A stretch of 64,000 nt of DNA. Origin: an uncultured Desulfobacteraceae bacterium (GTDB lineage: Bacteria; Desulfobacterota; Desulfobacteria; Desulfobacterales; Desulfatirhabdiaceae). A model generated the notes under the pieces. That model worked only from the letters and a program-made list of their open reading frames with translations, made no database searches and was not told where the DNA came from. The stretch covers positions 1-64,000 of the forward strand of contig CAJBLH010000238.1 in NCBI GenBank assembly GCA_903953895.1, read 5' to 3'. Position numbers and translations under genes: made by a program. Shown piece by piece: positions 1 to 64,000 of this stretch. Each line of letters opens with the position of its first letter. The first letter of the stretch is position 1.

Positions 1-238
1 AAACGAAACATTGTTTCTTTTATTTTGGTATATGAATGAATTTGTTCTGTCAAGTATAAATATCGCACAAGCCTAAAAAATATTTATAGAATAATTGATA
101 AATTCAATGTTATGTTTAATAATCAACGGACTGCATGACAGCTTCACAAAAAGGGCCTTGATCATCGTTTCGAGCAGCTTTTCATGCTGCGTTGCTGTTG
201 AAACGGTGTGGCCGTCTATCTGAGAGGATTAAGATTGG
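1..238. other. Non-coding, AT-rich leader before gspG
   Basis: No convincing reading frame. The first 150 bases are strongly AT-rich, as expected of a promoter region, but I could not pick a confident -35/-10 pair. It holds one copy of a 16-base sequence that recurs just after gspJ. An AGAGG at 223-227 precedes the gspG ATG by 11 bases. Confidence 0.6.
158..173 (+). repeat. 16-bp direct repeat, copy 1 (left of gspGHIJ)
   Basis: TTGATCATCGTTTCGA occurs here and again at 2437-2452, so the two exact copies bracket the gspGHIJ block in the same orientation. Identity stops abruptly on both sides. It could be a duplicated regulatory site or a recombination scar; the sequence does not decide. Confidence 0.5.
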
Positions 239-694
239 ATGATCACGATGCGTTTGCCGAACAGAATTCAAAATCAGGGGTTCACCTTGATCGAACTCAT
301 GGTTGTTATCGTTATTCTGGGAATACTGGCCATGTATATTGCGCCTAAAATCATGGGGCGGCCTGATGAAGCCCGTCAGGTAAAGGCCAAAGTGGATATC
401 GCCAGTCTGGAAACAGCTCTGAAGCTTTATAAGCTGGACAGCGGCATCTATCCGACCACGGATCAAGGACTTCAGGCTTTGGTCAGCCCCCCCCAGACCG
501 AACCGGCTCCCCGGAATTGGAAAAAGGGGGGATACCTGGAAAAGGGAAAAGTTCCCAAAGATCCATGGGGCAATGCCTTTGTTTATCTATGTCCCGGCAA
601 CAAGGGGGAATATGATATCATCTCGTACGGTGCTGATGGTGTTGCCGGCGGTGCGGAAAACAACCGAGACATTCAAAGTTGGGATCTCGATTGA
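239..694 (+). CDS. gspG: Type II secretion major pseudopilin GspG
   Basis: Major pseudopilin of the type II secretion system, the subunit that polymerises into the periplasmic pseudopilus pushing folded exoproteins through the outer-membrane secretin. The 151-residue product has a short basic leader and a type III signal, [10 protein letters not shown], cleaved before Phe by prepilin peptidase, with Glu at position +5 and a hydrophobic assembly helix. The family's [11 protein letters not shown] and DPWGN segments and a C-terminal acidic calcium-loop region follow. The ATG at 239 has AGAGG upstream; ATG 248 is also possible. First of four contiguous pseudopilin genes. Confidence 0.95.
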
Positions 695-699
695 CAGTG

Positions 700-1218
700 A
701 TGTACGATGCGGACAGGTTGACTGCTTCCGGCGGATTTACCCTGATGGAATTGATCGTTGTCACGTGTCTGCTCAGCTTGTTTCTGATGTTCTCCATTCC
801 CCGGCTGCAATCGGTGATGCCGACGGATCATTTGAATGCCGTAGTGCGACGCATTCAGTTTACCGTGACTGAACTGAAGAATGCCTCGCTTCAGAATTGC
901 CGGTTTTACACCCTCCATCTGGATATGGACCAGCGACTGATGTGGATTTCCCATGAGTTCATGACAGAGGCTGACATGGAGGCCGCAAAGAAAAGTGGTT
1001 TTCGGTTGCCGGCGGATGTTCGCATTCAGAATGTGGACAGGCCGGATTCCGGAAAAACATCTTCAGGAAGCGTGGATATCATTTTCAGCAGCCGGGGGTA
1101 TTCCAGTAAGGCGATCATCCACCTGAAAGGCGCCGCCGGCTCGGTTTCGCTGCTGATAGAATCTTTCCTGCCGGATGTCGGCTATTTCAACCGGCGCATT
1201 TCTTTTCAAGATGGGTAA
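700..1218 (+). CDS. gspH: Type II secretion minor pseudopilin GspH
   Basis: Probable minor pseudopilin GspH, a low-abundance component of the type II pseudopilus. The prepilin signal GGFTLMELIVV, with Glu at +5, lies about 15 residues from the chosen start and is followed by a hydrophobic helix and a weakly conserved globular domain, as usual for GspH. I prefer the ATG at 700, giving 172 residues; a TTG at 679 would overlap the end of gspG (stop 692-694). Assignment rests on the signal plus position after gspG; the globular part alone would not identify it. Confidence 0.8.
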   Translation: MYDADRLTASGGFTLMELIVVTCLLSLFLMFSIPRLQSVMPTDHLNAVVRRIQFTVTELKNASLQNCRFYTLHLDMDQRLMWISHEFMTEADMEAAKKSGFRLPADVRIQNVDRPDSGKTSSGSVDIIFSSRGYSSKAIIHLKGAAGSVSLLIESFLPDVGYFNRRISFQDG

Positions 1219-1309
1219 CTGGGGGGCGGTGGGGGTGGAAAGTAAGCGCCAAGGTTGGTTTGTATTTTCAGTCATTGCAAGCCAGGTGACAGGGTTTAAC
1301 CCAAAGAAA

Positions 1310-1726
1310 ATGACATCGAGGCCGGGATTTACTTTTATCGAGGTGTTGATGGCGGTTTCCATCCTGGCCATTTTGCTGGTCGGTGTTCATAAACTGCAGA
1401 GCCAGATGGTTTCCATGAGTCAGGCAACCCGGTTTCTGACCCTGGCGCCGCTTCTGGCGCAAAATCGGATGGCGGAACTGGAACGCCGGTACTTTAAGGA
1501 TATCGATAAGGATTCCGGAGATTGCGGCAAAGCTTTTCCCGGATATGTCTGGTCGCTGAGCATGGAAACCACGGACTCAGACGTCCTCAAAAAACTGGCA
1601 TACCCAATGCGGAAAATAGAGGTATCAGTATCGTTGAACAAAGGAGAGCGGACATATCGGCTGAGAACCTATCGGGCAGTTCCGGATACGACCGACAGGC
1701 GGAACAATCAACCTGGCCCGTCATGA
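1310..1726 (+). CDS. gspI: Type II secretion minor pseudopilin GspI
   Basis: Minor pseudopilin of the pseudopilus tip, expected to form a complex with GspJ (and GspK where present). The signal RPGFTFIEVLMAV begins a few residues after the ATG at 1310 and is followed by a hydrophobic helix and the NRMAELE segment typical of GspI. The frame is open back to 1175 inside gspH, but a leader of nearly 50 residues would be unusual, so 1310 is preferred; GTG codons at 1229 and 1235 are alternatives. No strong ribosome site precedes 1310. Its stop overlaps the gspJ start. Confidence 0.82.
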   Translation: MTSRPGFTFIEVLMAVSILAILLVGVHKLQSQMVSMSQATRFLTLAPLLAQNRMAELERRYFKDIDKDSGDCGKAFPGYVWSLSMETTDSDVLKKLAYPMRKIEVSVSLNKGERTYRLRTYRAVPDTTDRRNNQPGPS

Positions 1727-2427
1727 TCATGCGTGATTCAACGGCACGGGGATTTACCCTTCTGGAGCTTCTGATTGCCATTACGATGCTGGTGATTGTT
1801 CTGACGACCCTCTATGGATCATACCGCAGTATGCTGACCCGCAATCCCTGGATAGAAAACGAGATCCGGTCTCAAGAAATGGTCCGGGTTTGCCTGAATC
1901 AAATGCTGACAGATTTGGGAGCAGTTTACGTGGCGCCTTCCAGTGAATACAAACCGCCGCTGTCCTCGGATTTACCGAACCCCTATTGCCTGATCGCAGA
2001 GAATCCAACGATGAATAAGAAGTCATTTCCCAGACTTGAATTTCCGTCGTTGCTTCATCTGAGGCTTGGCGACAGGCGGCGGCAGGATATCGTTCGAATC
2101 GTGTATTACGTTCATCCATCACCTACAGGCGAGTTTGTCCTCAGGCGCTCCGAAACCCTTTATCCTTATCCGCGGTTTAAAGAGAATTCGGCCGATCCGG
2201 TTTTATGCAGGGCGATCCGGTCTCTGAGCTTTACGTTTTATGATGGCAAAGGAAAGGAACATCATGACTGGAACTCGGATTCATCAAATTATGACCATCA
2301 GACGCCGGTTGCCATGCATATCACGTTGGAGCTGGAATCCGGACCGGGGGGGGCTGTCGTGAAAATGGAAACCGGCTTGGTTTTCCCGGTCTTCAGAGCA
2401 GGCAATGCTCAGAAAAATCGATTATAA
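1723..2427 (+). CDS. gspJ: Type II secretion minor pseudopilin GspJ
   Basis: Minor pseudopilin GspJ, the larger partner of GspI at the pseudopilus tip. It starts at an ATG overlapping the gspI stop (ATGA, 1723-1726), indicating translational coupling. The signal GFTLLELLIAI begins about 10 residues in, followed by a hydrophobic helix and a globular domain ending near LVFPVFRAG; 234 residues is normal for the family. It contains an eight-G run near 2346. No gspK or other gsp gene follows: the next 150 bases are non-coding. Confidence 0.85.
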   Translation: MIMRDSTARGFTLLELLIAITMLVIVLTTLYGSYRSMLTRNPWIENEIRSQEMVRVCLNQMLTDLGAVYVAPSSEYKPPLSSDLPNPYCLIAENPTMNKKSFPRLEFPSLLHLRLGDRRRQDIVRIVYYVHPSPTGEFVLRRSETLYPYPRFKENSADPVLCRAIRSLSFTFYDGKGKEHHDWNSDSSNYDHQTPVAMHITLELESGPGGAVVKMETGLVFPVFRAGNAQKNRL

Positions 2428-2436
2428 CCTAAGTCA

Positions 2437-2452
2437 TTGATCATCGTTTCGA
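2437..2452 (+). repeat. 16-bp direct repeat, copy 2 (right of gspGHIJ)
   Basis: Exact second copy of TTGATCATCGTTTCGA found at 158-173, 10 bases after the gspJ stop. Confidence 0.5.
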
Positions 2453-2483
2453 TAGATTATGTTTTTAATCCGCCGTATTTTAT

Positions 2484-2554
2484 CGCAAAGGCACAAGGGG
2501 CGCAAAGATAAATCCGGTTTTTCATCAAAATCTCTTTGCGTCCTTTGCGGTGAA
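2484..2554. repeat. Intergenic inverted repeat (GCAAAGG...GCAAAG type)
   Basis: Imperfect inverted repeat. The left arm at 2484-2508 contains CGCAAAGG and GGCGCAAAGA; the right arm at 2531-2553 contains CTTTGCGTCCTTTGCGG, its approximate reverse complement. A close relative lies at 37054-37130. It sits between the convergent gspJ and the 5-formyl-THF cyclo-ligase gene, so the RNA hairpin could also stop transcription, but there is no clear T-tract. Small dispersed palindromes of this kind are common in related genomes. Confidence 0.65.
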
Positions 2555-2582
2555 AAATTCAGCTCTGAAATCGATAAGGCGA

Positions 2583-3170
2583 TCAGATTTTATAAATCGT
2601 CCGTTCATTGGTAATGATGATATCCACGTGCTTGTCATGGGATTCCATCGGTACCTGGGGGATGAGCTGGTCTTCGAATGCGATGGAAACCTTTCGCGTC
2701 GTGATAGGCAGTTTGGGAATGAACCGGTCGTAATATCCTTCTCCCGATCCGATCCGGCCACCTTTTTCATCAAAAACAATCCCAGGGATGATGGCGATAT
2801 CCAGGCACTCGATTGGCACCGACTTGCATCGGGCGGTATCCGGTTCCAACATGCCCCGGGGCCCCTGTTTTAAATTCTTTTCGATATTATCGATTTTAAA
2901 TAATTTGATCCGAAATTTATGGGGATCGAAGGCCGGAAGAACGATGATTTTTCTATAATCCAGGCAATAGGTGATGATATTTCGGGAAGAAACTTCACCG
3001 GGGCTGCTGATATACAGCATGGTGATGTTGGCTTCAACGAAATTGGCAAAATCAAACAGCCGATTTTCAATTTTTTGAGTCTTTAAAGCAATTTCATTTT
3101 CCGAAAGAGATGCTAAGGCAGCGGTCATGTCTTTACGAATTTTGCTTTTGGTTTGCTTTAAATCATCCAT
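2583..3170 (-). CDS. 5-formyltetrahydrofolate cyclo-ligase
   Basis: Converts 5-formyl-THF to 5,10-methenyl-THF using ATP, recycling a folate storage form in the cytoplasm. The 195-residue product has the family's basic N-terminus (KSKIRKDM), the YISSPGEV segment, PGIVFD near residue 130 and the nucleotide/Mg-binding GRIGSGEGYYDRF at about 138-150, ending with the HDKHVDIIITNERTIY region. Length matches the YgfA/MTHFS family. It is monocistronic, divergent from serS, with its ATG on the complement at 3170. Confidence 0.92.
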   Translation of the reverse strand: MDDLKQTKSKIRKDMTAALASLSENEIALKTQKIENRLFDFANFVEANITMLYISSPGEVSSRNIITYCLDYRKIIVLPAFDPHKFRIKLFKIDNIEKNLKQGPRGMLEPDTARCKSVPIECLDIAIIPGIVFDEKGGRIGSGEGYYDRFIPKLPITTRKVSIAFEDQLIPQVPMESHDKHVDIIITNERTIYKI

Positions 3171-3273
3171 TGGGGTTTCTCCTGCGAAAAAGCGATAGCA
3201 ATATCATTGACTAAATGAATTGCAGTTGTTACACAGATGAGCAAAGAATGCGATAAAAAATCTCCACAAGTTA

Positions 3274-3302
3274 TTGGTGCAAAGTTACTAATTTTCTATA
3301 AT
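3274..3302 (+). promoter_or_regulatory. Candidate sigma-70 promoter for the serS operon
   Basis: TTGGTG (3274-3279), a 17-base spacer and TATAAT (3297-3302). Transcription would start around 3309, only a few bases before the serS ATG at 3313, so the mRNA would be nearly leaderless. The -10 is perfect but the -35 is only partial. Confidence 0.4.
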
Positions 3303-3312
3303 AGGTATTGTT

Positions 3313-4587
3313 ATGCTGGAAATCAAGTTTGTCCGACAAAATTTGTCGATTGTTCAAAAATCATTGTCCGACAGGGGTAAAACCGCCGATTTGGAAACGC
3401 TTTCCGCGTGTGATGTCATCCGGAAAGAGATTCTTCTGGAGCTGGAACAGCTCCGATGCCGGAGAAACAGCGTATCAGATCAAATTGCCGTCATGAAGAA
3501 AGCCGGAGAAAACGCCGAAACCTGGGTAGTCGAGATGCGCGATGTTTCTCTGCGCATCAAAGATCTGGAAAAAAAGCTGACCGATTCTGAAGAAAAACTT
3601 CATGAAATTATCATGGGAATTCCCAATATTCCCCACGCCACGGTGCCGGTCGGAAAAGACAGCGACGAGAACATATTATATAGAACCTGCGGGATTCCGC
3701 GAGCCTTTGATTTTGAACCCATGCCCCATTGGACAATCGGCGAGATACTTCGGATATTTGATTTCGAACGGGCCACCCGAATTACGGGTGCGCGCTTTCC
3801 TCTTTATTTCGGGGCCGGAGCCAGGCTGGAAAGAGCGTTGATCAATTTCATGCTCGATGTCCATACCTCGTTTCACGGATATGTGGAAGTGCTTCCGCCA
3901 TTTATGGTCAATCGAAACAGCATGACCCATACGGGGCAGCTTCCCAAATTTGAAGCGGAGCTGTTCAAACTGGAAGGATGGGATTATTTTTTGATTCCAA
4001 CCGCTGAAGTGCCGGTAACCAATATCCATGCGGATGAAATTCTGGATGAATCCCTTCTGCCCATTCAGTACACGGCCCATACTCCCTGTTTTCGTTCTGA
4101 AGCAGGTTCGTACGGAAAAGATACGCGCGGGCTGATTCGACAGCATCAGTTCAATAAGGTTGAACTGGTCCAGTTTACCACGCCGGAATCGTCTTATGAT
4201 CAATTGGAAACCCTTCTAAACGATGCTGAATCCATTTTGAAACGGCTCGAACTTCCCTATCGGGTGATTACCCTGTGTACCGGGGACATTGGTTTTTCCG
4301 CGGCAAAGACCTATGATATCGAAGTGTGGATGCCGGCTCAGGGGGTATACCGCGAAATATCCTCGTGCAGCAATTTCGAGGATTTTCAGGCCAGGCGAGC
4401 CAATATCCGTTTTAAACGAAAAGGGCGCAAGGGAACCGAACTGGTCCATACGCTGAATGGTTCAGGACTTGCCGTGGGTCGAACCGTGGCAGCCATTCTT
4501 GAAAACTGTCAGCAGGCCGATGGTTCGGTGATCATTCCCGAAGCATTGCGTCCTTATATGGGAGGGGCTACGTCCATAACGCCATGA
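3313..4587 (+). CDS. serS: Seryl-tRNA synthetase
   Basis: Charges tRNA-Ser (and tRNA-Sec) with serine. The 424-residue class II synthetase has the N-terminal tRNA-binding coiled coil (about residues 1-105), then motif 2 with [14 protein letters not shown] and motif 3 with [17 protein letters not shown], plus TAEVPVTN for serine recognition. Full length for the family. It starts the rightward operon and its stop overlaps the thrC start by four bases. Confidence 0.97.
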
Positions 4588-6086
4588 TCCTCAGCGATTT
4601 TCCAGAAGACATCCAGCCTTTTATTCTGCCTGAAACACGAAATGATCTGATCTACCGGTGTCTGGGGTGCGGCAGCGAGCATGGCATCTCAACCCTGCTG
4701 TATACCTGTCCCGACTGCGCTCAGGTACTGTTGTTGTACGACCGTCATTTTGAGAATTTAAAAAAAATTCCCGGTCAGCTCTGGCGGCGGATTTTTGATT
4801 ACAGAAAACTCCTCACCCTTCCGGCGCTGAAGGGAATTTATCGGTATCACGAGTTTATCGGTCCGGTTCTGCCGCTGGAATCCATCGTATATCTCGGAGA
4901 AGGCCATACCCCGGTTATCGAAGCCAATGCCACGATGCAGGAAAAGGCAGGCGGAAAATTCTATTTCAAAAATGACGGTCAAAATCCCAGCGCGTCGTTC
5001 AAAGACCGGGGAATGGCCAGTGCGCTCAGCTATATCCAATTTTTAATCCAGCAGGGGCTGGTGGACGACGTGCTTGCCGTTTGTGCTTCAACCGGCGATA
5101 CATCGGCATCTGCTGCGCTGTATGCATCCTATCTTCAGCCGCATATCAAGTCTGCGGTGCTGCTGCCGCATAAGAAAGTGACGCCCCAGCAGTTGGCTCA
5201 GCCCCTGGGCAGCGGGGCCCGGGTATTTGAAATACCGGGCGTCTTTGATGATTGTATGAAAGTGGTGGAGGCTTTGTCCGAAAAATATGCAGTGGCGCTT
5301 CTCAATTCCAAAAATGCGTGGCGGATACTGGGTCAGGAATCTTATTCATATGAAATCGCTCAGGATTTCGAGTATGATCTGGCCGGCAAGGTGGTAGTGG
5401 TTCCCATCGGCAATGCCGGCAATATTACGGCTGTCATGAGCGGATTTTTAAAATTTTATCAAACCGGCATCATCAATTCTCTGCCGAAGATCGTTGGCGT
5501 GCAATCGGTTCATGCCAATCCGGTTTATCGATATTACCAGGAGACTGACCCCGCACGCCGGCAGTTTTTGCCGGTCACCGTCCAAGCGAGTGTGGCCCAG
5601 GCCGCCATGATCGGCAATCCGGTTTCCATGCCACGGGTCATCCATCTGGTGAATCAGTACAACCAGACAGCCGGCAGCCAACGGGTATTTTTTGTGGAAG
5701 TGACTGAACAATCCATCATGGACTGGCAGCTTCGCGCCAACCGCAATGGTCATGTGGCCTGCACGCATGGCGGTGAATCTCTGGCCGGACTGGTTACCGC
5801 AAGACAGCTTGGGTATGTAGACAGAGATGAGATCGCCATTCTGGATTCAACGGCCCATGCCATCAAATTTTCCGGTTTTCAGGAAATGTATTTTGAAAAT
5901 CGGTTTCCCGATGAATTTGGAGTTTGTCCGGATGTATCCCTGATCAATCTGCCGGAGTTGATCCGTCCGGGTCATCTGGAGAAGGTTCCTGCCCCCGGAA
6001 AGCCCCTGAGCGGTGAAGATTTTGACCGGTTTGTCATGGCTGTTTCCCAGGAGATTGCAGATAAACTCCAACTGAAAAAGGTCTGA
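4584..6086 (+). CDS. thrC: Threonine synthase
   Basis: PLP enzyme converting O-phosphohomoserine to threonine, the last step of threonine synthesis. The 500-residue product has a zinc-ribbon-like N-terminus (CLGC about residue 26, CPDC about 42), the PLP-lysine motif [10 protein letters not shown] with Lys140, a phosphate-binding loop in PIGNAGN, and the substrate segment [11 protein letters not shown]. The N-terminal ribbon and length fit the longer threonine synthases. ATGA overlap with serS indicates coupling. Confidence 0.93.
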
Positions 6087-6091
6087 TCCCC

Positions 6092-7567
6092 ATGCCCGCC
6101 GCAGGATTCTGCAAAAAAGCCGCCTGCCTTATCTGGTGCTGGTGCGCTTTTCTGTCGGTTTTCGCGGATGCAGGGGTGATGGTTCAAAAAGACTATATTG
6201 TCAAACAGGATATGCAGGATCGCATCTGGTGCGAACTTTATGTTGTTCAAAAAAATGATTCACTCACCCGGATATTTCAGGAAAAAGGGGGGATCATCGA
6301 TGAAACTCCGGAAGAATTTTTGAAGATTTTTAAACGCATCAATCCCGAAATCACTGATTTTGAAAGTGTTCGACCGGGTCAACAGATATGGATTCCCCTG
6401 AAAAAATTGGGACCGGAACGGGAAATCACAACCCGTATTTTCACCCTTCCGATGGTAACCATCTCGGCAAGTAAGACCCAACCGGCATCCGAGCAGAAAT
6501 CAATTCCGGATAGCAGCGGTTTCAGGGAGTATAAAATCAAACCCGGAGACACCTTGTCCCGAATTTTTCATCAATATTTCGGCATCTCGGACTTGGCCCG
6601 GATGGGTGAGAAACTTCGGCTGTTTTATAAAATCAATCCTGGTATTTCAAACATCAATCGCATTCATGCCGGCCAAACCATTCGCATGCCGGTATTCGAT
6701 TCCTCTCCTGAAGATAATCTTCAGAATCAGACAGGGCCTTTTGAAAGCGTTTCTGTGCAGCTTGGCGCCAAGTTGACGCAAAAGGGAATCTGTTACTTTC
6801 CCATGCCAGGGCAAGCCGATTTCAGCCTGAATCTGGCTCGGTTTCCGATCATGGAATTTCCGGATGGACTGCGGATTCTGTTCAACCCAGGCCAAACCCT
6901 GACAGACGATGAGCAAAACGTTATTCGCCATTTTTGGCCGGAAATCAAAAGGATCGATATCGCCTACAATGCGTCTTCCGATGAGATTCTGGCGCAGGTT
7001 CTGGAGATTGCACCCTATCTGAATCGAAACACTCAGGCAGGCGCTCGGCTTCAATCCGCCGCTTTCTCAACTGCAGCTCCGGTACCCGGAAGGCAGGTTT
7101 CCGTTTCCGGCAAGCCGCAGCTTGTTGAAATGCTGATGCGGATTCTGGGCGTTTCGTACACGCAGAATGTGGAAATGAGTTTTCCCTATGCAGACATTCA
7201 GATTGCATCGCATGCTAATTGGATTGAATCCGGCAGGGGAAAACCGGTTTTGGTCGATTTCGGATCTTTTTATGGGGATGCCATTCAGGCGCTTGAAAAA
7301 ACAGGCTTTGTCGTTATTCAGATTCTGGATTCGGACAGCATTTATCAGGCCGTTCCGCGGCTGTTGACGGCAATCGGCATTTCTTTTACGATGAATTCGG
7401 AAATCCAGCCGCCTGCTCAGCCAGCGTTGGCGATTCCTGGCATCTGGATTCAAAGGGAGGCTCTGCCCTCACTGTACCTGACCGATGTCGTTCCGGACCG
7501 TCAGGTGATCCGGGCATTTCAGGAAAAGGGGATCATCTTGATCACCGAAAAGAAAAAAACCGGGTGA
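6092..7567 (+). CDS. Secreted protein with two LysM domains, function unknown
   Basis: 491-residue exported protein. Residues 1-28 form a signal peptide with a cysteine- and tryptophan-rich core. Two LysM-type domains follow, at about 49-103 (YVVQKNDSLTRIF ... GQQIWIP) and 146-202 (YKIKPGDTLSRIF ... GQTIRMP); each has a long insertion between its first helix and the rest. LysM domains generally bind peptidoglycan. The remaining 290 residues, with alternating strands and helices, match nothing I recognise. It is five bases after thrC and four before a TPR lipoprotein, so an envelope role shared with that gene is plausible. Confidence 0.75.
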   Translation: MPAAGFCKKAACLIWCWCAFLSVFADAGVMVQKDYIVKQDMQDRIWCELYVVQKNDSLTRIFQEKGGIIDETPEEFLKIFKRINPEITDFESVRPGQQIWIPLKKLGPEREITTRIFTLPMVTISASKTQPASEQKSIPDSSGFREYKIKPGDTLSRIFHQYFGISDLARMGEKLRLFYKINPGISNINRIHAGQTIRMPVFDSSPEDNLQNQTGPFESVSVQLGAKLTQKGICYFPMPGQADFSLNLARFPIMEFPDGLRILFNPGQTLTDDEQNVIRHFWPEIKRIDIAYNASSDEILAQVLEIAPYLNRNTQAGARLQSAAFSTAAPVPGRQVSVSGKPQLVEMLMRILGVSYTQNVEMSFPYADIQIASHANWIESGRGKPVLVDFGSFYGDAIQALEKTGFVVIQILDSDSIYQAVPRLLTAIGISFTMNSEIQPPAQPALAIPGIWIQREALPSLYLTDVVPDRQVIRAFQEKGIILITEKKKTG

Positions 7568-7570
7568 GAA

Positions 7571-8356
7571 ATGACGAAACAGCATAACAGGTTATGGTTT
7601 GTGGCCATCGTGATGATAGGTTTTCTGGCAGGGTGCATGTCGAACGAAAACCTCAAAAAACAGGGCGAATCCTCCCGAAATCTGGGGGAAGCGTATATGT
7701 CTCAGGGAAATTATACCGCAGCCCTGAAAGAATTTCTATCTGCCGAACAGCTTACACCCGATGATCCCTATCTGCAAAACGATCTGGGGTTGATATACAT
7801 GGCCCGGAATCGACTGGACCTGTCGATCCAGCATTTCAAGAAAGCCATTGCCCTGAAACCCAATTACGCCCCAGCCATGAACAATCTGGGCACGGCTTAT
7901 CTGGCGCAGCAAAACTGGGATGCTGCGATCACCTGTTTCAAGTCGATTACCGGCGATCTGCTGTATGTCACACCGCATTATCCGCTTTCCAATCTGGGTC
8001 TGGCTTACTATAACCAGAGAAATTATGATCTGTCGGCAAAATATTATGCGGACGCCCTGAAGCTTGATCCCAAATTTCAGCCGGCGATTCGGGGGCTCAG
8101 CCGCGTCTATCAGACCCAGGGAAAATACGCTGAAGCCGTTGCCCTTCTCGAAGAGGGCGTCAAGACATGGCCGAAATCCGCCGAACTTTACAGCGAGCTG
8201 GGCGCTGCCTATACGGCTTATAAAAAGTATTCAGCCGCCGCAGTTGCGTATGCCAGAGCGATCGAACTGTCGCCGGCCGCTTCTCCGCTGGCCAAGGAGG
8301 CCCAGAAATCCATCGATGCCTTAAGAATCAAAGACAGCACGATTCCGGCGAAATAA
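7571..8356 (+). CDS. TPR lipoprotein, PilF/PilW-like
   Basis: 261-residue lipoprotein: signal peptide with lipobox LAGC (Cys22), then about six tetratricopeptide repeats from residue 35 onward (for example NLGEAYMSQGNYTAALKEF and NDLGLIYMARNRLDLSIQHF). This is the architecture of PilF/PilW pilotins, which assist outer-membrane assembly of type IV pilus secretins; no pilus gene lies beside it here, so that role is inference. It follows the LysM protein by three bases and is probably translated from the same message. Confidence 0.8.
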   Translation: MTKQHNRLWFVAIVMIGFLAGCMSNENLKKQGESSRNLGEAYMSQGNYTAALKEFLSAEQLTPDDPYLQNDLGLIYMARNRLDLSIQHFKKAIALKPNYAPAMNNLGTAYLAQQNWDAAITCFKSITGDLLYVTPHYPLSNLGLAYYNQRNYDLSAKYYADALKLDPKFQPAIRGLSRVYQTQGKYAEAVALLEEGVKTWPKSAELYSELGAAYTAYKKYSAAAVAYARAIELSPAASPLAKEAQKSIDALRIKDSTIPAK

Positions 8357-8393
8357 GGATGTTTTTACGGTAAATATGTTTCAGGATAATCAT

Positions 8394-9578
8394 ATGAATA
8401 CGTTGCAATGCAATGGTTTTCAGGCAGCCGGAGCGGCTGCCGGACTCAAGAAAAACGGTCGGGATGATTTGGGACTCATCGTTTCCAACGTGTCTGCAAC
8501 CGCCGCCGGAGTCTTTACCCGGAATCGGGTTCAGGCGGCTCCGGTGGTTCTGGATCGGGAACGGATCAAGGCCGGTGTTTGTCAGGCTGTTTTGGTCAAC
8601 AGCGGCAACGCCAATTGTTGTACCGGAGAGCAGGGCATGCAGGATGCCATGGAAATGGCCAGAATTGCGGCTTCTGCTCTGAATATTCCCGAAGAATCGG
8701 TACTGGTGGCCTCAACCGGTGTTATCGGTCAGCCCCTTCCCGTGGATAGAATTCGGCAAGCCATGCCTGCCCTGGTTCAGTCCTTACGGGCGGATGGATT
8801 CATGATGCTGGCTGAAGCCATCATGACAACCGATACCGTACCCAAGCTTGTCAGCCGCACCGGGATGCTGGACGGCAAGGTTTTCACCGTCACCGGCACC
8901 GCCAAGGGGGCCGGCATGATCGCTCCGAACATGGCGACCATGCTCTGTTTCGTGTGTACGGATATCGGCGCTGCAGCCGATCAGCTTCACCAATGTCTGT
9001 ACGCATCGGTACAGCAGTCATTCAACCGGATTACCATCGATGGGGATACCAGCACCAATGACACGGCGCTGATTCTGGCCAATGGTATGTCCGGGGCCGT
9101 CATTCGGAGTCTGGCGGATCTGGACGTCTTTCAGAACGTGTTGAACGATGTGCTGGTGACCCTTGCCAAGATGCTGGTCAAAGACGGAGAAGGGGCGACC
9201 AAACTGGTGGAGATCGTTGTCCGGGGGGCCGCCACCGATGCGGATGCCCGAAAAATCGCCGATACAGTGGCTGGCTCCAACCTGGTCAAAACCGCCATTT
9301 TTGGAGAGGACGCCAACTGGGGAAGAATTCTGGCCGCAGCCGGAAGAGCAGGTGTTGTCTTCGATCCGGAGAAAATGGATATTTATTTTAACGATGTACT
9401 GATGTTCTCTGAGGGCAGCGGACGGGGTGCTGCAGTGGAAGATGAGGTGACGAAGGTGCTGAAGCTTTCGGAATTTGCCATCACCATCGACCTTTATAGC
9501 GGGAACTGCCGGACATCTGTCTGGACCTGCGATTTTTCCGTTGAATACGTGCGGATCAACGCCGACTATCGGTCATAA
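8394..9578 (+). CDS. argJ: Bifunctional glutamate N-acetyltransferase / ornithine acetyltransferase
   Basis: Makes N-acetylglutamate and recycles the acetyl group from N-acetylornithine in cyclic arginine synthesis. The family hallmark KGAGMIAPNMATML is present; the precursor self-cleaves before the Thr of the AT pair, which becomes the nucleophile (Thr182 from this start). VNSGNANCCTG and DGDTSTNDT are also typical. I chose the ATG at 8394 because AGGA at 8383-8386 is well spaced; an in-frame ATG at 8376 would add six residues. Its stop overlaps the next start by one base. Confidence 0.95.
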   Translation: MNTLQCNGFQAAGAAAGLKKNGRDDLGLIVSNVSATAAGVFTRNRVQAAPVVLDRERIKAGVCQAVLVNSGNANCCTGEQGMQDAMEMARIAASALNIPEESVLVASTGVIGQPLPVDRIRQAMPALVQSLRADGFMMLAEAIMTTDTVPKLVSRTGMLDGKVFTVTGTAKGAGMIAPNMATMLCFVCTDIGAAADQLHQCLYASVQQSFNRITIDGDTSTNDTALILANGMSGAVIRSLADLDVFQNVLNDVLVTLAKMLVKDGEGATKLVEIVVRGAATDADARKIADTVAGSNLVKTAIFGEDANWGRILAAAGRAGVVFDPEKMDIYFNDVLMFSEGSGRGAAVEDEVTKVLKLSEFAITIDLYSGNCRTSVWTCDFSVEYVRINADYRS

Positions 9579-10324
9579 TGTCGGAAACGCCAAAAATCCG
9601 ACTGCAAAAATATCTCGCCCATGCCGGAATCTGTTCCCGGCGACACGGTGAGGAACTGATTCTTGCCGGAAAAGTATGGGTCAACGGCAGGGTCGTTATG
9701 GAGCTGGGAACCCGGGTCGATCCACTGGTCGATACGGTTGAAATCGACGGAAAACCAGTTCTGCAGCAGCGGCGACTCATCTATATCGCCCTCAACAAGC
9801 CCCGGGGGGTTGTCACGAGTTGTGAGCAGCCGGGCGAGAAACTGGTAACGGATATGGTGAATGTTCCTGAGCGGATTTATCCGATCGGCCGTCTGGACAA
9901 GGATTCCTCGGGTCTCTTGTTGCTCACCAACGACGGCCCTCTCCACCACCGGCTTTCCCACCCGTCGTTCGATCATGAAAAGGAATATGTGGTGACACTT
10001 ACGGCACCGGTTTCAGACAGCGCGCTTCAGAAAATGGCGGACGGCATGCTCCTTTCCGGAAAGCGCACCCGTCCGGCTGAAATTCATCGCATCTCCCTCC
10101 GGCGGTTCCGCATCATTTTGAAGGAAGGCAGAAACCGTCAGATCCGACGCATGGTCCAAAAAGTGGAACTGATTGTTTCTGGGCTTGAACGCATCCGGAT
10201 TGCCGGCATCCGCCTGGGTAAACTCGGTCTCGGCAAATGGCGGTTTCTTACCCCCGAGGAAATTGTTCAGTTGGCAGCAGGGCGTGAAGCAAAAGGCTTG
10301 GATGTGAATCGAGATGCACCATGA
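9578..10324 (+). CDS. RsuA/RluB/RluE/RluF-family pseudouridine synthase
   Basis: Isomerises a specific uridine in ribosomal RNA. It has an N-terminal S4 RNA-binding domain (about residues 7-65, IRLQKYLAHAGICSRR) and the catalytic motif IGRLDKDSSGLLLL with Asp107, then the EGRNRQIRRM signature. The 248-residue size and domain order fit RluB-type enzymes that modify 23S rRNA helix 90-92; the exact target cannot be read from sequence. Last gene of the serS operon. Confidence 0.9.
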   Translation: MSETPKIRLQKYLAHAGICSRRHGEELILAGKVWVNGRVVMELGTRVDPLVDTVEIDGKPVLQQRRLIYIALNKPRGVVTSCEQPGEKLVTDMVNVPERIYPIGRLDKDSSGLLLLTNDGPLHHRLSHPSFDHEKEYVVTLTAPVSDSALQKMADGMLLSGKRTRPAEIHRISLRRFRIILKEGRNRQIRRMVQKVELIVSGLERIRIAGIRLGKLGLGKWRFLTPEEIVQLAAGREAKGLDVNRDAP

Positions 10325-10489
10325 GACGTATAAGCCCACCTATAATTAATAGCTGAATCTCTGAGTTACCCCCAACTGCCCACATGTGCAATGCTCTGGT
10401 ATGGCATGATTAGCGCAGTAAGCCTTCCTCGGTGCCTGTGTGCGGCGGTAAATGTAAAAGAAAGGGGATTTTTTGAGGGGCAGCCCAGC

Positions 10490-10535
10490 GATAAAAAAGA
10501 AAATCGGTCAGCCGGTGATGACACAGCGGCTGACC
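10490..10535 (-). terminator. Rho-independent terminator after nrfA
   Basis: GGTCAGCCG (10506-10514) pairs perfectly with CGGCTGACC (10527-10535); on the minus strand the stem is followed by GATTTTCTTTTTT. It lies about 20 bases after the nrfA stop. The rest of the 10325-10553 gap between the convergent operons shows nothing convincing. Confidence 0.8.
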
Positions 10536-10553
10536 GGAAGAACAAGGCAGGGA

Positions 10554-12020
10554 TTAAAACCGATCCTGAAGTCCCATGGGGTCTTTGAATTCCAGGGATG
10601 GATTGAACTTTAACTTTTTCTCTCCGCGTTCATCGACATATTTCATGATTTCGAGGTCCACTTTAATCGGCACATCGACGCCGGTCTTTGCCAGAAGTTG
10701 TCGCAGAAAGCCTTCCGCTTTGGTGGCAAACGCAATGGAATCCCCCAGAATCCGCAGGCCCTCCGGCGGATTGTGAAACCCGATGGAATTTTCGGCGCCC
10801 ATGAACAGCGCCCGATAAAAGGCTTCTTCGTAGAAATCCTTCGCCTTGTTATAGAGCCCTTCATCAATGGTTTTTCCCGCCTCCCTGGCCTTATGCGTGA
10901 TCTCAAAAAGCTTGGCCACCGTGGCCGTGGCGTACCCGGAGCGCAGCATCATGGACACCGTGCGGTCCTGAATGGCGAAAACCCGTTCCTTGAGCCAGTC
11001 GGGGCTTTCAGCATGACACTGCTGACAGGCCCGCATCTCGTTCTGAACAGGACTCATCACGCGATGATCGGAAATCTTATAGACGCCGACTTTCGTATAA
11101 GGCATATGGCAATCAGCACAGGAAGCACCAGCCTTAAAATGCACGCTGTTGTTTGTCCAGAACTCGAATTCCGGATGGCGGATAAATCCCAACTTGAAGC
11201 CCGTCACGGTCTGTTTCCATTCCTTGACCGTCTCATCGCTGCGGAGCTTTTTGATGATATCCTCGATGGTAATGGTACCCCATTTGCTGTTCTGCCATGG
11301 GAAATAGACGCCGGTGGATTTGCCTTCCGCATCCTTATTGATGGCATATGTGACATGACACTGGGCGCAGACCGTGCTGCGCATTTCCTGCCGGGTTAAG
11401 GCATCCGGGTTGGTTCCCATATCCTGAAGGGCTTTTGTCAGGGTAAAGCCCCGGGAGATTTTAAGGGTCATATCCTTGTTGCTGTGGCAGTCGATGCATG
11501 CCACACCCAGGGTACGATCTTTTTCGGGTATTTTTTCCAGGACTTCCTTGAATGGCTTTTTGTAATAATCCACCCCCATCTCTTTCTGGAGTTTTGGCGC
11601 ATAGGGGGTTTTACATGTCAGGCAAACACCGCCGGCCTTCAACCGTGAGGAGTCAATCTCGAGTTGATCACGGATCATGTAAGCATGACCTCTGGGTTCG
11701 TTATATTCAACCCCGAACCCCCACCCGTTGAAAAGCAGCGCCATGTAAGGGAATTCAGATAATTTGTCTACGGAAATCGGTCCGCTGTCCATGCCGGTTT
11801 TGTATTTACTGGTGCGTTTGGCGATCGGGTCGGCGGTTTTCTTCCATAGCTCGTATTCTTCAGGATAGGCTTTGCCCCAGACCGAAGGATCAATTTCACC
11901 GTCTGGAATGACAACGGTCTGCCGGGGTTCGGGTTTGGACGGCTGACATCCGGCCAGTACCGTCAACATGGCAAAAACCAGAAATACGCGAAATACCATG
12001 GGGTGAAATGAAACAGACAT
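10554..12020 (-). CDS. nrfA: Cytochrome c nitrite reductase (ammonia-forming), catalytic subunit
   Basis: Six-electron reduction of nitrite to ammonium on the outer face of the cytoplasmic membrane. The 488-residue protein has five haem sites: the lysine-ligated CLTCK (133-137), where nitrite binds, then CIDCH (175), CAQCH (218), CADCH (301) and CQQCH (332). Catalytic Arg110, Tyr225 and His294 sit in the expected contexts (EPRGHAYM, QCHVTY, NSVHFKAG). The signal peptide ends in a lipobox, LAGC (Cys25), so it is probably a lipoprotein. GGAGAT precedes the ATG. It follows nrfH in one transcript. Confidence 0.97.
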   Translation of the reverse strand: MSVSFHPMVFRVFLVFAMLTVLAGCQPSKPEPRQTVVIPDGEIDPSVWGKAYPEEYELWKKTADPIAKRTSKYKTGMDSGPISVDKLSEFPYMALLFNGWGFGVEYNEPRGHAYMIRDQLEIDSSRLKAGGVCLTCKTPYAPKLQKEMGVDYYKKPFKEVLEKIPEKDRTLGVACIDCHSNKDMTLKISRGFTLTKALQDMGTNPDALTRQEMRSTVCAQCHVTYAINKDAEGKSTGVYFPWQNSKWGTITIEDIIKKLRSDETVKEWKQTVTGFKLGFIRHPEFEFWTNNSVHFKAGASCADCHMPYTKVGVYKISDHRVMSPVQNEMRACQQCHAESPDWLKERVFAIQDRTVSMMLRSGYATATVAKLFEITHKAREAGKTIDEGLYNKAKDFYEEAFYRALFMGAENSIGFHNPPEGLRILGDSIAFATKAEGFLRQLLAKTGVDVPIKVDLEIMKYVDERGEKKLKFNPSLEFKDPMGLQDRF

Positions 12021-12064
12021 CGGATATCTCCTTTTCGATTAAAGAGAATGAGTGGGCAAGATCG

Positions 12065-12517
12065 TTAGTTCGTAAGTCTGCCGCCTGCGCGGCCATGCTG
12101 GAGCCAGCGATGACACTGCCAGCACATGCGCTCGGGGTCGATTTTTTCAACCGTAGTTTCGTGGCAACGGATGCAGTTGGTCTGAAGCACTTTTTCGCCA
12201 TGAACCGAGAGCGTGATTGTTTCAGGTACCCTGCCGGAATAAAATACAACCGCGTCTTTCATGCCGTCTATGGATTTCCAGATGTAATAGGCGCCGATAT
12301 TTTCGTGGGGAAGATGGCAGTCGATGCATTTGATGCTACGATGTGCGCCGGTATGAAACCAAGCCTCAAACTGGGACTCCATGACATGGCAGGAAGCGCA
12401 GAAGTCTGGAGTTTCTGTTTTGGCCATGAGTTTGGGGGGGCCGAACATCGCGAAAAAACCCGTTGCTGCAGCCAGGACTACAATTGCAAAAAAGATTTTT
12501 AACAATCTTGGAGACAT
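12065..12517 (-). CDS. nrfH: Cytochrome c nitrite reductase, quinol-dehydrogenase subunit
   Basis: NapC/NirT-family tetrahaem cytochrome that oxidises menaquinol and feeds electrons to NrfA. In the 150-residue product one N-terminal membrane helix (residues 5-27) precedes haem sites CASCH with Met46 in the CXXCHXM arrangement (40-46), CIDCH (64), CIRCH (115) and CWQCH (132). The ATG at 12517 has a strong AGGAGG just upstream, so longer versions of the frame are not needed. It is 44 bases upstream of nrfA and 22 downstream of the GAF gene. Confidence 0.96.
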   Translation of the reverse strand: MSPRLLKIFFAIVVLAAATGFFAMFGPPKLMAKTETPDFCASCHVMESQFEAWFHTGAHRSIKCIDCHLPHENIGAYYIWKSIDGMKDAVVFYSGRVPETITLSVHGEKVLQTNCIRCHETTVEKIDPERMCWQCHRWLQHGRAGGRLTN

Positions 12518-12539
12518 GCGTTGGCCTCCTATCAACAGT

Positions 12540-13541
12540 TTACAGATTCTTGTAATTGACGGCGTTCTGGACGGCAATTCCAGCTTGTTCGGCGACTGCC
12601 ATGGCAAAGTTGATATCCGCTGCTGAGAAATACCGGACCTCCGAAGTCAGCAGCCGTATCATGCCGATGGCCTCGTCCTGAACTGAAATGGGAACGGCCA
12701 AGACACTGCCGACGCCTTCGGCGGCGGCTTCTTTGTGATAGATCGTATGTAAATCGACAGTGGCATCGGGAATCATGACCGGTTCCCCCTTCATGATATA
12801 GTAAGTTGCCAGTTCATCGTCGAGCGGACCACGCTCCAGGTAGGATTTGCTCAGACCATAGGCGGCTTTCAGTTCAAGACGGCCCTTGGTCGATTCAATC
12901 AGCCGGATGGTACAGGCTTTCAGGTGCATGACTTCCGTCAGTCGCGTTACAATCATATCTAGAATCTGATCCAGATTCCGGGTGGAATTGATTGTTTTGC
13001 CGATATCAAAAATTGCCTTGAAATAACTGAGCTGCCGCTTCTGATCTTCATAAATTCGGGCGTTTTCGATGGCGATCCCGCATTGCTCGGCCAGCGCCGC
13101 GACAAAAGCTATCTCATGCGGTAAAAATTCCCGGGCGGTTCGGCTCAACAGCCGGAGGACACCGCTGACTTCGCCGCGAATGGGAATCGGCACCACCAGC
13201 ATGCTTTCAATCCCCTCTTGCCGTGCCTCTTCCGGGTATTGGAGGCGGGGATCATTGGCTGCATCGAAAATGGCGATCGGCGTTCCTTTCAGCGCCTTCA
13301 TCACACTGCTTTCCATATCCACTGGACCCCGCTGAAGGTAAGTGGTGCTAAGGCCGGAAGCAGCGTGCAACACCAATTTTTTCCCCTTGCTGTCCAACAG
13401 CCGGATGGTTGCCGCATCCACACCGATGACTTCCGGAATTTTCCGGGCGATAAGAGAGAAAACTTCATTCATGTCGAGCTTGGATGTGATTGCCTTTGTA
13501 ACATCTATAAACAGTTGCAGGTATGATTTTTCACGTTCCAT
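12540..13541 (-). CDS. Tandem GAF-domain protein upstream of nrfHA
   Basis: 333-residue cytoplasmic protein made of two GAF domains (about residues 15-165 and 180-330) with no kinase, helix-turn-helix or other output. Each has the GAF pattern ending in AEQ.GIA..NA. GAF domains bind small ligands or haem/Fe-S groups, so a sensor role for the nitrite-reductase operon is plausible but unproven. The frame opens at a TTG (13574); I prefer the ATG at 13541. A paralogue with the same plan sits at 19230-20276 in the PHA operon. Confidence 0.8.
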   Translation of the reverse strand: MEREKSYLQLFIDVTKAITSKLDMNEVFSLIARKIPEVIGVDAATIRLLDSKGKKLVLHAASGLSTTYLQRGPVDMESSVMKALKGTPIAIFDAANDPRLQYPEEARQEGIESMLVVPIPIRGEVSGVLRLLSRTAREFLPHEIAFVAALAEQCGIAIENARIYEDQKRQLSYFKAIFDIGKTINSTRNLDQILDMIVTRLTEVMHLKACTIRLIESTKGRLELKAAYGLSKSYLERGPLDDELATYYIMKGEPVMIPDATVDLHTIYHKEAAAEGVGSVLAVPISVQDEAIGMIRLLTSEVRYFSAADINFAMAVAEQAGIAVQNAVNYKNL

Positions 13542-13612
13542 GGAAATTGAAGCCCTCTCAGGATTAAGACGCAATCAACGCATCTTTTCAAATGATCAAT
13601 CTCGATGATCTC

Positions 13613-13641
13613 ACTATATATTTGCCATATACATGTGTCAA
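13613..13641 (-). promoter_or_regulatory. Sigma-70 promoter of the GAF-nrfH-nrfA operon
   Basis: On the minus strand: TTGACA (13641-13636), a 17-base spacer and TATAGT (13618-13613). The expected start near 13606 gives a leader of about 65 bases before the GAF ATG. I saw no clear FNR/CRP-type palindrome beside it. Confidence 0.65.
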
Positions 13642-13735
13642 TCGGGATTCATCGATCCGATCATCCCGGGAAGTTGGTTCTCTTTACGATCAGCGCGCCG
13701 TTGATGGCGGTGGTGGTATGAACTGCTCTTCTCTT

Positions 13736-14203
13736 TCAATCCGGTTTGCTAGTATCTGTTTGGGTCTTTGTTGAAAATCCATCAAAAAAGGATTGGAATG
13801 GATTGAGATTCTTCAGGCTGTCTTGAGCGGATTTGGTTAACCCGGATCCGAGGTTGAGCCAGCTCAGAAATTGTTCATCAACCGAAAATTGATAATTCAG
13901 GTAGGACTGCACGATCTGTTGCAGATATTTTTCGAAAAAACCGCTCAGCGTGTTGTCCCCGTATTGTATCAGCAAGTGCAGCAATGATACCGGCAGCAGC
14001 GCATGATGGTTTTTAGCCTGCTCAAGAAGAATTTGGGTTAAAATGAAAGCCGTGACGTCTTCCGCGGTTTTAGCATCGGTTGCCTTTATCTGCTTGCCAT
14101 TGCGAATCATTTCCGTTACTTCGTTCAATGTAACGAATTTTTTCTGTTCTGCGTCGTAAAGCCGCCGGTTGGTATATTTTTTCAATTCAATGGTGTTTTC
14201 CAT
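13736..14203 (-). CDS. phaR: Polyhydroxyalkanoate synthesis regulator PhaR
   Basis: PHA-responsive repressor: it binds DNA near phasin genes and is titrated away by nascent PHA granules. The 155-residue product has the diagnostic N-terminal domain, KKYTNRRLYDAEQKKFVTL (residues 8-26), followed by the granule-associated region. An AGGAA lies upstream of its ATG. It is divergent from the phasin operon across a 374-base control region, the usual arrangement for phaR and its targets. Confidence 0.88.
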   Translation of the reverse strand: MENTIELKKYTNRRLYDAEQKKFVTLNEVTEMIRNGKQIKATDAKTAEDVTAFILTQILLEQAKNHHALLPVSLLHLLIQYGDNTLSGFFEKYLQQIVQSYLNYQFSVDEQFLSWLNLGSGLTKSAQDSLKNLNPFQSFFDGFSTKTQTDTSKPD

Positions 14204-14396
14204 GCGATTGTTCCTAATACTTCATTTGGCGACAATTATCTGCAATAAATTTTGAAGGATGAAGTCAGAAGAGATTACATGAGGTTGTTATCCTGCAAAT
14301 AAATATTTTGGTTAATTCGTTTATTTTATTAATTTATTTTTAACTAATTGAAATATAGAATTATTAATAATATCAAGTGGCTGTATGTATTATTTT

Positions 14397-14413
14397 GCAT
14401 TGCACAATAATGC
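14397..14413. promoter_or_regulatory. Candidate operator (possible PhaR site)
   Basis: Inverted repeat GCATT-N7-AATGC abutting the -35 of the phasin promoter. Its position would let a bound repressor block RNA polymerase, and PhaR regulators in other bacteria recognise TGC/GCA-rich sites. Assignment to PhaR is inference. The rest of the 14204-14577 gap is AT-rich and I see nothing else in it. Confidence 0.4.
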
Positions 14414-14442
14414 TTGACATCTTCTATTCGATTATTGATAAT
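14414..14442 (+). promoter_or_regulatory. Sigma-70 promoter of the phasin operon
   Basis: TTGACA (14414-14419), a 17-base spacer and GATAAT (14437-14442), close to the ideal. Start expected near 14449, giving an untranslated leader of about 130 bases before the phasin ATG. Confidence 0.7.
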
Positions 14443-14577
14443 TGGAATCAATTGTTTGATGTGTAACAATGAGTCAGCAGGAAAGTTTACAAGCAAACGA
14501 TTAACACTCCTGCATTCGGATTGCAAAACAAATGTGGAATGAACCCGATACATCAACTTATCACGGAGGAAAGACAA

Positions 14578-14841
14578 ATGGATCAAAAATTAATCGCCAA
14601 ACAGATGATTCAGTTTAATAAAACTGCGATAGACAACAGTTTCAAGGCCATGTCCATGGTATATGAACAGAATGAAAAGATCGCTGGCGTGTTCCTGGAT
14701 CAGGCCGCATGGCTTCCGGAAGAGGGAAAAAAAGCCATTAGAGATTGGATGTCCACTTATAAATCCGGTTGTGAGAATTTCAAGTCTCTTGTTGACGAAA
14801 GCTATTCAAAAGTGGACTCTTTTTTTTCCGATTCAAAATAA
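14578..14841 (+). CDS. Small phasin-like PHA granule protein
   Basis: 87-residue, largely helical protein beginning MDQKLIAKQMIQFNKTAIDNS, a pattern seen in short phasins, which coat the PHA granule surface and control granule size. The ATG at 14578 has GGAGGA just upstream. First gene after the PHA-locus promoter and opposite phaR, matching a phasin's usual place. There is no enzymatic motif. It ends with an eight-T run coding for part of the acidic tail. Confidence 0.75.
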   Translation: MDQKLIAKQMIQFNKTAIDNSFKAMSMVYEQNEKIAGVFLDQAAWLPEEGKKAIRDWMSTYKSGCENFKSLVDESYSKVDSFFSDSK

Positions 14842-14862
14842 ATGACGTATTTCATGGAATCC

Positions 14863-14890
14863 GGCGGGATAGGGTCCTGTCTATCCCGTC
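14863..14890 (+). other. Hairpin between phasin and the PhaC-like gene
   Basis: CGGGATAG (14865-14872) pairs with CTATCCCG (14881-14888), extended by two pairs. No T-run follows, so it is not a classical terminator; it may partially terminate or protect the 3' end of the phasin message. The rest of 14842-15010 is AT-rich with AGGAGGG before the next start. Confidence 0.5.
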
Positions 14891-15010
14891 CAACCTAAAC
14901 CATCATGGCAATGAAAATTCATACCTCATGGAAAATGTAAGGATTTTTTTTTGTTTCTTACGCGTATTTCGTGATTAAAAATATTTTCATGATAAAAAGG
15001 AGGGGACTGA

Positions 15011-16555
15011 ATGAATAGTCCCGGAGATAGAAATTTGGAAACACCCGATATCGGCGATTCTTTTAAGGAAGGGTTATCGGCGCTCAATAAACTGGGGTAT
15101 GCCACACAGACATTTTTATCCGGCTTGGCCCGATATACCACGGATTTTTTTGTGCCCTACCTGATTTCAACCCATTATTTCAAACAGGCGGAATCCGATA
15201 AACTTTTCAACACGACTCCCTTGGACAATCTGGAATCCTATTTAAAACTTCTTGATGTCAATGACGATTTGACGGGCAGGAGTGTTTCCAGCGCCCTGGA
15301 TGCCGTCGGCGACTATGCCCGGCAGGAAATGGGCAACTTCATTCAGGCGATGTATCAAAGCGCCTTTGCGCTCAACAATCATGACCTGAACGTTTTCGCC
15401 ACCCGGCAGGCCGAACTGATGGACCGGGTCGTTCATGTTTATCCTCAGATGATTCGGGATATTGAACCTGAATACGGATTTCATTTCGAACGCGGTATCC
15501 ATCCGCGGGTGGCGGAAACCGATCGATTTAATCTGTATCAGATCATGCCATCAGATCCCACCATAACGGTTCAAATGGATGCCAAACCGGTATGCATTCT
15601 GCCGCCTTATGTGCTGGGCGCCAACATTCTGGGATTTCTGCCCGGTGAAAACAAAAGCTATGCGCACTGTTTCGCCAATCAGGGGATACCGACCTACATC
15701 CGTATCCTCAAAGACATCAAGACCAGCGAAGCACTTCAAACCATGACCGCTGAAGACGATGCCCTGGATACCCGCATGTTTTGCGAGACCATCTTCAAGC
15801 GGCACGGCAAACCCGTTACCTTGAATGGATATTGTCAAGGCGGATTCAACGCATTGTGCAATCTGCTTTCCGGAGAACTGGATGAGTTGGTGGATGCTTT
15901 TATTACCTGTGTTGCTCCCATGGATGGAACGCGAAGCCAGGGGCTGGCAGAATTTTTGAAGCGCCTTCCCGAACGGTTCAACAATCTGGATTATGGCACC
16001 AAAGTATTGCCCAATGGCAACAAGGTGGCCGATGGAAAGCTGATGGGCTGGGTGTATAAACTAAAAAGCATCGAAACCGAACAGCCCCTGAATGCATTTT
16101 TCCGCGATATCAGCATGTTGACTTCAAAAAACGGAAAGCCGGTCAAGATCGGCAAGACGGCTGCTGCGCTGAATTACTGGCTGAGCAACGAACGATTCGA
16201 TCTGCCGCTGGCAATCACCCGGGTCAGCTTTGCCTCTTATAATATTCCCATTACAGCGGATGGAACTCTTCCAATTCAATTGTTCGGACGAAAACTGAAC
16301 CTGAAACGAATTACGGAAAAGAAAATTCCGTGGTTGATCTGTTATGGCACCCATGATGATCTGGTGGAAAAGGAAACGGCGCTGGCCCCGCTGGATTATG
16401 TTTCCGCAGAGGTAACCCCGTTTCCCAAAGGACATGTGGCCATTGCAACATCCTGGTCCGATCCGAACTCGGCTTGTGCGCTGCATACCCGTTTTGGAGA
16501 GGGGAACTGGCGGGGTCCGGTTCGTTTTCAACTCGACCTGAACGATGCCTTATAG
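15011..16555 (+). CDS. Divergent PhaC-like alpha/beta-hydrolase
   Basis: 514-residue protein of the PHA synthase/poly(3-hydroxyalkanoate) hydrolase fold. It has a lipase-box-like GYCQGG with Cys275 as likely nucleophile, an aspartate in GTHDD (449/450) and a histidine in KGHVAIATSW (His475), giving the Cys-Asp-His triad of PHA synthases and of some intracellular depolymerases. About 190 N-terminal residues precede the catalytic core. It is clearly different from the class III PhaC at 18025. Polymerase, depolymerase or a regulatory paralogue are all possible. It lies between the phasin gene and a PhaE-like gene. Confidence 0.7.
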   Translation: MNSPGDRNLETPDIGDSFKEGLSALNKLGYATQTFLSGLARYTTDFFVPYLISTHYFKQAESDKLFNTTPLDNLESYLKLLDVNDDLTGRSVSSALDAVGDYARQEMGNFIQAMYQSAFALNNHDLNVFATRQAELMDRVVHVYPQMIRDIEPEYGFHFERGIHPRVAETDRFNLYQIMPSDPTITVQMDAKPVCILPPYVLGANILGFLPGENKSYAHCFANQGIPTYIRILKDIKTSEALQTMTAEDDALDTRMFCETIFKRHGKPVTLNGYCQGGFNALCNLLSGELDELVDAFITCVAPMDGTRSQGLAEFLKRLPERFNNLDYGTKVLPNGNKVADGKLMGWVYKLKSIETEQPLNAFFRDISMLTSKNGKPVKIGKTAAALNYWLSNERFDLPLAITRVSFASYNIPITADGTLPIQLFGRKLNLKRITEKKIPWLICYGTHDDLVEKETALAPLDYVSAEVTPFPKGHVAIATSWSDPNSACALHTRFGEGNWRGPVRFQLDLNDAL

Positions 16556-16574
16556 ATTAGCCGAAGGAAATCCT

Positions 16575-17057
16575 ATGAACAGCCAGTTTCTAGAATTTTT
16601 TGGAAATTATTTAATCCAGGCCGCCAGGTGGCAGAATCAGATTTCGCAGTTATCAGGCGGAAAAACCCCGACAGGCATGGATGTGTCGGAACTTGGCCGG
16701 CTGTTCAAACAGTTTTGCAGCATCGGCGGGCGCCAAGAATCCGAGTTTGCAGAATATGCTCGGATGTGGCAGCAGGCGGTTGAAAACTTTCAATCTGTTT
16801 TTTGTCCCTACGCCAAAATGTGGGGTTGGGTTCCCGAGGCCGATTATCAGGTCTTGCAGAAAAAATGTGACTTGCTGGAAAAAAAGATCCGGAAACAGGA
16901 TCAAATCATTTCACAGCTTCGGTCGCTGCTCGAAGAAAAAGGACTGGGTCAGGTCGAGATGCTTCAACGGTTTCAATCGTTGATCCAGGATCAAAGCGAT
17001 GAATTTCAGACTTTTATGCAGAATTTTGGAGAAGCGTTTGCAAAGGCCAAAGGCTGA
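16575..17057 (+). CDS. Short PhaE-like helical protein
   Basis: 160 residues, mostly helical, with a coiled coil at about 90-125. The segment VPEADYQVLQKKCDLLEKKI resembles the C-terminal motif of PhaE (proline, acidic residue, then a heptad ending in LEKKIR), as in the neighbouring true PhaE. I read it as a PhaE-related or phasin-like partner, perhaps for the PhaC-like protein just upstream. The ATG at 16575 has GAAGGA before it and sits 19 bases after the previous stop. Confidence 0.6.
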   Translation: MNSQFLEFFGNYLIQAARWQNQISQLSGGKTPTGMDVSELGRLFKQFCSIGGRQESEFAEYARMWQQAVENFQSVFCPYAKMWGWVPEADYQVLQKKCDLLEKKIRKQDQIISQLRSLLEEKGLGQVEMLQRFQSLIQDQSDEFQTFMQNFGEAFAKAKG

Positions 17058-17092
17058 TAACCGAATGCTCTAGTTTCATGAAGAGGTTGTCC

Positions 17093-17980
17093 ATGAATGA
17101 AAACAAACCGGATACAACTGGAATGGAAACCCTGACAGCGGACTGGATGAAGTCCGTTGCCGATTTTTGGAGTGGATTGAACCGAATGTGGCTGCAGCCT
17201 CAAGCCGGCCCGGACCCTGATTCTCAGATGAGTGCAACCCACAGTGCCAAAAACTCCATGGATACCGCCATCCGAAACTGGCAGGCTGTTTCAACGGCTA
17301 TGTCCGCTCCCGGATCCGTGGAATCGCTGCTGAAAAGCGCAGGCGCCATGCCGGAGCTATTGGCGAAAATGGCCCAGCATACGATCAGCGGATATCTGCA
17401 GCTTCAGGAAAAATGGATCGAACGTTACGGCCGAATCAGCGAAACCGTTGAAGCCTATTCATTTGAACGGGTAGACGAGAATATGTTCCGGTCCTGGATC
17501 GATATGTATGAAACCGAATTCCGGCAGTTTTACCAGATTCCCCAGTTGGGGCTGACCCGGAGCTATCAGGAAAAATTCAATCAGGTCATGGATAAATACA
17601 ATATCTATCATGCCACCCTGGCGGAATTTTTTCGGATTCTGACGCTGCCGCTCAGCCATACTGCTGCGGTCATGCAGGAGAAAGTGGGAGAGTTGGCGGA
17701 AAAGGGGGCTTTGCCCGATGATTCCCAGAAATACTATCAGATGTGGATAAAGATTCTGGAAGGGCATTACATGAAGCTGTTTCAGTCTCCCGAGTACACA
17801 CTGACACTGGCCAATACCCTGAATGCGACTTCGGATTTTACTTCTGCCAGAGATGCCGTCATTCAGGATATGATGAGTGGGTTGCCCATTCCCAGCCGCA
17901 AAGAAATCGACGAGCTGGAGCGGGAACTCTATGAGCTGAAAAAACGGATTCGAACGATTGAAAAGGGACGGCAAACCTGA
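17093..17980 (+). CDS. phaE: Class III PHA synthase subunit PhaE
   Basis: Non-catalytic activator subunit of class III PHA synthase; it pairs with PhaC and is required for polymerisation. The 295-residue product has the family pattern: Trp-rich N-terminus, a central helical region (YQMWIKILEGHYMKLFQSPE) and the C-terminal LPIPSRKEIDELERELYELK followed by a basic heptad end. AGAGG at 17082-17086 favours the ATG at 17093 over 17078. Followed by phaC. Confidence 0.88.
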   Translation: MNENKPDTTGMETLTADWMKSVADFWSGLNRMWLQPQAGPDPDSQMSATHSAKNSMDTAIRNWQAVSTAMSAPGSVESLLKSAGAMPELLAKMAQHTISGYLQLQEKWIERYGRISETVEAYSFERVDENMFRSWIDMYETEFRQFYQIPQLGLTRSYQEKFNQVMDKYNIYHATLAEFFRILTLPLSHTAAVMQEKVGELAEKGALPDDSQKYYQMWIKILEGHYMKLFQSPEYTLTLANTLNATSDFTSARDAVIQDMMSGLPIPSRKEIDELERELYELKKRIRTIEKGRQT

Positions 17981-18024
17981 TATCTTTCTGAATTATTACT
18001 GTCTGTTCACAAGGGGGTGAACCA

Positions 18025-19218
18025 ATGAGCCAGCCAACCATTCCTGTCGATCTCATTCTGTCAAAACTGGCAGAAAATGCAGAGCGGGTCCAAAGCCGCG
18101 CGCAAAAGGCATCGGAAGTTCTGCTGGAAAAAATGGATACCGATCTGGCAGCCACACCCAGTGAAGTGGTATATCAGGAAGATCGCATCAAACTGAAGCA
18201 TTACAAGCCGAGAACCAAAACCCGCAATGCAACACCCCTTCTGGTCGTGTATGCGCTGATCAACCGGGAGACCATGCTGGATCTTCAGCCTGGCCGTAGT
18301 GTGGTGGAAACCTTTATAGACAACGGCATCGATCTGTACATGATAGAGTGGGGATATCCGACCCGCAAAGACCGCTTTCTCGGGTTTGATGATCACATCA
18401 ATGTCTATATGGACAATGTCATCAATTTTATCCGTCAGCGCAACGGTGTCGACAAGATCAACCTCATGGGCATCTGCATGGGGGGTACCTTCTGTGTCAT
18501 CTATTCCGCGCTTTATCCGGAAAAGATCAAAAACCTGATCACCACCGTCACACCGTCATATTTCGATACAGACAAGGGCTTGCTGCATGTATGGATGAAG
18601 CAAATCGATGCGGACAGGATGGTGGATATTTACGGCAATATTCCAGCGGATGTGATGAATTTTGGCTTTCTGCTGCTGAATCCGGCCCGGCTGATGATCG
18701 ATAAATATGTCGGCTTCATGGAAAATATGGACAATAAAATTTTCGTTGAAAATTTTGTCCGTATGGAAAAATGGATATTCGACAGCCCGGATTTGCCCGG
18801 AGAAGTGTTCCGACAGTTTATCAAGGATTGTTACCAGCAGAATCTGCTCGTTCAAAATCGTCTGGAAGTGGGCGATAAGCGTGTCGATCTGCGGAAAGTT
18901 ACCATGCCGCTGTTGAATATTTATGGAAAATTCGATCATCTGGTTCCTCCTGAAGCCTGTGAACCGCTGATCCGCTATGTCGGCAGTACCGATACCGAAA
19001 ATCTCTGTCTGGAGACCGGACACATCGGTATCTATGTCAGCAGCAAGTGTCAGAAGGAGTTTGCACCGAAAATTGTGTCATGGCTGAAAGATAGAGATGT
19101 AATCCCATCTCTGGCTAAAACCCGTAAACCCCCGGTCAGACATAAAACCCTGTCCACCAAATCCACTGTGACGGAAACGGCTCCAAGGCCCACCGCAAAT
19201 GCCAAAAATTCAATTTAG
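18025..19218 (+). CDS. phaC: Class III poly(3-hydroxyalkanoate) synthase subunit PhaC
   Basis: Polymerises (R)-3-hydroxyacyl-CoA into PHA granules. The 397-residue protein has the lipase-like GICMGG with nucleophile Cys151, Asp304 in YGKFDHLVPP and His333 in ETGHIGIYVS, closely matching the spacing of the studied class III enzyme of Allochromatium. The last 40 residues are a basic, Ser/Thr-rich tail beyond the core. AAGGGGG precedes the start. phaE lies immediately upstream. Confidence 0.95.
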   Translation: MSQPTIPVDLILSKLAENAERVQSRAQKASEVLLEKMDTDLAATPSEVVYQEDRIKLKHYKPRTKTRNATPLLVVYALINRETMLDLQPGRSVVETFIDNGIDLYMIEWGYPTRKDRFLGFDDHINVYMDNVINFIRQRNGVDKINLMGICMGGTFCVIYSALYPEKIKNLITTVTPSYFDTDKGLLHVWMKQIDADRMVDIYGNIPADVMNFGFLLLNPARLMIDKYVGFMENMDNKIFVENFVRMEKWIFDSPDLPGEVFRQFIKDCYQQNLLVQNRLEVGDKRVDLRKVTMPLLNIYGKFDHLVPPEACEPLIRYVGSTDTENLCLETGHIGIYVSSKCQKEFAPKIVSWLKDRDVIPSLAKTRKPPVRHKTLSTKSTVTETAPRPTANAKNSI

Positions 19219-19229
19219 GGAGATGCCTT

Positions 19230-20276
19230 ATGGCTGAAGTGAAAGATTATTTTAAAACATTTTGCAAGCTCAGTCAGGCTTTTGGGACTGCTGCAACCCA
19301 AGACGATCTGCTGGGCCTGATTGTCCAATATGCGATTAATACGATGGACGGCAAGGCCGCCTGCCTGTTTTTGACAGATGATAAGCAGGATTTCTTTGTT
19401 CCGGTGGTTCAAAAAGGACTATCCGCAAATTATCTGCATGCCAATCCGATGAAAGTGCAGGGCATCGTCCAGTCATTACTGAAAAAAGGATATCTCAGCT
19501 TTCGGGATGCTGTCACCGATCCGCGCCTGGAGAATCACGAAGCCAAAAAGGCGGAGGGAATCGCCTCCATTCTGACTGTCGCCGTCATGGTACAAGGCCG
19601 AACGATCGGAGTGCTTTCATTGTATACGGCATCTCAGCGGGATTTTACCGACGATGAAATCGATTTTTTGTGTGCATTGGCTGAACAGGGAGGAATGGCC
19701 ATTGAAAAAGCCAGGCTTTTGGATCGGATTCAGAAAAATGCCTCGCTTCTGCTGGAACTGACATCCAGTATGAATTCAAGCCTTGATATCAAAAACATTC
19801 TGAACAATATGACCGCCGAAGTATCCGATGCGCTGGGCATGAAGGGAGCCGATATCCGTCTGCTGGATCAGCGGAAAAATGAGATCGCCCTGGTTTCCAG
19901 CTATGGCCTCAGCGAGAATTTTTTCAGCAATCTTCAGATCAACCGCTCGGATATGACCCGTGCTGCACTGAAAGGAGATACGGTTATCATAGAAAACGTC
20001 AATGACGATATAGCCTGTCAATTCAAAGAGTTATTGAAACAGGAGAGCATTTGCGCCATGATCATGACACCGGTAAGGGCACGCAATGACGTGATTGGAA
20101 CAATGAGTCTATACAGCGATACGCCGCATCATTTTTCATCGGATGTAAAGGCGATGATTCAGGCGCTGGCCCATCAGGGCGGACTGGCGATTCAGAATGC
20201 CAGCCTGTATCTGAAGGTACAGGAAGACAAGAAAAATCTGGAGTCGGACATTTGGAGTCACCGCTCGTGGTTCTAA
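19230..20276 (+). CDS. Tandem GAF-domain protein in the PHA operon
   Basis: 348 residues in two GAF domains (about 15-165 and 180-330), no recognisable output domain. Same architecture as the protein upstream of nrfH (12540-13541), with shared phrases such as DPRLENHEAKKAEGI versus DPRLQYPEEARQEGI. It starts 11 bases after phaC and ends 19 before phaJ, so it is co-transcribed with PHA synthesis genes and may sense a metabolic or redox signal. Function unknown. Confidence 0.8.
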   Translation: MAEVKDYFKTFCKLSQAFGTAATQDDLLGLIVQYAINTMDGKAACLFLTDDKQDFFVPVVQKGLSANYLHANPMKVQGIVQSLLKKGYLSFRDAVTDPRLENHEAKKAEGIASILTVAVMVQGRTIGVLSLYTASQRDFTDDEIDFLCALAEQGGMAIEKARLLDRIQKNASLLLELTSSMNSSLDIKNILNNMTAEVSDALGMKGADIRLLDQRKNEIALVSSYGLSENFFSNLQINRSDMTRAALKGDTVIIENVNDDIACQFKELLKQESICAMIMTPVRARNDVIGTMSLYSDTPHHFSSDVKAMIQALAHQGGLAIQNASLYLKVQEDKKNLESDIWSHRSWF

Positions 20277-20295
20277 GGTAAAAGGAGAAAACAAC

Positions 20296-20715
20296 ATGAA
20301 GGGCAAAACCATCGACGAACTGAACGTCGGGCAGACGGCGTCGTTTACCAAAACCATATCCGAGTCGGACGTATATCTGTTTGCAGGGATTACCGGCGAT
20401 TTCAATCCGGCCCATGTCAATGAAACCTATGCTAAAAATACGGCTTTCAAGACCCGGATCGCACACGGCATGCTGTCGGCAGGTCTGATTTCAAACGTGC
20501 TGGGTAATCAGCTTCCGGGGCCCGGTACGATTTACATGCAGCAGCAACTGAATTTCCGGGCTCCGGTAACCATTGGGGATACCATCACGGCAACCGTCGA
20601 AGTGATCGAGGTCATTCGGGAAAAAAAGCGAGTACGCTTGAAAACCGTCTGCACGAATCAGGATCAGGTTGTGGTTTTGGATGGCGAGGCGTTGATAAGC
20701 CCCCCCCGGAACTAG
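20296..20715 (+). CDS. phaJ: (R)-specific enoyl-CoA hydratase (MaoC/PhaJ family)
   Basis: Hydrates trans-2-enoyl-CoA to (R)-3-hydroxyacyl-CoA, drawing beta-oxidation intermediates into PHA. The 139-residue single hot-dog domain carries the catalytic motif GDFNPAHVN with Asp35 and His40 and the downstream RIAHGML. AAAGGAG upstream of the ATG. Last gene of the rightward PHA operon; the coding end contains an eight-C run. Confidence 0.9.
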   Translation: MKGKTIDELNVGQTASFTKTISESDVYLFAGITGDFNPAHVNETYAKNTAFKTRIAHGMLSAGLISNVLGNQLPGPGTIYMQQQLNFRAPVTIGDTITATVEVIEVIREKKRVRLKTVCTNQDQVVVLDGEALISPPRN

Positions 20716-20744
20716 TCATGCATTGATTCCATGTACTGAAGACA

Positions 20745-22508
20745 TCAAATTCCCAATTGCCGCTTGATTGTTGTCCAAAGTTTTCGTCTGCGGCTGTGTT
20801 CGAATTGCCACTGATCAATGATCTGTCGATAGGCTTCAGGGTTCAGTTCTTTAACGACCGCCAGCCAGCGGACATGCAGGTCGTAATTGGAACCGATCGC
20901 GACAGTGGGGCTGGGAACTATTTTGGGAGCATACTTCATCCAGCATTCCATGATAACGGATAGATGGTTTTCTCCCATCATTTTTTTAAGCCATTCCCGA
21001 CGGCCGTTGTTGTGGGATTTATCTCCGATAATACTGGCGGTGCATGTCTGAATTACCTGGGGAAAACGGGTTTTGATATCGGTTAGTTCCGCCATATCCC
21101 GGGTCAGAACAAAAAAAGCCTGTTTCTGATCCATAAACGCTTTGGTGTTGGCCAGAATAACTGTCAGCCATTCCTGCAATCTTGCAGAGAACCAGGGTTT
21201 TCCTTTGGCAGGGTCCATTCCGGCTTCAATCAGCCAATTGATCCAGCAATCGGAATAATTTTTCGCTTTTCCTGGTTTAAATCCCAGCGCCACAGAAAGA
21301 ATGTGCTGCTGCCAGGCTTCCAGCAGGCTGGATACCGAGGATAAACCGGTTTGGCGAATCAGGCCGGCCACACTGTCCCAGTCAAAGGGGTTTTGATAGG
21401 TGATCTGTTGAAACCGTACCATGTGGTTGCGCTCATTCCATCCAATTTTTTCGGTAACATCGCGCCAGTCCTGAATAACTTCTGAAATTGCCTGATCTGG
21501 AAAGTGATGAATACCGCGTTTGACGACTGCAGCCAGAAGATGAATTTCCGGGTCCCAGGAAGCGAATTCTCCTTCCTGAACAGCGTAACTGGTCACAATC
21601 AGGTGGCAAACGTTTTCCGCTTCTTTCCACTGTTTGTTTTTAAGCAGATTTTTCAGCGGGGGAACCCCATACAACCAGTTTTCAGTTAGGAGTTTTAAAC
21701 AGTTGTCGAGATAAACCCGGGAGTCGAACCGACGCGACAGATTCAGATATATCTGGTGCCAAAACGAATCCACATGGCTTAACCGGTTTTCCCACAACGG
21801 GTCATCTTCGTGGCGTTTGATATCATCAAAAATCTGTTTCTGGTGATCATCCGGAAGGGATTCGAAGAAATAAATCACCCCCGAGCTGCTGAGCAGAATG
21901 ATTGTCAGGCGCTCTTCCAACAGATTCAATTGATTGATGAATTCTTCGGGGGTTGGGGATGTCATCCATGTCCACTTCAAGATGCATTGGGTGGCAAATG
22001 TTCCGATGGTGCATCTTTTTTTTTCAAGGTCCATCCAATCTGGATAGTCCTTCATATTTTTTTCAATTCCGACAACGGCATTCAAAAAAATATCTGGAGA
22101 TGCGACATTGAGAAGGACAACTGTTTCGATCAGAGGGAGAAGGTATCGGCAGACTTCTTCGAGATCATCCGCAAACTGGGTGCTGTTGAAAACCGGCGAT
22201 TCCCACGTATGCTGGCGAATGGCGTAGTCTCCATCCTCATCGCCGATTTTTACAACAATACTGTTCCAGAGATCCCACAACCGTTGCCACTGCTGAATGA
22301 TTTTCTCTTCCGAAGAAATGCTTTTTTTAGATTTGGGACGGTTTGCGGTGATCAGTCCGGATATCGTATTTGCCGTGCCCCCATCGAGGCGGGACAGCAG
22401 TACTTCCAGATGGTCGGGATTGATGATTGAAAATGCAGCATCGAATACTTTTGCAAGTTCTTCATACGTCAATGCTTCCAGCAGCCGATATCCAATTTTT
22501 CTTTTCAT
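20745..22508 (-). CDS. Hypothetical 587-residue helical protein
   Basis: I do not recognise this protein. It has no signal peptide, no clear membrane segment and no catalytic motif. It looks mainly alpha-helical, is unusually rich in tryptophan, and has hydrophobic helices such as YLLPLIETVVLLN and LTIILLSSSGVIYFF. It is transcribed toward phaJ from its own region, with a DsrE-family gene 96 bases upstream in the same direction. Codon usage looks like that of its neighbours and the frame is intact, so it is probably real. Confidence 0.65.
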   Translation of the reverse strand: MKRKIGYRLLEALTYEELAKVFDAAFSIINPDHLEVLLSRLDGGTANTISGLITANRPKSKKSISSEEKIIQQWQRLWDLWNSIVVKIGDEDGDYAIRQHTWESPVFNSTQFADDLEEVCRYLLPLIETVVLLNVASPDIFLNAVVGIEKNMKDYPDWMDLEKKRCTIGTFATQCILKWTWMTSPTPEEFINQLNLLEERLTIILLSSSGVIYFFESLPDDHQKQIFDDIKRHEDDPLWENRLSHVDSFWHQIYLNLSRRFDSRVYLDNCLKLLTENWLYGVPPLKNLLKNKQWKEAENVCHLIVTSYAVQEGEFASWDPEIHLLAAVVKRGIHHFPDQAISEVIQDWRDVTEKIGWNERNHMVRFQQITYQNPFDWDSVAGLIRQTGLSSVSSLLEAWQQHILSVALGFKPGKAKNYSDCWINWLIEAGMDPAKGKPWFSARLQEWLTVILANTKAFMDQKQAFFVLTRDMAELTDIKTRFPQVIQTCTASIIGDKSHNNGRREWLKKMMGENHLSVIMECWMKYAPKIVPSPTVAIGSNYDLHVRWLAVVKELNPEAYRQIIDQWQFEHSRRRKLWTTIKRQLGI

Positions 22509-22522
22509 TCGGATCTCTCCAT

Positions 22523-22596
22523 GTCAGGTATCAGGGGTATCTCATGATACTTGTTCATCATGGTCTTTTCTGCACCCTGATACCTGTAAACTGACA
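22523..22596. repeat. Intergenic inverted repeat (CAGGTATCAGGG type)
   Basis: CAGGTATCAGGG (22525-22536) and CCCTGATACCTG (22575-22586) form a perfect 12-bp inverted repeat, with TGTCAG/CTGACA as overlapping and outer arms. It fills most of the gap between the DsrE-family gene and the 587-residue gene. It looks like a member of a dispersed small palindrome family. Confidence 0.6.
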
Positions 22597-22604
22597 CCTC
22601 AAAT

Positions 22605-22964
22605 CTAAAGGCTGATGACCGTCCCATTGCAGGAAAGTTCGATCAGTTCGTTTCCGGTGGCCATTCTTGCACCTTTGATCAGATCTGCGGCGCTGATTTT
22701 TCGGGATACCGCACACGGGGTGCAGACCAGAATCGGCACCTCGTATTCCTGAAGGTAGGATAGATGATCATCCGCTGAATCGCCCGTGGCAGCTCGTAAA
22801 TGTGCGGACATGCCTTCCTTGGCCAGATACACCCCTTCATCCAGAAGGAACAGCGTCGCGTTTTTTCCCAGTTTTTTGGCGGTAGCTGCCAGAAAAAACG
22901 CCCGGGTCGCCCGGTTGGGGTTGTCGGTTCCGCATGAAAGTACAATTACAACATTATCTGTCAT
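22605..22964 (-). CDS. DsrE-family protein
   Basis: 119-residue cytoplasmic protein of the DsrE/DsrF/TusD fold, associated with sulfur-relay chemistry. It shows the fold's VVIVLSCGTDNP start, the LFLLDEGVYLAK strand-helix and LVCTPCAVSRKI with Cys81 and Cys84. Which cysteine, if any, carries persulfide is not decidable; the single gene lacks DsrF/DsrH partners here. The ATG at 22964 with GGAGAGAG upstream is better than the longer start at 22994. Confidence 0.8.
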   Translation of the reverse strand: MTDNVVIVLSCGTDNPNRATRAFFLAATAKKLGKNATLFLLDEGVYLAKEGMSAHLRAATGDSADDHLSYLQEYEVPILVCTPCAVSRKISAADLIKGARMATGNELIELSCNGTVISL

Positions 22965-23141
22965 TTGCTCTCTCCTATGTTGACAGGTTATCATCCAAGT
23001 CGGGGGGTGTCCCGTCTGGTGTTTTGGATGGAACTATGATATGATCGCGTAAAATCGTTTTTCTATACCATCAAAACCGATTCGAATCAATGGTACACTC
23101 ATGATTCTGAACAGATAATTCAAAAGCTTTAGCAGGTAAAT

Positions 23142-24248
23142 ATGATTCCGAATACGATTTATACTCGGCCCATCTGGCTGGACAGTGACCAGCAAACGCT
23201 GAATGTTATCGATCAGAGACAGCTCCCCCATATCATCAGCATACTGAACCTTAAAACCGCCGATGATGTCATTATGGCCATTCGGGAGATGGTGGTCCGG
23301 GGAGCGCCGCTGATCGGCGTTACGGCAGCCTATGGTGTTTATCTTTCCGTAGTGAATTCAAAAAATCGGGATAATCCGGATAATTATCTAAAGCAGGAAT
23401 GTGAGCGTATCAAGTCGAGCCGTCCGACAGCCGTAAATCTGTTCTGGGCTGTGGACCGTATGATAGAAAAGGTTTGTGGCGTCAAAACCTTTTCGGACAG
23501 ACTTGATGCCGCCAGGCAAGAGGCGGAAAGCATTACGGAGGCTGAGGTCGAAAACTGTCGACTGATCGGCGTGCATGGGCTTTCGTTGCTGCAGCACCTG
23601 GCGGCTGAAAAGCCGAAAAAGCCGCTTCAGGTACTCACGCACTGCAATGCCGGATGGCTGGCCTGTGTGGAACATGGAACCGCTACGGCTCCGATATATG
23701 CCGCTTTCGAAGCAGGCATGGATATTCATGTATGGGTGGATGAAACCCGGCCCCTCAACCAGGGGGCCAGGTTGACCGCATGGGAACTGGGCAGGCGCGG
23801 CGTCAGTCATACGGTGATTACGGATAATGCCGGCGGCCATCTCATGCAGCACGGCCTGGTGGATGTGGTGATTGTCGGGTCGGATCGGGCCACCCGGACG
23901 GGGGATATCGCCAACAAGATCGGAACCTATCTGAAAGCGCTGGCGGCATGGGATAATCGGATTCCGTTTTATGTGGCGCTGCCCTCCAGCACATTCGACT
24001 GGCAGATGACCAACGGGCTGACGGATATCCCGATTGAGGTCCGTGATCCGGATGAAGTTCGATATATTCAGGGATTGGCCACTGATCAGCTTTCCCGGAT
24101 TTTGATCCCGCCCGAGACCAGCCCGGCTGCTAATTTTGCATTCGATGTTACGCCGGCAAGACTCATTACCGGTCTGATTACCGAAAGAGGGGTTTGCAGA
24201 TCCGGCGAGGCCGATATTCTAAGGCTTTTCCCCGAGCATGCTGAATGA
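23142..24248 (+). CDS. mtnA: S-methyl-5-thioribose-1-phosphate isomerase
   Basis: Isomerises methylthioribose-1-phosphate to the ribulose form in the methionine salvage pathway. The 368-residue product has the family motifs VVRGAPLIGVTAAYG, THCNAGWLAC with catalytic Cys168, DNAGGHLM and IVGSDRATRTGD with catalytic Asp248. It belongs to the eIF2B-related isomerases; similar enzymes act on other 1-phosphates, so salvage of related sugars is possible. Starts at ATG 23142 after AGCAGG. No other mtn gene is adjacent. Confidence 0.9.
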   Translation: MIPNTIYTRPIWLDSDQQTLNVIDQRQLPHIISILNLKTADDVIMAIREMVVRGAPLIGVTAAYGVYLSVVNSKNRDNPDNYLKQECERIKSSRPTAVNLFWAVDRMIEKVCGVKTFSDRLDAARQEAESITEAEVENCRLIGVHGLSLLQHLAAEKPKKPLQVLTHCNAGWLACVEHGTATAPIYAAFEAGMDIHVWVDETRPLNQGARLTAWELGRRGVSHTVITDNAGGHLMQHGLVDVVIVGSDRATRTGDIANKIGTYLKALAAWDNRIPFYVALPSSTFDWQMTNGLTDIPIEVRDPDEVRYIQGLATDQLSRILIPPETSPAANFAFDVTPARLITGLITERGVCRSGEADILRLFPEHAE

Positions 24249-24299
24249 TATTAAGAAATAATCCTTGACATCTATTTGAAATATCCCTTAAATCAGTCC

Positions 24300-24785
24300 A
24301 TGTTGACGGATCTGGAAAAAAAAATAATAGCCGCCATTCAAGATGACATTCCCATTACCCCGCGTCCCTACAAGGTTATTTCCGATAATATCGGGATTTC
24401 TGAAGCGGATTTTCTCAGAACCCTTCAGGATCTGTGCAACCGGGGCGTTATCCGCCGTCTCGGGGCAACCCTTCGCCATCAGAAATCCGGGTTTGAAGCC
24501 AATGCCATGACAGCCTGGCAGGTGGACGAGAGTCGGGTGGAAGAAGTGGGGCAGAAAATGGCCTCATTTCGGGAAGTTTCGCATTGCTATCGTCGAAATC
24601 CCAGCAGCCGCTGGCCGTATAATCTCTATACGATGATTCATGCACGAGATGAAGCCACGTGTGTGGAAATCGCCCGCAGCATTTCTCAGGCCACTGCCGT
24701 CACTGCTTATAAGCTGCTTTTCAGTCGGAGAGAACTGAAGAAAACATCCATGGAATATTTCCCGAACGGCAATGAAGATGGATAA
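24300..24785 (+). CDS. ahbB: Siroheme decarboxylase subunit, AhbB type
   Basis: Lrp/AsnC-like protein acting with AhbA to decarboxylate siroheme to 12,18-didecarboxysiroheme, an early step of the alternative haem b route of sulfate reducers. It has an N-terminal winged-helix-like part (ITPRPYKVISDNIGISEAD, RRLGATLRHQKSGFEANAM) and the diagnostic FREVSHCYRRNP ... WPYNLYTMIHA, whose His lies in the substrate site. I chose the ATG at 24300 over a TTG at 24276. It overlaps the radical SAM gene by 14 bases; no ahbA partner is in the window. Confidence 0.85.
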   Translation: MLTDLEKKIIAAIQDDIPITPRPYKVISDNIGISEADFLRTLQDLCNRGVIRRLGATLRHQKSGFEANAMTAWQVDESRVEEVGQKMASFREVSHCYRRNPSSRWPYNLYTMIHARDEATCVEIARSISQATAVTAYKLLFSRRELKKTSMEYFPNGNEDG

Positions 24786-26175
24786 GAATTTTTGCCGATC
24801 GGCCACATTTTCCGCCGTAAGGTCAGCCGCCTCTCCCCATATTCTTCTGGTCAATCCCTGGATACACGATTTTGCAGCCTATGATTTCTGGGCTACCCCT
24901 CTGGGGCTGCTGAAGCTTGGCGGCCTTTTGCGACATCACGGTGCAAGGATTTCTTTTATTGATTGCCTGAACCGTTTCCATCCCCGGCTTCCGGATGCCG
25001 ACCCATCTGCCCGGTACGGCAGGGGGCCTTATCTGAAAACACGCATTCCCAAACCTGAGTCTCTGGGGGATATCCCAAGAAATTACTGTCGATATGGTAT
25101 TCCGCCCGAATGGTTTACAGCGGATTTAAGGTCTCTTCCCCAGCCAGATCTGGTGCTGGTCACCTCGATGATGACTTACTGGTATCCTGGGGTTTGTGAA
25201 GCCATTTCGACCATCAAGACGGTATTTCCCGAAGTTCCGGTGATTCTGGGCGGGATTTATGCTACACTCTGCCTGGATCATGCCGAACGGGTTTCCGGAG
25301 CGGATATTGTCATAGCCGGTTCTGACCAAACCCGGCTTTTTGCGGCGATTCAAGAACTGATTGGATGGACTGTCACCCCCGGAACTGATCCGGACGATCT
25401 GGATGCCCTCCCGTTTCCCGCAGCGGATCTTCAGCAAAAAATACCGTTTATCGCTCTGTTGACATCAACCGGTTGTCCGTTTTCATGTGCTTACTGTGCA
25501 TCCGGTTATCTGAATCCAAAATGTCGGGTGCGGTCTTCGGATCGGATTCTGGAAGAAATCCGATTCTGGCATGATCGTCACCATGTCAGGGATATGGTGT
25601 TTTATGACGATGCCCTGCTGGTGGATGCCGAGCATCACGCCATTCCCTTGTTTGAAAAAATCATCGATTCCGGGCTCGGTGCAATGATCCGTTTTCATAC
25701 ACCCAATGCGGTGCATATCCGGGAAATCACCGATACAACTGCTGAACTCATGGCAGGGGCCGGATTTCAGACCATCCGGCTCGGTCTCGAGACAACGGCA
25801 GGCGATCGCCTGGATCACAAAGTGACCGAGGAAGAATTTCTGGCTGCCGTGTCGTGCCTGAAATCCGCTGGTTTTCGTAAGAATCAAATCGGCGCCTATC
25901 TGCTGGCAGGCCTGCCGGACCAATCCTGGGAAACGGTCGAAGCTGCTGTCGAAACGGTATTGAAAGCCGGAATAACCCCGGTTCCGGCACATTTTACACC
26001 GATCCCGCACACGGATCTGTGGCCGGCGTCCGTGGCATCTTCCCGATATGACCTGGAATCCGATCCGATCTTCACCAACAACGCCATATGCCCCTGCCGG
26101 AAGGAGCCGTTTTCCTGGGAGCCGCTGCTCAGGCTGAAACGCCTGATCAACGTACCGGGTTTCCAGACGGAGTGA
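24772..26175 (+). CDS. Radical SAM protein with B12-binding-like N-terminus
   Basis: 467 residues. An N-terminal domain (about 22-200: ILLVNPWIHDFAAYDFWATPLG ... VPVILGGIYATL) resembles the cobalamin-binding domain of B12-dependent radical SAM enzymes, though I do not see a clean DXHXXG. The radical SAM core follows with CPFSCAYC (Cys235, 239, 242) holding the 4Fe-4S cluster, then FYDDALLV and RLGLET. A C-terminal cysteine pair is at NAICPC. It overlaps ahbB, so a role in tetrapyrrole work is attractive, but it is not AhbC or AhbD as I know them. Substrate unknown. Confidence 0.8.
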   Translation: MKMDKNFCRSATFSAVRSAASPHILLVNPWIHDFAAYDFWATPLGLLKLGGLLRHHGARISFIDCLNRFHPRLPDADPSARYGRGPYLKTRIPKPESLGDIPRNYCRYGIPPEWFTADLRSLPQPDLVLVTSMMTYWYPGVCEAISTIKTVFPEVPVILGGIYATLCLDHAERVSGADIVIAGSDQTRLFAAIQELIGWTVTPGTDPDDLDALPFPAADLQQKIPFIALLTSTGCPFSCAYCASGYLNPKCRVRSSDRILEEIRFWHDRHHVRDMVFYDDALLVDAEHHAIPLFEKIIDSGLGAMIRFHTPNAVHIREITDTTAELMAGAGFQTIRLGLETTAGDRLDHKVTEEEFLAAVSCLKSAGFRKNQIGAYLLAGLPDQSWETVEAAVETVLKAGITPVPAHFTPIPHTDLWPASVASSRYDLESDPIFTNNAICPCRKEPFSWEPLLRLKRLINVPGFQTE

Positions 26176-26301
26176 CAGAATTCATTTGACTTGTTTTCGA
26201 CAATTTCATATTCAACCGATGTTTCATTGTATCCAATAAACGCATAACGTCACACGCAACCATTTTGCCACCAATAAAAGGAGGATACCACAAAATCATA
26301 T

Positions 26302-27786
26302 ATGAGCTGTAAAATCATCATCAATGCCATTGATCCCGCGGAATGCCGGATCGCGAAGGTACAAGACAGCAAACTCGAAGAATTCTACGTTGAAACCGCT
26401 TCCCGGGAATTTACCCAGGGAAACATCTACAAAGCCGTTATCACTCGCGTGGAGCCCAGCCTTCAGGCGGTTTTCGTCGATTATGGCGCAGAACGGCATG
26501 GATTTCTTCAAAAAAGTGAAATTCACAGTGACTATTATCAGGATGTCTCTTCAGGGGACTATTCCATTCAAAATCTCGTCAAGCGCGGTCAGGAGCTTCT
26601 GGTTCAAGTAATCAAGGAACCGTTCATGAAAAAAGGAGCCATGCTGACCACGTTTATTTCGCTGGCCGGACGGCATGTCGTGCTGATGCCCGGCAGTGAA
26701 AACCGTGGTATTTCCCGGAAAATCGAAGACGAAGAAGAGCGAAAACGGCTAAAAGAAGTCATCAACGGTATCAAGCTGCCGGAAGGCTACGGCATCATTG
26801 TCCGCACGGCGGGTATCGACTGCACCAAAACCGATATCACCAAAGACTTGAATTATCTGATGCGGCTCTGGAAAAATATCAAGGGCAACGTCATGAAGGA
26901 AAAAACCCCGGCCCTTCTCTACAAGGAACGCAATCTGGTCCTTCGGTCTCTACGGGATTATTTTACGCCAGACATTACGGAGATTCTCATCGATGATCCC
27001 AGCGTCTATCGGGATGCCAAGGAATTCATCGAGATCATTTCTCCCAAACAGACCAAGATCGTCAAGCTTTACAAAGGACCCAAACCCATCTTCACCAAAT
27101 GTGAACTGGAAACCCAGATCGCCTCGATTTTCGAGAGCCGGGTCAATTTGAAATCCGGCGGGTCCATTGTGATTGACCAGACCGAAGCACTGGTTGCCAT
27201 CGATGTCAATTCCGGGAAGGCGACACAGAATAAGTCCATCGAACAGACCGCACTGGTCACCAATCTCGAGGCAGCCGAAGAAATTGCCAGGCAATTGCGA
27301 TTGCGGGATCTGGGAGGTCTGCTGGTTCTTGATTTTATTGATATGCGCGATCAGAAACATAAGCTCGATATCGAAAAGGCGCTGAAAAATCATCTTAAAA
27401 TCGACAAGGCAAAAACCAAACTCGGCAAAATATCCAAATTCGGCCTTCTGGAGATGTCTCGCCAGCGCATCCGTCCCTCCATCGAATTCGGCAGCCATGA
27501 ACCCTGCCGGCACTGCAAGGGAAAAGGGGTGACGCCTTCCTCCGAAACCCTCGGACTGAGTTTTTTACGTCAACTCAACCTTGAAACTCTTAAAGAGGAT
27601 ATTATCGGGGTCAAGGGAATTGTTCCATCGGAAGTTGCCTTTTATTTGCTGAACCGCAAACGTCGGGAAATTCTTGACATCGAAGAAAGCAGGGGATTTC
27701 GGGTTATTATTGAAGGAGATCCGCTGATGGTGCCGGGAGACAGCCGTATTGTCTGCGACAGGAAGGCAGCACAGGAGAGTGTTTAA
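26302..27786 (+). CDS. rng: Ribonuclease G/E family endoribonuclease
   Basis: Single-strand endoribonuclease for rRNA maturation and mRNA decay. The 494-residue protein ends soon after the catalytic core, so it is RNase G-like, without RNase E's long scaffold. It has an S1 domain (about 38-125), catalytic metal ligands Asp301 (AIDVNSG) and Asp344 (LVLDFIDM), and the zinc-link CRHC (402-405). The AAAGGAGG at 26277-26284 lies 17 bases from the ATG, unusually far. Confidence 0.92.
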   Translation: MSCKIIINAIDPAECRIAKVQDSKLEEFYVETASREFTQGNIYKAVITRVEPSLQAVFVDYGAERHGFLQKSEIHSDYYQDVSSGDYSIQNLVKRGQELLVQVIKEPFMKKGAMLTTFISLAGRHVVLMPGSENRGISRKIEDEEERKRLKEVINGIKLPEGYGIIVRTAGIDCTKTDITKDLNYLMRLWKNIKGNVMKEKTPALLYKERNLVLRSLRDYFTPDITEILIDDPSVYRDAKEFIEIISPKQTKIVKLYKGPKPIFTKCELETQIASIFESRVNLKSGGSIVIDQTEALVAIDVNSGKATQNKSIEQTALVTNLEAAEEIARQLRLRDLGGLLVLDFIDMRDQKHKLDIEKALKNHLKIDKAKTKLGKISKFGLLEMSRQRIRPSIEFGSHEPCRHCKGKGVTPSSETLGLSFLRQLNLETLKEDIIGVKGIVPSEVAFYLLNRKRREILDIEESRGFRVIIEGDPLMVPGDSRIVCDRKAAQESV

Positions 27787-27886
27787 CGGAGTCAATAGAG
27801 CGTGATTGAGATCGCTCATGAATTTACGAGTGTTTCAAGAATTTATCATGGCGATGATGCCATCGTCGATATGATCGGATAAAATT

Positions 27887-29182
27887 ATGATTAAGCGTTA
27901 TACCCGCAAACCCATGGGAGATATCTGGACCGAGGAAAACAAATACCGGACATGGCTGAAAGTGGAAATCGCAGCCTGCCAGGCCATGGCCGAAGCGGGA
28001 AAAATTCCAAAGAGTGCTTTGGATGCCATCTGTGCCAAGGCCGATTTTTCGGTGGACCGTATCGAAGCCATCGAGGCGGAGACCCGGCATGACGTCATCG
28101 CCTTTTTAACCAGTGTGGCGGAATTCGTAGGTCCGGACTCCCGGTACATTCATCTGGGGCTGACCTCATCGGATGTGCTGGATACGAGCATGGCCTGTCT
28201 GCTGAAACAAGCCGGTGAGATGATCTTGGAAGACTGTGACCGGTTGCTGTCCGTCATCAAAACCCGCGCCTTTGAACACAAGGATACGGTCATGATCGGC
28301 AGGTCCCACGGCATTCATGCCGAACCCATCACCTTCGGCCTGAAACTGGCTGTCTGGTATGATGAAATGAAACGCAACCGCACTCGGATGAAACGGGCCG
28401 TTGAAACCATCAGTGTGGGAAAAATTTCCGGGGCAGTGGGAACATTTGCCAATATTTCCCCGCAGGTGGAAGCTCGGGTCTGTCAAATACTGAATTTAAA
28501 GGCCGCTCCAGCATCGACTCAGATTATTCAGCGGGACCGGTATGCGGAATATTTTACCACTCTGGCGATCATGGCCTCTTCCGTTGAAAAAATGGCCGTT
28601 GAAATCCGGCATTTGCAGCGTACGGAAGTGCTGGAGGCGGAGGAATATTTTTCCAGCGGCCAGAAAGGATCATCGTCCATGCCGCACAAGCGAAATCCTG
28701 TCGGCTCGGAAAATCTCTGCGGTCTGGCACGGGTGATTCGGGCCAATGCCCTGGCATCGCTTGAAAATGTGCCGCTGTGGCATGAGCGGGACATCAGTCA
28801 TTCTTCCGTCGAACGGGTGATTGCACCGGACAGCACCATTTTGATGGATTACATGCTGAACCGGTTGACCGGCTTGATCGGCAATCTTCTCGTATATCCC
28901 GAACGCATGAAAGATAATCTGAATCGGATGAAGGGGCTGGTTTTTTCTCAGCAAATCCTGCTTGAGCTGGCTCAGGCCGGTATCAGTCGCGAAGAAGCCT
29001 ACCAGCTCGTTCAGTTTCAGGCCATGAAAGTGTGGCATGAAAACGTCGATTTCATGTCACTGATTGAGAGCGATACACGGATTGTTGAAGTGCTTGGTCC
29101 GGAAAAAATCAAAGAAATATTTGACCTTAATTACCATTTAAAGTATATCAGCGACATTTTTGACCGTGTATTCGGGTCTTGA
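27887..29182 (+). CDS. purB: Adenylosuccinate lyase
   Basis: Two steps of purine synthesis: SAICAR to AICAR, and adenylosuccinate to AMP. The 431-residue fumarase/aspartase-superfamily protein has the signature GSSSMPHKRNPVGSENL around residues 260-276, the TSSDVLDTS loop and GRSHGIHAEP with its catalytic His. Length is normal. No purine gene is adjacent; it is followed by a weak terminator. Confidence 0.95.
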   Translation: MIKRYTRKPMGDIWTEENKYRTWLKVEIAACQAMAEAGKIPKSALDAICAKADFSVDRIEAIEAETRHDVIAFLTSVAEFVGPDSRYIHLGLTSSDVLDTSMACLLKQAGEMILEDCDRLLSVIKTRAFEHKDTVMIGRSHGIHAEPITFGLKLAVWYDEMKRNRTRMKRAVETISVGKISGAVGTFANISPQVEARVCQILNLKAAPASTQIIQRDRYAEYFTTLAIMASSVEKMAVEIRHLQRTEVLEAEEYFSSGQKGSSSMPHKRNPVGSENLCGLARVIRANALASLENVPLWHERDISHSSVERVIAPDSTILMDYMLNRLTGLIGNLLVYPERMKDNLNRMKGLVFSQQILLELAQAGISREEAYQLVQFQAMKVWHENVDFMSLIESDTRIVEVLGPEKIKEIFDLNYHLKYISDIFDRVFGS

Positions 29183-29231
29183 ACTGCATTGATTCTCAGT
29201 TCCGCAGATTTCCTGATATGGGATGCCGCTT

Positions 29232-29255
29232 AGCAGCCGTGGCTGTTTCTTTTCT
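29232..29255 (+). terminator. Weak candidate terminator after purB
   Basis: A short stem around AGCAGCCGTGGCTGTT (29232-29247) is followed by TTTCTTTTCT. The stem is only four strong pairs plus weaker ones. The rest of the 29183-29438 gap has a TATAAT at 29299-29304 without a good -35, possibly part of the yajC promoter. Confidence 0.4.
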
Positions 29256-29438
29256 GGGCGATTTTCTGCCCTCTGTGGGTCATCTCGCGCCTCTTTTGTA
29301 TAATACTCCCTGTGGAGTGCTGAAACGGTGTGGGAGAAGTTTGCGGGTGATATATTGATGCCCTCCGGTGTTCAGTTGCTTGTCTTGATGTCAATTTAAC
29401 GAAAATTTATTTTTTATAATTCTTGTGGAGGTTCTATC

Positions 29439-29798
29439 GTGGTGAATGTTGCTTATGCAATGGGTCAGGGAGGGGTTGCAGGTCCGGGATCAGCCGGCGG
29501 ATTGGCCTCGTTTATTCCGCTCGTACTGATGTTTGTCATTTTTTATTTTCTGCTCATTCGGCCCCAGCAGAAAAAAACCAAGGAACATCGGGAGATGATT
29601 ACCGGCATCAAGAAAGGCGACCGGATCATTACCAGCGGCGGCATTCACGGCCAGGTTACGTCAGTGGATGATACCACCCTTACCGTTGAAATATCGGATA
29701 AGGTACGGGTCAAACTGAATCGGGCCAATGTAGCCAGTATGGTACAAACTCAAACGCAACCGGTTAAAAAAGCAGCCGAGCCCGAAAAAACCAAATAA
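29439..29798 (+). CDS. yajC: Sec translocase accessory subunit YajC
   Basis: Small membrane partner of SecDF. The 119-residue product has one transmembrane helix (about 26-42: FIPLVLMFVIFYFLLIRPQ) followed by the signature RPQQKKTKEH and the KKGDRIITSGGIHGQV domain. It starts at GTG 29439, with TGGAGG seven bases upstream. Followed by secD and secF as in most bacteria. Confidence 0.92.
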   Translation: MVNVAYAMGQGGVAGPGSAGGLASFIPLVLMFVIFYFLLIRPQQKKTKEHREMITGIKKGDRIITSGGIHGQVTSVDDTTLTVEISDKVRVKLNRANVASMVQTQTQPVKKAAEPEKTK

Positions 29799-29816
29799 TC
29801 ATTCAACCGTGAAACA

Positions 29817-29858
29817 CATTGCCGGCAAAACATCTGTTTTCAGGTTTAGCCGGCAATG
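29817..29858 (+). other. Strong hairpin between yajC and secD
   Basis: CATTGCCGGC (29817-29826) pairs perfectly with GCCGGCAATG (29849-29858), with an inner AAAAC/GTTTT pairing possible. No T-run follows. The right arm contains an in-frame ATG of the secD frame, which would be buried in the stem. Confidence 0.7.
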
Positions 29859-29888
29859 TCTAGTTTGATCAGTGAAAGGATTCGATCA

Positions 29889-31466
29889 TTGAAGAATATT
29901 TCATGGAAACTCGTAGCCAGCGTACTGGTTGTTCTGGCTGCCGTCGTTTACACCATTCCCACATTCAAGCCCGAGATCTGGCCATATAAAAAAATCAATC
30001 TGGGGCTGGATCTCCAGGGCGGGATGCACCTTGTTCTGGAAGTCCAGAGCGAGAAAGCGGTTGAAAGTACCATCGAGCGGATGGCTCAGGACCTTCGTCA
30101 ATCCTTGAAAAAAGAACAGATTTTGGCAACGGGTATGGAACAGATTCAAGGTTCAAAAGTTTCGTTCCGGATCGAGGGTAAGGATCAGATCGATAAATTC
30201 GATAAACTTTTAAGCATTTCCTACAAAGAGTTCAGGATCCAGACCCGTAACGTGGAAGGAGATACTTTATCCATTTCTCTTGATTTGCCGGACAAGGAAT
30301 CCCAGCGAATCAAGAAAATGGCCGTGGAACAAGCTCTTGAAACCATCCGAAACCGCATCGATCAGTTCGGCGTCAGTGAGCCAGATATCCGTCTTCAGGG
30401 AGAGAACCGTCTGCTTATCCAGCTTCCAGGGGTGAAAGATACGCAGCGCGCCAAGGACCTCATCGGCAAAACCGCGCTTTTGGAATTCAAGCTTCTGGAT
30501 GAAACCCATGATGTGGATGCTGCGGTGAAGGGTACGGTGCCACCGGGAACCGAAGTTCTCTACGAAGTCCGGGAAGATCCCGATACCCGAAGACCTATCA
30601 AGACGCCTTATCTGCTGATGAAACGGGCGATATTGACCGGATCTTATCTGACCGATGCCAAGGTTCAGATCGATTCCCAGTACAATGAACCCTATGTTTC
30701 AATCAAATTCGATAAAAAAGGCGCCCAGCTCTTTGAAAAAATCACCGAAGAAAACGTGAAAAAGCGTCTGGCCATCGTTCTGGATCAGAAAGTGTATTCA
30801 GCGCCTGTGATTCAAGAGAAGATCGGAGGCGGCGAAGCCCGGATTACCGGTCGGTTCTCTCCTGAAGAAGCCCGCGATCTGGCCATTGTTCTTCGTGCTG
30901 GCGCCTTACCCGCGCCTGTTAAAATTCTGGAAGAACGAACGGTCGGGCCTTCTCTGGGAACCGATTCAATTCATAACGGTCTGATTGCCGGAATTGTCGG
31001 TGCTATTCTCGTTGTCCTGTTTATGGCTGTCTACTACAAAGGGGCTGGACTCATCGCCGATATCGCCCTGATGTTCAATGTCATCATGATATTCGGCGGT
31101 TTGGCCGCCTTTCAGGCAACGCTTACCATGCCGGGTATCGCTGGTATTGTTCTGACTATCGGCATGGCTGTTGATGCCAATGTACTCATTTTCGAGCGCA
31201 TCCGCGAAGAAGTCCGGCGCGGGAAAACACCCCGTGCCGCAGTGGAAGCCGGCTTTGAAATGGCAGCCTGGACAATTCTGGATGCCAACATCACTACGCT
31301 CATTGCTGCCCTGGTACTCTTTCAATTCGGAACTGGCCCGGTCAAGGGGTTTGCTGTGACGCTGAGCCTCGGGGTCGTATCCAGTGTCTTCTGCGCCATG
31401 GTTCTGACCCGTGTTGTCTTCGATTATCTGGTTGTCCATCGCAAAATCAAACAGTTGAGTATCTAA
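29889..31466 (+). CDS. secD: Protein-export membrane protein SecD
   Basis: RND-like subunit that uses proton-motive force to pull preproteins out of the SecYEG channel. One N-terminal helix, the motif LGLDLQGGMHLVLEV, a large periplasmic domain, and five C-terminal helices with GMAVDANVLIFERIREE. I favour the TTG at 29889 (AAGGA eight bases upstream; product begins MKNISWKL, 525 residues) over the ATG at 29856, which lies within a hairpin and lacks a ribosome site; the longer form would have 536 residues. Confidence 0.93.
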   Translation: MKNISWKLVASVLVVLAAVVYTIPTFKPEIWPYKKINLGLDLQGGMHLVLEVQSEKAVESTIERMAQDLRQSLKKEQILATGMEQIQGSKVSFRIEGKDQIDKFDKLLSISYKEFRIQTRNVEGDTLSISLDLPDKESQRIKKMAVEQALETIRNRIDQFGVSEPDIRLQGENRLLIQLPGVKDTQRAKDLIGKTALLEFKLLDETHDVDAAVKGTVPPGTEVLYEVREDPDTRRPIKTPYLLMKRAILTGSYLTDAKVQIDSQYNEPYVSIKFDKKGAQLFEKITEENVKKRLAIVLDQKVYSAPVIQEKIGGGEARITGRFSPEEARDLAIVLRAGALPAPVKILEERTVGPSLGTDSIHNGLIAGIVGAILVVLFMAVYYKGAGLIADIALMFNVIMIFGGLAAFQATLTMPGIAGIVLTIGMAVDANVLIFERIREEVRRGKTPRAAVEAGFEMAAWTILDANITTLIAALVLFQFGTGPVKGFAVTLSLGVVSSVFCAMVLTRVVFDYLVVHRKIKQLSI

Positions 31467-31478
31467 AAGGACATTTTC

Positions 31479-32522
31479 ATGGAGTTTATCAAACCCAATA
31501 TCAATATCGATTTTGTCGGCAAACGAAAAATTGCCTATGCCGTATCGTTTTCGATGATCCTGATCAGCATTCTCAGCCTCGTTTTCCATGGTGGCCCCAA
31601 ATACGGGATTGATTTTGTCGGAGGTACTGTCATTCAGATCAAATTTCCGGCCCCGGTCACCATTAGTGATATCAAGATCGGCCTGGCGGAAATGGGGATG
31701 GAAAATTCAACCATTCAGACTTTCGGGAATGAAACCGACCATGATTATCTGATCCGCACCGAATCGCCGCTTCAGACCGATGACAGTTTTTCTCAGAAAA
31801 TCAAAGCTGCGGTTCAGAAGACAACAGGCGTCGAACCGGACATCCGCAGAGTGGAAATGGTTGGTCCCCAGGTTGGCAAAGACTTGCAGGAAAAGGCCAT
31901 GTTCGCCATTTTTTATTCCATGCTTTTTATTGCCATTTACATCTCGGGCCGTTTTGAATTTAAATGGGCTGCCTGCGCTACCATCGCAGGCGTGCTGATG
32001 GGAGGCATCTATTTGCTGAGTATGCTCAGCATTACCATGGCCATCTTGATTCCCATGGCCCTTTTGATAACCATTGTTTTATTCTGGTTCTTAAATCTCA
32101 AATATGCCATGGGTGCAATTATTTCATTGATCCATGACGTTGTGATTACCGTAGGCTGTTTTTCGCTTTTGGGAAAAGAATTCTCTCTTCCCATCATTGC
32201 AGCGGTGCTTTCGATTATGGGTTATTCCCTGAACGATACCATTATCGTTTATGACCGTATTCGGGAAAATTTGCGCAAGCATCCCAAAAAGCCTTTTGGA
32301 GAGAACATTAACCGGAGTGTGAATGAAACGCTCAGCAGAACCATTTTGACATCTCTGGCTGCCATCATTACCGTCCTTTCCCTGCTTATTCTGGGCGGAG
32401 GAACGATCCACGATTTTGCCCTCGCCATGCTGGTGGGGATTTTGACCGGCACATATTCTTCGATCTATGTAGCCAGTCCCATTCTTCTGGCCTGGCAGGA
32501 TGCGGCCGCAAAAAAGAAGTGA
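31479..32522 (+). CDS. secF: Protein-export membrane protein SecF
   Basis: Partner of SecD in the membrane. The 347-residue product has six transmembrane helices, with the YGIDFVGGT motif after the first and the conserved MGYSLNDTIIVYDRIRENLR near the fourth. It begins 12 bases after secD, with AAAGGA upstream of the ATG. Confidence 0.95.
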   Translation: MEFIKPNINIDFVGKRKIAYAVSFSMILISILSLVFHGGPKYGIDFVGGTVIQIKFPAPVTISDIKIGLAEMGMENSTIQTFGNETDHDYLIRTESPLQTDDSFSQKIKAAVQKTTGVEPDIRRVEMVGPQVGKDLQEKAMFAIFYSMLFIAIYISGRFEFKWAACATIAGVLMGGIYLLSMLSITMAILIPMALLITIVLFWFLNLKYAMGAIISLIHDVVITVGCFSLLGKEFSLPIIAAVLSIMGYSLNDTIIVYDRIRENLRKHPKKPFGENINRSVNETLSRTILTSLAAIITVLSLLILGGGTIHDFALAMLVGILTGTYSSIYVASPILLAWQDAAAKKK

Positions 32523-32526
32523 GTGA

Positions 32527-33642
32527 ATGGACCCCTATCTGCCATGGTTTACGCTGAAATATGTTCCGGGCATCGGCAATCTTCTGTACAATCGACTCGT
32601 CAATCGGTTTGGATCTCCGGAACATGTTTTTGAAGCATCAACAGACCGGCTTCTTGAAGTTGAAGGGATCACCCACAGATTGATTTCCGCGATTCGGCAG
32701 GCAGGTATGCCGGAAGAAGCTCGCAAAGACCTGGATTTGGTTGCACAGAAAGGATATCACATCCTTTGCCTGACGGATCCGGGCTACCCCCTTCTGCTGC
32801 GGGAAATACCCGATCCTCCTCCTTTATTGTTCGTAGCCGGTACCCTCGATCCGTTGGAAAACCTGCTGGCGGTCGTGGGTTCCCGCAATGCCACGGCGTA
32901 TGGTGTAACCACAACCCGGCGGCTCTGCAACGATCTGGCGGGTAAGGGCATGGGCATTATCAGCGGCATGGCGAGGGGAATCGATACGGCGGCGCATGAA
33001 GGGGCCCTGATGGGAAAAGGACGCACGATTGCGGTTCTGGGAAGTGGCCTCGAGCAGATATATCCGGCTGAAAATCGTGATTTGTTCCACAAAATAGCTG
33101 AAAACGGAGCCGTGATTACCGAGTTCCCGCTCAATGCCCTGCCTGAAGCCCATCATTTTCCGCAGCGTAACCGCATCATCAGCGGCATGTCTCTGGGAAC
33201 CCTGGTGGTTGAAGCCACACGAAAAAGTGGTTCCCTGATCACCGCGCGACTGGCAGTCGAACAGAATCGAGAAGTGTTCGCCATTCCGGGAAGCATTCAT
33301 TCCTTCAAAAGCGCCGGCACCCATATTCTGATCAAACAGGGCGCCAAACTGGTGGAAAATGTTCAAGATATTCTGGACGAGCTGAATCTTCAGCGCCGGA
33401 ACAGTGGCCATGGCGGTCATGGGTCCAGGAAATCCGAGGTCGTCCGGTCCCTGCCACCGCTTTCCGAAATGGAAGCCGTTGTGTTTAGCGCACTGAGTTC
33501 GTATCCGGTTCACAGCGATGAACTGGTCCGCAAGCTTTCCCTGACATCCGGAAAACTCATGGGGACCTTGCTTCAACTTGAAGTCAAAGGACTCGTGCAA
33601 CAGACGGCTGGAAATCATTTTTCAATAAAAGAAGAACTATAA
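32527..33642 (+). CDS. dprA: DNA-processing protein DprA
   Basis: Single-strand DNA-binding protein that loads RecA on incoming DNA during transformation. The 371-residue product has an N-terminal HhH/SAM-like region (FTLKYVPGIGNLLYNRL), the Rossmann-like core (VVGSRNATAYG, ISGMARGIDTAAHEGAL, LGSGLEQIYP, FPQRNRIISGMS) and a C-terminal winged helix. A Gly/His-rich linker (HGGHGSRK) separates the last two. Starts four bases after secF; topA follows, a very common pairing. Confidence 0.94.
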   Translation: MDPYLPWFTLKYVPGIGNLLYNRLVNRFGSPEHVFEASTDRLLEVEGITHRLISAIRQAGMPEEARKDLDLVAQKGYHILCLTDPGYPLLLREIPDPPPLLFVAGTLDPLENLLAVVGSRNATAYGVTTTRRLCNDLAGKGMGIISGMARGIDTAAHEGALMGKGRTIAVLGSGLEQIYPAENRDLFHKIAENGAVITEFPLNALPEAHHFPQRNRIISGMSLGTLVVEATRKSGSLITARLAVEQNREVFAIPGSIHSFKSAGTHILIKQGAKLVENVQDILDELNLQRRNSGHGGHGSRKSEVVRSLPPLSEMEAVVFSALSSYPVHSDELVRKLSLTSGKLMGTLLQLEVKGLVQQTAGNHFSIKEEL

Positions 33643-33650
33643 AATTTGAA

Positions 33651-33698
33651 GAATTGAGGATGAAAGAAACTTGACTCTTAATTCGTCCTTCACAATTC
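33651..33698. repeat. Intergenic inverted repeat (GAATTG...CAATTC type)
   Basis: GAATTGAGGATGAA (33651-33664) faces TTCGTCCTTCACAATTC (33682-33698), whose reverse complement matches apart from a three-base gap and one change. It occupies the dprA-topA gap. Another likely member of the small palindromic elements in this genome. Confidence 0.5.
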
Positions 33699-33713
33699 AT
33701 AAGAGGATTATCC

Positions 33714-36008
33714 GTGTCAAAACCCCTGCTGATTGTTGAATCACCGACCAAGGTGAAAACGCTTAAAAAATATCTTGGCGACCAGTATGCCATCGCCGCC
33801 ACAGTCGGCCATATTCGGGATTTGCCGGAAAAAGAGATGGGTATCGATGTAGAGGATGGGTTTAAAGCCAAATACAGCACCATTCCGGGTAAACAGAAAG
33901 TGATTACGGCGTTGAAACAGGCGGCCGGAGATACCGAACTCGTTTATCTGGCGCCTGACCCGGACCGTGAAGGCGAGGCCATTGCCTGGCATACGGCTGA
34001 AATTCTGAAGAAAAAAGGTCGGATATTTCAACGAGTGCTGTTTCATGAGCTGACCCGGAACGCCATCATAAAAGCCATGGCGACGCCCATCGAGCTGGAT
34101 CGCAATAAATTCGAAGCCCAGCAGACCCGGCGTATTCTGGACCGGTTGGTCGGCTATCAGATATCTCCGTTGCTCTGGAGAAAAGTCAAAGGCGGCCTCA
34201 GTGCTGGCAGGGTACAGTCGGTTGCGGTGCGCATGATTTGTGAGCGGGAACGGGCCATACAGGCTTTTATAACCGAAGAATACTGGAGTATCACCGCTGA
34301 TCTGGAAGGCAGCAAACCGCCGATGTTTTCGGCTAAATTGGTCAGACATCAGGGCGACAAAATCAAGATTCCGGATGAATCCAATGCGATGCGAATTCGG
34401 GATGAATTGTTCCAACAGAATTTTGTGATTGAAAGTATCGTCAACAAAACCACAAAGCGAAATCCGCTCCCGCCCTTCATCACCAGCAAGCTTCAGCAAG
34501 AAGCCATTCGAAAACTGCGATTTTCCGCAAAAAAAACCATGTCGATTGCCCAGGAACTCTATGAAGGGATCGAGCTTGGGTCGGGCGGGCCGGTCGGCTT
34601 GATCACCTATATGCGAACAGATTCCACCCGCATCTCGGAGGAAGCCGCTACCGAAGCGCAGACGCTGATTCTGGAGCATTTCGGCAAGGAATACGCCCTT
34701 TTAAAACCGCGATATTTCAAGAATTCAAAAAAAGTTCAGGATGCTCATGAAGCCATTCGGCCGGCATCGGTGTTTGTAACACCCGAACAAACCGCTTCAT
34801 TTCTTTCTAAAGATCAGCAGGCCCTGTATACCCTGATTTGGAAACGATTTGTAGCATCTCAGATGACAGAAGCCTTGATCGACGGATCCACCATCACCAT
34901 TCAGGCCGGAACCTACCATTTGACCGCCTCTGGGTCGGTGATCAGGTTTCCAGGCTTCATGGCCCTTTACCTCTCTGCCGATGATGAAGCCGACAGTGAG
35001 ACGGATCCCGCCAAGACACGGCTTCCGGAACTTTCCAAAGGCGAGACACTGGGTTTAATAGAGCTTTTGCCCAGGCAGCATTTTACACAGCCGCCGCCCC
35101 GATTTTCCGAGGCTTCACTGGTAAAGGCGCTGGAAGAAAACGGTATCGGGCGGCCCAGTACCTACGCCGCGATCCTGACAACCATTCGCGGAAAAGCGTA
35201 TGTAGAGATGGAAAAAGGGTTTTTCGTCCCCAGTGAACTCGGGTTTATCGTCAATGATCTGATTGTCGCCAGTTTTCCGGAAGTATTCGATATTGAATTT
35301 ACGGCCAGAATGGAAGACAACCTGGATCAGATTGAAACGGCTGAAGCCGCTTCCCTGGATATCTTGACGCGGTTTTATCAGCCGTTTAAACAGCGGCTCG
35401 ATAATGCCACAACACAGATGATCAGTATGAAAGGGGTCGGCAGTTCAACGGATCTGGACTGCCCTCTCTGTAAAACCCGAAAACTTCACATTAAGATGGG
35501 GAAAAATGGTCATTTTCTGGCTTGCAGCGGATACCCGGACTGTAAATTCACGAGCAATTACACGCGTGATGAAAAAGGCCGGATTCATACGGTTGAACCA
35601 CCACCGGAAGCGGAAACCGATCAGGTCTGTGGAAAATGCGGTCAGCCCATGGTCATGCGTCAGGGGAAATTCGGTCACTTTCTGGCCTGTAGTGGGTACC
35701 CGGGCTGTAAAAACACGCAATCCGTAACACCGGCTGGAGTTCCCCAGGAAACCGGGGTTTGCTGTCCGGAATCCGGGTGTTCCGGCAGCCTGGTACAGAA
35801 AATGTCCAAACGTGGAAAGGTGTTTTATGGATGCAACCGGTATCCGGACTGCACGTTCGCCACATGGGACAAGCCGGTCAACCAAGAATGCCCGCTCTGT
35901 CACGCGAAAATTCTGGTGGAAAAAGTATCCAAAAAAGAGGGAGTATACACGGCTTGCTTGAACAAGGATTGCGGGTATAAAGCAGGTGGGTCGGACAGCC
36001 GGGAATAG
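33714..36008 (+). CDS. topA: DNA topoisomerase I
   Basis: Type IA topoisomerase relaxing negative supercoils. 764 residues from a GTG start. An N-terminal Toprim domain (IVESPTKVKTLKKYLG, DPDREGEAIAWH) precedes the catalytic Tyr299 in LITYMRTDSTRIS. Four C-terminal zinc-ribbon units follow, each with four cysteines (CPLC..., CGKCG..., CCPESGC..., CPLCH...), each ending in a pattern like CSGYPDC. AAGAGGA lies upstream. Confidence 0.96.
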   Translation: MSKPLLIVESPTKVKTLKKYLGDQYAIAATVGHIRDLPEKEMGIDVEDGFKAKYSTIPGKQKVITALKQAAGDTELVYLAPDPDREGEAIAWHTAEILKKKGRIFQRVLFHELTRNAIIKAMATPIELDRNKFEAQQTRRILDRLVGYQISPLLWRKVKGGLSAGRVQSVAVRMICERERAIQAFITEEYWSITADLEGSKPPMFSAKLVRHQGDKIKIPDESNAMRIRDELFQQNFVIESIVNKTTKRNPLPPFITSKLQQEAIRKLRFSAKKTMSIAQELYEGIELGSGGPVGLITYMRTDSTRISEEAATEAQTLILEHFGKEYALLKPRYFKNSKKVQDAHEAIRPASVFVTPEQTASFLSKDQQALYTLIWKRFVASQMTEALIDGSTITIQAGTYHLTASGSVIRFPGFMALYLSADDEADSETDPAKTRLPELSKGETLGLIELLPRQHFTQPPPRFSEASLVKALEENGIGRPSTYAAILTTIRGKAYVEMEKGFFVPSELGFIVNDLIVASFPEVFDIEFTARMEDNLDQIETAEAASLDILTRFYQPFKQRLDNATTQMISMKGVGSSTDLDCPLCKTRKLHIKMGKNGHFLACSGYPDCKFTSNYTRDEKGRIHTVEPPPEAETDQVCGKCGQPMVMRQGKFGHFLACSGYPGCKNTQSVTPAGVPQETGVCCPESGCSGSLVQKMSKRGKVFYGCNRYPDCTFATWDKPVNQECPLCHAKILVEKVSKKEGVYTACLNKDCGYKAGGSDSRE

Positions 36009-36054
36009 ATATGATGCCTTGAGCGCAGCCCAGGATCAGGAGCTGTAACGCCGG

Positions 36055-36582
36055 TTATTGCTTTCGCAGCACACGCTTGCCGCTTATTTTTCTGCCATCT
36101 TCCAATGTGAACAAATGATCGACAATCATGGTTCTGCCTTTATCCTGAAGATAGCGACGGAGCGTCCACTCTGCCTTTTGGCCGTCTGACGTTATCAATC
36201 TCGAGACGGTTATAAGTGTCTTACCGTCTTTGTCCCAGTAGCTTTTGAACTCGATTTTACCCACCCTGTTCGTATCCTGAGTCTGTGCGCTGCCATCGAG
36301 TTGCAGAACTTGGGTGCGGGTACTCAACGCAGAGTCGGCCTTGATGGTCAGTGTCTTTTCGGTTTGAGTGAGTACCTGGGTGATGGACAGGGTATCGGCG
36401 GCTTTTTGTTCTATCCTGGAAGCACCCTGAGCTTCCAGGATGGCTGCTATGGAAGTGGATTCTTGTGCATTCAGGTCCGGTATCCATATGCCTGAAAAAT
36501 CCGGATGATCTGCTGCCTGAAGCCGATGGCCTCCCACAGCCATCATGAAAATCAAGCCGCAGATTAGTCGATAACGTTTCAT
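36055..36582 (-). CDS. Secreted protein, function unknown
   Basis: 175 residues with an N-terminal signal peptide (about 1-23, cut after LQAA). The mature part is beta-rich: DFSGIWIPD at the N-terminus, repeated strand-like segments with TLTIKAD, GKTLITVSRLI and TMIVDHLFTLEDGR, suggestive of a lipocalin-like barrel. Small lipocalin-like proteins with a W near the N-terminus often bind hydrophobic ligands; that is inference. It is monocistronic and convergent with topA. Confidence 0.6.
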   Translation of the reverse strand: MKRYRLICGLIFMMAVGGHRLQAADHPDFSGIWIPDLNAQESTSIAAILEAQGASRIEQKAADTLSITQVLTQTEKTLTIKADSALSTRTQVLQLDGSAQTQDTNRVGKIEFKSYWDKDGKTLITVSRLITSDGQKAEWTLRRYLQDKGRTMIVDHLFTLEDGRKISGKRVLRKQ

Positions 36583-36670
36583 GTTTTTTCTTTTATTTAT
36601 GACACAGTTGCAGAATTAAAACGGATTCGGATTCCGACGCACTGCTGCTTCAGCCAGCGACAAATCGGAG

Positions 36671-36702
36671 GCTTGGGCAACATGTCGGCATGTTGCCCAA
36701 GC
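36671..36702 (-). terminator. Strong hairpin after the 34-residue ORF
   Basis: GCTTGGGCAACATG (36671-36684) and CATGTTGCCCAAGC (36689-36702) form a perfect 14-bp stem with a 4-base loop. It begins nine bases after the stop of the small minus-strand gene. No T-run follows on the minus strand, so termination could be Rho-assisted. Confidence 0.55.
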
Positions 36703-36710
36703 TGGTAAGC

Positions 36711-36815
36711 TCAGGCCTTGTTCTTATTTTTTTCTATTTTTTCCTGTTTTTTTTCTTTTCCTGTTTTCTGAGGTTTTTTCTTTTCGCTCTTTTTAATGTC
36801 TTTTGATTTTGACAT
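36711..36815 (-). CDS. Small lysine-rich protein (34 residues)
   Basis: A 34-residue frame starting MSKSKDIKKSEKKKPQ and ending in KNKA, with about half its residues lysine and a few Glu, Gln and Asn. It has an ideal GGAGG a few bases before its ATG and a strong hairpin after its stop, which argues for translation even though it is very short. Tiny lysine-rich proteins with an N-terminal MSK and TGKEKK-like centre occur in many bacteria without known function; nucleic-acid binding is likely from charge alone. Below the size most gene finders report. Confidence 0.6.
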   Translation of the reverse strand: MSKSKDIKKSEKKKPQKTGKEKKQEKIEKNKNKA

Positions 36816-36866
36816 ACTGCCTCCTTCTTTTTTTTCTGCCATTAGTTGCACCGGTTCCGGGTCGAA

Positions 36867-36962
36867 GATGGTATCAAAACAAAGTCGGTTATAGGTATGG
36901 CATGAAAGATTCCTTTGTCGTGATCAATAAAAAACGAAACTTCATACCTATCCTATACCATC
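36867..36962. repeat. Nested imperfect palindrome in the 36.8-37.0 kb gap
   Basis: Outer arms GATGGTAT (36867-36874) and ATACCATC (36955-36962) enclose inner arms ATAGGTATG (36891-36899) and CATACCTAT (36943-36951). The region 36816-37053 has no convincing gene. An RNA from either strand would fold into a two-step hairpin. Confidence 0.45.
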
Positions 36963-37053
36963 TGCACCAATATGAATCAATCCAGTTTTTTCGAGTCGAT
37001 ACATTCGATTAGGATCATCATTTCATTCACAGATGCAAATGACTGAAATTAAA

Positions 37054-37130
37054 TTCACCGCAAAGGCGCAAAGATCGGAAAGAAAATCCGATAAAAAAAT
37101 CACTATAACCTTTGCTTCCTTTGCGCTGAA
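37054..37130. repeat. Intergenic inverted repeat (GCAAAGG...GCAAAG type), second copy
   Basis: TTCACCGCAAAGGCGCAAAG (37054-37073) faces CTTTGCTTCCTTTGCGCTGAA (37110-37130). Both arms match those of the 2484-2554 element, while the central spacer differs. It lies just downstream of the CHASE2 cyclase gene. Confidence 0.65.
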
Positions 37131-37159
37131 ATAGATATATGAACTGGATCGACATGCCG

Positions 37160-39289
37160 TTATTTGGATGTCAACATCCACACACCATCCCAGCTTTCCG
37201 GAGGAGATGCCATGTAATGACGGCATTTGGCCAGATACCGCTGTGCCGGAGGGTCTTGATCTGCGATGGTGGCAAACTCTTTTTCGGCATCCGGGAATCG
37301 GCCTGCATAGAACAGGCGAAGGCCCTGATCGAAAATTTCCAGCATCGGTTTAAGGCGCTGATATATATTGGGAAGCATCGGTTCGTAGACGATGATGGGT
37401 TCCCTGCGACCAACAACGGCCAGCCGGGCGATTTCACGCACCGGAAATGCGGTGTCGATTCCTTGACAAGTGGCTTCCGAGATCATCACATAGGTGCCGA
37501 ACGCCTTGTTGGCGCCTTCGAGCCGGGCGGCCAGATTGACGGAATCCCCCAGCATGGTATAATCGAAACGACTGGCTGAGCCCATGTTGCCCACAACGGC
37601 TGAACCCGTGTGAATGCCGATCCGCATGCGAAGTTCTCTGCCGGCGCGTTTTTCAAACTGCGGATTCAAAACAGCCAGTTGTTCCTGACAGCGCAGGGCC
37701 GCACGGACCACCCGAAGCGGATGGTCGCTGACCGCAAGCGGTGCATTCCAGAAAGCGATGATGGCGTCTCCTTCGAATTTATCCACCGTGCCGGCTTCTT
37801 CATGAATGATATCGGTCATGGCGGATAAATATTCGTTCAGCAGCGAAGTCAATGCTTCAGGGTCCAGTCTTTCGGAAATGGTGGTGAATCCTTCGAGATC
37901 CGAGAAAAAAATGGATAGAACCCGCCGCTCTCCCCCCAGACGCAGACGCTCGGGATGCAAAATGAGCTGATCGATCACCGCAGGAGACAAATATTGCTTG
38001 AAAGCTCCCTGAATGAATCGTTTCTGGCGACCCTCCGTGGCATAATTGATGATAAAGACCAGCGACAGTGTTGAAGCGATGGCAATTTCAGGAGTTACCA
38101 GAGGCAGGGACCACCCACCGGCATAACCACCCAGCGCCATAATCACCGGCATGGCCAGGAAAATGATGCTGACCATGACATAGCTCAGGGCGCTGCTGAA
38201 AATCGAACCCGCGATGCCGGTAGCTATCGTGAGCCCGAGTCCTGCGGTTATCCAGCCGGCAGTCGGACACGGGCGCATGAAATTTCCGGACAGCAGATTA
38301 TCCAGTATGGCCGCCTGAATCTCTACACCCGGGGTGACGCCATCCACCGGCGTGGGCCGAAGGTCAAACAAGCCGGGGGCGGTGAAGCCGAAAAATACGA
38401 ATTTATCGCGAAATGCTTCCGGGGCATCTATGGTGGGATGTTCGCCTGCGCGGAGCCGCAACTCGGATTGAATTACGGCTGCTGCGCTGAAATTTCGGTA
38501 TGTTCCGGCGGGTCCGCTGAACCGGAGAATGGCGTCGCCGTCAGTTGAAAGGGGGATGATCCGGTCTCCGATAGACAGCTTGCCGGGATTTACGCCGACA
38601 TGCGTCGACGGATATGCTGCCAGATAGGCGCCGAGACCAAGGGAAGGCATCAAACGGTCGTCGAACAACGCTGCAATGGCTGCCTTGCGATAAATACCAT
38701 CCGAATCTGGGTTCATGTGGGTGTTGCACAGCACTGCCATCGCGCCAGCCAGCTCTGGAATCGGGAAAGCGGCTCGGGGGAAGTCGGGCGGATTCCGAAT
38801 GACGTCATGTGACAGGATTACGGGGAAAATCGGCTCCCTGACCCCGCTCGGCCAGGCGGTCTGACTGCCGGATTCATGGCTGAGGGCCGCCGCGCCGGCG
38901 ATTCGTCCGTAGTCGGCGACCGCCGTTGCCATGGCGGTATCATCGGAGACACCGTAGGCGGAAGGTTCGGTAAAGAGAACGTCAATTGCCAGCGATCGGG
39001 CGCCGTGACGCCGGCAGAATTCAATGATGGCCACATAGACTTCCCGGGGCCATGGCCAACTGAGGCCGTTTTCCTTTTGGCCCCAGTCCAGGCTGTTTTG
39101 GTCGAGAAGGATCAAGGTGATCTGGTCGCTTGTCGGGCTGGGTCGGGCCATAATAGTGGCGCGCCAATCCCATGTGATGGATTCCCATCGGTCTATGACT
39201 CCGGCAGCCCATAATCCGGCTGCCAGCAAGGCGCCGGCCAACCCCGAGGTCAGCCCCTGAAGCAGCTTTCGGCGAAATGGGGACGGCAT
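37160..39289 (-). CDS. CHASE2-domain adenylate/guanylate cyclase
   Basis: 709-residue membrane nucleotide cyclase. A first helix (about 10-30) leads to an extracytoplasmic CHASE2 sensor domain (about 35-330, with the typical PTPVDGVTPGVEIQA), three or more membrane helices (about 345-420), then a class III catalytic domain (about 455-625). Metal ligands are seen in FFSDLEGFT and DKFEGDAIIAFW, and nucleotide contacts in DYTMLGDSVNLAARLEGANK. A short TPR-like tail follows. CHASE2 ligands are unknown. It starts one base from the end of the M48 gene. Confidence 0.92.
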   Translation of the reverse strand: MPSPFRRKLLQGLTSGLAGALLAAGLWAAGVIDRWESITWDWRATIMARPSPTSDQITLILLDQNSLDWGQKENGLSWPWPREVYVAIIEFCRRHGARSLAIDVLFTEPSAYGVSDDTAMATAVADYGRIAGAAALSHESGSQTAWPSGVREPIFPVILSHDVIRNPPDFPRAAFPIPELAGAMAVLCNTHMNPDSDGIYRKAAIAALFDDRLMPSLGLGAYLAAYPSTHVGVNPGKLSIGDRIIPLSTDGDAILRFSGPAGTYRNFSAAAVIQSELRLRAGEHPTIDAPEAFRDKFVFFGFTAPGLFDLRPTPVDGVTPGVEIQAAILDNLLSGNFMRPCPTAGWITAGLGLTIATGIAGSIFSSALSYVMVSIIFLAMPVIMALGGYAGGWSLPLVTPEIAIASTLSLVFIINYATEGRQKRFIQGAFKQYLSPAVIDQLILHPERLRLGGERRVLSIFFSDLEGFTTISERLDPEALTSLLNEYLSAMTDIIHEEAGTVDKFEGDAIIAFWNAPLAVSDHPLRVVRAALRCQEQLAVLNPQFEKRAGRELRMRIGIHTGSAVVGNMGSASRFDYTMLGDSVNLAARLEGANKAFGTYVMISEATCQGIDTAFPVREIARLAVVGRREPIIVYEPMLPNIYQRLKPMLEIFDQGLRLFYAGRFPDAEKEFATIADQDPPAQRYLAKCRHYMASPPESWDGVWMLTSK

Positions 39290-39290
39290 A

Positions 39291-40235
39291 TCAGGCCGTT
39301 TTCAGGGCGGCTTGAAACCGGGCCTGGCGTTCTTTTGCTTCCTTGACGGGCGTGGAAGACCCGAGGGTTGTTTCGATTTCCGCAATCCGGTCTACCGGGT
39401 TGGGATGGGTGCTGGCAAAGTCGGGGCGATTGGCGACCAGTTTCGATTTCATGGTTTGCAGCATATCCACAAGCCCTTCAGGATTGTATCCCACCCGGCG
39501 CATGATCTTTATGGCCGATTGATCCGCCTCGAACTCATAAGATCTGGAATACCCGGAATTGATCATTGTCTGAGTAATGTCGGTGATGGTGCCTTCAAAT
39601 AATTGGGTCAGATTGGCAAGATTCTGACCGCCGAGCGTTTTTGCGCCTTCGGCGCCTATAATGAGCAACGCATCGGTGATGCGAGATTTCTGAATGGCTC
39701 GCAGTCCGTGTTTGGCTTGAACATGTCCGATTTCATGAGCCAGTACCGCCGCTACGGACGTCTCGTGCGGACAGCACCCCAGAATGCCGCGGGTTACAAA
39801 GATCAATCCGCCGGGAGCAGCCAGGGCATTGATCTCAGGGGTATCCTGAATCAAAAAGTGATAGCCGGCAAAGGTATCGGGCATATCCGAAAAACGGGAT
39901 AGGGTTTGACCCAGCCGGTTCACATATTGATTGGCGGCACTGTCGTTGTAAGGGGGGTATTTGCCAAGAATCACGGCCCCGATGCTTCGGCCGATATAGT
40001 ATTCTTGTTCGGGAGTGATGTCTTCGAAAGTGCGGCTGACCGCCTGAGTGGTTTTGACCAGAGAGTCGGCGTTTTGTTGCGTGATCAATCCCGTGGATGC
40101 ACCGAGGGCGCCGCCGACCTTTGCGACTTGTTCGATGCACCCGGTCAGAACGGCAGGCATGAGGGAACCGGCGCCGATGGCGGCCGTCCATCTGGCGGCG
40201 GTTTTTAGAAAAAGTCGTCGCGTGTTACGGCTCAT
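39291..40235 (-). CDS. M48-family metalloprotease, Tat-exported lipoprotein
   Basis: 314 residues. The N-terminus has a twin-arginine motif, TRRLFLKT, followed by a hydrophobic stretch and lipobox LTGC (Cys33), so it is probably a Tat-exported lipoprotein. The protease domain has the zinc motif HEIGH (167-171) and the downstream ligand Glu in EFEADQSAI; this is the BepA/LoiP-like branch that handles misfolded outer-membrane proteins. Overlaps the SH3 gene stop (ATGA) and is next to the cyclase, so the three form an operon. Confidence 0.92.
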   Translation of the reverse strand: MSRNTRRLFLKTAARWTAAIGAGSLMPAVLTGCIEQVAKVGGALGASTGLITQQNADSLVKTTQAVSRTFEDITPEQEYYIGRSIGAVILGKYPPYNDSAANQYVNRLGQTLSRFSDMPDTFAGYHFLIQDTPEINALAAPGGLIFVTRGILGCCPHETSVAAVLAHEIGHVQAKHGLRAIQKSRITDALLIIGAEGAKTLGGQNLANLTQLFEGTITDITQTMINSGYSRSYEFEADQSAIKIMRRVGYNPEGLVDMLQTMKSKLVANRPDFASTHPNPVDRIAEIETTLGSSTPVKEAKERQARFQAALKTA

Positions 40236-40663
40236 GATGCGCCTCCTTGGGGCGACAAGGTTCCTTCCTTGATAAATCGGCGGATTTCTTCATCGGAAAC
40301 AACAAATTTCTCCATGCGGTCCACCCATTCGAAATTCAATTTGGGATTGCGCGTTTTGAATTCCTTTTCGACATCGGCATTGAATCCTTTACCGGCCAGG
40401 GCGACTTCTTTCTGCGATGCGGTTTTGGCGACATCGGCACTGCCGGAACGCAGGACGATTTCCTTTTCGGACAGAGCCGAGTTGTGTATCCACCCGGAAA
40501 GCTGCCCTCCCTTGGCAGAGACATATACCCACGGATCCTGCTGTTTGATGAAGGTTACCGATTCACCATAGGCCACCGATCCGAGAATTTTTCCCAGAAA
40601 AGACGGATCAGCCCGAAGTTTCCCATCCTGGACCTGGACACTCATTTTTTGGTTTTGAGCCAT
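40232..40663 (-). CDS. SH3-domain protein of the M48-cyclase operon
   Basis: 143-residue protein with a bacterial SH3-like domain in its first 60 residues (SVQVQDGKLRADPSFLGKIL ... WVYVSAKGGQLSGWIHNSAL). A second region contains NPKLNFEWVDRMEKFVVSDEE, which I do not recognise. I see no signal peptide from the ATG at 40663, which has AAGGAGT upstream; the longer frame to 40705 lacks one too. Bacterial SH3 domains often bind cell-wall peptides, but location is uncertain. First gene of the operon. Confidence 0.75.
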   Translation of the reverse strand: MAQNQKMSVQVQDGKLRADPSFLGKILGSVAYGESVTFIKQQDPWVYVSAKGGQLSGWIHNSALSEKEIVLRSGSADVAKTASQKEVALAGKGFNADVEKEFKTRNPKLNFEWVDRMEKFVVSDEEIRRFIKEGTLSPQGGAS

Positions 40664-40730
40664 GACAAGGCACTCCTTACACGCGTTTACTTTAAATGGC
40701 CCCAATTCGAATTTTTAGATTCCTCATTTA

Positions 40731-40758
40731 GGCCCTCTCCCACAGGGAAAAGGGGTTA
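40731..40758. repeat. Degenerate inverted repeat (CCCTCTCCC type)
   Basis: GGCCCTCTCCCACAGGG followed by AAAAGGGGTTAGAGG makes an imperfect stem. It lies between the SH3 gene and the rubredoxin gene. Resembles the very common CCCTCTCCC...GGGAGAGGG intergenic element. Confidence 0.4.
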
Positions 40759-40787
40759 GAGGAAAACGCAGTTCGTGACCGTTTGTG

Positions 40788-40991
40788 TCAAGTTTCTTTG
40801 GTGGATCCCGGGCCAACCAGCGGTTTAAATGCTTTTTTGCTGGCGCCGCAGATCGGGCATTTCCAGTCATCGGGCAGATCTTCAAAATGGGTGCCTTTGG
40901 TGACTTTTCCTTTTTTGTCGCCTTTGTCTGGATTGTAGATATAGCCGCAGTTTACGGTCTGACACTGCCACATGTCTTCAGGATTTGCCAT
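40788..40991 (-). CDS. Rubredoxin, CX4C (type II) form
   Basis: 67-residue one-iron electron carrier. Four cysteines bind iron: Cys10 and Cys15 in CQTVNCGY and Cys45/Cys48 in WKCPICGA. The first knuckle is CX4C rather than the usual CX2C, as in the second rubredoxin described from Desulfovibrio desulfuricans. The usual Y-P-D region is YIYNPDKGD. In sulfate reducers rubredoxins serve oxygen- and superoxide-detoxifying enzymes. Single gene; no partner oxidoreductase adjacent. Confidence 0.9.
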
Positions 40992-41432
40992 GATTTCTTT
41001 TCTCCTATAGCGTGATATAGTTCTTTATGTGAAATGACAGATTTTTTTCATAGCCGACATCGCATATATCTTCAATGTTTTTTTTTCTTCAATTAAATTC
41101 ATTCTCCGGATGGACGCAAACCAGATCGAATTCTGGGAAAACGGCCACAGAGGACATTGCATATCCTGACAAGCCGATTTGTCCGGTTGTTTCACGGTAA
41201 ATCCCCATGCGTCAGGCACAATGGTTTGAACATTGCTAACGATAAATTATGACGCTAAAATATCCACGTCCTGTTCTTGTTATTTGAAATAAATGTATAA
41301 TGTCAATAATTATTAACACCAAACCACAGCTCATTAAAGACTTTGAAAAATGATAGAGCGGTTTGAAGATAAGGAAGACCTTGCGATCTATAAAAGATAC
41401 GCAGGGGAACTCGGCGGTTCCGGAATTGAGAC
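40992..41432. other. Non-coding gap upstream of rubredoxin
   Basis: AT-rich with no gene I can support. A 30-residue frame at 41350-41442 (MIERFEDKEDLAIYKRY...) has no convincing ribosome site. The leftward rubredoxin promoter should lie near 41000-41300 but I cannot fix it. Confidence 0.5.
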
Positions 41433-41654
41433 TCTAGCCTGAGCGGATCTCAGATACGTATTTTTTTATTCTCGAATCGAATCGAGATGCGAAGCCCGGG
41501 CCGGCTGCCGAATTCCATCACCATAGACAATATCCGTCTGGGTGTTCACGCCGAAAGAAACCGTGTCATCGCTACGCTGTTGACGCAACTGGGATATATG
41601 AGCGCTATTAGCACCGGCATTCCAAGATTGATTGTTCGCCTTTCCCGGCAGAAG
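41433..41654 (+). pseudogene. C-terminal remnant of an AlbA_2/HATPase_c_4-type regulator
   Basis: In one frame this stretch reads SLSGSQIRIFLFSNRIEMRS, then PGRLPNSITIDNIRLGVHAE and RNRVIATLLTQLGY ... STGIPRLI. That is the C-terminal region of ATP-binding transcriptional regulators of the Schlafen AlbA_2 family (normally ...RIEI.SPG.LPN.. .RNP.I...L..LGY...GTGIPR). The frame is closed by a stop just upstream (41427-41429) and the ATP-binding domain is missing. On the right it runs into the antisense of the ABC transporter gene. A decayed fragment. Confidence 0.65.
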
Positions 41655-41669
41655 AAAGATGTCATAAAT

Positions 41670-43658
41670 TCATTGAATTTTTTCCATCTGGTTCAGCATG
41701 TAATAAAATCCTTTCCGGGTCATCAGCGATTCATGGGTTCCGGATTCGATGATCCGGCCTTTTTTCATGACCAGAATCTGGTTGGCCAGGCGGGCCGTAG
41801 ACAGCCGGTGTGCGATGATGATGGCGGTTCTACCGGTCATCAGATTGGTCAGCGCTTGCTGAATTTTCTGTTCAGTCTGAGAATCGATATAGGAGGTGGC
41901 TTCATCCAGGATAATCAGCTCCGGATTCCGGGCAAAGGCTCTGGCAATGGAAATGAGCTGCCGTTCTCCGCTCGATATGGAGGCGCCGCCTTCGGATAAC
42001 AACGTCTCTGACCCATGAGGCAATTTTTCAATAAGTTCTTTGCAGTGGGCCGCCTCCAGAACCTTTTCCAGATTTATTTTTGAAACATCGCGGCTGCCGT
42101 GCAGAATATTTTCGCGGATGGTTTCGGAAAAGAGAAAGGGGTCCTGGGTGACGAGCGCGATTCCGGTTCTGATCTGCTCGGAGGAGATGCTTTGGATATC
42201 CCGGCCGTTGATCAGAATCTGTCCGGAATCCGGGGTGTAGAACCGGGTGATCAGGTTCATCAGGGTGGTTTTTCCGGACCCGGTTGGTCCGACAACCGCC
42301 AATGTGTCGCCGGCATTCATGTAAAAGAAAACGTTTTTCAATACCGGTTCATCTTTGATGTAACCAAAGCAGATATCTCTGGCTTCCAGAGAAGAAATGA
42401 CTGTCAGGGGCGCTTCCGCGATCTGGTCCGACAATCCTGTTTCACAGGTGAGCCGGGGGGCGTCTTTATCCGTGTCTTCTAAAATTTGAAACAGTCGTTC
42501 GGCCGATGACATGGCGTTTTGCAGAATGTTGTATTTCTCGGCGATATCCCGAATGGGCCGGAAAAACATTTTCATGTAAGCAATAAAGGCGGTCAGTCCG
42601 CCGATGGTGATCTGGTCCGACAGCACGCGAACACCGCCGAAATAAATGATAATGGCCACGGCCGTGATTCCCAGAATTTCGATCACCGGCATGAAGATGG
42701 CGAATACGTGAACCTGCTGCATGCCGGCCTGGTAGTATTCATGATTTGTTTTACAAAATTTGCGATAATTGCTGGCTTCCTGGCGAAACAGTTGAATCAC
42801 CTTCATGCCGGTGATGGTTTCTGAAAAATGGGTGTTGATTTCAGCGGTTTTGGTCCGGATGATGCGAAAGGCGTTTCTGGCCTGTTTGGAGTAATAAATG
42901 GAAAAAAAAATGACTGCCGGCAGAACTATAAACGCAATCATCGCCAATCGCAGATTCATATTGATCAGGATGATCGTGATGCCGCCAAGCAGAAATAAAT
43001 CCTTGAATACAAAGGCAATGACGGATGTAAACATGTCCTGCATGTTCTGAACGTCGTTGGTGGTGCGCGTTACCAGCCTGGCAACGGGGTTTTGGTTGAA
43101 GTAGGTTATCGGCATATCCTGAATATGGGTGAAGAGTTTCATCCGGAAATCATGCATGATTTTCTGGCCGGTATATTCCATGATGACCTGCTGGAAAAAA
43201 TTGAAAAGAAAATCCAGGATGATGATGCCCAAAAAAACGGCTGACAACAGGGTAATCCCGGAGATGTCCAGTTTGCGCAGGGTCTGGATATCTTTCTGTG
43301 ACAGTTTGGTCAGTTGGTTGTATGCAATCCTGGCCGATGATCCGGAAACGGTGAACAGTTCCGGATATCGCTGTACGATATCCGCTGTTTCCCGAACGGA
43401 GATATCTACCGTAAGGAAACGGATTTCTGCTGCGTTCGGTATCTGGATTCCCGTTCTCGGCACAATATAACGGTCGATGGCAATCTTGGTGATATAAGGC
43501 AGCGATAGGTCCAGGAGGGTGATCCCCATCGCCATGACAATGGAAAGAAACAGCATCAGCCGGTAAGGTCTCATATAGGGAAAAAGTTGCCGCAGCAGCT
43601 TGATGTCACGGGATGGATCCAGTTTTTTTTCTTCAAAGAATCCGGCGTTCGTTTGCAT
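41670..43658 (-). CDS. ABC exporter half-transporter, subunit B (MdlB/TM288-like)
   Basis: 662-residue half-transporter: six membrane helices with an unusually long first extracytoplasmic loop (about residues 60-140), then a nucleotide-binding domain with Walker A GPTGSGKTT and Walker B LIILDEATSYID. The signature motif is SSGERQ instead of LSGGQ, as in MdlB-type proteins. The ATG at 43658 has GAGGAA upstream and lies within the 3' end of the preceding ABC gene (25-base overlap). Forms a heterodimer with that gene's product. Substrate unknown: lipid, drug or peptide. Confidence 0.88.
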   Translation of the reverse strand: MQTNAGFFEEKKLDPSRDIKLLRQLFPYMRPYRLMLFLSIVMAMGITLLDLSLPYITKIAIDRYIVPRTGIQIPNAAEIRFLTVDISVRETADIVQRYPELFTVSGSSARIAYNQLTKLSQKDIQTLRKLDISGITLLSAVFLGIIILDFLFNFFQQVIMEYTGQKIMHDFRMKLFTHIQDMPITYFNQNPVARLVTRTTNDVQNMQDMFTSVIAFVFKDLFLLGGITIILINMNLRLAMIAFIVLPAVIFFSIYYSKQARNAFRIIRTKTAEINTHFSETITGMKVIQLFRQEASNYRKFCKTNHEYYQAGMQQVHVFAIFMPVIEILGITAVAIIIYFGGVRVLSDQITIGGLTAFIAYMKMFFRPIRDIAEKYNILQNAMSSAERLFQILEDTDKDAPRLTCETGLSDQIAEAPLTVISSLEARDICFGYIKDEPVLKNVFFYMNAGDTLAVVGPTGSGKTTLMNLITRFYTPDSGQILINGRDIQSISSEQIRTGIALVTQDPFLFSETIRENILHGSRDVSKINLEKVLEAAHCKELIEKLPHGSETLLSEGGASISSGERQLISIARAFARNPELIILDEATSYIDSQTEQKIQQALTNLMTGRTAIIIAHRLSTARLANQILVMKKGRIIESGTHESLMTRKGFYYMLNQMEKIQ

Positions 43659-45396
43659 CCAGTTCCTCTTCGATTTCCTGAAGGTGCAGTATTCCGGCAT
43701 AATAGCCGTCCAATGCCGTCAGTTCTGCGTGGGTACCCGATTCCCGGATATGCCCCTGATCGAGTACCAGAATCAGATCGGCGTTCTTGAGGGCCGAGAG
43801 CCGGTGAGAGACGATGATCAGGGAACAATCGCCGGTTCTGGCTCGAAGGGTCTGTAGAATGGCGTTTCCCGTGGCCGTATCCACCTGACTGATGGGGTCG
43901 TCGAGTATCAGAAGCGTCGGTGTCCGGATCAGGCATCGGGCAAGAGCGATCCGCTGTTTCTGCCCTCCGGACAGAATCACGCCTTTTTCCCCCACCACCG
44001 TATCCAGCCCGTGGGGAAAAGTCTGGATCGTTTCGAAAAGAGAAGATTCCCTTACGGCCTGCAGGATATCCGCATCACTGAACTGCGGGTCGCCGAATGC
44101 AATATTATCTCGAATGGTTCCGGCGAAAAGAAACGGCTCCTGGGGCATAAGCGCGATCTGAGATCGCAGCGTCTGCAGGGGATAATCCCGAATATCGATC
44201 CCATTCAGGCGGATGACGCCGGATGTGACGTCATACAGTCTGGGAAGCAGGCTCAGCAGCGTGGTCTTGCCGCTTCCCGGCGGCCCTGCAATTCCCAGAA
44301 CTTTTCCGCGCGCCAGGGTAAACTGAATATTCTGCAACACCGACTGCATGTCTGATTGATACGAAAAACAGACTTGTTCAAATTGAAGCTGGCCTCCGTC
44401 CTCCGTCTTCTGCCCTCCGTCCTCTGCCCTGTCCACAATGGCCGGATGTTTTTCCAAAATCCGGTTGATGCGATCCAAAGAAGCCTTGCCGCGCTGAATC
44501 AGGTTGGTAACCCATCCCATGGCCATCATGGGCCAGGTCAACAGACCCAGATAGCTGATGAATGCCACCAAATCTCCGGGCGTAATCTGACCCAGAATGG
44601 TATGACGGCCTCCGAGAAAGAGGATGAGCACCAGGCTGAGGTTGGTCAAAAATATCATCATGGCGGAAAGGGAACTGGTGATCTGCACCAGGCGAATGTT
44701 CTGCCGGATATACTCGCGGGAAATCGCATCTACCCGGGAAGTCTCAATTGCTTCGCTGTGATGGGCCTTGACGATGCGTATTCCGGCAAAGCGCTCCCGA
44801 ATGGCTTCGGTGAGAGTTGAAAATGCGGCCTGAACGTCTTGATAGTGTTGATGCATTCTTTTGCTGATGAACCGGGTTCCGACAGCGATCATCGGCATCG
44901 GGATCAGGACATAGAGGGTCAACTGCAGATGAATGTAGGCCATGAAACCGACAGCCGCCGTTCCCATGATGACGGCATCCGTCAGGGCCACCATCCCCAT
45001 CCCGACCGCCATGCGCAGATGCTGAATGTCGTTGGTGGCATGGGCCATCAGATCTCCTGTTTTGACGTGATCGAAATAACCGGCGGAGAGAGTCTGTAAA
45101 TGAAAAAACAGCCGATTTCTCAATCCTTCTTCCACCTCTCGGGCCGTGCCGATCAAACAGCGCCGCCAGACGTATCGGAAGGCGCCCATGGTCAGGGCGA
45201 TTCCCAGAATTTCGAGTCCGTATACGAGAAGCCCTGTCGGTGTTATGGTGAAGACAGTCAGATCGTCGATCACCCATTTGGTGATTCGGGGGATTACGAG
45301 TTGAAGGAAATCCACAAGAATCAGGCTGGAGATTCCCGTTGCAATGATCAGGCGATTCTTCCGAAAATAAGGCAGGATCAACAGGAAAGATTTCAT
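43633..45396 (-). CDS. ABC exporter half-transporter, subunit A (MdlA/TM287-like)
   Basis: 587-residue half-transporter: six membrane helices in the first 300 residues and a nucleotide-binding domain with Walker A GPPGSGKTT, signature LSGGQKQR and Walker B LLILDDPISQVD. The catalytic Glu after Walker B is Asp, so one ATP site of the heterodimer is probably degenerate, as in TM287/288 and BmrCD. The linker before the ATPase domain contains AEDGGQKTEDGGQ, encoded by a low-complexity repeat. ATG 45396 is preferred to a TTG at 45414. Confidence 0.88.
   Translation of the reverse strand: MKSFLLILPYFRKNRLIIATGISSLILVDFLQLVIPRITKWVIDDLTVFTITPTGLLVYGLEILGIALTMGAFRYVWRRCLIGTAREVEEGLRNRLFFHLQTLSAGYFDHVKTGDLMAHATNDIQHLRMAVGMGMVALTDAVIMGTAAVGFMAYIHLQLTLYVLIPMPMIAVGTRFISKRMHQHYQDVQAAFSTLTEAIRERFAGIRIVKAHHSEAIETSRVDAISREYIRQNIRLVQITSSLSAMMIFLTNLSLVLILFLGGRHTILGQITPGDLVAFISYLGLLTWPMMAMGWVTNLIQRGKASLDRINRILEKHPAIVDRAEDGGQKTEDGGQLQFEQVCFSYQSDMQSVLQNIQFTLARGKVLGIAGPPGSGKTTLLSLLPRLYDVTSGVIRLNGIDIRDYPLQTLRSQIALMPQEPFLFAGTIRDNIAFGDPQFSDADILQAVRESSLFETIQTFPHGLDTVVGEKGVILSGGQKQRIALARCLIRTPTLLILDDPISQVDTATGNAILQTLRARTGDCSLIIVSHRLSALKNADLILVLDQGHIRESGTHAELTALDGYYAGILHLQEIEEELDANERRIL
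44391..44436 (-). repeat. Low-complexity GGACGGAGG-type repeat inside the ABC gene
   Basis: On the minus strand this segment is three tandem variants of a 13-15 base unit (GACAGAGGACGGAGG, then GCAGAAGACGGAGG, then GACGGAGGCC). It is in frame and codes for RAEDGGQKTEDGGQ at about residues 321-335, in the linker between membrane and ATPase domains. The same GACGGAGGACAGAAGACGG motif is a well-known intergenic repeat type in environmental bacteria, so it looks like an in-frame insertion. Confidence 0.65.
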
Positions 45397-45596
45397 GATC
45401 CGACTATAAATCAATTTGAGCTAAAGTCAATTCGAATGGTTTCATGGGTGTTTCGGGGGATAGCTGCTCCGGTATGCGGCTTTTTGAAGTTGACTTCAAT
45501 TGGCAATTTTATTAGGGTCAACCGACTGGTTTGTGATGACCAGTGTTGAGCGAATGGTGATGCCGGCGGTCTGTTTTACAGAAAAAGGATGACTTT

Positions 45597-48341
45597 ATGA
45601 TGTTTTCCCAAGATGATCTCCTGAAGGTTTTTGTCGAAGAATCCATGGAGCATCTGTCTGCGATCGAAAACGATTTTCTGGCGCTGGAAAAAGCCGGAAA
45701 TATCTTTGATTCGGATCTGGTCAACCGGGTTTTTCGCGCCGCCCATTCCATCAAGGGGGGGGCCGGGTTTATCGGTCTTCGCCATATCCAGGACCTGTCC
45801 CATAAAATGGAAACGGTATTGGGCCGGTTTCGAAAAGAAAAACAGGTTCCGGGTACTGAAATCGTCAATAGTTTACTGCTGGCTACCGATGTCCTGAAAA
45901 ATCTTGTGGCCAATGTCGAGACCAGTGACAGAATAGATATCTCCCTCGCTCTGGAAGCACTGAACGCTGTCGGCGCCGACGCGCCGGTTTTATCGACTCG
46001 GGAGACACAACCGATTCCGGCATCACTTGCTTCCATTCAGGCCGATCAGGCGATTTTTTCAGAAATGGCATTGGCGGAACAAGATGTGCAGCAGGCCCGG
46101 AACGATGGAAAAACTATTTATATCCTGAGAATGGACGCCGCCCATGATGCGATGAACGGACGGACTCAAGACCAAATCACGGATGATATCAAGGCTTATA
46201 CGACATTTCTGGCAAGCCGGACAGCGCCGGCGCACGATGCCGACTCTGATAAAAACGGCTCCGGTCCCCATTCTGTTCTCCTTGTTGCTTTTGCATCCGT
46301 CTTAAGCCCGGATGACGTGGCGCTGTTTCTGGACATAAGCCGGGAAGACCTTTTTCTGGTGGATGATATCCAGCCATCTCCATCGGCCGGCATCGACGAG
46401 GCCGCACCCCATGTGCCCAATGCGTCGCCATCTCGATCTGAAAACGAGGCCGAGGGTTTTCCGACCTCCATTCGTGTAAACGTTCACCTTCTGGATTCAT
46501 TGATGAACCTGGCCGGAGAGCTGGTTCTCGGCAGAAACCAGTTGCTCAAGGCCATTGCCGCCAAAGATCAGAAGAACACAGAAATCGTAAGTAAACGCGT
46601 GGACGCTATTACGTCCGATCTTCAGAAAGTGATTATGCTCACCCGCATGCAACCGGTCGGCAGCTTGTTCAACCGGTTTCCGAGAATGCTCAGAAATCTT
46701 TCCCGCGAACTGCGAAAAGAGACCATACTCGAGGTTGAAGGTGCGGAAGTGGAGCTGGATCGCACCCTTCTGGAGGCGATGAGCGACCCGCTGAACCATC
46801 TGATTCGAAATGCCGTGGATCATGGCATCGAAACAGCGGATATTCGAAAACAGAACGGAAAACCCGAAACCGGAAAAATCCGGCTGAAGGCATATAATGA
46901 AGCTGGCCAGGTGGTGATCGAAGTTTCGGATGACGGCGCCGGCATCGATCCGGAGAAAGTGGCGGCTGCCGCCGTATCCAAAGGCTTTGTTTCCGAAGAC
47001 CAGATACGGATCATGGCTCAGAAAGACAAGATGAACCTGATTTTTCTGCCCGGGTTTTCAACGGCCGACGCCATTTCGGATCTGTCTGGTCGCGGGGTGG
47101 GAATGGATGTGGTCAAGACCAATCTGGATCATCTCGGGGGACTGATCGATCTGGCTTCGGTTCCGGGGATGGGGACCCGGTTCACTATCAAACTACCGCT
47201 GACGCTGGCGATTATACCCAGCCAGATCATTTCAACCCAGGGGGAGCGGTTTGCAATTCCCCAGATGAATCTGGAAGAACTGCTCCGCATACCGGCGGGT
47301 AGTGTCAAGGACCGCATCGAATGGATAGGGGATGCCCAAGTCGTTCGGCTGCGGGAAAAGTTGTTGCCCCTGATTCGACTATCGGACATACTGGGCGTTT
47401 CCCGCACCTTCATCGATCCGAAAACAGGGCGGCGTCTGTCAGACCAGCGATGTTCCCTGGCTGACAGACGCTCGAAAAAATCCAAAATGTTCGAAGATGA
47501 CCTTCACCTGCGTTCGGAAACGTCGCCCTCGGAAGGCGCCGCCGCAGCGAATCGTGCAGTTCCTGCGCCTGCCAGTTCCGGCGCTGTTGCTGCTGTCAAG
47601 TTCGGCCGGGAAATGACGGACCGCAGGCAGCGTGCATCGAGCGCCGTAAATATCGCCCTGGTATCCACAGGGCGGTTGCAATATGGTCTGGTTGTGGATG
47701 CATTTCATGATGCCGAGGAAATTGTCGTCAAACCTCTGGGGAAACACCTGAAATCCTGCCGAGGGTATGCCGGCGCCACCATCATGGGAGATGGGAAGGT
47801 GGTGCTGATACTGGATGTGAACAATCTGTCGGAAATGGCCGGACTTTTTTCCGTCAGTGGAACCCGCAGGGCAGTTGAAGTTGCCGGAACAGTGGAAAAA
47901 TCAAGCGATCCGCACCTGGATCTGCTCAACCTTCTTATCTTTAAAAGTGCTGAAAACGAACAATTTGCGTTGCCTCTGAATCAGGTGATACGCATCGAAA
48001 AAATCAGGTCGAGCGATATTCAATCTTTCGGCAGTTTCCGTGCGATTCCATACCGGGGTGGAAATCTGCCTGTCTTCAGTATCGACGAGGTTGCCCGCGT
48101 CCGTCCGCTGGCTGCCTGCAACCAGATTCTGGTTGTCGTTTTCATGGCTGCCGGCAGGGAGTCGGGACTGCTGGCCATCGGTCCGGTGGATGCGGTGACG
48201 ACACAAGCAGGTATCGACAGTATCACACTCAAGCAACCGGGCATTACGGGATCCATCATTCTGGATGGACAAATCACGCTGTTGGTGGATACGCTGGATT
48301 TAACCCGCAGCCTTCACCCGGAGTGGTTTTCGGGGAGCTGA
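45597..48341 (+). CDS. cheA: Chemosensory histidine kinase CheA
   Basis: 914-residue kinase of a chemosensory array. Domains: HPt with phosphorylated His50 (AAHSIKGGAGF); a long low-conservation linker (about 125-290) with no clear CheY-binding P2; dimerisation helices (about 295-360); ATPase domain with HLIRNAVDHGIE, DDGAGID and SGRGVGMDVV; a CheW-like domain (about 540-760, interrupted by a Ser/Ala-rich insertion); and a second C-terminal CheW-like domain (about 775-910). No receiver domain. AAGGA is seven bases upstream of the first ATG. Confidence 0.93.
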   Translation: MMFSQDDLLKVFVEESMEHLSAIENDFLALEKAGNIFDSDLVNRVFRAAHSIKGGAGFIGLRHIQDLSHKMETVLGRFRKEKQVPGTEIVNSLLLATDVLKNLVANVETSDRIDISLALEALNAVGADAPVLSTRETQPIPASLASIQADQAIFSEMALAEQDVQQARNDGKTIYILRMDAAHDAMNGRTQDQITDDIKAYTTFLASRTAPAHDADSDKNGSGPHSVLLVAFASVLSPDDVALFLDISREDLFLVDDIQPSPSAGIDEAAPHVPNASPSRSENEAEGFPTSIRVNVHLLDSLMNLAGELVLGRNQLLKAIAAKDQKNTEIVSKRVDAITSDLQKVIMLTRMQPVGSLFNRFPRMLRNLSRELRKETILEVEGAEVELDRTLLEAMSDPLNHLIRNAVDHGIETADIRKQNGKPETGKIRLKAYNEAGQVVIEVSDDGAGIDPEKVAAAAVSKGFVSEDQIRIMAQKDKMNLIFLPGFSTADAISDLSGRGVGMDVVKTNLDHLGGLIDLASVPGMGTRFTIKLPLTLAIIPSQIISTQGERFAIPQMNLEELLRIPAGSVKDRIEWIGDAQVVRLREKLLPLIRLSDILGVSRTFIDPKTGRRLSDQRCSLADRRSKKSKMFEDDLHLRSETSPSEGAAAANRAVPAPASSGAVAAVKFGREMTDRRQRASSAVNIALVSTGRLQYGLVVDAFHDAEEIVVKPLGKHLKSCRGYAGATIMGDGKVVLILDVNNLSEMAGLFSVSGTRRAVEVAGTVEKSSDPHLDLLNLLIFKSAENEQFALPLNQVIRIEKIRSSDIQSFGSFRAIPYRGGNLPVFSIDEVARVRPLAACNQILVVVFMAAGRESGLLAIGPVDAVTTQAGIDSITLKQPGITGSIILDGQITLLVDTLDLTRSLHPEWFSGS

Positions 48342-48444
48342 CAGCCTGTGAGATCGATCTATTTCAGATGATTTTCATGCCTTTCAGGCGGCATCGGGAA
48401 CAAAATAATTTCAGATATTGACAGGTAAAGGAGGCCGAACGGCT

Positions 48445-50529
48445 ATGTTGCGAAAGATGAAGATGCGGACCAAATTCATGACGGTATTTCTTGCAGTGGG
48501 AATCATCCCCTTTGCCGCTATCGGACTCATTTCAAAGCTGTCTGCCGGGCATGAGCTGGAAACGCAGGCATACCGCCAGTTGATCACCGTCCGGGAGATG
48601 ATGAAGAAACAGGTCAAACACTATTTCGACGGTGCGTTTCAGGAAATGATGATTTTTGCCCGCAGCAGAGATGTCTCCGAATTTTTGCTCCGATTGGCTT
48701 CCTACCATGAGGCCACCCATGTCGAAAGAGACAGCCCCTTTGATGTGGCGGCTCCGGAATATCATCAGATTTATGAACAGTATGGCAAAAACGTGTCTTA
48801 CTTCTGGAAAGACAGCGGGTATGTCGATGTCTATATTGTCTGTGCGGAACATGGTCATATCATGTTTTCATGTTCCAGAGGGATGGATCTGGGAACCAAT
48901 TTGAATCAAGGGCCTTATAAAGACAGCAATCTGGCAAAGCTCTGGAAAAAAATTGTGACAACCCGTAAACCGGCCACGGTGGATTTTGAACCCTATGCTC
49001 CGCTCAACAACAGTCCGGCCGCCTTTGCAGGTTATCCCATTATGGGAAATCATGACAATATGATCGGTGTGATCGCATTTCAGCTCTCCGTAAAAAACAT
49101 CAGCGCGATCCTGAATCAGCGCGACGGTATGGGAAAGACTGAAACGACATATCTGGTGGGGCCGGACAAACTGATGCGATCAGATGCCTTCTTGAATTCA
49201 GATCGTTTCTCCGTTAAAGCTTCCTTTCAGAATCCCGATGCGGGAAAAGTAGATTCCGAGGCTGTCCGGGAAGCGCTTTCCGGCCATAGCGGAGAAAAAA
49301 TAATCCGCAATCAGGAAGGCCGTTGGGTGCTGTCTGCCTATTCGCCGCTGAAGATCGAGGATATGAACTGGGTCATCCTGTCTGAAATCGAAGTTGACGA
49401 GGCCTTTGGTTCGGTGCAGTCGTTGCAGTGGATCATGGGTACCGTGGCCATAATCGGGGTTGGAATCATCGGTGTAGTGGCGTATCTGATTACCCGATCC
49501 ATCGTCTATCCCATCAATAAAAGCACCCGCTTTGCCAAACGCATATCGGAAGGCGATTTTACCGAAATGCTGGAGTTGGACCAGGAAGATGAAATCGGGA
49601 CCCTTTCGAATGCCCTGAATGCCATGGTGGCCAATCTCAGAAACATGATCGGCCGGATCGCTTCGGGTGTTGAGACGCTATCGGCTTCATCGACCGAGCT
49701 TTCCGCCATTTCCAGACAGATGGCGGCCAATGCCAGTCATACATATGATCTGTCTGGAAGTGTCGCGGCGGCATCCGAGGAAATGAGCGCCAATATGACG
49801 TCTGTAGCGGCGGCCACCGAGCAGGCGTCCACCAATGTCAACATGGTGGCGGCGGCATCCGAGGAAATGACGGTAACGATCAACGAAATTTCCAGAAATG
49901 CAGAAAAGGCCAGAAATATCACCAATCGCGCTGTTTCCGATGCGCTGAGTGCTTCGCAAACCGTTGATGAACTCGGCAAAGCCGCCCGTGAAATCGGCAA
50001 AGTAACCGAGGTGATTGCCGATATTTCGGATCAGACCAATTTGCTGGCGTTGAATGCCACCATCGAAGCGGCCAGGGCAGGGGATGCCGGCAGGGGTTTT
50101 GCCGTTGTGGCCAATGAAATCAAGGAACTGGCCAGGCAAACAGCACAGGCGACGGATGAAATCAAAATCCGGATCGAAGGGATTCAGCATTCCACATCCG
50201 GTACGGTGGCCCAGATTCAGCAGATTTCCAAAGTGATCCATGATATCGACGAGATTGTTTCCTCCATTGCAACGGCCGTGGAAGAGCAGTCCATCACGAC
50301 CAACGACATTGCTGGCAATGTCGCTCAGGCAGCCAGGGGGATATTCGAAGTCACGCAGAATGTTTCCCATAGCTCGGTTGTTGCGCTGAGCATCGCCAAA
50401 GATGTTTCCGGTGTGAATCAGGCCGGAGAGGAAATTTCGATGAACAGCTCACAGGTCAGTCTCAGTGCCGATGAGCTGAAGAAACTGGCCAAAGATTTGA
50501 AAGACATGGTCGAAATCTTCAAAATGTAG
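48445..50529 (+). CDS. Methyl-accepting chemotaxis protein with periplasmic Cache domain
   Basis: 694-residue receptor. Helix 1 (about 12-32), a large periplasmic dCache-like sensor (about 35-335), helix 2 (about 340-362), HAMP (RSIVYPINKSTRFAKRISEG ...) and a cytoplasmic signalling domain with the hairpin tip [20 protein letters not shown]. The ATG at 48445 follows AGGAGG; an upstream TTG at 48418 is less likely. Sits between cheA and cheW, so it is probably the dedicated input of this array. Ligand unknown. Confidence 0.93.
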   Translation: MLRKMKMRTKFMTVFLAVGIIPFAAIGLISKLSAGHELETQAYRQLITVREMMKKQVKHYFDGAFQEMMIFARSRDVSEFLLRLASYHEATHVERDSPFDVAAPEYHQIYEQYGKNVSYFWKDSGYVDVYIVCAEHGHIMFSCSRGMDLGTNLNQGPYKDSNLAKLWKKIVTTRKPATVDFEPYAPLNNSPAAFAGYPIMGNHDNMIGVIAFQLSVKNISAILNQRDGMGKTETTYLVGPDKLMRSDAFLNSDRFSVKASFQNPDAGKVDSEAVREALSGHSGEKIIRNQEGRWVLSAYSPLKIEDMNWVILSEIEVDEAFGSVQSLQWIMGTVAIIGVGIIGVVAYLITRSIVYPINKSTRFAKRISEGDFTEMLELDQEDEIGTLSNALNAMVANLRNMIGRIASGVETLSASSTELSAISRQMAANASHTYDLSGSVAAASEEMSANMTSVAAATEQASTNVNMVAAASEEMTVTINEISRNAEKARNITNRAVSDALSASQTVDELGKAAREIGKVTEVIADISDQTNLLALNATIEAARAGDAGRGFAVVANEIKELARQTAQATDEIKIRIEGIQHSTSGTVAQIQQISKVIHDIDEIVSSIATAVEEQSITTNDIAGNVAQAARGIFEVTQNVSHSSVVALSIAKDVSGVNQAGEEISMNSSQVSLSADELKKLAKDLKDMVEIFKM

Positions 50530-50549
50530 CTTTCAGGAGTGTTCGGAGA

Positions 50550-50993
50550 ATGTCGAGCGAAATAGAAGAATTCCAGCCGCCACTCGAGCTGACCACATTC
50601 ATGGTTGGAAATGCCTGTTGCGGCATTGACATCTTGAAGGTTCAGGAAATCAACAAACTGACCCAGGTCACCTATGTTCCTCTGGCCCCGGAATATATCA
50701 GAGGCATACTGAACCTCCGCGGACAGATCATCACGGTTGTGGATGTGGCAAAAAGACTGGGTCTGTCTTCCGCATATGAACCGAAGCGACAGCGAAACAT
50801 CATCGTTCGATTCGAAAACGAGTCCGTTGGTCTTATCGTGGACGGCATCGGCGATGTGTTTCGAACACAGTGGCAATATATCGAAAAGCCGCCCGCCAAT
50901 GTTGTCGGTGTTCAGGGCCGATATTTTGCGGGACTGCTTAAAACCGAAAAGCAGTTAATCAGCATTCTGAACCTGGATGCAGTACTCGGGTGA
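50550..50993 (+). CDS. cheW: CheW coupling protein
   Basis: Adaptor linking receptors to CheA. 147 residues forming a single CheW domain, with GIDILKVQEI, LRGQIITVVDVAKRLGL and GLIVDGIGDVFR. CAGGAG upstream of the ATG. Its stop lies directly before the cheB start. Confidence 0.95.
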   Translation: MSSEIEEFQPPLELTTFMVGNACCGIDILKVQEINKLTQVTYVPLAPEYIRGILNLRGQIITVVDVAKRLGLSSAYEPKRQRNIIVRFENESVGLIVDGIGDVFRTQWQYIEKPPANVVGVQGRYFAGLLKTEKQLISILNLDAVLG

Positions 50994-51004
50994 ACGGATT
51001 TCTT

Positions 51005-52084
51005 ATGAATGATCGCGTGAAGCTGAAAACCCTTGTGGTGGATGACAGCGCCATGTACCGCAGGATTGTTCAGGATGTTCTGGAAGTGTTTCCGAATGTG
51101 GAAGTTGTTGGAACGGCATCGAATGGAAAAATCGCATTGTTAAAAGCCGCCGCGTTGAAACCGGACCTGTTGACGCTTGATATCGAAATGCCGGAAATGG
51201 ACGGCCTGGAAGTACTCGAGCGCCTGAAAATGGGGGGGTTGCATACCGTTGCCATTGTCTTCAGCACCTACACCACCGAAGGTGCGCGCATCACACTGAG
51301 AGCGCTTGAACTCGGGGCCTTCGATTTCATCCCCAAACCCAGTTCGGGGAATCTGGATGAGAATCGGGATCGCTTCAAACGACAGATCGCCCCCATGATA
51401 GAGGCCTTGGTCCGTTCGAAAAGAATGAAATCGGTTGTAAAGCCTATTGCTGAACCTCACCATGTGCATCGTGTTACAGCGCCGGCGGTATTCTCGCGAA
51501 ATGCGGAACTTTCCAGAGCGGTCGCCATCGGCATTTCAACCGGCGGCCCGGCGGCGCTGACGAAATTAATCCCAAAAATTCCGGCGGATATCGGCGTTCC
51601 CATTTTCATCGTCCAGCATATGCCGCCCCTGTTTACCGATGCCCTGGCCCGGAAACTCGATTCCATCAGCGATATCGCCGTAAAAGAGGCCGTAGACGGC
51701 GAGGCGATTCACATCAATACCGCTTACATTGCTCCCGGGGGCAAGCAGATGAAGGTTGCCCGATCGGTTTCAGGCAATCATCTGGTGATTCAGGTGACCG
51801 ATGATCCGCCCGAAAACAACTGCAAGCCGTCTGTGGACTATCTTTTTCGTTCGATTTCATGCCACTATGGAAAATATGCGACTGGCGTGATCATGACGGG
51901 AATGGGGTACGACGGAACCGAGGGCCTCAAGCTGATGAAGCAAAGCGGTGCGCTGGTGATTGCCCAGAATGAATCGACATGCGCTGTTTACGGCATGCCT
52001 CGAAGACCCGTCGAAATGGGGATTGTGGATGTGATCGCGCCGTTGGATCTCATGGCGGAAGAGATATGCCGGACCATTCGGTAA
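51005..52084 (+). CDS. cheB: Chemotaxis methylesterase/glutamine deamidase CheB
   Basis: Resets receptors by removing methyl groups. The N-terminal receiver has acidic pocket Asp13/Asp14 and phospho-acceptor Asp59 (LTLDIEMPEMDG); the C-terminal esterase has the triad serine in IGISTGGPAAL, His in VQHMPPLFT and Asp in MTGMGYDGTEGL. 359 residues from ATG 51005; a GTG at 50990 overlapping the cheW stop is an alternative start. Kinase CheA upstream is the expected phosphodonor. Confidence 0.95.
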   Translation: MNDRVKLKTLVVDDSAMYRRIVQDVLEVFPNVEVVGTASNGKIALLKAAALKPDLLTLDIEMPEMDGLEVLERLKMGGLHTVAIVFSTYTTEGARITLRALELGAFDFIPKPSSGNLDENRDRFKRQIAPMIEALVRSKRMKSVVKPIAEPHHVHRVTAPAVFSRNAELSRAVAIGISTGGPAALTKLIPKIPADIGVPIFIVQHMPPLFTDALARKLDSISDIAVKEAVDGEAIHINTAYIAPGGKQMKVARSVSGNHLVIQVTDDPPENNCKPSVDYLFRSISCHYGKYATGVIMTGMGYDGTEGLKLMKQSGALVIAQNESTCAVYGMPRRPVEMGIVDVIAPLDLMAEEICRTIR

Positions 52085-52091
52085 CCTATCT

Positions 52092-52940
52092 GTGAAAGAT
52101 GAACAAATGGACCCGGCCGAATTCGGAATGTGGGCAAGATACATCCAGGATATTTCGGGAATTTTTCTGGAGCCGGCCAAATCATATCTGATTGAAACCC
52201 GGTTGGGTCCGATCCTGCCGGAATGCAATTGCCGGACATTCACCGCTCTGTATCAAAAATCCAGAGCGGATGCTACCAGGGAAATCGAGAAAAAAATCAT
52301 CGATCAGATCACCACGAACGAAACGTTTTTTTTTCGGGATGTCGCTCCATTTGAAATGCTGAAATTCAAAATTGTGCCGGATATGATCAATCGAAAAACC
52401 CAACAGGCCTTTACAAACTCTCCTGTTGCGATTCGTATCTGGAGCGCTGGATGCGCTTCCGGCCAGGAAGTTTACAGCATCGCCATGATCCTGAAAGAAA
52501 TGCTCGAGGATTCGAAAAACTATCAACTGACGGTTCTGGGAACCGATATTTCCAGCAAGGCCATCCGTCGGGCCGATCACGGAACGTACAGCAAATTCGA
52601 AGTGGACAGGGGCCTCACAAGCGAACAAACGGAAAAAAACTTTGTCCGTGACGGGGAAGGCTGGAAAATCAAAGATGATATCCGGGCCATGGTAAGTTTT
52701 AAAAAAATGAATCTGATGCTGCCTTTTGCAGGCATGGGAAAATTCGATATCATATTTTGCCGGAATGTGGCCATCTATTTCACGACAGCCAATCGGAAAA
52801 AACTTTTCGAAAATATTGAAACGGTACTTGCGGCAGACGGGATTTTGATCGTCGGCGCCACCGAGTCTCTGACCGGCATCGCTCCGCAGTTTGAACCCAG
52901 ATCGTATTCCGGGTCGATGTTTTACCAGCTCAAGAAATAG
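52092..52940 (+). CDS. cheR: Chemotaxis receptor methyltransferase CheR
   Basis: Methylates receptor glutamates with SAM, opposing CheB. The 282-residue product has an N-terminal helical domain and the SAM site IRIWSAGCASGQEVYS, followed by LGTDISSKAIRRA and DIIFCRNVAIYF. Starts seven bases after cheB at a GTG; an in-frame ATG at 52107 is also possible. It contains a nine-T run near 52326 coding for Phe-Phe-Phe. Confidence 0.94.
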   Translation: MKDEQMDPAEFGMWARYIQDISGIFLEPAKSYLIETRLGPILPECNCRTFTALYQKSRADATREIEKKIIDQITTNETFFFRDVAPFEMLKFKIVPDMINRKTQQAFTNSPVAIRIWSAGCASGQEVYSIAMILKEMLEDSKNYQLTVLGTDISSKAIRRADHGTYSKFEVDRGLTSEQTEKNFVRDGEGWKIKDDIRAMVSFKKMNLMLPFAGMGKFDIIFCRNVAIYFTTANRKKLFENIETVLAADGILIVGATESLTGIAPQFEPRSYSGSMFYQLKK

Positions 52941-53018
52941 CCCTATATTTCATGAATAAAACGAATTTTCAGTTTGATATCCCGTGGCATTCACCCCACA
53001 GATAAAACAGAAATGCTT

Positions 53019-53040
53019 CCCCTTTTTCCAAAAAAAGGGG
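53019..53040. repeat. Inverted repeat CCCCTTTTT/AAAAAGGGG
   Basis: CCCCTTTTT (53019-53027) and AAAAAGGGG (53032-53040) with a 4-base loop, followed by AGGGGAATTTTT. On the plus strand the trailing T-run (53048-53052) could make it a weak terminator or attenuator between cheR and the GGDEF gene. It also resembles a common dispersed element. Confidence 0.45.
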
Positions 53041-53083
53041 AGGGGAATTTTTAACACAGAACATTTTTTGTAAGGAATGATTT

Positions 53084-54451
53084 ATGAGCGGGCCACTTAG
53101 GCGGATACTTGTCGTGGATGACAGCCAGACGATACGCATGCAGATTCGTGAGGAACTCGAGCAGGGGGGGTATGAAGTTGTCGAAGCGAAAAATGGACTT
53201 GAAGCCCTCATTTTTGCAGCATCGCCCACGCCGCCCGATTTGATCACGCTCGACATCGAAATGCCGAAAATGGATGGATTTGAAACCTGCCGGAAGCTCA
53301 GAGAAACGCATTATGCCCGATTTTTCAATAAAAGCGAAGATTATCGCGTATCCATCATTTTTATCACCGGCAATGACACCCTTGAAGATCGCAACAAAGG
53401 CTTTGAATTGGGTGCTGTGGATTTTATCACCAAACCGTTTCAGAAAGGGGAAGTTCTGACGGCTGTCAATAAGATTCTCAATCCACCGGAGGCACAGAGC
53501 GGAATCAAGGCCCTTGTGGCGGATGACAATATCGTTGCCAGAAAAATCGCATCCTTATGTCTCAGCCGGGAAGGCATCGAAGTCTTCGAGGCTGAAGATG
53601 GCGAACAGGCATACGATATCATTCGCAATTCCGGGCAGCGGATGGATATCGTCCTCACCGATCTGGTGATGCCGAACATGGACGGCATGCAGTTGTGCAG
53701 AAAGATCCGGCAGGATCTCGGCAAACAGGACATCCCGATCATCGTTTTAACCGCCATGTCGGATCTTTCCGGGATACTCGATGTCTTTAAAGTCGGCGCA
53801 TCGGATTACCTGGTCAAACCTTTTTCAAAAGAAGAACTGCTGGCACGAATCAATGTGCATATCGAAAGAAGCCAGGTGAACCGGCAGTTGCGCAAGACGA
53901 TCAAACTGTTGAAGGAAGCCAATGAAAAAATCGAGAAACTGTCTATCCTGGACCCCCTGACCGGGTGCTATAACCGGGGATATCTCAATAAACAGATCCT
54001 GATGGAACTCAAACGCTCCACCCGATACGAAAAGCCGTGTTCCATCATCCTGACGGATATCGATCATTTCAAACAGGTCAACGATACTTTCGGTCATCAG
54101 GTGGGCGATGCGGTCCTGATTCAGTTTGTTAAAAATCTTCAGGACATTGTCCGAAGCGAATCCGATTGGATTGCCAGATACGGCGGAGAGGAATTCCTGA
54201 TCGTGCTGCCGGAAACGACAGTGTCCAACGCCGAAATCGTTGCGGAAAAACTCCGCATAGCCGTTTCGAGCCAACCGCTTCGATGTGGCGATCACCAGGT
54301 GAGTATTACCGCCAGCTTCGGGGTGACAGGGTTCGATCCTGACGCAAAAATTCCTGCCATAACATTGGAGCAGATGCTGAAAGCTGCGGATGAGAATTTG
54401 TATCGGGCCAAGCATGACGGCCGGAATCGGGTTGTCAGCAGTTTCCTGTGA
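53084..54451 (+). CDS. PleD-like REC-REC-GGDEF diguanylate cyclase
   Basis: 455 residues: receiver 1 (about 6-128, Asp57 in LDIEMPKMDG), receiver 2 (about 142-262, LTDLVMPNMDG), a coiled linker, and a GGDEF domain (about 290-450) with active site YGGEEF and metal/substrate residues in TDIDHFKQVND. It should make c-di-GMP when phosphorylated. The inhibitory I-site RXXD is not in its normal place: the residue nine before GGEEF is Ser (RSESDWIARY). Located directly after cheR and so the likely output of this CheA. Confidence 0.92.
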   Translation: MSGPLRRILVVDDSQTIRMQIREELEQGGYEVVEAKNGLEALIFAASPTPPDLITLDIEMPKMDGFETCRKLRETHYARFFNKSEDYRVSIIFITGNDTLEDRNKGFELGAVDFITKPFQKGEVLTAVNKILNPPEAQSGIKALVADDNIVARKIASLCLSREGIEVFEAEDGEQAYDIIRNSGQRMDIVLTDLVMPNMDGMQLCRKIRQDLGKQDIPIIVLTAMSDLSGILDVFKVGASDYLVKPFSKEELLARINVHIERSQVNRQLRKTIKLLKEANEKIEKLSILDPLTGCYNRGYLNKQILMELKRSTRYEKPCSIILTDIDHFKQVNDTFGHQVGDAVLIQFVKNLQDIVRSESDWIARYGGEEFLIVLPETTVSNAEIVAEKLRIAVSSQPLRCGDHQVSITASFGVTGFDPDAKIPAITLEQMLKAADENLYRAKHDGRNRVVSSFL

Positions 54452-54519
54452 AAATACTGCCACCCATGAAACACACAGAAGATATCGGCGGAAATATCGA
54501 TCGATGACAGGATGAACCC

Positions 54520-55101
54520 ATGAAATTTTTTCAAAAATGTCTGCTCACCGAACCCCATGTCTGTCCCTGGTGGTTGGCCTATACATTCGACAATCCCTTT
54601 CGACGGCTGTTTCATCTGCCAGAGACGATTTTCGCACCTCACCTGAAACAGGGGATGACGGCGCTGGATGCAGGATGCGGCATGGGATATTTTTCAATCG
54701 GCATGGCCCGGATGGTCGGCGAAACCGGAAAAGTGATCGCTGTCGATATTCAGCAAAAAATGCTGGATGTCCTTCAGAAGCGGGCATCCAGAACAGGTGT
54801 CGGTCACCGGATTCATCCCCATTGCGCCAGCCCGGACAGGATCGGGCTGGCAAACGTTGTCGGAAAAATCGATCTGGCCCTGACATTCTGGATGGTACAC
54901 GAAACCCGGCATATCGAAAACTTTGTCACTGAAATTTCTTCCCTGGTCAAGCCCGGCGGAAAGTATCTTCTGGTTGAACCCAGAGGGCATGTGCCTCTTG
55001 ATCTTTTTCAGCGCATCACAGATGTGGCTGTTCAGGCCGGGTTTCATGTTCTGGATCATCCCCGAATCGCCTTGAGCCATGCTGTCTGGTTTCAAAAATA
55101 A
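54520..55101 (+). CDS. Class I SAM-dependent methyltransferase
   Basis: 193-residue Rossmann-fold methyltransferase. Motif I is LDAGCGMGYFSIGMA (about residues 49-63), then VIAVDIQQKML and the post-motif VKPGGKYLLVEPRGH. UbiE/arsenite-methyltransferase-like proteins of this size act on small molecules; I cannot assign a substrate. It lies between the GGDEF gene and the SNF2 helicase, with no overlap to either. Confidence 0.8.
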   Translation: MKFFQKCLLTEPHVCPWWLAYTFDNPFRRLFHLPETIFAPHLKQGMTALDAGCGMGYFSIGMARMVGETGKVIAVDIQQKMLDVLQKRASRTGVGHRIHPHCASPDRIGLANVVGKIDLALTFWMVHETRHIENFVTEISSLVKPGGKYLLVEPRGHVPLDLFQRITDVAVQAGFHVLDHPRIALSHAVWFQK

Positions 55102-55160
55102 AAAATTGAAGTAAAGTTGACAATCAAACCCCATATTAATTTTATGAAGGAAATTTTCTG

Positions 55161-57923
55161 ATGTTTGCACTGACAATGGACTATATTCAACACCAGGTCG
55201 CCGATTCTGCGGTCATTTTTCAGCGCGGCAGCCGACTTTACAAACACGGGCTTTTCAACTGCACGGAAGCCGATCCGAAGCAGGGATCATTTATTTATGA
55301 AATCGACGGTAATTTCGGCGACTACACCACCCGTATTCAACTGTCGGCGGTCGGTGTCCATACGGACTGCGACTGCCCTTATCCGGGCAAGGGATGCAAG
55401 CATGCAGTCGGCGTTCTGCTGGATGTGATGGATCGTCAGGTGGTGTTTCAAAAGATTTCAGACTGCCGGTCCCCCGAACCCGTTCAACCGGCTGATGATT
55501 GGTTGACGGCGGATGAAATCCGGTCTCAGGCCCTGGCCGACCGGCAGCAGAAGGCCCGCAAGGAAGCATTTGAAGTGACTTTGGGGGACATGCTCAAGGG
55601 CGAACACATCATCCAGACCCCCAAGGGCCGTCAGTACCGGGTAACCCTGCATGATCCGTTGAGCGGCCTGGGCCATTGTTCCTGCCCGGATTTTCTCACC
55701 AACAGGCTGGGAACCTGCAAGCATTTGATTCATATTACCGAAATCCTGCGAAAGGATAAAAAGCAGCAGGAGCGGCTGCAGCAGGAGCGGTTCCCGTTTG
55801 TGGATATTTTCTGGGATTCGGTCACAGGCCTGCCCAAAATGTTCTGTGAACGCCCGGATGCGGAAATCGCCGGCATTCGCCCCCTGATTGCCGACTGTTT
55901 CAACGCCAGCGGCGAGTTTATCGCAGGCGATATCGCCGACATCATGCCCCTGATTGCCGGTGCGGCGGAACACAAGCGGGTTCGGGTTCAAGATGAGGTG
56001 TTGAATCACCTCGATCGATGCCTGACGGCCCGGGAGATGGATAAGCTGTCTCAATCTCCTTTGCCGGAGATGACGTTTTTAAAAACCCGGCTCTATCCTT
56101 ATCAGGAAGCCGGCGTCCGCTTTACACTCTATAAACCGGCGGCTCTGATCGGTGATCAGATGGGGCTGGGAAAGACCCTTCAGGCCATCGGTGTCGCCAT
56201 TTTGAAGAAAGAGATTTTTGGATTCAATAAAATTCTGGTGGTAACACTTGCTTCTCTCAAGGAACAGTGGAAACGGGAAATCGAGCGGTTTTCAACTGAA
56301 ACGGCGGTTGTCATCACCGGGTCGGTTGTGCAGCGTCGCGGAATATATCATGGAGATCCCAGTTTGTTCAAAATCACCAATTATGAAACCGTGCTTCGGG
56401 ATATCGATGTAATCCGGGAGTTTGCACCGGATATCGTCATCCTGGACGAAGCTCAGCGCATCAAAAATTTTGAAACCAAAACCGCCGAAACCATCAAGTC
56501 CATCCCCAGACGCCATGCACTGGTTCTGACCGGGACGCCATTGGAAAACAAACTGGAGGATGTGTATTCGATCGTTCAGTTTCTGGAACCGGCCCTTCTC
56601 TCACCCCTGTGGCGGTTTGCCGCCGAGCATTTCATGCTGAGCCGCAGCAAAAAAGGAAAAATTCTGGGATACCGCAACCTGGATCGACTTCACGACAAGC
56701 TGCTGCCCATCGTGATCCGCAGACGGCGGGAGGAAGTGCTGGATGATCTTCCCGAAGAAGTCATCAATACCTATTTTGTCGATCTGGACCCCCGGCAGCG
56801 CAATCTGCATGCCGGATTTGCACAGAAACTCCTGCCTTTGATCCATAAAAAATTTCTGACGCCCATGGATCTTCGCCGCATTCAGGAACTGTTGCTCTGC
56901 ATGCGCCGCGTTTGCGATTCCACCTACCTGATCGACCGGGAAACCCATGTTTCGCCCAAACTGAAAGAACTCGAGTCGATCCTCGATGAGCTGGTGCTGG
57001 CCAATGGTCGGAAAGTCGTCATTTTCAGCGAATGGACGACCATGACATTCTTGATCGCCAAAACACTTTCGGCCGCCGGAATTTCCTTTGTGGAGCTGAC
57101 CGGCAAAGTTCCGGTTCCCAAACGCCAGGCCCTGATCGATGCCTTTACCCATCAGCCGGACTGCAAGGTCTTTCTGTCCACGGATGCCGGCGGTGTGGGG
57201 CTGAATCTTCAGGCCGGCGATTGCGTCATCAATTTCGATTTGCCCTGGAATCCGGCCAAACTGTATCAGCGTATCGGGCGCGTCAACCGTATCGGTCAGA
57301 AAAGCAGCCATGTGCATGTGGTCAACCTGGTGGCCAAAGACAGTATCGAAGAGAAAATTCTGGCCGGCATTCAGCTTAAAACCGATGTGTTCAAAGGCGT
57401 TTTTGACGGTGGAATGGATATCGTTGAATTCTCTCAAGAAAAACGCATGGCGCTGCTGGGCAGGTTGCGGGAAATGGTCGAAGAACCTCTTCCACCCCCT
57501 TCTGCTGCCGAATCAGTCGAAATTCCGGAAGACATGCCGCATTTTCTGAATCCGGAAATCCTGGGTCGCACCGAACCCGTGATTGATGATGCAGGCACCA
57601 GCGCACTCCCGCTGTCACAACTGCAGGCTGAAGAACCATCGGCTGCCGGAGAAATCCTGTCGTCATACGATGCGGAAGAAACCGTGGATGCCTCCGTTCC
57701 GGAACATGCCGATTCTCAGGATGCGCCGTCGGATCAGCGCAATCCGCTGTTTAGCCAGCCTCCGGAAAAAATCGAATCCGTGCTGAATGCCGGCATGCAG
57801 TTTATCGGAGGGCTGCTGGAAATGGCTACCGGCCGGCCCATCGGGCTGTCCATGGGCAACGAGCCCATGGTTCAGGTGGATCGGGAACGAGGCGAAATTA
57901 CGCTGAAATTCCGGTTGACTTAA
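55161..57923 (+). CDS. SWIM zinc-finger SNF2-family helicase
   Basis: 920-residue ATP-dependent DNA translocase. Two N-terminal SWIM zinc fingers (CDCPYPGKGCKH about residue 72; CSCPDFLTNRLGTCKH about 173) likely bind nucleic acid or protein. The SNF2 core has Walker A DQMGLGKTLQ, DEAQ box ILDEAQRIKN, TGTPLENKLEDVYSI, and the C-terminal helicase half with DAGGVGLNLQAG and QRIGRVNRIGQ. An acidic, Ser/Pro-rich tail of about 150 residues ends in a short basic domain. Functional link to chemosensing is not apparent. Confidence 0.9.
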   Translation: MFALTMDYIQHQVADSAVIFQRGSRLYKHGLFNCTEADPKQGSFIYEIDGNFGDYTTRIQLSAVGVHTDCDCPYPGKGCKHAVGVLLDVMDRQVVFQKISDCRSPEPVQPADDWLTADEIRSQALADRQQKARKEAFEVTLGDMLKGEHIIQTPKGRQYRVTLHDPLSGLGHCSCPDFLTNRLGTCKHLIHITEILRKDKKQQERLQQERFPFVDIFWDSVTGLPKMFCERPDAEIAGIRPLIADCFNASGEFIAGDIADIMPLIAGAAEHKRVRVQDEVLNHLDRCLTAREMDKLSQSPLPEMTFLKTRLYPYQEAGVRFTLYKPAALIGDQMGLGKTLQAIGVAILKKEIFGFNKILVVTLASLKEQWKREIERFSTETAVVITGSVVQRRGIYHGDPSLFKITNYETVLRDIDVIREFAPDIVILDEAQRIKNFETKTAETIKSIPRRHALVLTGTPLENKLEDVYSIVQFLEPALLSPLWRFAAEHFMLSRSKKGKILGYRNLDRLHDKLLPIVIRRRREEVLDDLPEEVINTYFVDLDPRQRNLHAGFAQKLLPLIHKKFLTPMDLRRIQELLLCMRRVCDSTYLIDRETHVSPKLKELESILDELVLANGRKVVIFSEWTTMTFLIAKTLSAAGISFVELTGKVPVPKRQALIDAFTHQPDCKVFLSTDAGGVGLNLQAGDCVINFDLPWNPAKLYQRIGRVNRIGQKSSHVHVVNLVAKDSIEEKILAGIQLKTDVFKGVFDGGMDIVEFSQEKRMALLGRLREMVEEPLPPPSAAESVEIPEDMPHFLNPEILGRTEPVIDDAGTSALPLSQLQAEEPSAAGEILSSYDAEETVDASVPEHADSQDAPSDQRNPLFSQPPEKIESVLNAGMQFIGGLLEMATGRPIGLSMGNEPMVQVDRERGEITLKFRLT

Positions 57924-58113
57924 CCATTTGTTTTTTGACACCAGACAACGGTATCCACACAAATCAGTTCTTGACGATCCAGTGTTTCTGCATCATAAAA
58001 TAACAATATGTTAAGTTGCTGGAATCTGCGATTTCTATTAAACCGCATGGATGAAATCGATATCTCATCAATTTTATAGCGCGTTTGACCCGTTTTTAGA
58101 AAGGATAAGAATC

Positions 58114-59085
58114 ATGGCAGCGTCGGATAATAAAGGGATTCTTCTGGAAAGCGGCACAAATGAACTGGAGCTGATCGAACTCTATATCGACGAAGAAGGC
58201 GGATATCGGGGGTATTACGGCGTCAATGTGGCAAAGGTGCTGGAGATCATCAGCCTGCCACCGGGGGTTGCCAAGCCCCCGAACGCCGCTCCTTTTGTGG
58301 CAGGTGTATTCAACCACCGGGGCAAGGTGATCACGCTGGTCGATCTGGCCCTCTGGCTGGGAAAAAATCGCACGGAAGGCGCAAACCCCATTGTGGTCAT
58401 TACGGAGTTCAACAGGATGACCTCCGGTTTTCTGGTTTCCGGAATCACCCGGATCCATCGCACCAGTTGGACGGACATCCGGCCGGTGGACCCGTTTATG
58501 CAAAAGTTCTGCGACAGCATTACCGGTCTGATCCATTTGGAAGACAGAACGGTTCTCATGCTGGACCTGGAAAGGGCCATCGGTGAAATTGATCCTCGTC
58601 TTGCCGTGCCCCATCCCCATCCAGGCGATGAAAAAGCAGCGGCATCAGGAACCGCCGGCACCGGGCTGCGCTATCCGGTGCGCATTCTGCACGCTGACGA
58701 TTCCGCGATGATCCGGCGGGCTACCAAAAAATTTCTCGAAGAAAATAGAGAGTTTATCGTTACATCCAAGATCGATGGTCGGGAAGCCTGGGAATTTCTG
58801 CTGGATATCAAGCAGGAGGCCGGTAAGCAGAACAGGCCGGTTACCGATTTTATCGACATCATTCTTTCGGATGTTGAAATGCCGCAGATGGACGGTTACC
58901 ATTTCTGCCAGAAAGTGAAAAATGATCCAGCTCTCAAAGTTCTGCCGTTTGTTCTGTTTTCCTCATTGATAACGGACAAACTTCGTCATAAAGGGGATTC
59001 CGTTCATGCCGATGCGCAGCTCTCCAAGCCGAACCCTGATGAACTGGTTGAAAATTTAAAAGAAATCATGTTGAAAAAAATGTAA
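58114..59085 (+). CDS. cheV: CheV-type coupling protein with receiver domain
   Basis: 323 residues: an N-terminal CheW domain (about 20-175, GYYGVNVAKVLEII, FNHRGKVITLVDLALWL) and a C-terminal receiver (about 205-320, acceptor in ILSDVEMPQMDGY). CheV proteins couple receptors to CheA and act as phosphate sinks or adaptation modules. The ATG at 58114 has AAAGGA eight bases before; the longer frame from 58051 lacks a good ribosome site. The 57924-58113 gap is AT-rich with nothing else clear. Confidence 0.9.
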   Translation: MAASDNKGILLESGTNELELIELYIDEEGGYRGYYGVNVAKVLEIISLPPGVAKPPNAAPFVAGVFNHRGKVITLVDLALWLGKNRTEGANPIVVITEFNRMTSGFLVSGITRIHRTSWTDIRPVDPFMQKFCDSITGLIHLEDRTVLMLDLERAIGEIDPRLAVPHPHPGDEKAAASGTAGTGLRYPVRILHADDSAMIRRATKKFLEENREFIVTSKIDGREAWEFLLDIKQEAGKQNRPVTDFIDIILSDVEMPQMDGYHFCQKVKNDPALKVLPFVLFSSLITDKLRHKGDSVHADAQLSKPNPDELVENLKEIMLKKM

Positions 59086-59102
59086 TTCCATGTTGGATTT
59101 AA

Positions 59103-60230
<1,128 letters not shown>

Positions 60231-60246
60231 TCTTAACTTTTGAACC

Positions 60247-60266
60247 CCCTCCCCGCTGGGGGAGGG
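60247..60266. repeat. Inverted repeat CCCTCCCC/GGGGAGGG
   Basis: CCCTCCCC (60247-60254) and GGGGAGGG (60259-60266) between the convergent leuB and mcp genes. May serve as a bidirectional stop but has no T-run; resembles a common dispersed element. Confidence 0.45.
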
Positions 60267-60329
60267 AGCATCAGAAGAGTGCAGATTATGCTCGTTCGCG
60301 AGTCATATCGCTTGTGTCCTGGGGGTGCT

Positions 60330-62261
60330 TCAAAAGTCCTTGAAATCATTCTCATCCATAGGAATGATATCGTCTGGATTGACTTCTCTGGACCGTTGAA
60401 ATGACAGGGCTTTACCCTTTGCCGATCTTTTGGCCACGGCAAGTGATTTTTGCTGCGGCCGTCTAACCCCTGTGCCGGGTCTCGGCCGTCCGACAGTGCT
60501 TGAACGGTTCTTAAATACGCCGCCGACAATGGTTACCAGTTCATTGACCATCCCCTTCATCTGCTCTGCTTGAGCATTCAGTTCTTCGGATGCGGATGCA
60601 GATTCCTCGGCAGTGGCGGCATTCTGCTGGGTGACCTTGTCCATTTCGGATACGGCGATATTGACCTGTTCGATTCCCTTGGCCTGCTCGCTGGAGGCGA
60701 TAGCGATCTCACCGACCAGATCTCCGATTTTGGAAGCGCTCTGAGCGACATGGGCGAAAACAGCATTGCTCCGGTTGACATGCTCTGCACCTTCTCGGAC
60801 TTTCTTGGAGGTTCCCTCGATCAGGCCGGAGGTGTTTTTGGCGGCTTCGGCCGCCCGAAGCGCCAGGTTTCGAACTTCATCGGCCACCACGGCGAAACCG
60901 GCGCCGGCTTCACCGGCCCTGGCCGCTTCAACTGCCGCATTCAGGGCCAGAAGATTGGTCTGAAACGCGATTTCATCGATGGTACGGATGATTTTTGATG
61001 TTTCATCGCTGGCTTTCAGGATTTCGGACATGGATGTTGTCAGCTCGGATATGGCTGTCGATGCGGTCTGAAAGCTGGCGCTGGTTTCTTGCATCAAGGT
61101 GTGGGCCTGTTCCGCGTTGCGGGCGTTCTTTTTGGTCATGGAAGACATCTGTTCCAGCGAAGCGGACGTTTGCTCGATAGATGCGGCCTGTTCCGATGAG
61201 CCCTCCGCCAGGGTCTGGCTTGCGGATGATACCTGTGATGCAGCGGCGGATACCTGATCAGCGCCTTCATTGAGTCCTGCAATGATCTGATTAATGGGTT
61301 TTGAAATGCTGCGGCTGAAAATCCAGATGGCTATCAGGGAAATTGCCAGAAAAATGAAAGATACCAAACCCAATATCTTTCGCAGGGCAATGATGGGCCC
61401 CATGAATTCATCCGCTGGCTGGGTAACCCCGAGGCTCCATCCGGCGAAATCGACCGGCGCAAAACCGGCTATTTTTTCAACGCCTTCAAAAGTATAGGTA
61501 TCGATGCCGGTCTGACCTCCCAGCATTTTGTCCATAATCGACTTCATGTCCTTTATACTGTTCAGATTGAGTTCGAGAACATGTTTGGGATTGGGGTGGA
61601 TAATCACCAGGCCATTGCGATCCACCAAGAAAGGGTATCCGGTTTGTCCGGCCTTGACCGCCAGTATCTTTTCAGAGAGAATTTCCATTTTCAGGACAAT
61701 TGCCAGGGCGCCTGAAAACTGTCCTGAAGGAGAAAATACAGGGATGCAGACGGGAAGCACCGTATTGTTCGTTTTTTTGGATTTTACCGGAGTCGATAGG
61801 TTGATTTTGTTGGTCTTTGCATCCTGAAAATACGGCCGGTCCGCCACAGAAATCCCCTTGTAGCTTCCCTCCACGCTGTCAGCGTATATGATGCCATCCG
61901 GATTGCAGACAAAGATGGTCTCATAGTTTTCTCCGATCTGCTTCATGGTATTGACCAGCTTCCGTTCCAGCCGTTGAATGTCTGTCGTTGCATCCGCAAT
62001 GCCGATTTCAGCCACTTTGGCGGCCACATCGATCGTGGTGTTGCCTACCGCCAGATCCTTGGCCAGCTTGATTTCCTCCTGCAGCACCATCTGGGTCAAG
62101 ACAGACAGGCTTTTGGCGATGTTTTCGACATTCTGCCGATTCATTGCAGTCAGGTCACTCGACAACTTCGTTTCCGAAAAGAAGGCGAACGCCAGAATCG
62201 GCAGAAGTACGCACAATGAACCTCCGGTAAGAAGTTTGAAATGAAGACTTCGGTTTTTCAT
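60330..62261 (-). CDS. Methyl-accepting chemotaxis protein with dCache domain
   Basis: 643-residue receptor. Helix 1 (about 9-29), periplasmic dCache sensor (about 35-280, with [20 protein letters not shown]), helix 2 (about 300-318), a short or degenerate HAMP ([15 protein letters not shown]), and a signalling domain with [20 protein letters not shown] at the hairpin tip. The C-terminal tail is basic and has no CheR-binding NWETF-like pentapeptide. dCache domains of this kind often bind amino or organic acids. Not part of the che cluster operon. Confidence 0.93.
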
Positions 62262-62625
62262 GGTTTCCTCTCTGTAACATTGGGTTATAGACAGTCATTA
62301 TTGTGGATGCCGATAGCATTATGGATCAGGGGTGTCAAGCAAGGATTCCGATGTCCTTGCTAAAACGTATAAGCCGGCCTCAGAAAACATTCCAGCCGGC
62401 GGACCTGCGTTCAGTGCAGATGCACGAGAACGGATGATTGCTTTCGCATCTAGTGCCCTATTTGAATTCAATGTGGTTGAGGCCTCTTCCCGGAACGGTG
62501 AGAACTGTGCCCTGAAACAGGTTGCGATTCCAGTTCTTCCAGAGCATGGGAATCTTCCTTCCTGAGTATTAATGGAGTTGTCCCTTGTCTTCGGCTTTCA
62601 TAACGGCTCATAGGGGGACTCCTGG
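62262..62625. other. Gap between histidine kinase and mcp
   Basis: No gene I can support. A 47-residue minus-strand frame starting near 62611 (MSRYESRRQG...) has an AGGAG upstream, but no recognisable composition or homology; listed only as a possibility. The leftward mcp promoter should lie in 62262-62400. Confidence 0.5.
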
Positions 62626-64000
62626 TCACAGATCTTTGGAAATGCGGATCGAAAAAACCGTTCCGCCGGATTCGGGGCAATGTACGGCCAAGGCGCCTTG
62701 GTGTTTTTCCACAATGATATCATAGCAGATGCTCAGCCCCAGTCCCGTGCCCCCGCCGGGCGGTTTGGTGGTAAAAAACGGCTCGAATATCCGGGTTCGG
62801 ATATCGGCTGGAACTCCGGGGCCGTCGTCTGCAATCTCGCAGTAAACATCATTTTCATCCTGCCAGGTTCGGATAGTGATCTGCCCCCGTTCCTGCCGGT
62901 TCATTGCCTTAATGGCCTGGGCGCTGTTGACGATCAGGTTCAGGAACACCTGATTGAGCTGCTCGGGCAGGCAACGGATATCAGGCAGTTTCGCCAGATC
63001 CGTCGTGACGTCAGCGACATATTTGTATTCGTTTCTGGCGATTACCAGGGTGTCTTCGATGCAGACGTTGATATCGAAGGCTGTGAATTCCCCAGACCGG
63101 TCCACATGAGAAAAATCGCGCATGCTCTGAATGATCCGGGCGATACGCTCGAAACCGCGGCGGGATTCACTGAAAAGGGAGGGGGTGTCGTCCAGGATGA
63201 AATCGAGTTTTAGTTCGGTTTCTTTGTCGTGAACCGCTATCGATTCCGGCAGCGATGGATTTGTGTTTTCGATGGCGGCTGCCAGGTGTCGATATGCCTG
63301 GAGGACTTCGACGATATCTTCGAAATATTCGGCAAGTGTAACAAAATTCACAGAAACGAAATTGAGGGGGTTGTTCAGCTCATGGGCAATACCCGAAGCC
63401 AGTTGTCCGACAGAGGCCATCTTTTCCTGAATGGCCATCTGCGCATGAAGTTCCTCCAGTTCCCGGGTCCGCTCCTGAATCCGCTGTTCGAGCGTTTCGG
63501 TGAACTGTCGCAATGATTCCTCCGCCTGCCTGCGTTCGGCGATCTCGGCAGTCAAGGCTAAATTGGTTGCATCCAACTCGGCCGTCCGATTGCAGACTTG
63601 CATCTCAACCTCTGTATAAGCCTGATTCAGTGCATCCTTTGTCTGCCGCAGTTCATGGAATTGACCTGTCAGCGAATCCGCCATCTCCTGAAAATTTGTG
63701 ATCAGGTGGTTTGCTTCCATGATTCCGCTTTCCGGCCAGGCAATCTCTTTGCTGTTCGCCGTTGAGAGCTTGCTCGAAAAGTCTTTTGTCATCAGGCGCA
63801 GCATTTCAAGGGTAGCGATCGATTTGCGGCTCAGCAATTCAGCCAGTCCCATCGCTACGATTAAAATCAGAAACAATAGCGTCAGTTTGCCGGTATAGTT
63901 CTGATAAAGCGTCTTCTGAAAGGGTGCCACCGGCTGCTCTATAATCAGTTTCCATTCCGCCAGGTTACCGATGGCGCTTTCCACGATGTAGGATGATTGC
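62626..64000 (-). CDS. Sensor histidine kinase (5' end beyond the window)
   Basis: At least 457 residues, truncated by the window edge: the frame stays open to base 64000. The visible part begins at the end of a periplasmic Cache-like sensor ([20 protein letters not shown]), then a membrane helix ([17 protein letters not shown]), a long coiled coil, the H box [15 protein letters not shown], and an ATPase domain with [17 protein letters not shown] and GGTGLGLSI. No receiver domain. This group of kinases often signals to an NtrC-type regulator, not seen here. Confidence 0.92.

Follow-up and report, generated by a model that had tools for sequence, protein, structure and literature searches.

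A 514-aa PhaC-fold protein (15011-16555, given the working name PhaCL) and the 160-aa helical protein encoded directly after it may constitute an undescribed kind of bioplastic synthase. Both genes lie in the PHA operon of the window, that is, the whole stretch of 64,000 nucleotides that was analyzed. Judged from sequences and structural models, the chance that the two proteins are the two components of a PHA-synthase-type enzyme, in a class that has had no name so far, is considered about even. The narrower proposal, that the pair is an independent two-subunit PHA synthase class outside classes I-III, kept beside PhaEC in most of the sampled near-window Desulfobacterota PHA producers and sufficient alone in one genus (draft genomes G135 and G347), is put forward tentatively, at somewhat less than an even chance. 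The synthase reading is based on the predicted fold, the conserved triad, the gene order and the conservation in PHA loci, from which we infer the polymerase chemistry of PhaCL and its physical pairing with the 160-aa protein.

The features of the locus (window coordinates) are as follows:

13736..14203, minus strand: phaR-type regulator of PHA accumulation, oriented divergently from the cluster (PF07879, 1.5e-23)
14414..14442, plus strand: match to a sigma-70-like promoter, ahead of the operon (11/12 consensus bases, consensus scan only)
14578..14841, plus strand: 87-aa phasin-like protein
15011..16555, plus strand: PhaCL, 514 aa (Cys275-Asp449-His475)
16575..17057, plus strand: 160-aa helical protein, residues 57-115 of which resemble the PhaE C-terminus
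17093..17980, plus strand: phaE, class III PHA synthase subunit (PF09712, 84.1 bits, cut-off 25.7)
18025..19218, plus strand: phaC, canonical class III PHA synthase catalytic subunit (TIGR01836, 430.9 bits, cut-off 365.3)
19230..20276, plus strand: two-GAF-domain protein (PF13185, 1e-30)
20296..20715, plus strand: MaoC-type hydratase (PF01575, 7.1e-24)

The open reading frames were found in the order catalytic-accessory-accessory-catalytic that the original prediction had given, and the canonical class III phaE-phaC that it placed right after PhaCL and the 160-aa gene was borne out by two profile scores above their cut-offs. The phaE product scored 71.4 bits (9e-20) with TIGR01834, below the cut-off of 154.95, and the phaR-type product scored 92.5 bits (1.9e-26) with TIGR01848, below the cut-off of 109.45. 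An in-frame ATG at 16545 is a possible alternative start for the gene of the 160-aa protein, as is an ATG at 17078 for phaE. The scan returned 14 sigma-70-like matches against 11.0 ± 2.9 in shuffled sequences; given this near-shuffle level, the match at 14414..14442 is no evidence of function. The 87-aa product, which matched no Pfam or NCBIfam family above its cut-off, is considered probably phasin-like from its size and position.

The structure predicted for PhaCL (pLDDT 90.8) consists of long N-terminal helices (residues 14-150) and an alpha/beta-hydrolase domain (approximately 160-514). Its best match among solved structures was the PHA synthase 5xav (Z 25.3, rmsd 3.2 over 299). PhaC structures took the top 7 places among the best 50 entries (Z 23.9-25.3), as expected of a PhaC-like fold with a CAP, and the next family was gastric lipase (Z 21.1). 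Foldseek gave a best E of 2.1e-12 with the same model; over the whole length, the rmsd to full-length PhaC was 19-23 Å, so the N-terminal region and the rest do not superpose as a single body. The closest folds (5xav, 5hz2 and 9knl) are class I PHA synthases, with which PhaCL shares an N-terminal region followed by an alpha/beta-hydrolase domain with a CAP; it differs from them in its 13-19% identity (Foldseek rows), the absence of a match to PhaC_N (PF07167) and its conserved neighbor gene. When solved structures were searched by the PhaCL sequence, only spurious matches were obtained (E 0.55-0.57).

With the class III PhaC model TIGR01836, PhaCL scored 25.8 bits, far under the cut-off of 365.3, and 53/55 members of the family matched this model at E<=0.01 (best E 1.2e-10). 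Neither of the PhaZ models, TIGR01849 and PF06850, matched PhaCL at E<=1, and the sole PF06850 match in the source genome was the class III PhaC. In profile-profile comparisons (hhalign) with six groups, class III PhaC was the best partner (E 5.6e-13). It was followed by X410 (E 7.6e-11), a working label for a PhaC-like family of approximately 360-420 aa encoded upstream of phaR in some PhaCL loci. The N-terminal helices were also considered as a fused PhaE or phasin, which was rejected on profile comparisons of E 0.08-0.17.

A catalytic-domain tree of 45 rows and 302 columns, in which class IV was left out and the root position is not fixed, placed PhaCL in a clade of its own (100/100), with a branch as long as 3.0 changes per column, outside PhaC classes I-III, which formed a clade with one unassigned row (99/95). 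By these sequence comparisons, PhaCL forms its own lineage within the PhaC/PhaZ superfamily and does not belong to class III PhaC. The prediction of two PhaC/PhaE-type pairs therefore stands as far as two PhaC-type catalytic genes, each with an adjoining small helical gene, share one PHA operon; it does not stand as a claim of two class III synthases, given the separate lineage of PhaCL and a 160-aa protein that matches no PhaE model. X410 shares the CQGG box and the Asp-Asp with PhaCL, but clusters in the tree with PhaZ, PhaZ-like and DUF3141 sequences and lacks the CAP acid.

PhaC is described, in the available parts of two publications, by a lipase-like box GxCxG(G) with a Cys nucleophile (PMC5509742, PMC6403647). 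This box is present in PhaCL as G[YF]CQGG in 55/55 aligned sequences. The intact Cys-Asp-His set that had been proposed was found: Cys275 (in G-Y-C-Q-G-G), Asp449 and His475 are each identical in 55/55 sequences, in columns that align with the PhaC triad. Of the two Asp candidates, 449 (55/55) is the catalytic one by alignment, not 450, which is D in 51/55. The His that follows the catalytic Asp in PhaC (His448 in Chromobacterium; Asp-His in 18/18 class I-III rows) is absent from PhaCL, where D, N, E and T occupy the position in 51, 2, 1 and 1 of the 55 sequences. The CAP helix Trp (Trp392 in Chromobacterium) is kept as Trp390 (55/55), a residue that is unspecific, as PhaZ-like, X410 and DUF3141 rows have one too. 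The acid after it (Asp395 in Chromobacterium) is kept as residue 394 (Glu in 44/55, Asp in 11/55), one residue further from the Trp than in PhaC; this acid is Asp in 18/18 class I-III rows and is found in 0/12 PhaZ, PhaZ-like, X410 and DUF3141 rows. Its basic partner (Lys221 in Chromobacterium; Lys in 8/8 class I/II rows, Arg in 10/10 class III rows) is lost in PhaCL, which has Gly203 (55/55).

The 160-aa protein had been said to carry a helical segment resembling the C-terminus of PhaE, and the likeness proved genuine but modest. Aligned by hhalign to the last 65 residues of the PhaE profile, it gave E 6.1e-5 (probability 65%), against 2.1e-3 for the reversed control and at least 7.3e-3 for 24 column or heptad-block shuffles. 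Haloferax PhaE gave 5.7e-5 with the same profile, so the value is of the size expected of a remote PhaE; compared with Haloferax PhaE itself, the 160-aa protein gave no match (E 0.049), and the PhaE models PF09712 and TIGR01834 did not match it at E<=1. A search of the PDB with its predicted structure (pLDDT 79.9, pTM 0.38) gave no chain at E<=0.001. Homology to the 87-aa phasin-like protein was rejected (profile comparison E 0.13). The distance-matrix correlation between PhaCL and the 160-aa protein (r 0.70) was lower than that between PhaCL and PhaE (0.77) and than that of the known PhaE-PhaC pair (0.84); it did not mark these two proteins as partners, and it does not prove the pairing.

The neighborhood was compared among 53 distinct PhaCL loci with enough flank. 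The 160-aa gene lay immediately downstream of PhaCL in 38/53, phaR lay within 4 kb in 43/53, and some PHA marker was present in 47/53. Thus, PhaCL and the 160-aa gene are a conserved unit of PHA loci in Desulfobacterota, and the notion that PhaCL occurs mainly outside such loci was rejected, a marker being missing in just 6/53. In a quick tree of 55 sequences, the eight copies labeled by hand as orphans were scattered among PHA-linked ones (5 label changes), which suggests that the PHA context was lost secondarily. The carriers of PhaCL include Desulfopila sp. IMCC35006. PhaCL was found in 25/57 genomes of relatives, each of which also had class III PhaC (25/25), and in 0/29 relatives without class III PhaC. 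No match to PhaCL was found at E<=0.01 in 72,556 plasmid records.

The draft genomes G135 and G347, which belong to the same genus and are 99% and 98% complete, carry PhaCL in a locus with a small gene of the 160-aa type, an SDR reductase, a thiolase, phaR and two phasin-like genes. Searches for class III PhaC and PhaE found none in either draft genome, and PhaCL was the sole PhaC-type protein detected; the TIGR01836 search also picks up class I-type PhaC, as in G349, and a PhaC_N search of G135 found none. On these sequence searches, the case favors a synthase over a depolymerase, in a single genus.

If PhaCL is a synthase, Cys275, activated by His475 and Asp449, would take the 3-hydroxyacyl group from CoA and hand it to the growing chain. 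With its PhaE-like segment, the 160-aa protein would hold or activate PhaCL on the nascent granule, a role modeled on that of PhaE for class III PhaC. The match to the PHA synthase fold, the triad, the CAP Trp and acid and the class III profile speak for such an enzyme, as do the conserved locus, the co-occurrence with class III PhaC, the G135/G347 genus and the segment in the 160-aa protein. Against it stand the position outside the PhaC I-III clade and the missing His after Asp and CAP basic partner. Moreover, a second synthase would be redundant, since nearly all PhaCL carriers already have PhaEC; the G135/G347 case is one genus and one event, from draft genomes; and the lower distance-matrix r, the 6/53 unmarked loci and the unlikeness of the 160-aa protein to Haloferax PhaE also count against it.

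As in class III PhaEC, a Cys-Asp-His catalytic subunit with the GxCxGG box and the CAP Trp and acid is encoded in one operon with a separate helical gene, whose product here has the PhaE-C-terminus-like segment. PhaCL, however, has an extra N-terminal helical region of approximately 150 aa, Asp-Asp in place of Asp-His and a clade of its own, its gene precedes the accessory gene, and the 160-aa protein matches no PhaE model. By description only, the pair can also be likened to class IV PhaRC of Bacillus, in which a small subunit of 22 kDa accompanies one catalytic subunit, according to the available part of PMC6403647. In the family-model search, the matches of the 160-aa protein included none for the class IV PhaR subunit, a comparison made with models and not with class IV sequences.

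In the main rival to the synthase reading, PhaCL would act inside the cell as a PHA depolymerase or thiolytic enzyme: Cys-His-Asp would cleave the polyester, using CoA or water, while the 160-aa protein would dock PhaCL on the granule; this is considered unlikely, though a serious competitor. PhaZ (TIGR01849) exceeded its cut-off in 0/57 relatives, while the Caulobacter control was over it, so no PHA-mobilizing enzyme is assigned in the window genome. The strict co-occurrence with a synthase among relatives suits an enzyme that acts on the synthase product. PhaCL also shares with PhaZ the Cys at the nucleophile column and, unlike PhaC, the Asp-Asp at the catalytic Asp of the two PhaZ rows, but those two rows lack the GxCxGG box, the CAP Trp and the acid, all present in PhaCL. 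The PhaZ and PhaZ-like profiles showed no similarity to PhaCL (E 0.29 and 0.22), in contrast to that of class III PhaC, although both are small (2 and 4 sequences). Furthermore, a PhaZ-like gene is present in addition to PhaCL in some genomes (G055, G009 and G035; 103-110 bits), and G135 and G347 would have no polymer to degrade, barring some further synthase. The nPHAscl depolymerase model gave sub-cut-off matches in 7/7 genomes and 13/14 controls and none over the cut-off, and is therefore of little information.

Less probable still is that PhaCL, rather than being a polymerase, works beside PhaEC as an acyltransferase that modifies PHA (chain termination, transfer or end-group attachment). 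The constant presence of PhaEC alongside PhaCL in relatives, the separate clade with its long branch and an intact triad in altered surroundings would fit such an enzyme; direct evidence for it is none, and G135 and G347 would be left unexplained without another synthase. That PhaCL is a catalytically dead scaffold nucleating granules, one of the options originally offered, is highly improbable, since, although the long N-terminal helices of the model could bind a surface, a dead scaffold is not expected to keep Cys, Asp and His identical in 55/55 sequences.

A description of the PhaCL family was not found in the literature searched, which included the available parts of PMC8312272, PMC5509742, PMC6403647 and PMC3430594, with most subscription journals outside its scope. 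If the synthase reading is true, PhaCL would represent a new scaffold for polymerases, in which the surroundings of the active site differ; alternatively, it would be the missing PHA-mobilizing or chain-modifying enzyme of these anaerobes. A paper reportedly devoted to Desulfococcus multivorans PhaEC could mention a PhaCL-like gene. Since PhaCL falls far below the curated PhaC models, surveys of PHA synthesis based on such models probably overlook it. In sulfate-reducing and syntrophic bacteria, PhaCL and its neighbor gene are conserved features of PHA loci. The genus in which PhaEC was not detected is a natural system for probing PhaCL function.

As for the other neighbors, a phasin-like gene was found within 400 bp upstream of PhaCL on the same strand in 44/53 loci, and most related loci had 1-5 copies near PhaCL. 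The two-GAF-domain gene, conserved near class III PhaC, was present in 33/53 PhaCL loci, and the MaoC-type hydratase gene, whose product (20296..20715) is probably PhaJ-like and would supply monomers, was present in 31/53.

The presence of two PhaC-type and accessory gene pairs in one PHA operon, as proposed by the original prediction, was confirmed by the open reading frames and the gene order. The window is located on contig C238 of a 5.47-Mb draft genome (G000), which its named relatives place probably in the Desulfobacterales, and the cluster contains the following features:

13736-14203, divergent from the cluster: phaR
14414-14442: sigma-70-like match, of a frequency at chance level for the region
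14578-14841, + strand: phasin-like gene (87 aa), before PhaCL
15011-16555, + strand: PhaCL (working name), encoding a 514-aa PhaC-fold protein
16575-17057, + strand: 160-aa gene (the small gene), after PhaCL
17093-17980, + strand: phaE
17136-17159, + strand: terminator-like match within the start of phaE
18025-19218, + strand: class III phaC
19230-20276, + strand: double-GAF gene
20296-20715, + strand: MaoC hydratase gene

From PhaCL onward the intergenic gaps were only 11-44 bases (by the starts used), and these genes were therefore read as one operon. Terminator-like matches were enriched (16 found vs 7.5 ± 2.7 by chance) and one lies at the start of phaE, so partial transcription termination inside the operon is possible. 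The 87-aa family, present in 1-5 copies ahead of PhaCL in most related loci, matched no Pfam or NCBIfam model over its cut-off and is perhaps an unmodelled phasin.

To no family model did PhaCL score over the cut-off (PF00561, 16.3 bits against 25.8; class III PhaC model TIGR01836, 25.8 against 365.3). An alignment (A1) of PhaCL and 54 homologues was drawn from 57 relatives and 41 genome-contig loci, leaving out the copy in the window itself, matches below 600 bits, proteins shorter than 400 aa and homologues identical over residues 41-120. When A1 was compared with a class III PhaC set by profile-profile alignment, a match was found (7.2e-6), and a scripted comparison with 10 class III sequences, Haloferax and Rhizobium included, gave 5.6e-13 (reversed PhaCL profile as control, 0.019). 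PhaCL also matched X410, a PhaC-like family of ~360-420 aa (7.6e-11, 4 sequences), class I/II (6.4e-6, 8 sequences) and DUF3141 (1.2e-4, 2 sequences), whereas the non-matches to PhaZ-like proteins (0.22) and PhaZ (0.29) are weak negatives because these sets hold only 4 and 2 sequences. The AlphaFold2 model (pLDDT 90.8, pTM 0.88) predicted long helices at 14-67, 70-119 and 124-150 followed by an alpha/beta-hydrolase domain; its nearest solved structures were PHA synthases, ahead of lipases (Z 25.3 vs 21.1), and the N-terminal helices had no match among four accessory-protein profiles. In three genomes belonging to a single genus (G237, G260 and G283; loci L077-L079), the genome search showed one TAA inside the extended match to PhaCL.

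In an unrooted tree of the catalytic region (45 rows, 302 columns), the PhaCL sequences came together in one clade (branch 3.0, 100/100). A separate clade (99/95) united one unassigned Azoarcus row with classes I, II and III, and PhaZ, PhaZ-like proteins, X410 and DUF3141 clustered jointly (93/77). The catalytic Asp is followed by His in all 18 class I-III rows but by a second Asp in 51 of 55 PhaCL sequences. The CAP acid is kept in 18/18 PhaC rows and 0/12 other rows; in PhaCL its column holds Glu (44/55) or Asp (11/55), one residue further from Trp. In Chromobacterium PhaC, a Lys partners the CAP Asp (PMC5509742), and this basic partner is replaced by Gly in 55/55 PhaCL sequences. PhaCL therefore has a PhaC-like frame, with features of both sides, and by curated model and tree it is placed outside classes I-III. 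The interpretation in the original prediction was partly supported: the PhaC-like frame and the PHA-locus context of the second PhaC-type enzyme held, but not a reading of it as a further class III synthase.

Among 67 distinct PhaCL loci mapped, 53 had upstream flanks of 3 kb or more and downstream flanks of 2.5 kb or more; counts from them are not independent, because the loci are related, they were collected by a search seeded with PhaCL (P0001), and they also supplied the sequences for the small-gene profile. The small gene lay directly downstream on the same strand in 38/53 (a match anywhere in the stretch in 42/53), phaR within 4 kb in 43/53, a phasin-like gene within 3 kb in 46/53, and PhaE or class III PhaC within the stretch in 36/53. 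At least one PHA marker (phaR, phasin-like, PhaE or PhaC) was found in 47/53 loci, L110 being counted solely for a phasin-like gene that lies on the opposite strand at a distance of 3.6 kb, and none in six (L051, L060, L061, L108, L112 and L114). An SDR reductase, with a 3-ketoacyl reductase subfamily as best model but under every cut-off shown, directly followed the small gene in 7/67 (L040, L043, L053, L054, L106, L145 and L147). Some contigs titled 'Deltaproteobacteria bacterium' were classed as Myxococcota, probably a naming matter.

All 25 PhaCL carriers among the 57 relatives also had class III PhaC, which exceeded the cut-off in 28; G027, G033 and G037 had it without PhaCL, and 29 had neither. 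In a phylum draw of 297 genomes, partly overlapping the relatives, PhaCL was found in 19 and class III PhaC over cut-off in 31, with 14 having both (overlap counted by hand) and 17 class III PhaC without PhaCL. Five had PhaCL without class III PhaC over cut-off: G061 (79% complete, partial match of 71.5 bits), G203 (81% complete, PhaCL truncated by the contig end), G089 (contig ending within the locus), G137 (class I-type genes) and G135.

In the family of G135, PhaCL occurs in 4/7 genomes. Class III PhaC is present in one of them, G350, and a gene of 618 aa scoring like class I in another, G349. The other two, G135 and G347 (one genus; 99% and 98% complete; drafts of 40 and 490 contigs), had no TIGR01836 match (E≤0.001), class III profile match or PhaE, and PhaC_N (PF07167), searched for in G135, was not found there. 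Each (G135 at locus L106) holds PhaCL, the small gene, phaR, two phasin-like genes, a thiolase ~4 kb or less from phaR, 76-77% identical to the G350 thiolase, which exceeds the TIGR01930 cut-off, and an immediately downstream SDR with 82% identity to its G350 counterpart. Such gene content would be expected if PhaCL can act as a synthase, although a missed contig or another synthase would undo the argument, which comes from a single lineage of draft genomes. PhaCL has about an even chance of being a new synthase-type enzyme.

A depolymerase or thiolysis enzyme is less probable, roughly a one-in-four prospect, and stays alive because no depolymerase is assigned in the window genome; the PhaZ model TIGR01849 was over its cut-off in none of the 57 relatives. 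The nPHAscl model search was uninformative. A PhaZ-like protein of ~470 aa (103-110 bits) was found in G055, G009 and G035, all also with PhaCL. A PhaZ-like protein of this size lies near phaR at L032:5081-6493 (+) (TIGR01849 103 bits, cut-off 300.75; ~23-24% identity to Rhizobium/Neorhizobium PhaZ), and also in L057, L059 and L117; it may be the PHA depolymerase of the loci that carry it. X410 was seen upstream of phaR at L066:4404-5516 (+), and also in L055, L062-L065, L067, L069 and L070; its scores (TIGR01836 140.6 bits, TIGR01849 70.6 bits) were both under cut-off, and it grouped in the tree with PhaZ-like proteins and DUF3141, not PhaC. A chain-modifying transferase is improbable, and a dead scaffold very improbable, as Cys275, Asp449 and His475 were invariant in 55/55 sequences of A1. 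Trp390 and Trp482 were likewise invariant in 55/55.

The 160-aa family (alignment A2, 40 sequences) was predicted to be all-helical. Its middle aligned with the PhaE C-terminus (6.1e-5; reversed control 2.1e-3, 24 shuffles at least 7.3e-3), whereas profile-profile comparison gave no match to the phasin-like family (0.13), nor to PhaE of Haloferax (0.049). Weak, scattered phasin matches at E≤0.1 (Phasin_2 4/40, Phasin 4/40, TIGR01837 5/40) stand among many to other helical or coiled-coil families. Distance matrices from 33 loci did not single out PhaCL and the small protein as a linked pair (r 0.70, vs 0.77 for PhaCL-PhaE and 0.84 for PhaE-PhaC). PhaF is a DNA-binding phasin, and the Lys/Arg-rich C-terminal tails of five members (L055, L056, L057, L059 and L070; 5/40) resemble such proteins.

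Two genomes have orphan copies of PhaCL that are not near PHA genes (L060:7003-13532 and L061:6977-13067) and share their surroundings. Immediately upstream is an HDIG/HDOD-type protein, and downstream is one of ~930 aa, the latter with PAS and histidine-kinase model matches in L060 and judged from its first residues only in L061. In the window, a second GAF-type protein (12540-13574, - strand), which matched the profile of the 19230-20276 (+) product with 371 bits, brackets the PHA cluster together with that product; the downstream GAF gene was present in 33/53 PhaCL loci, and the pair hints at ligand- or redox-linked control.
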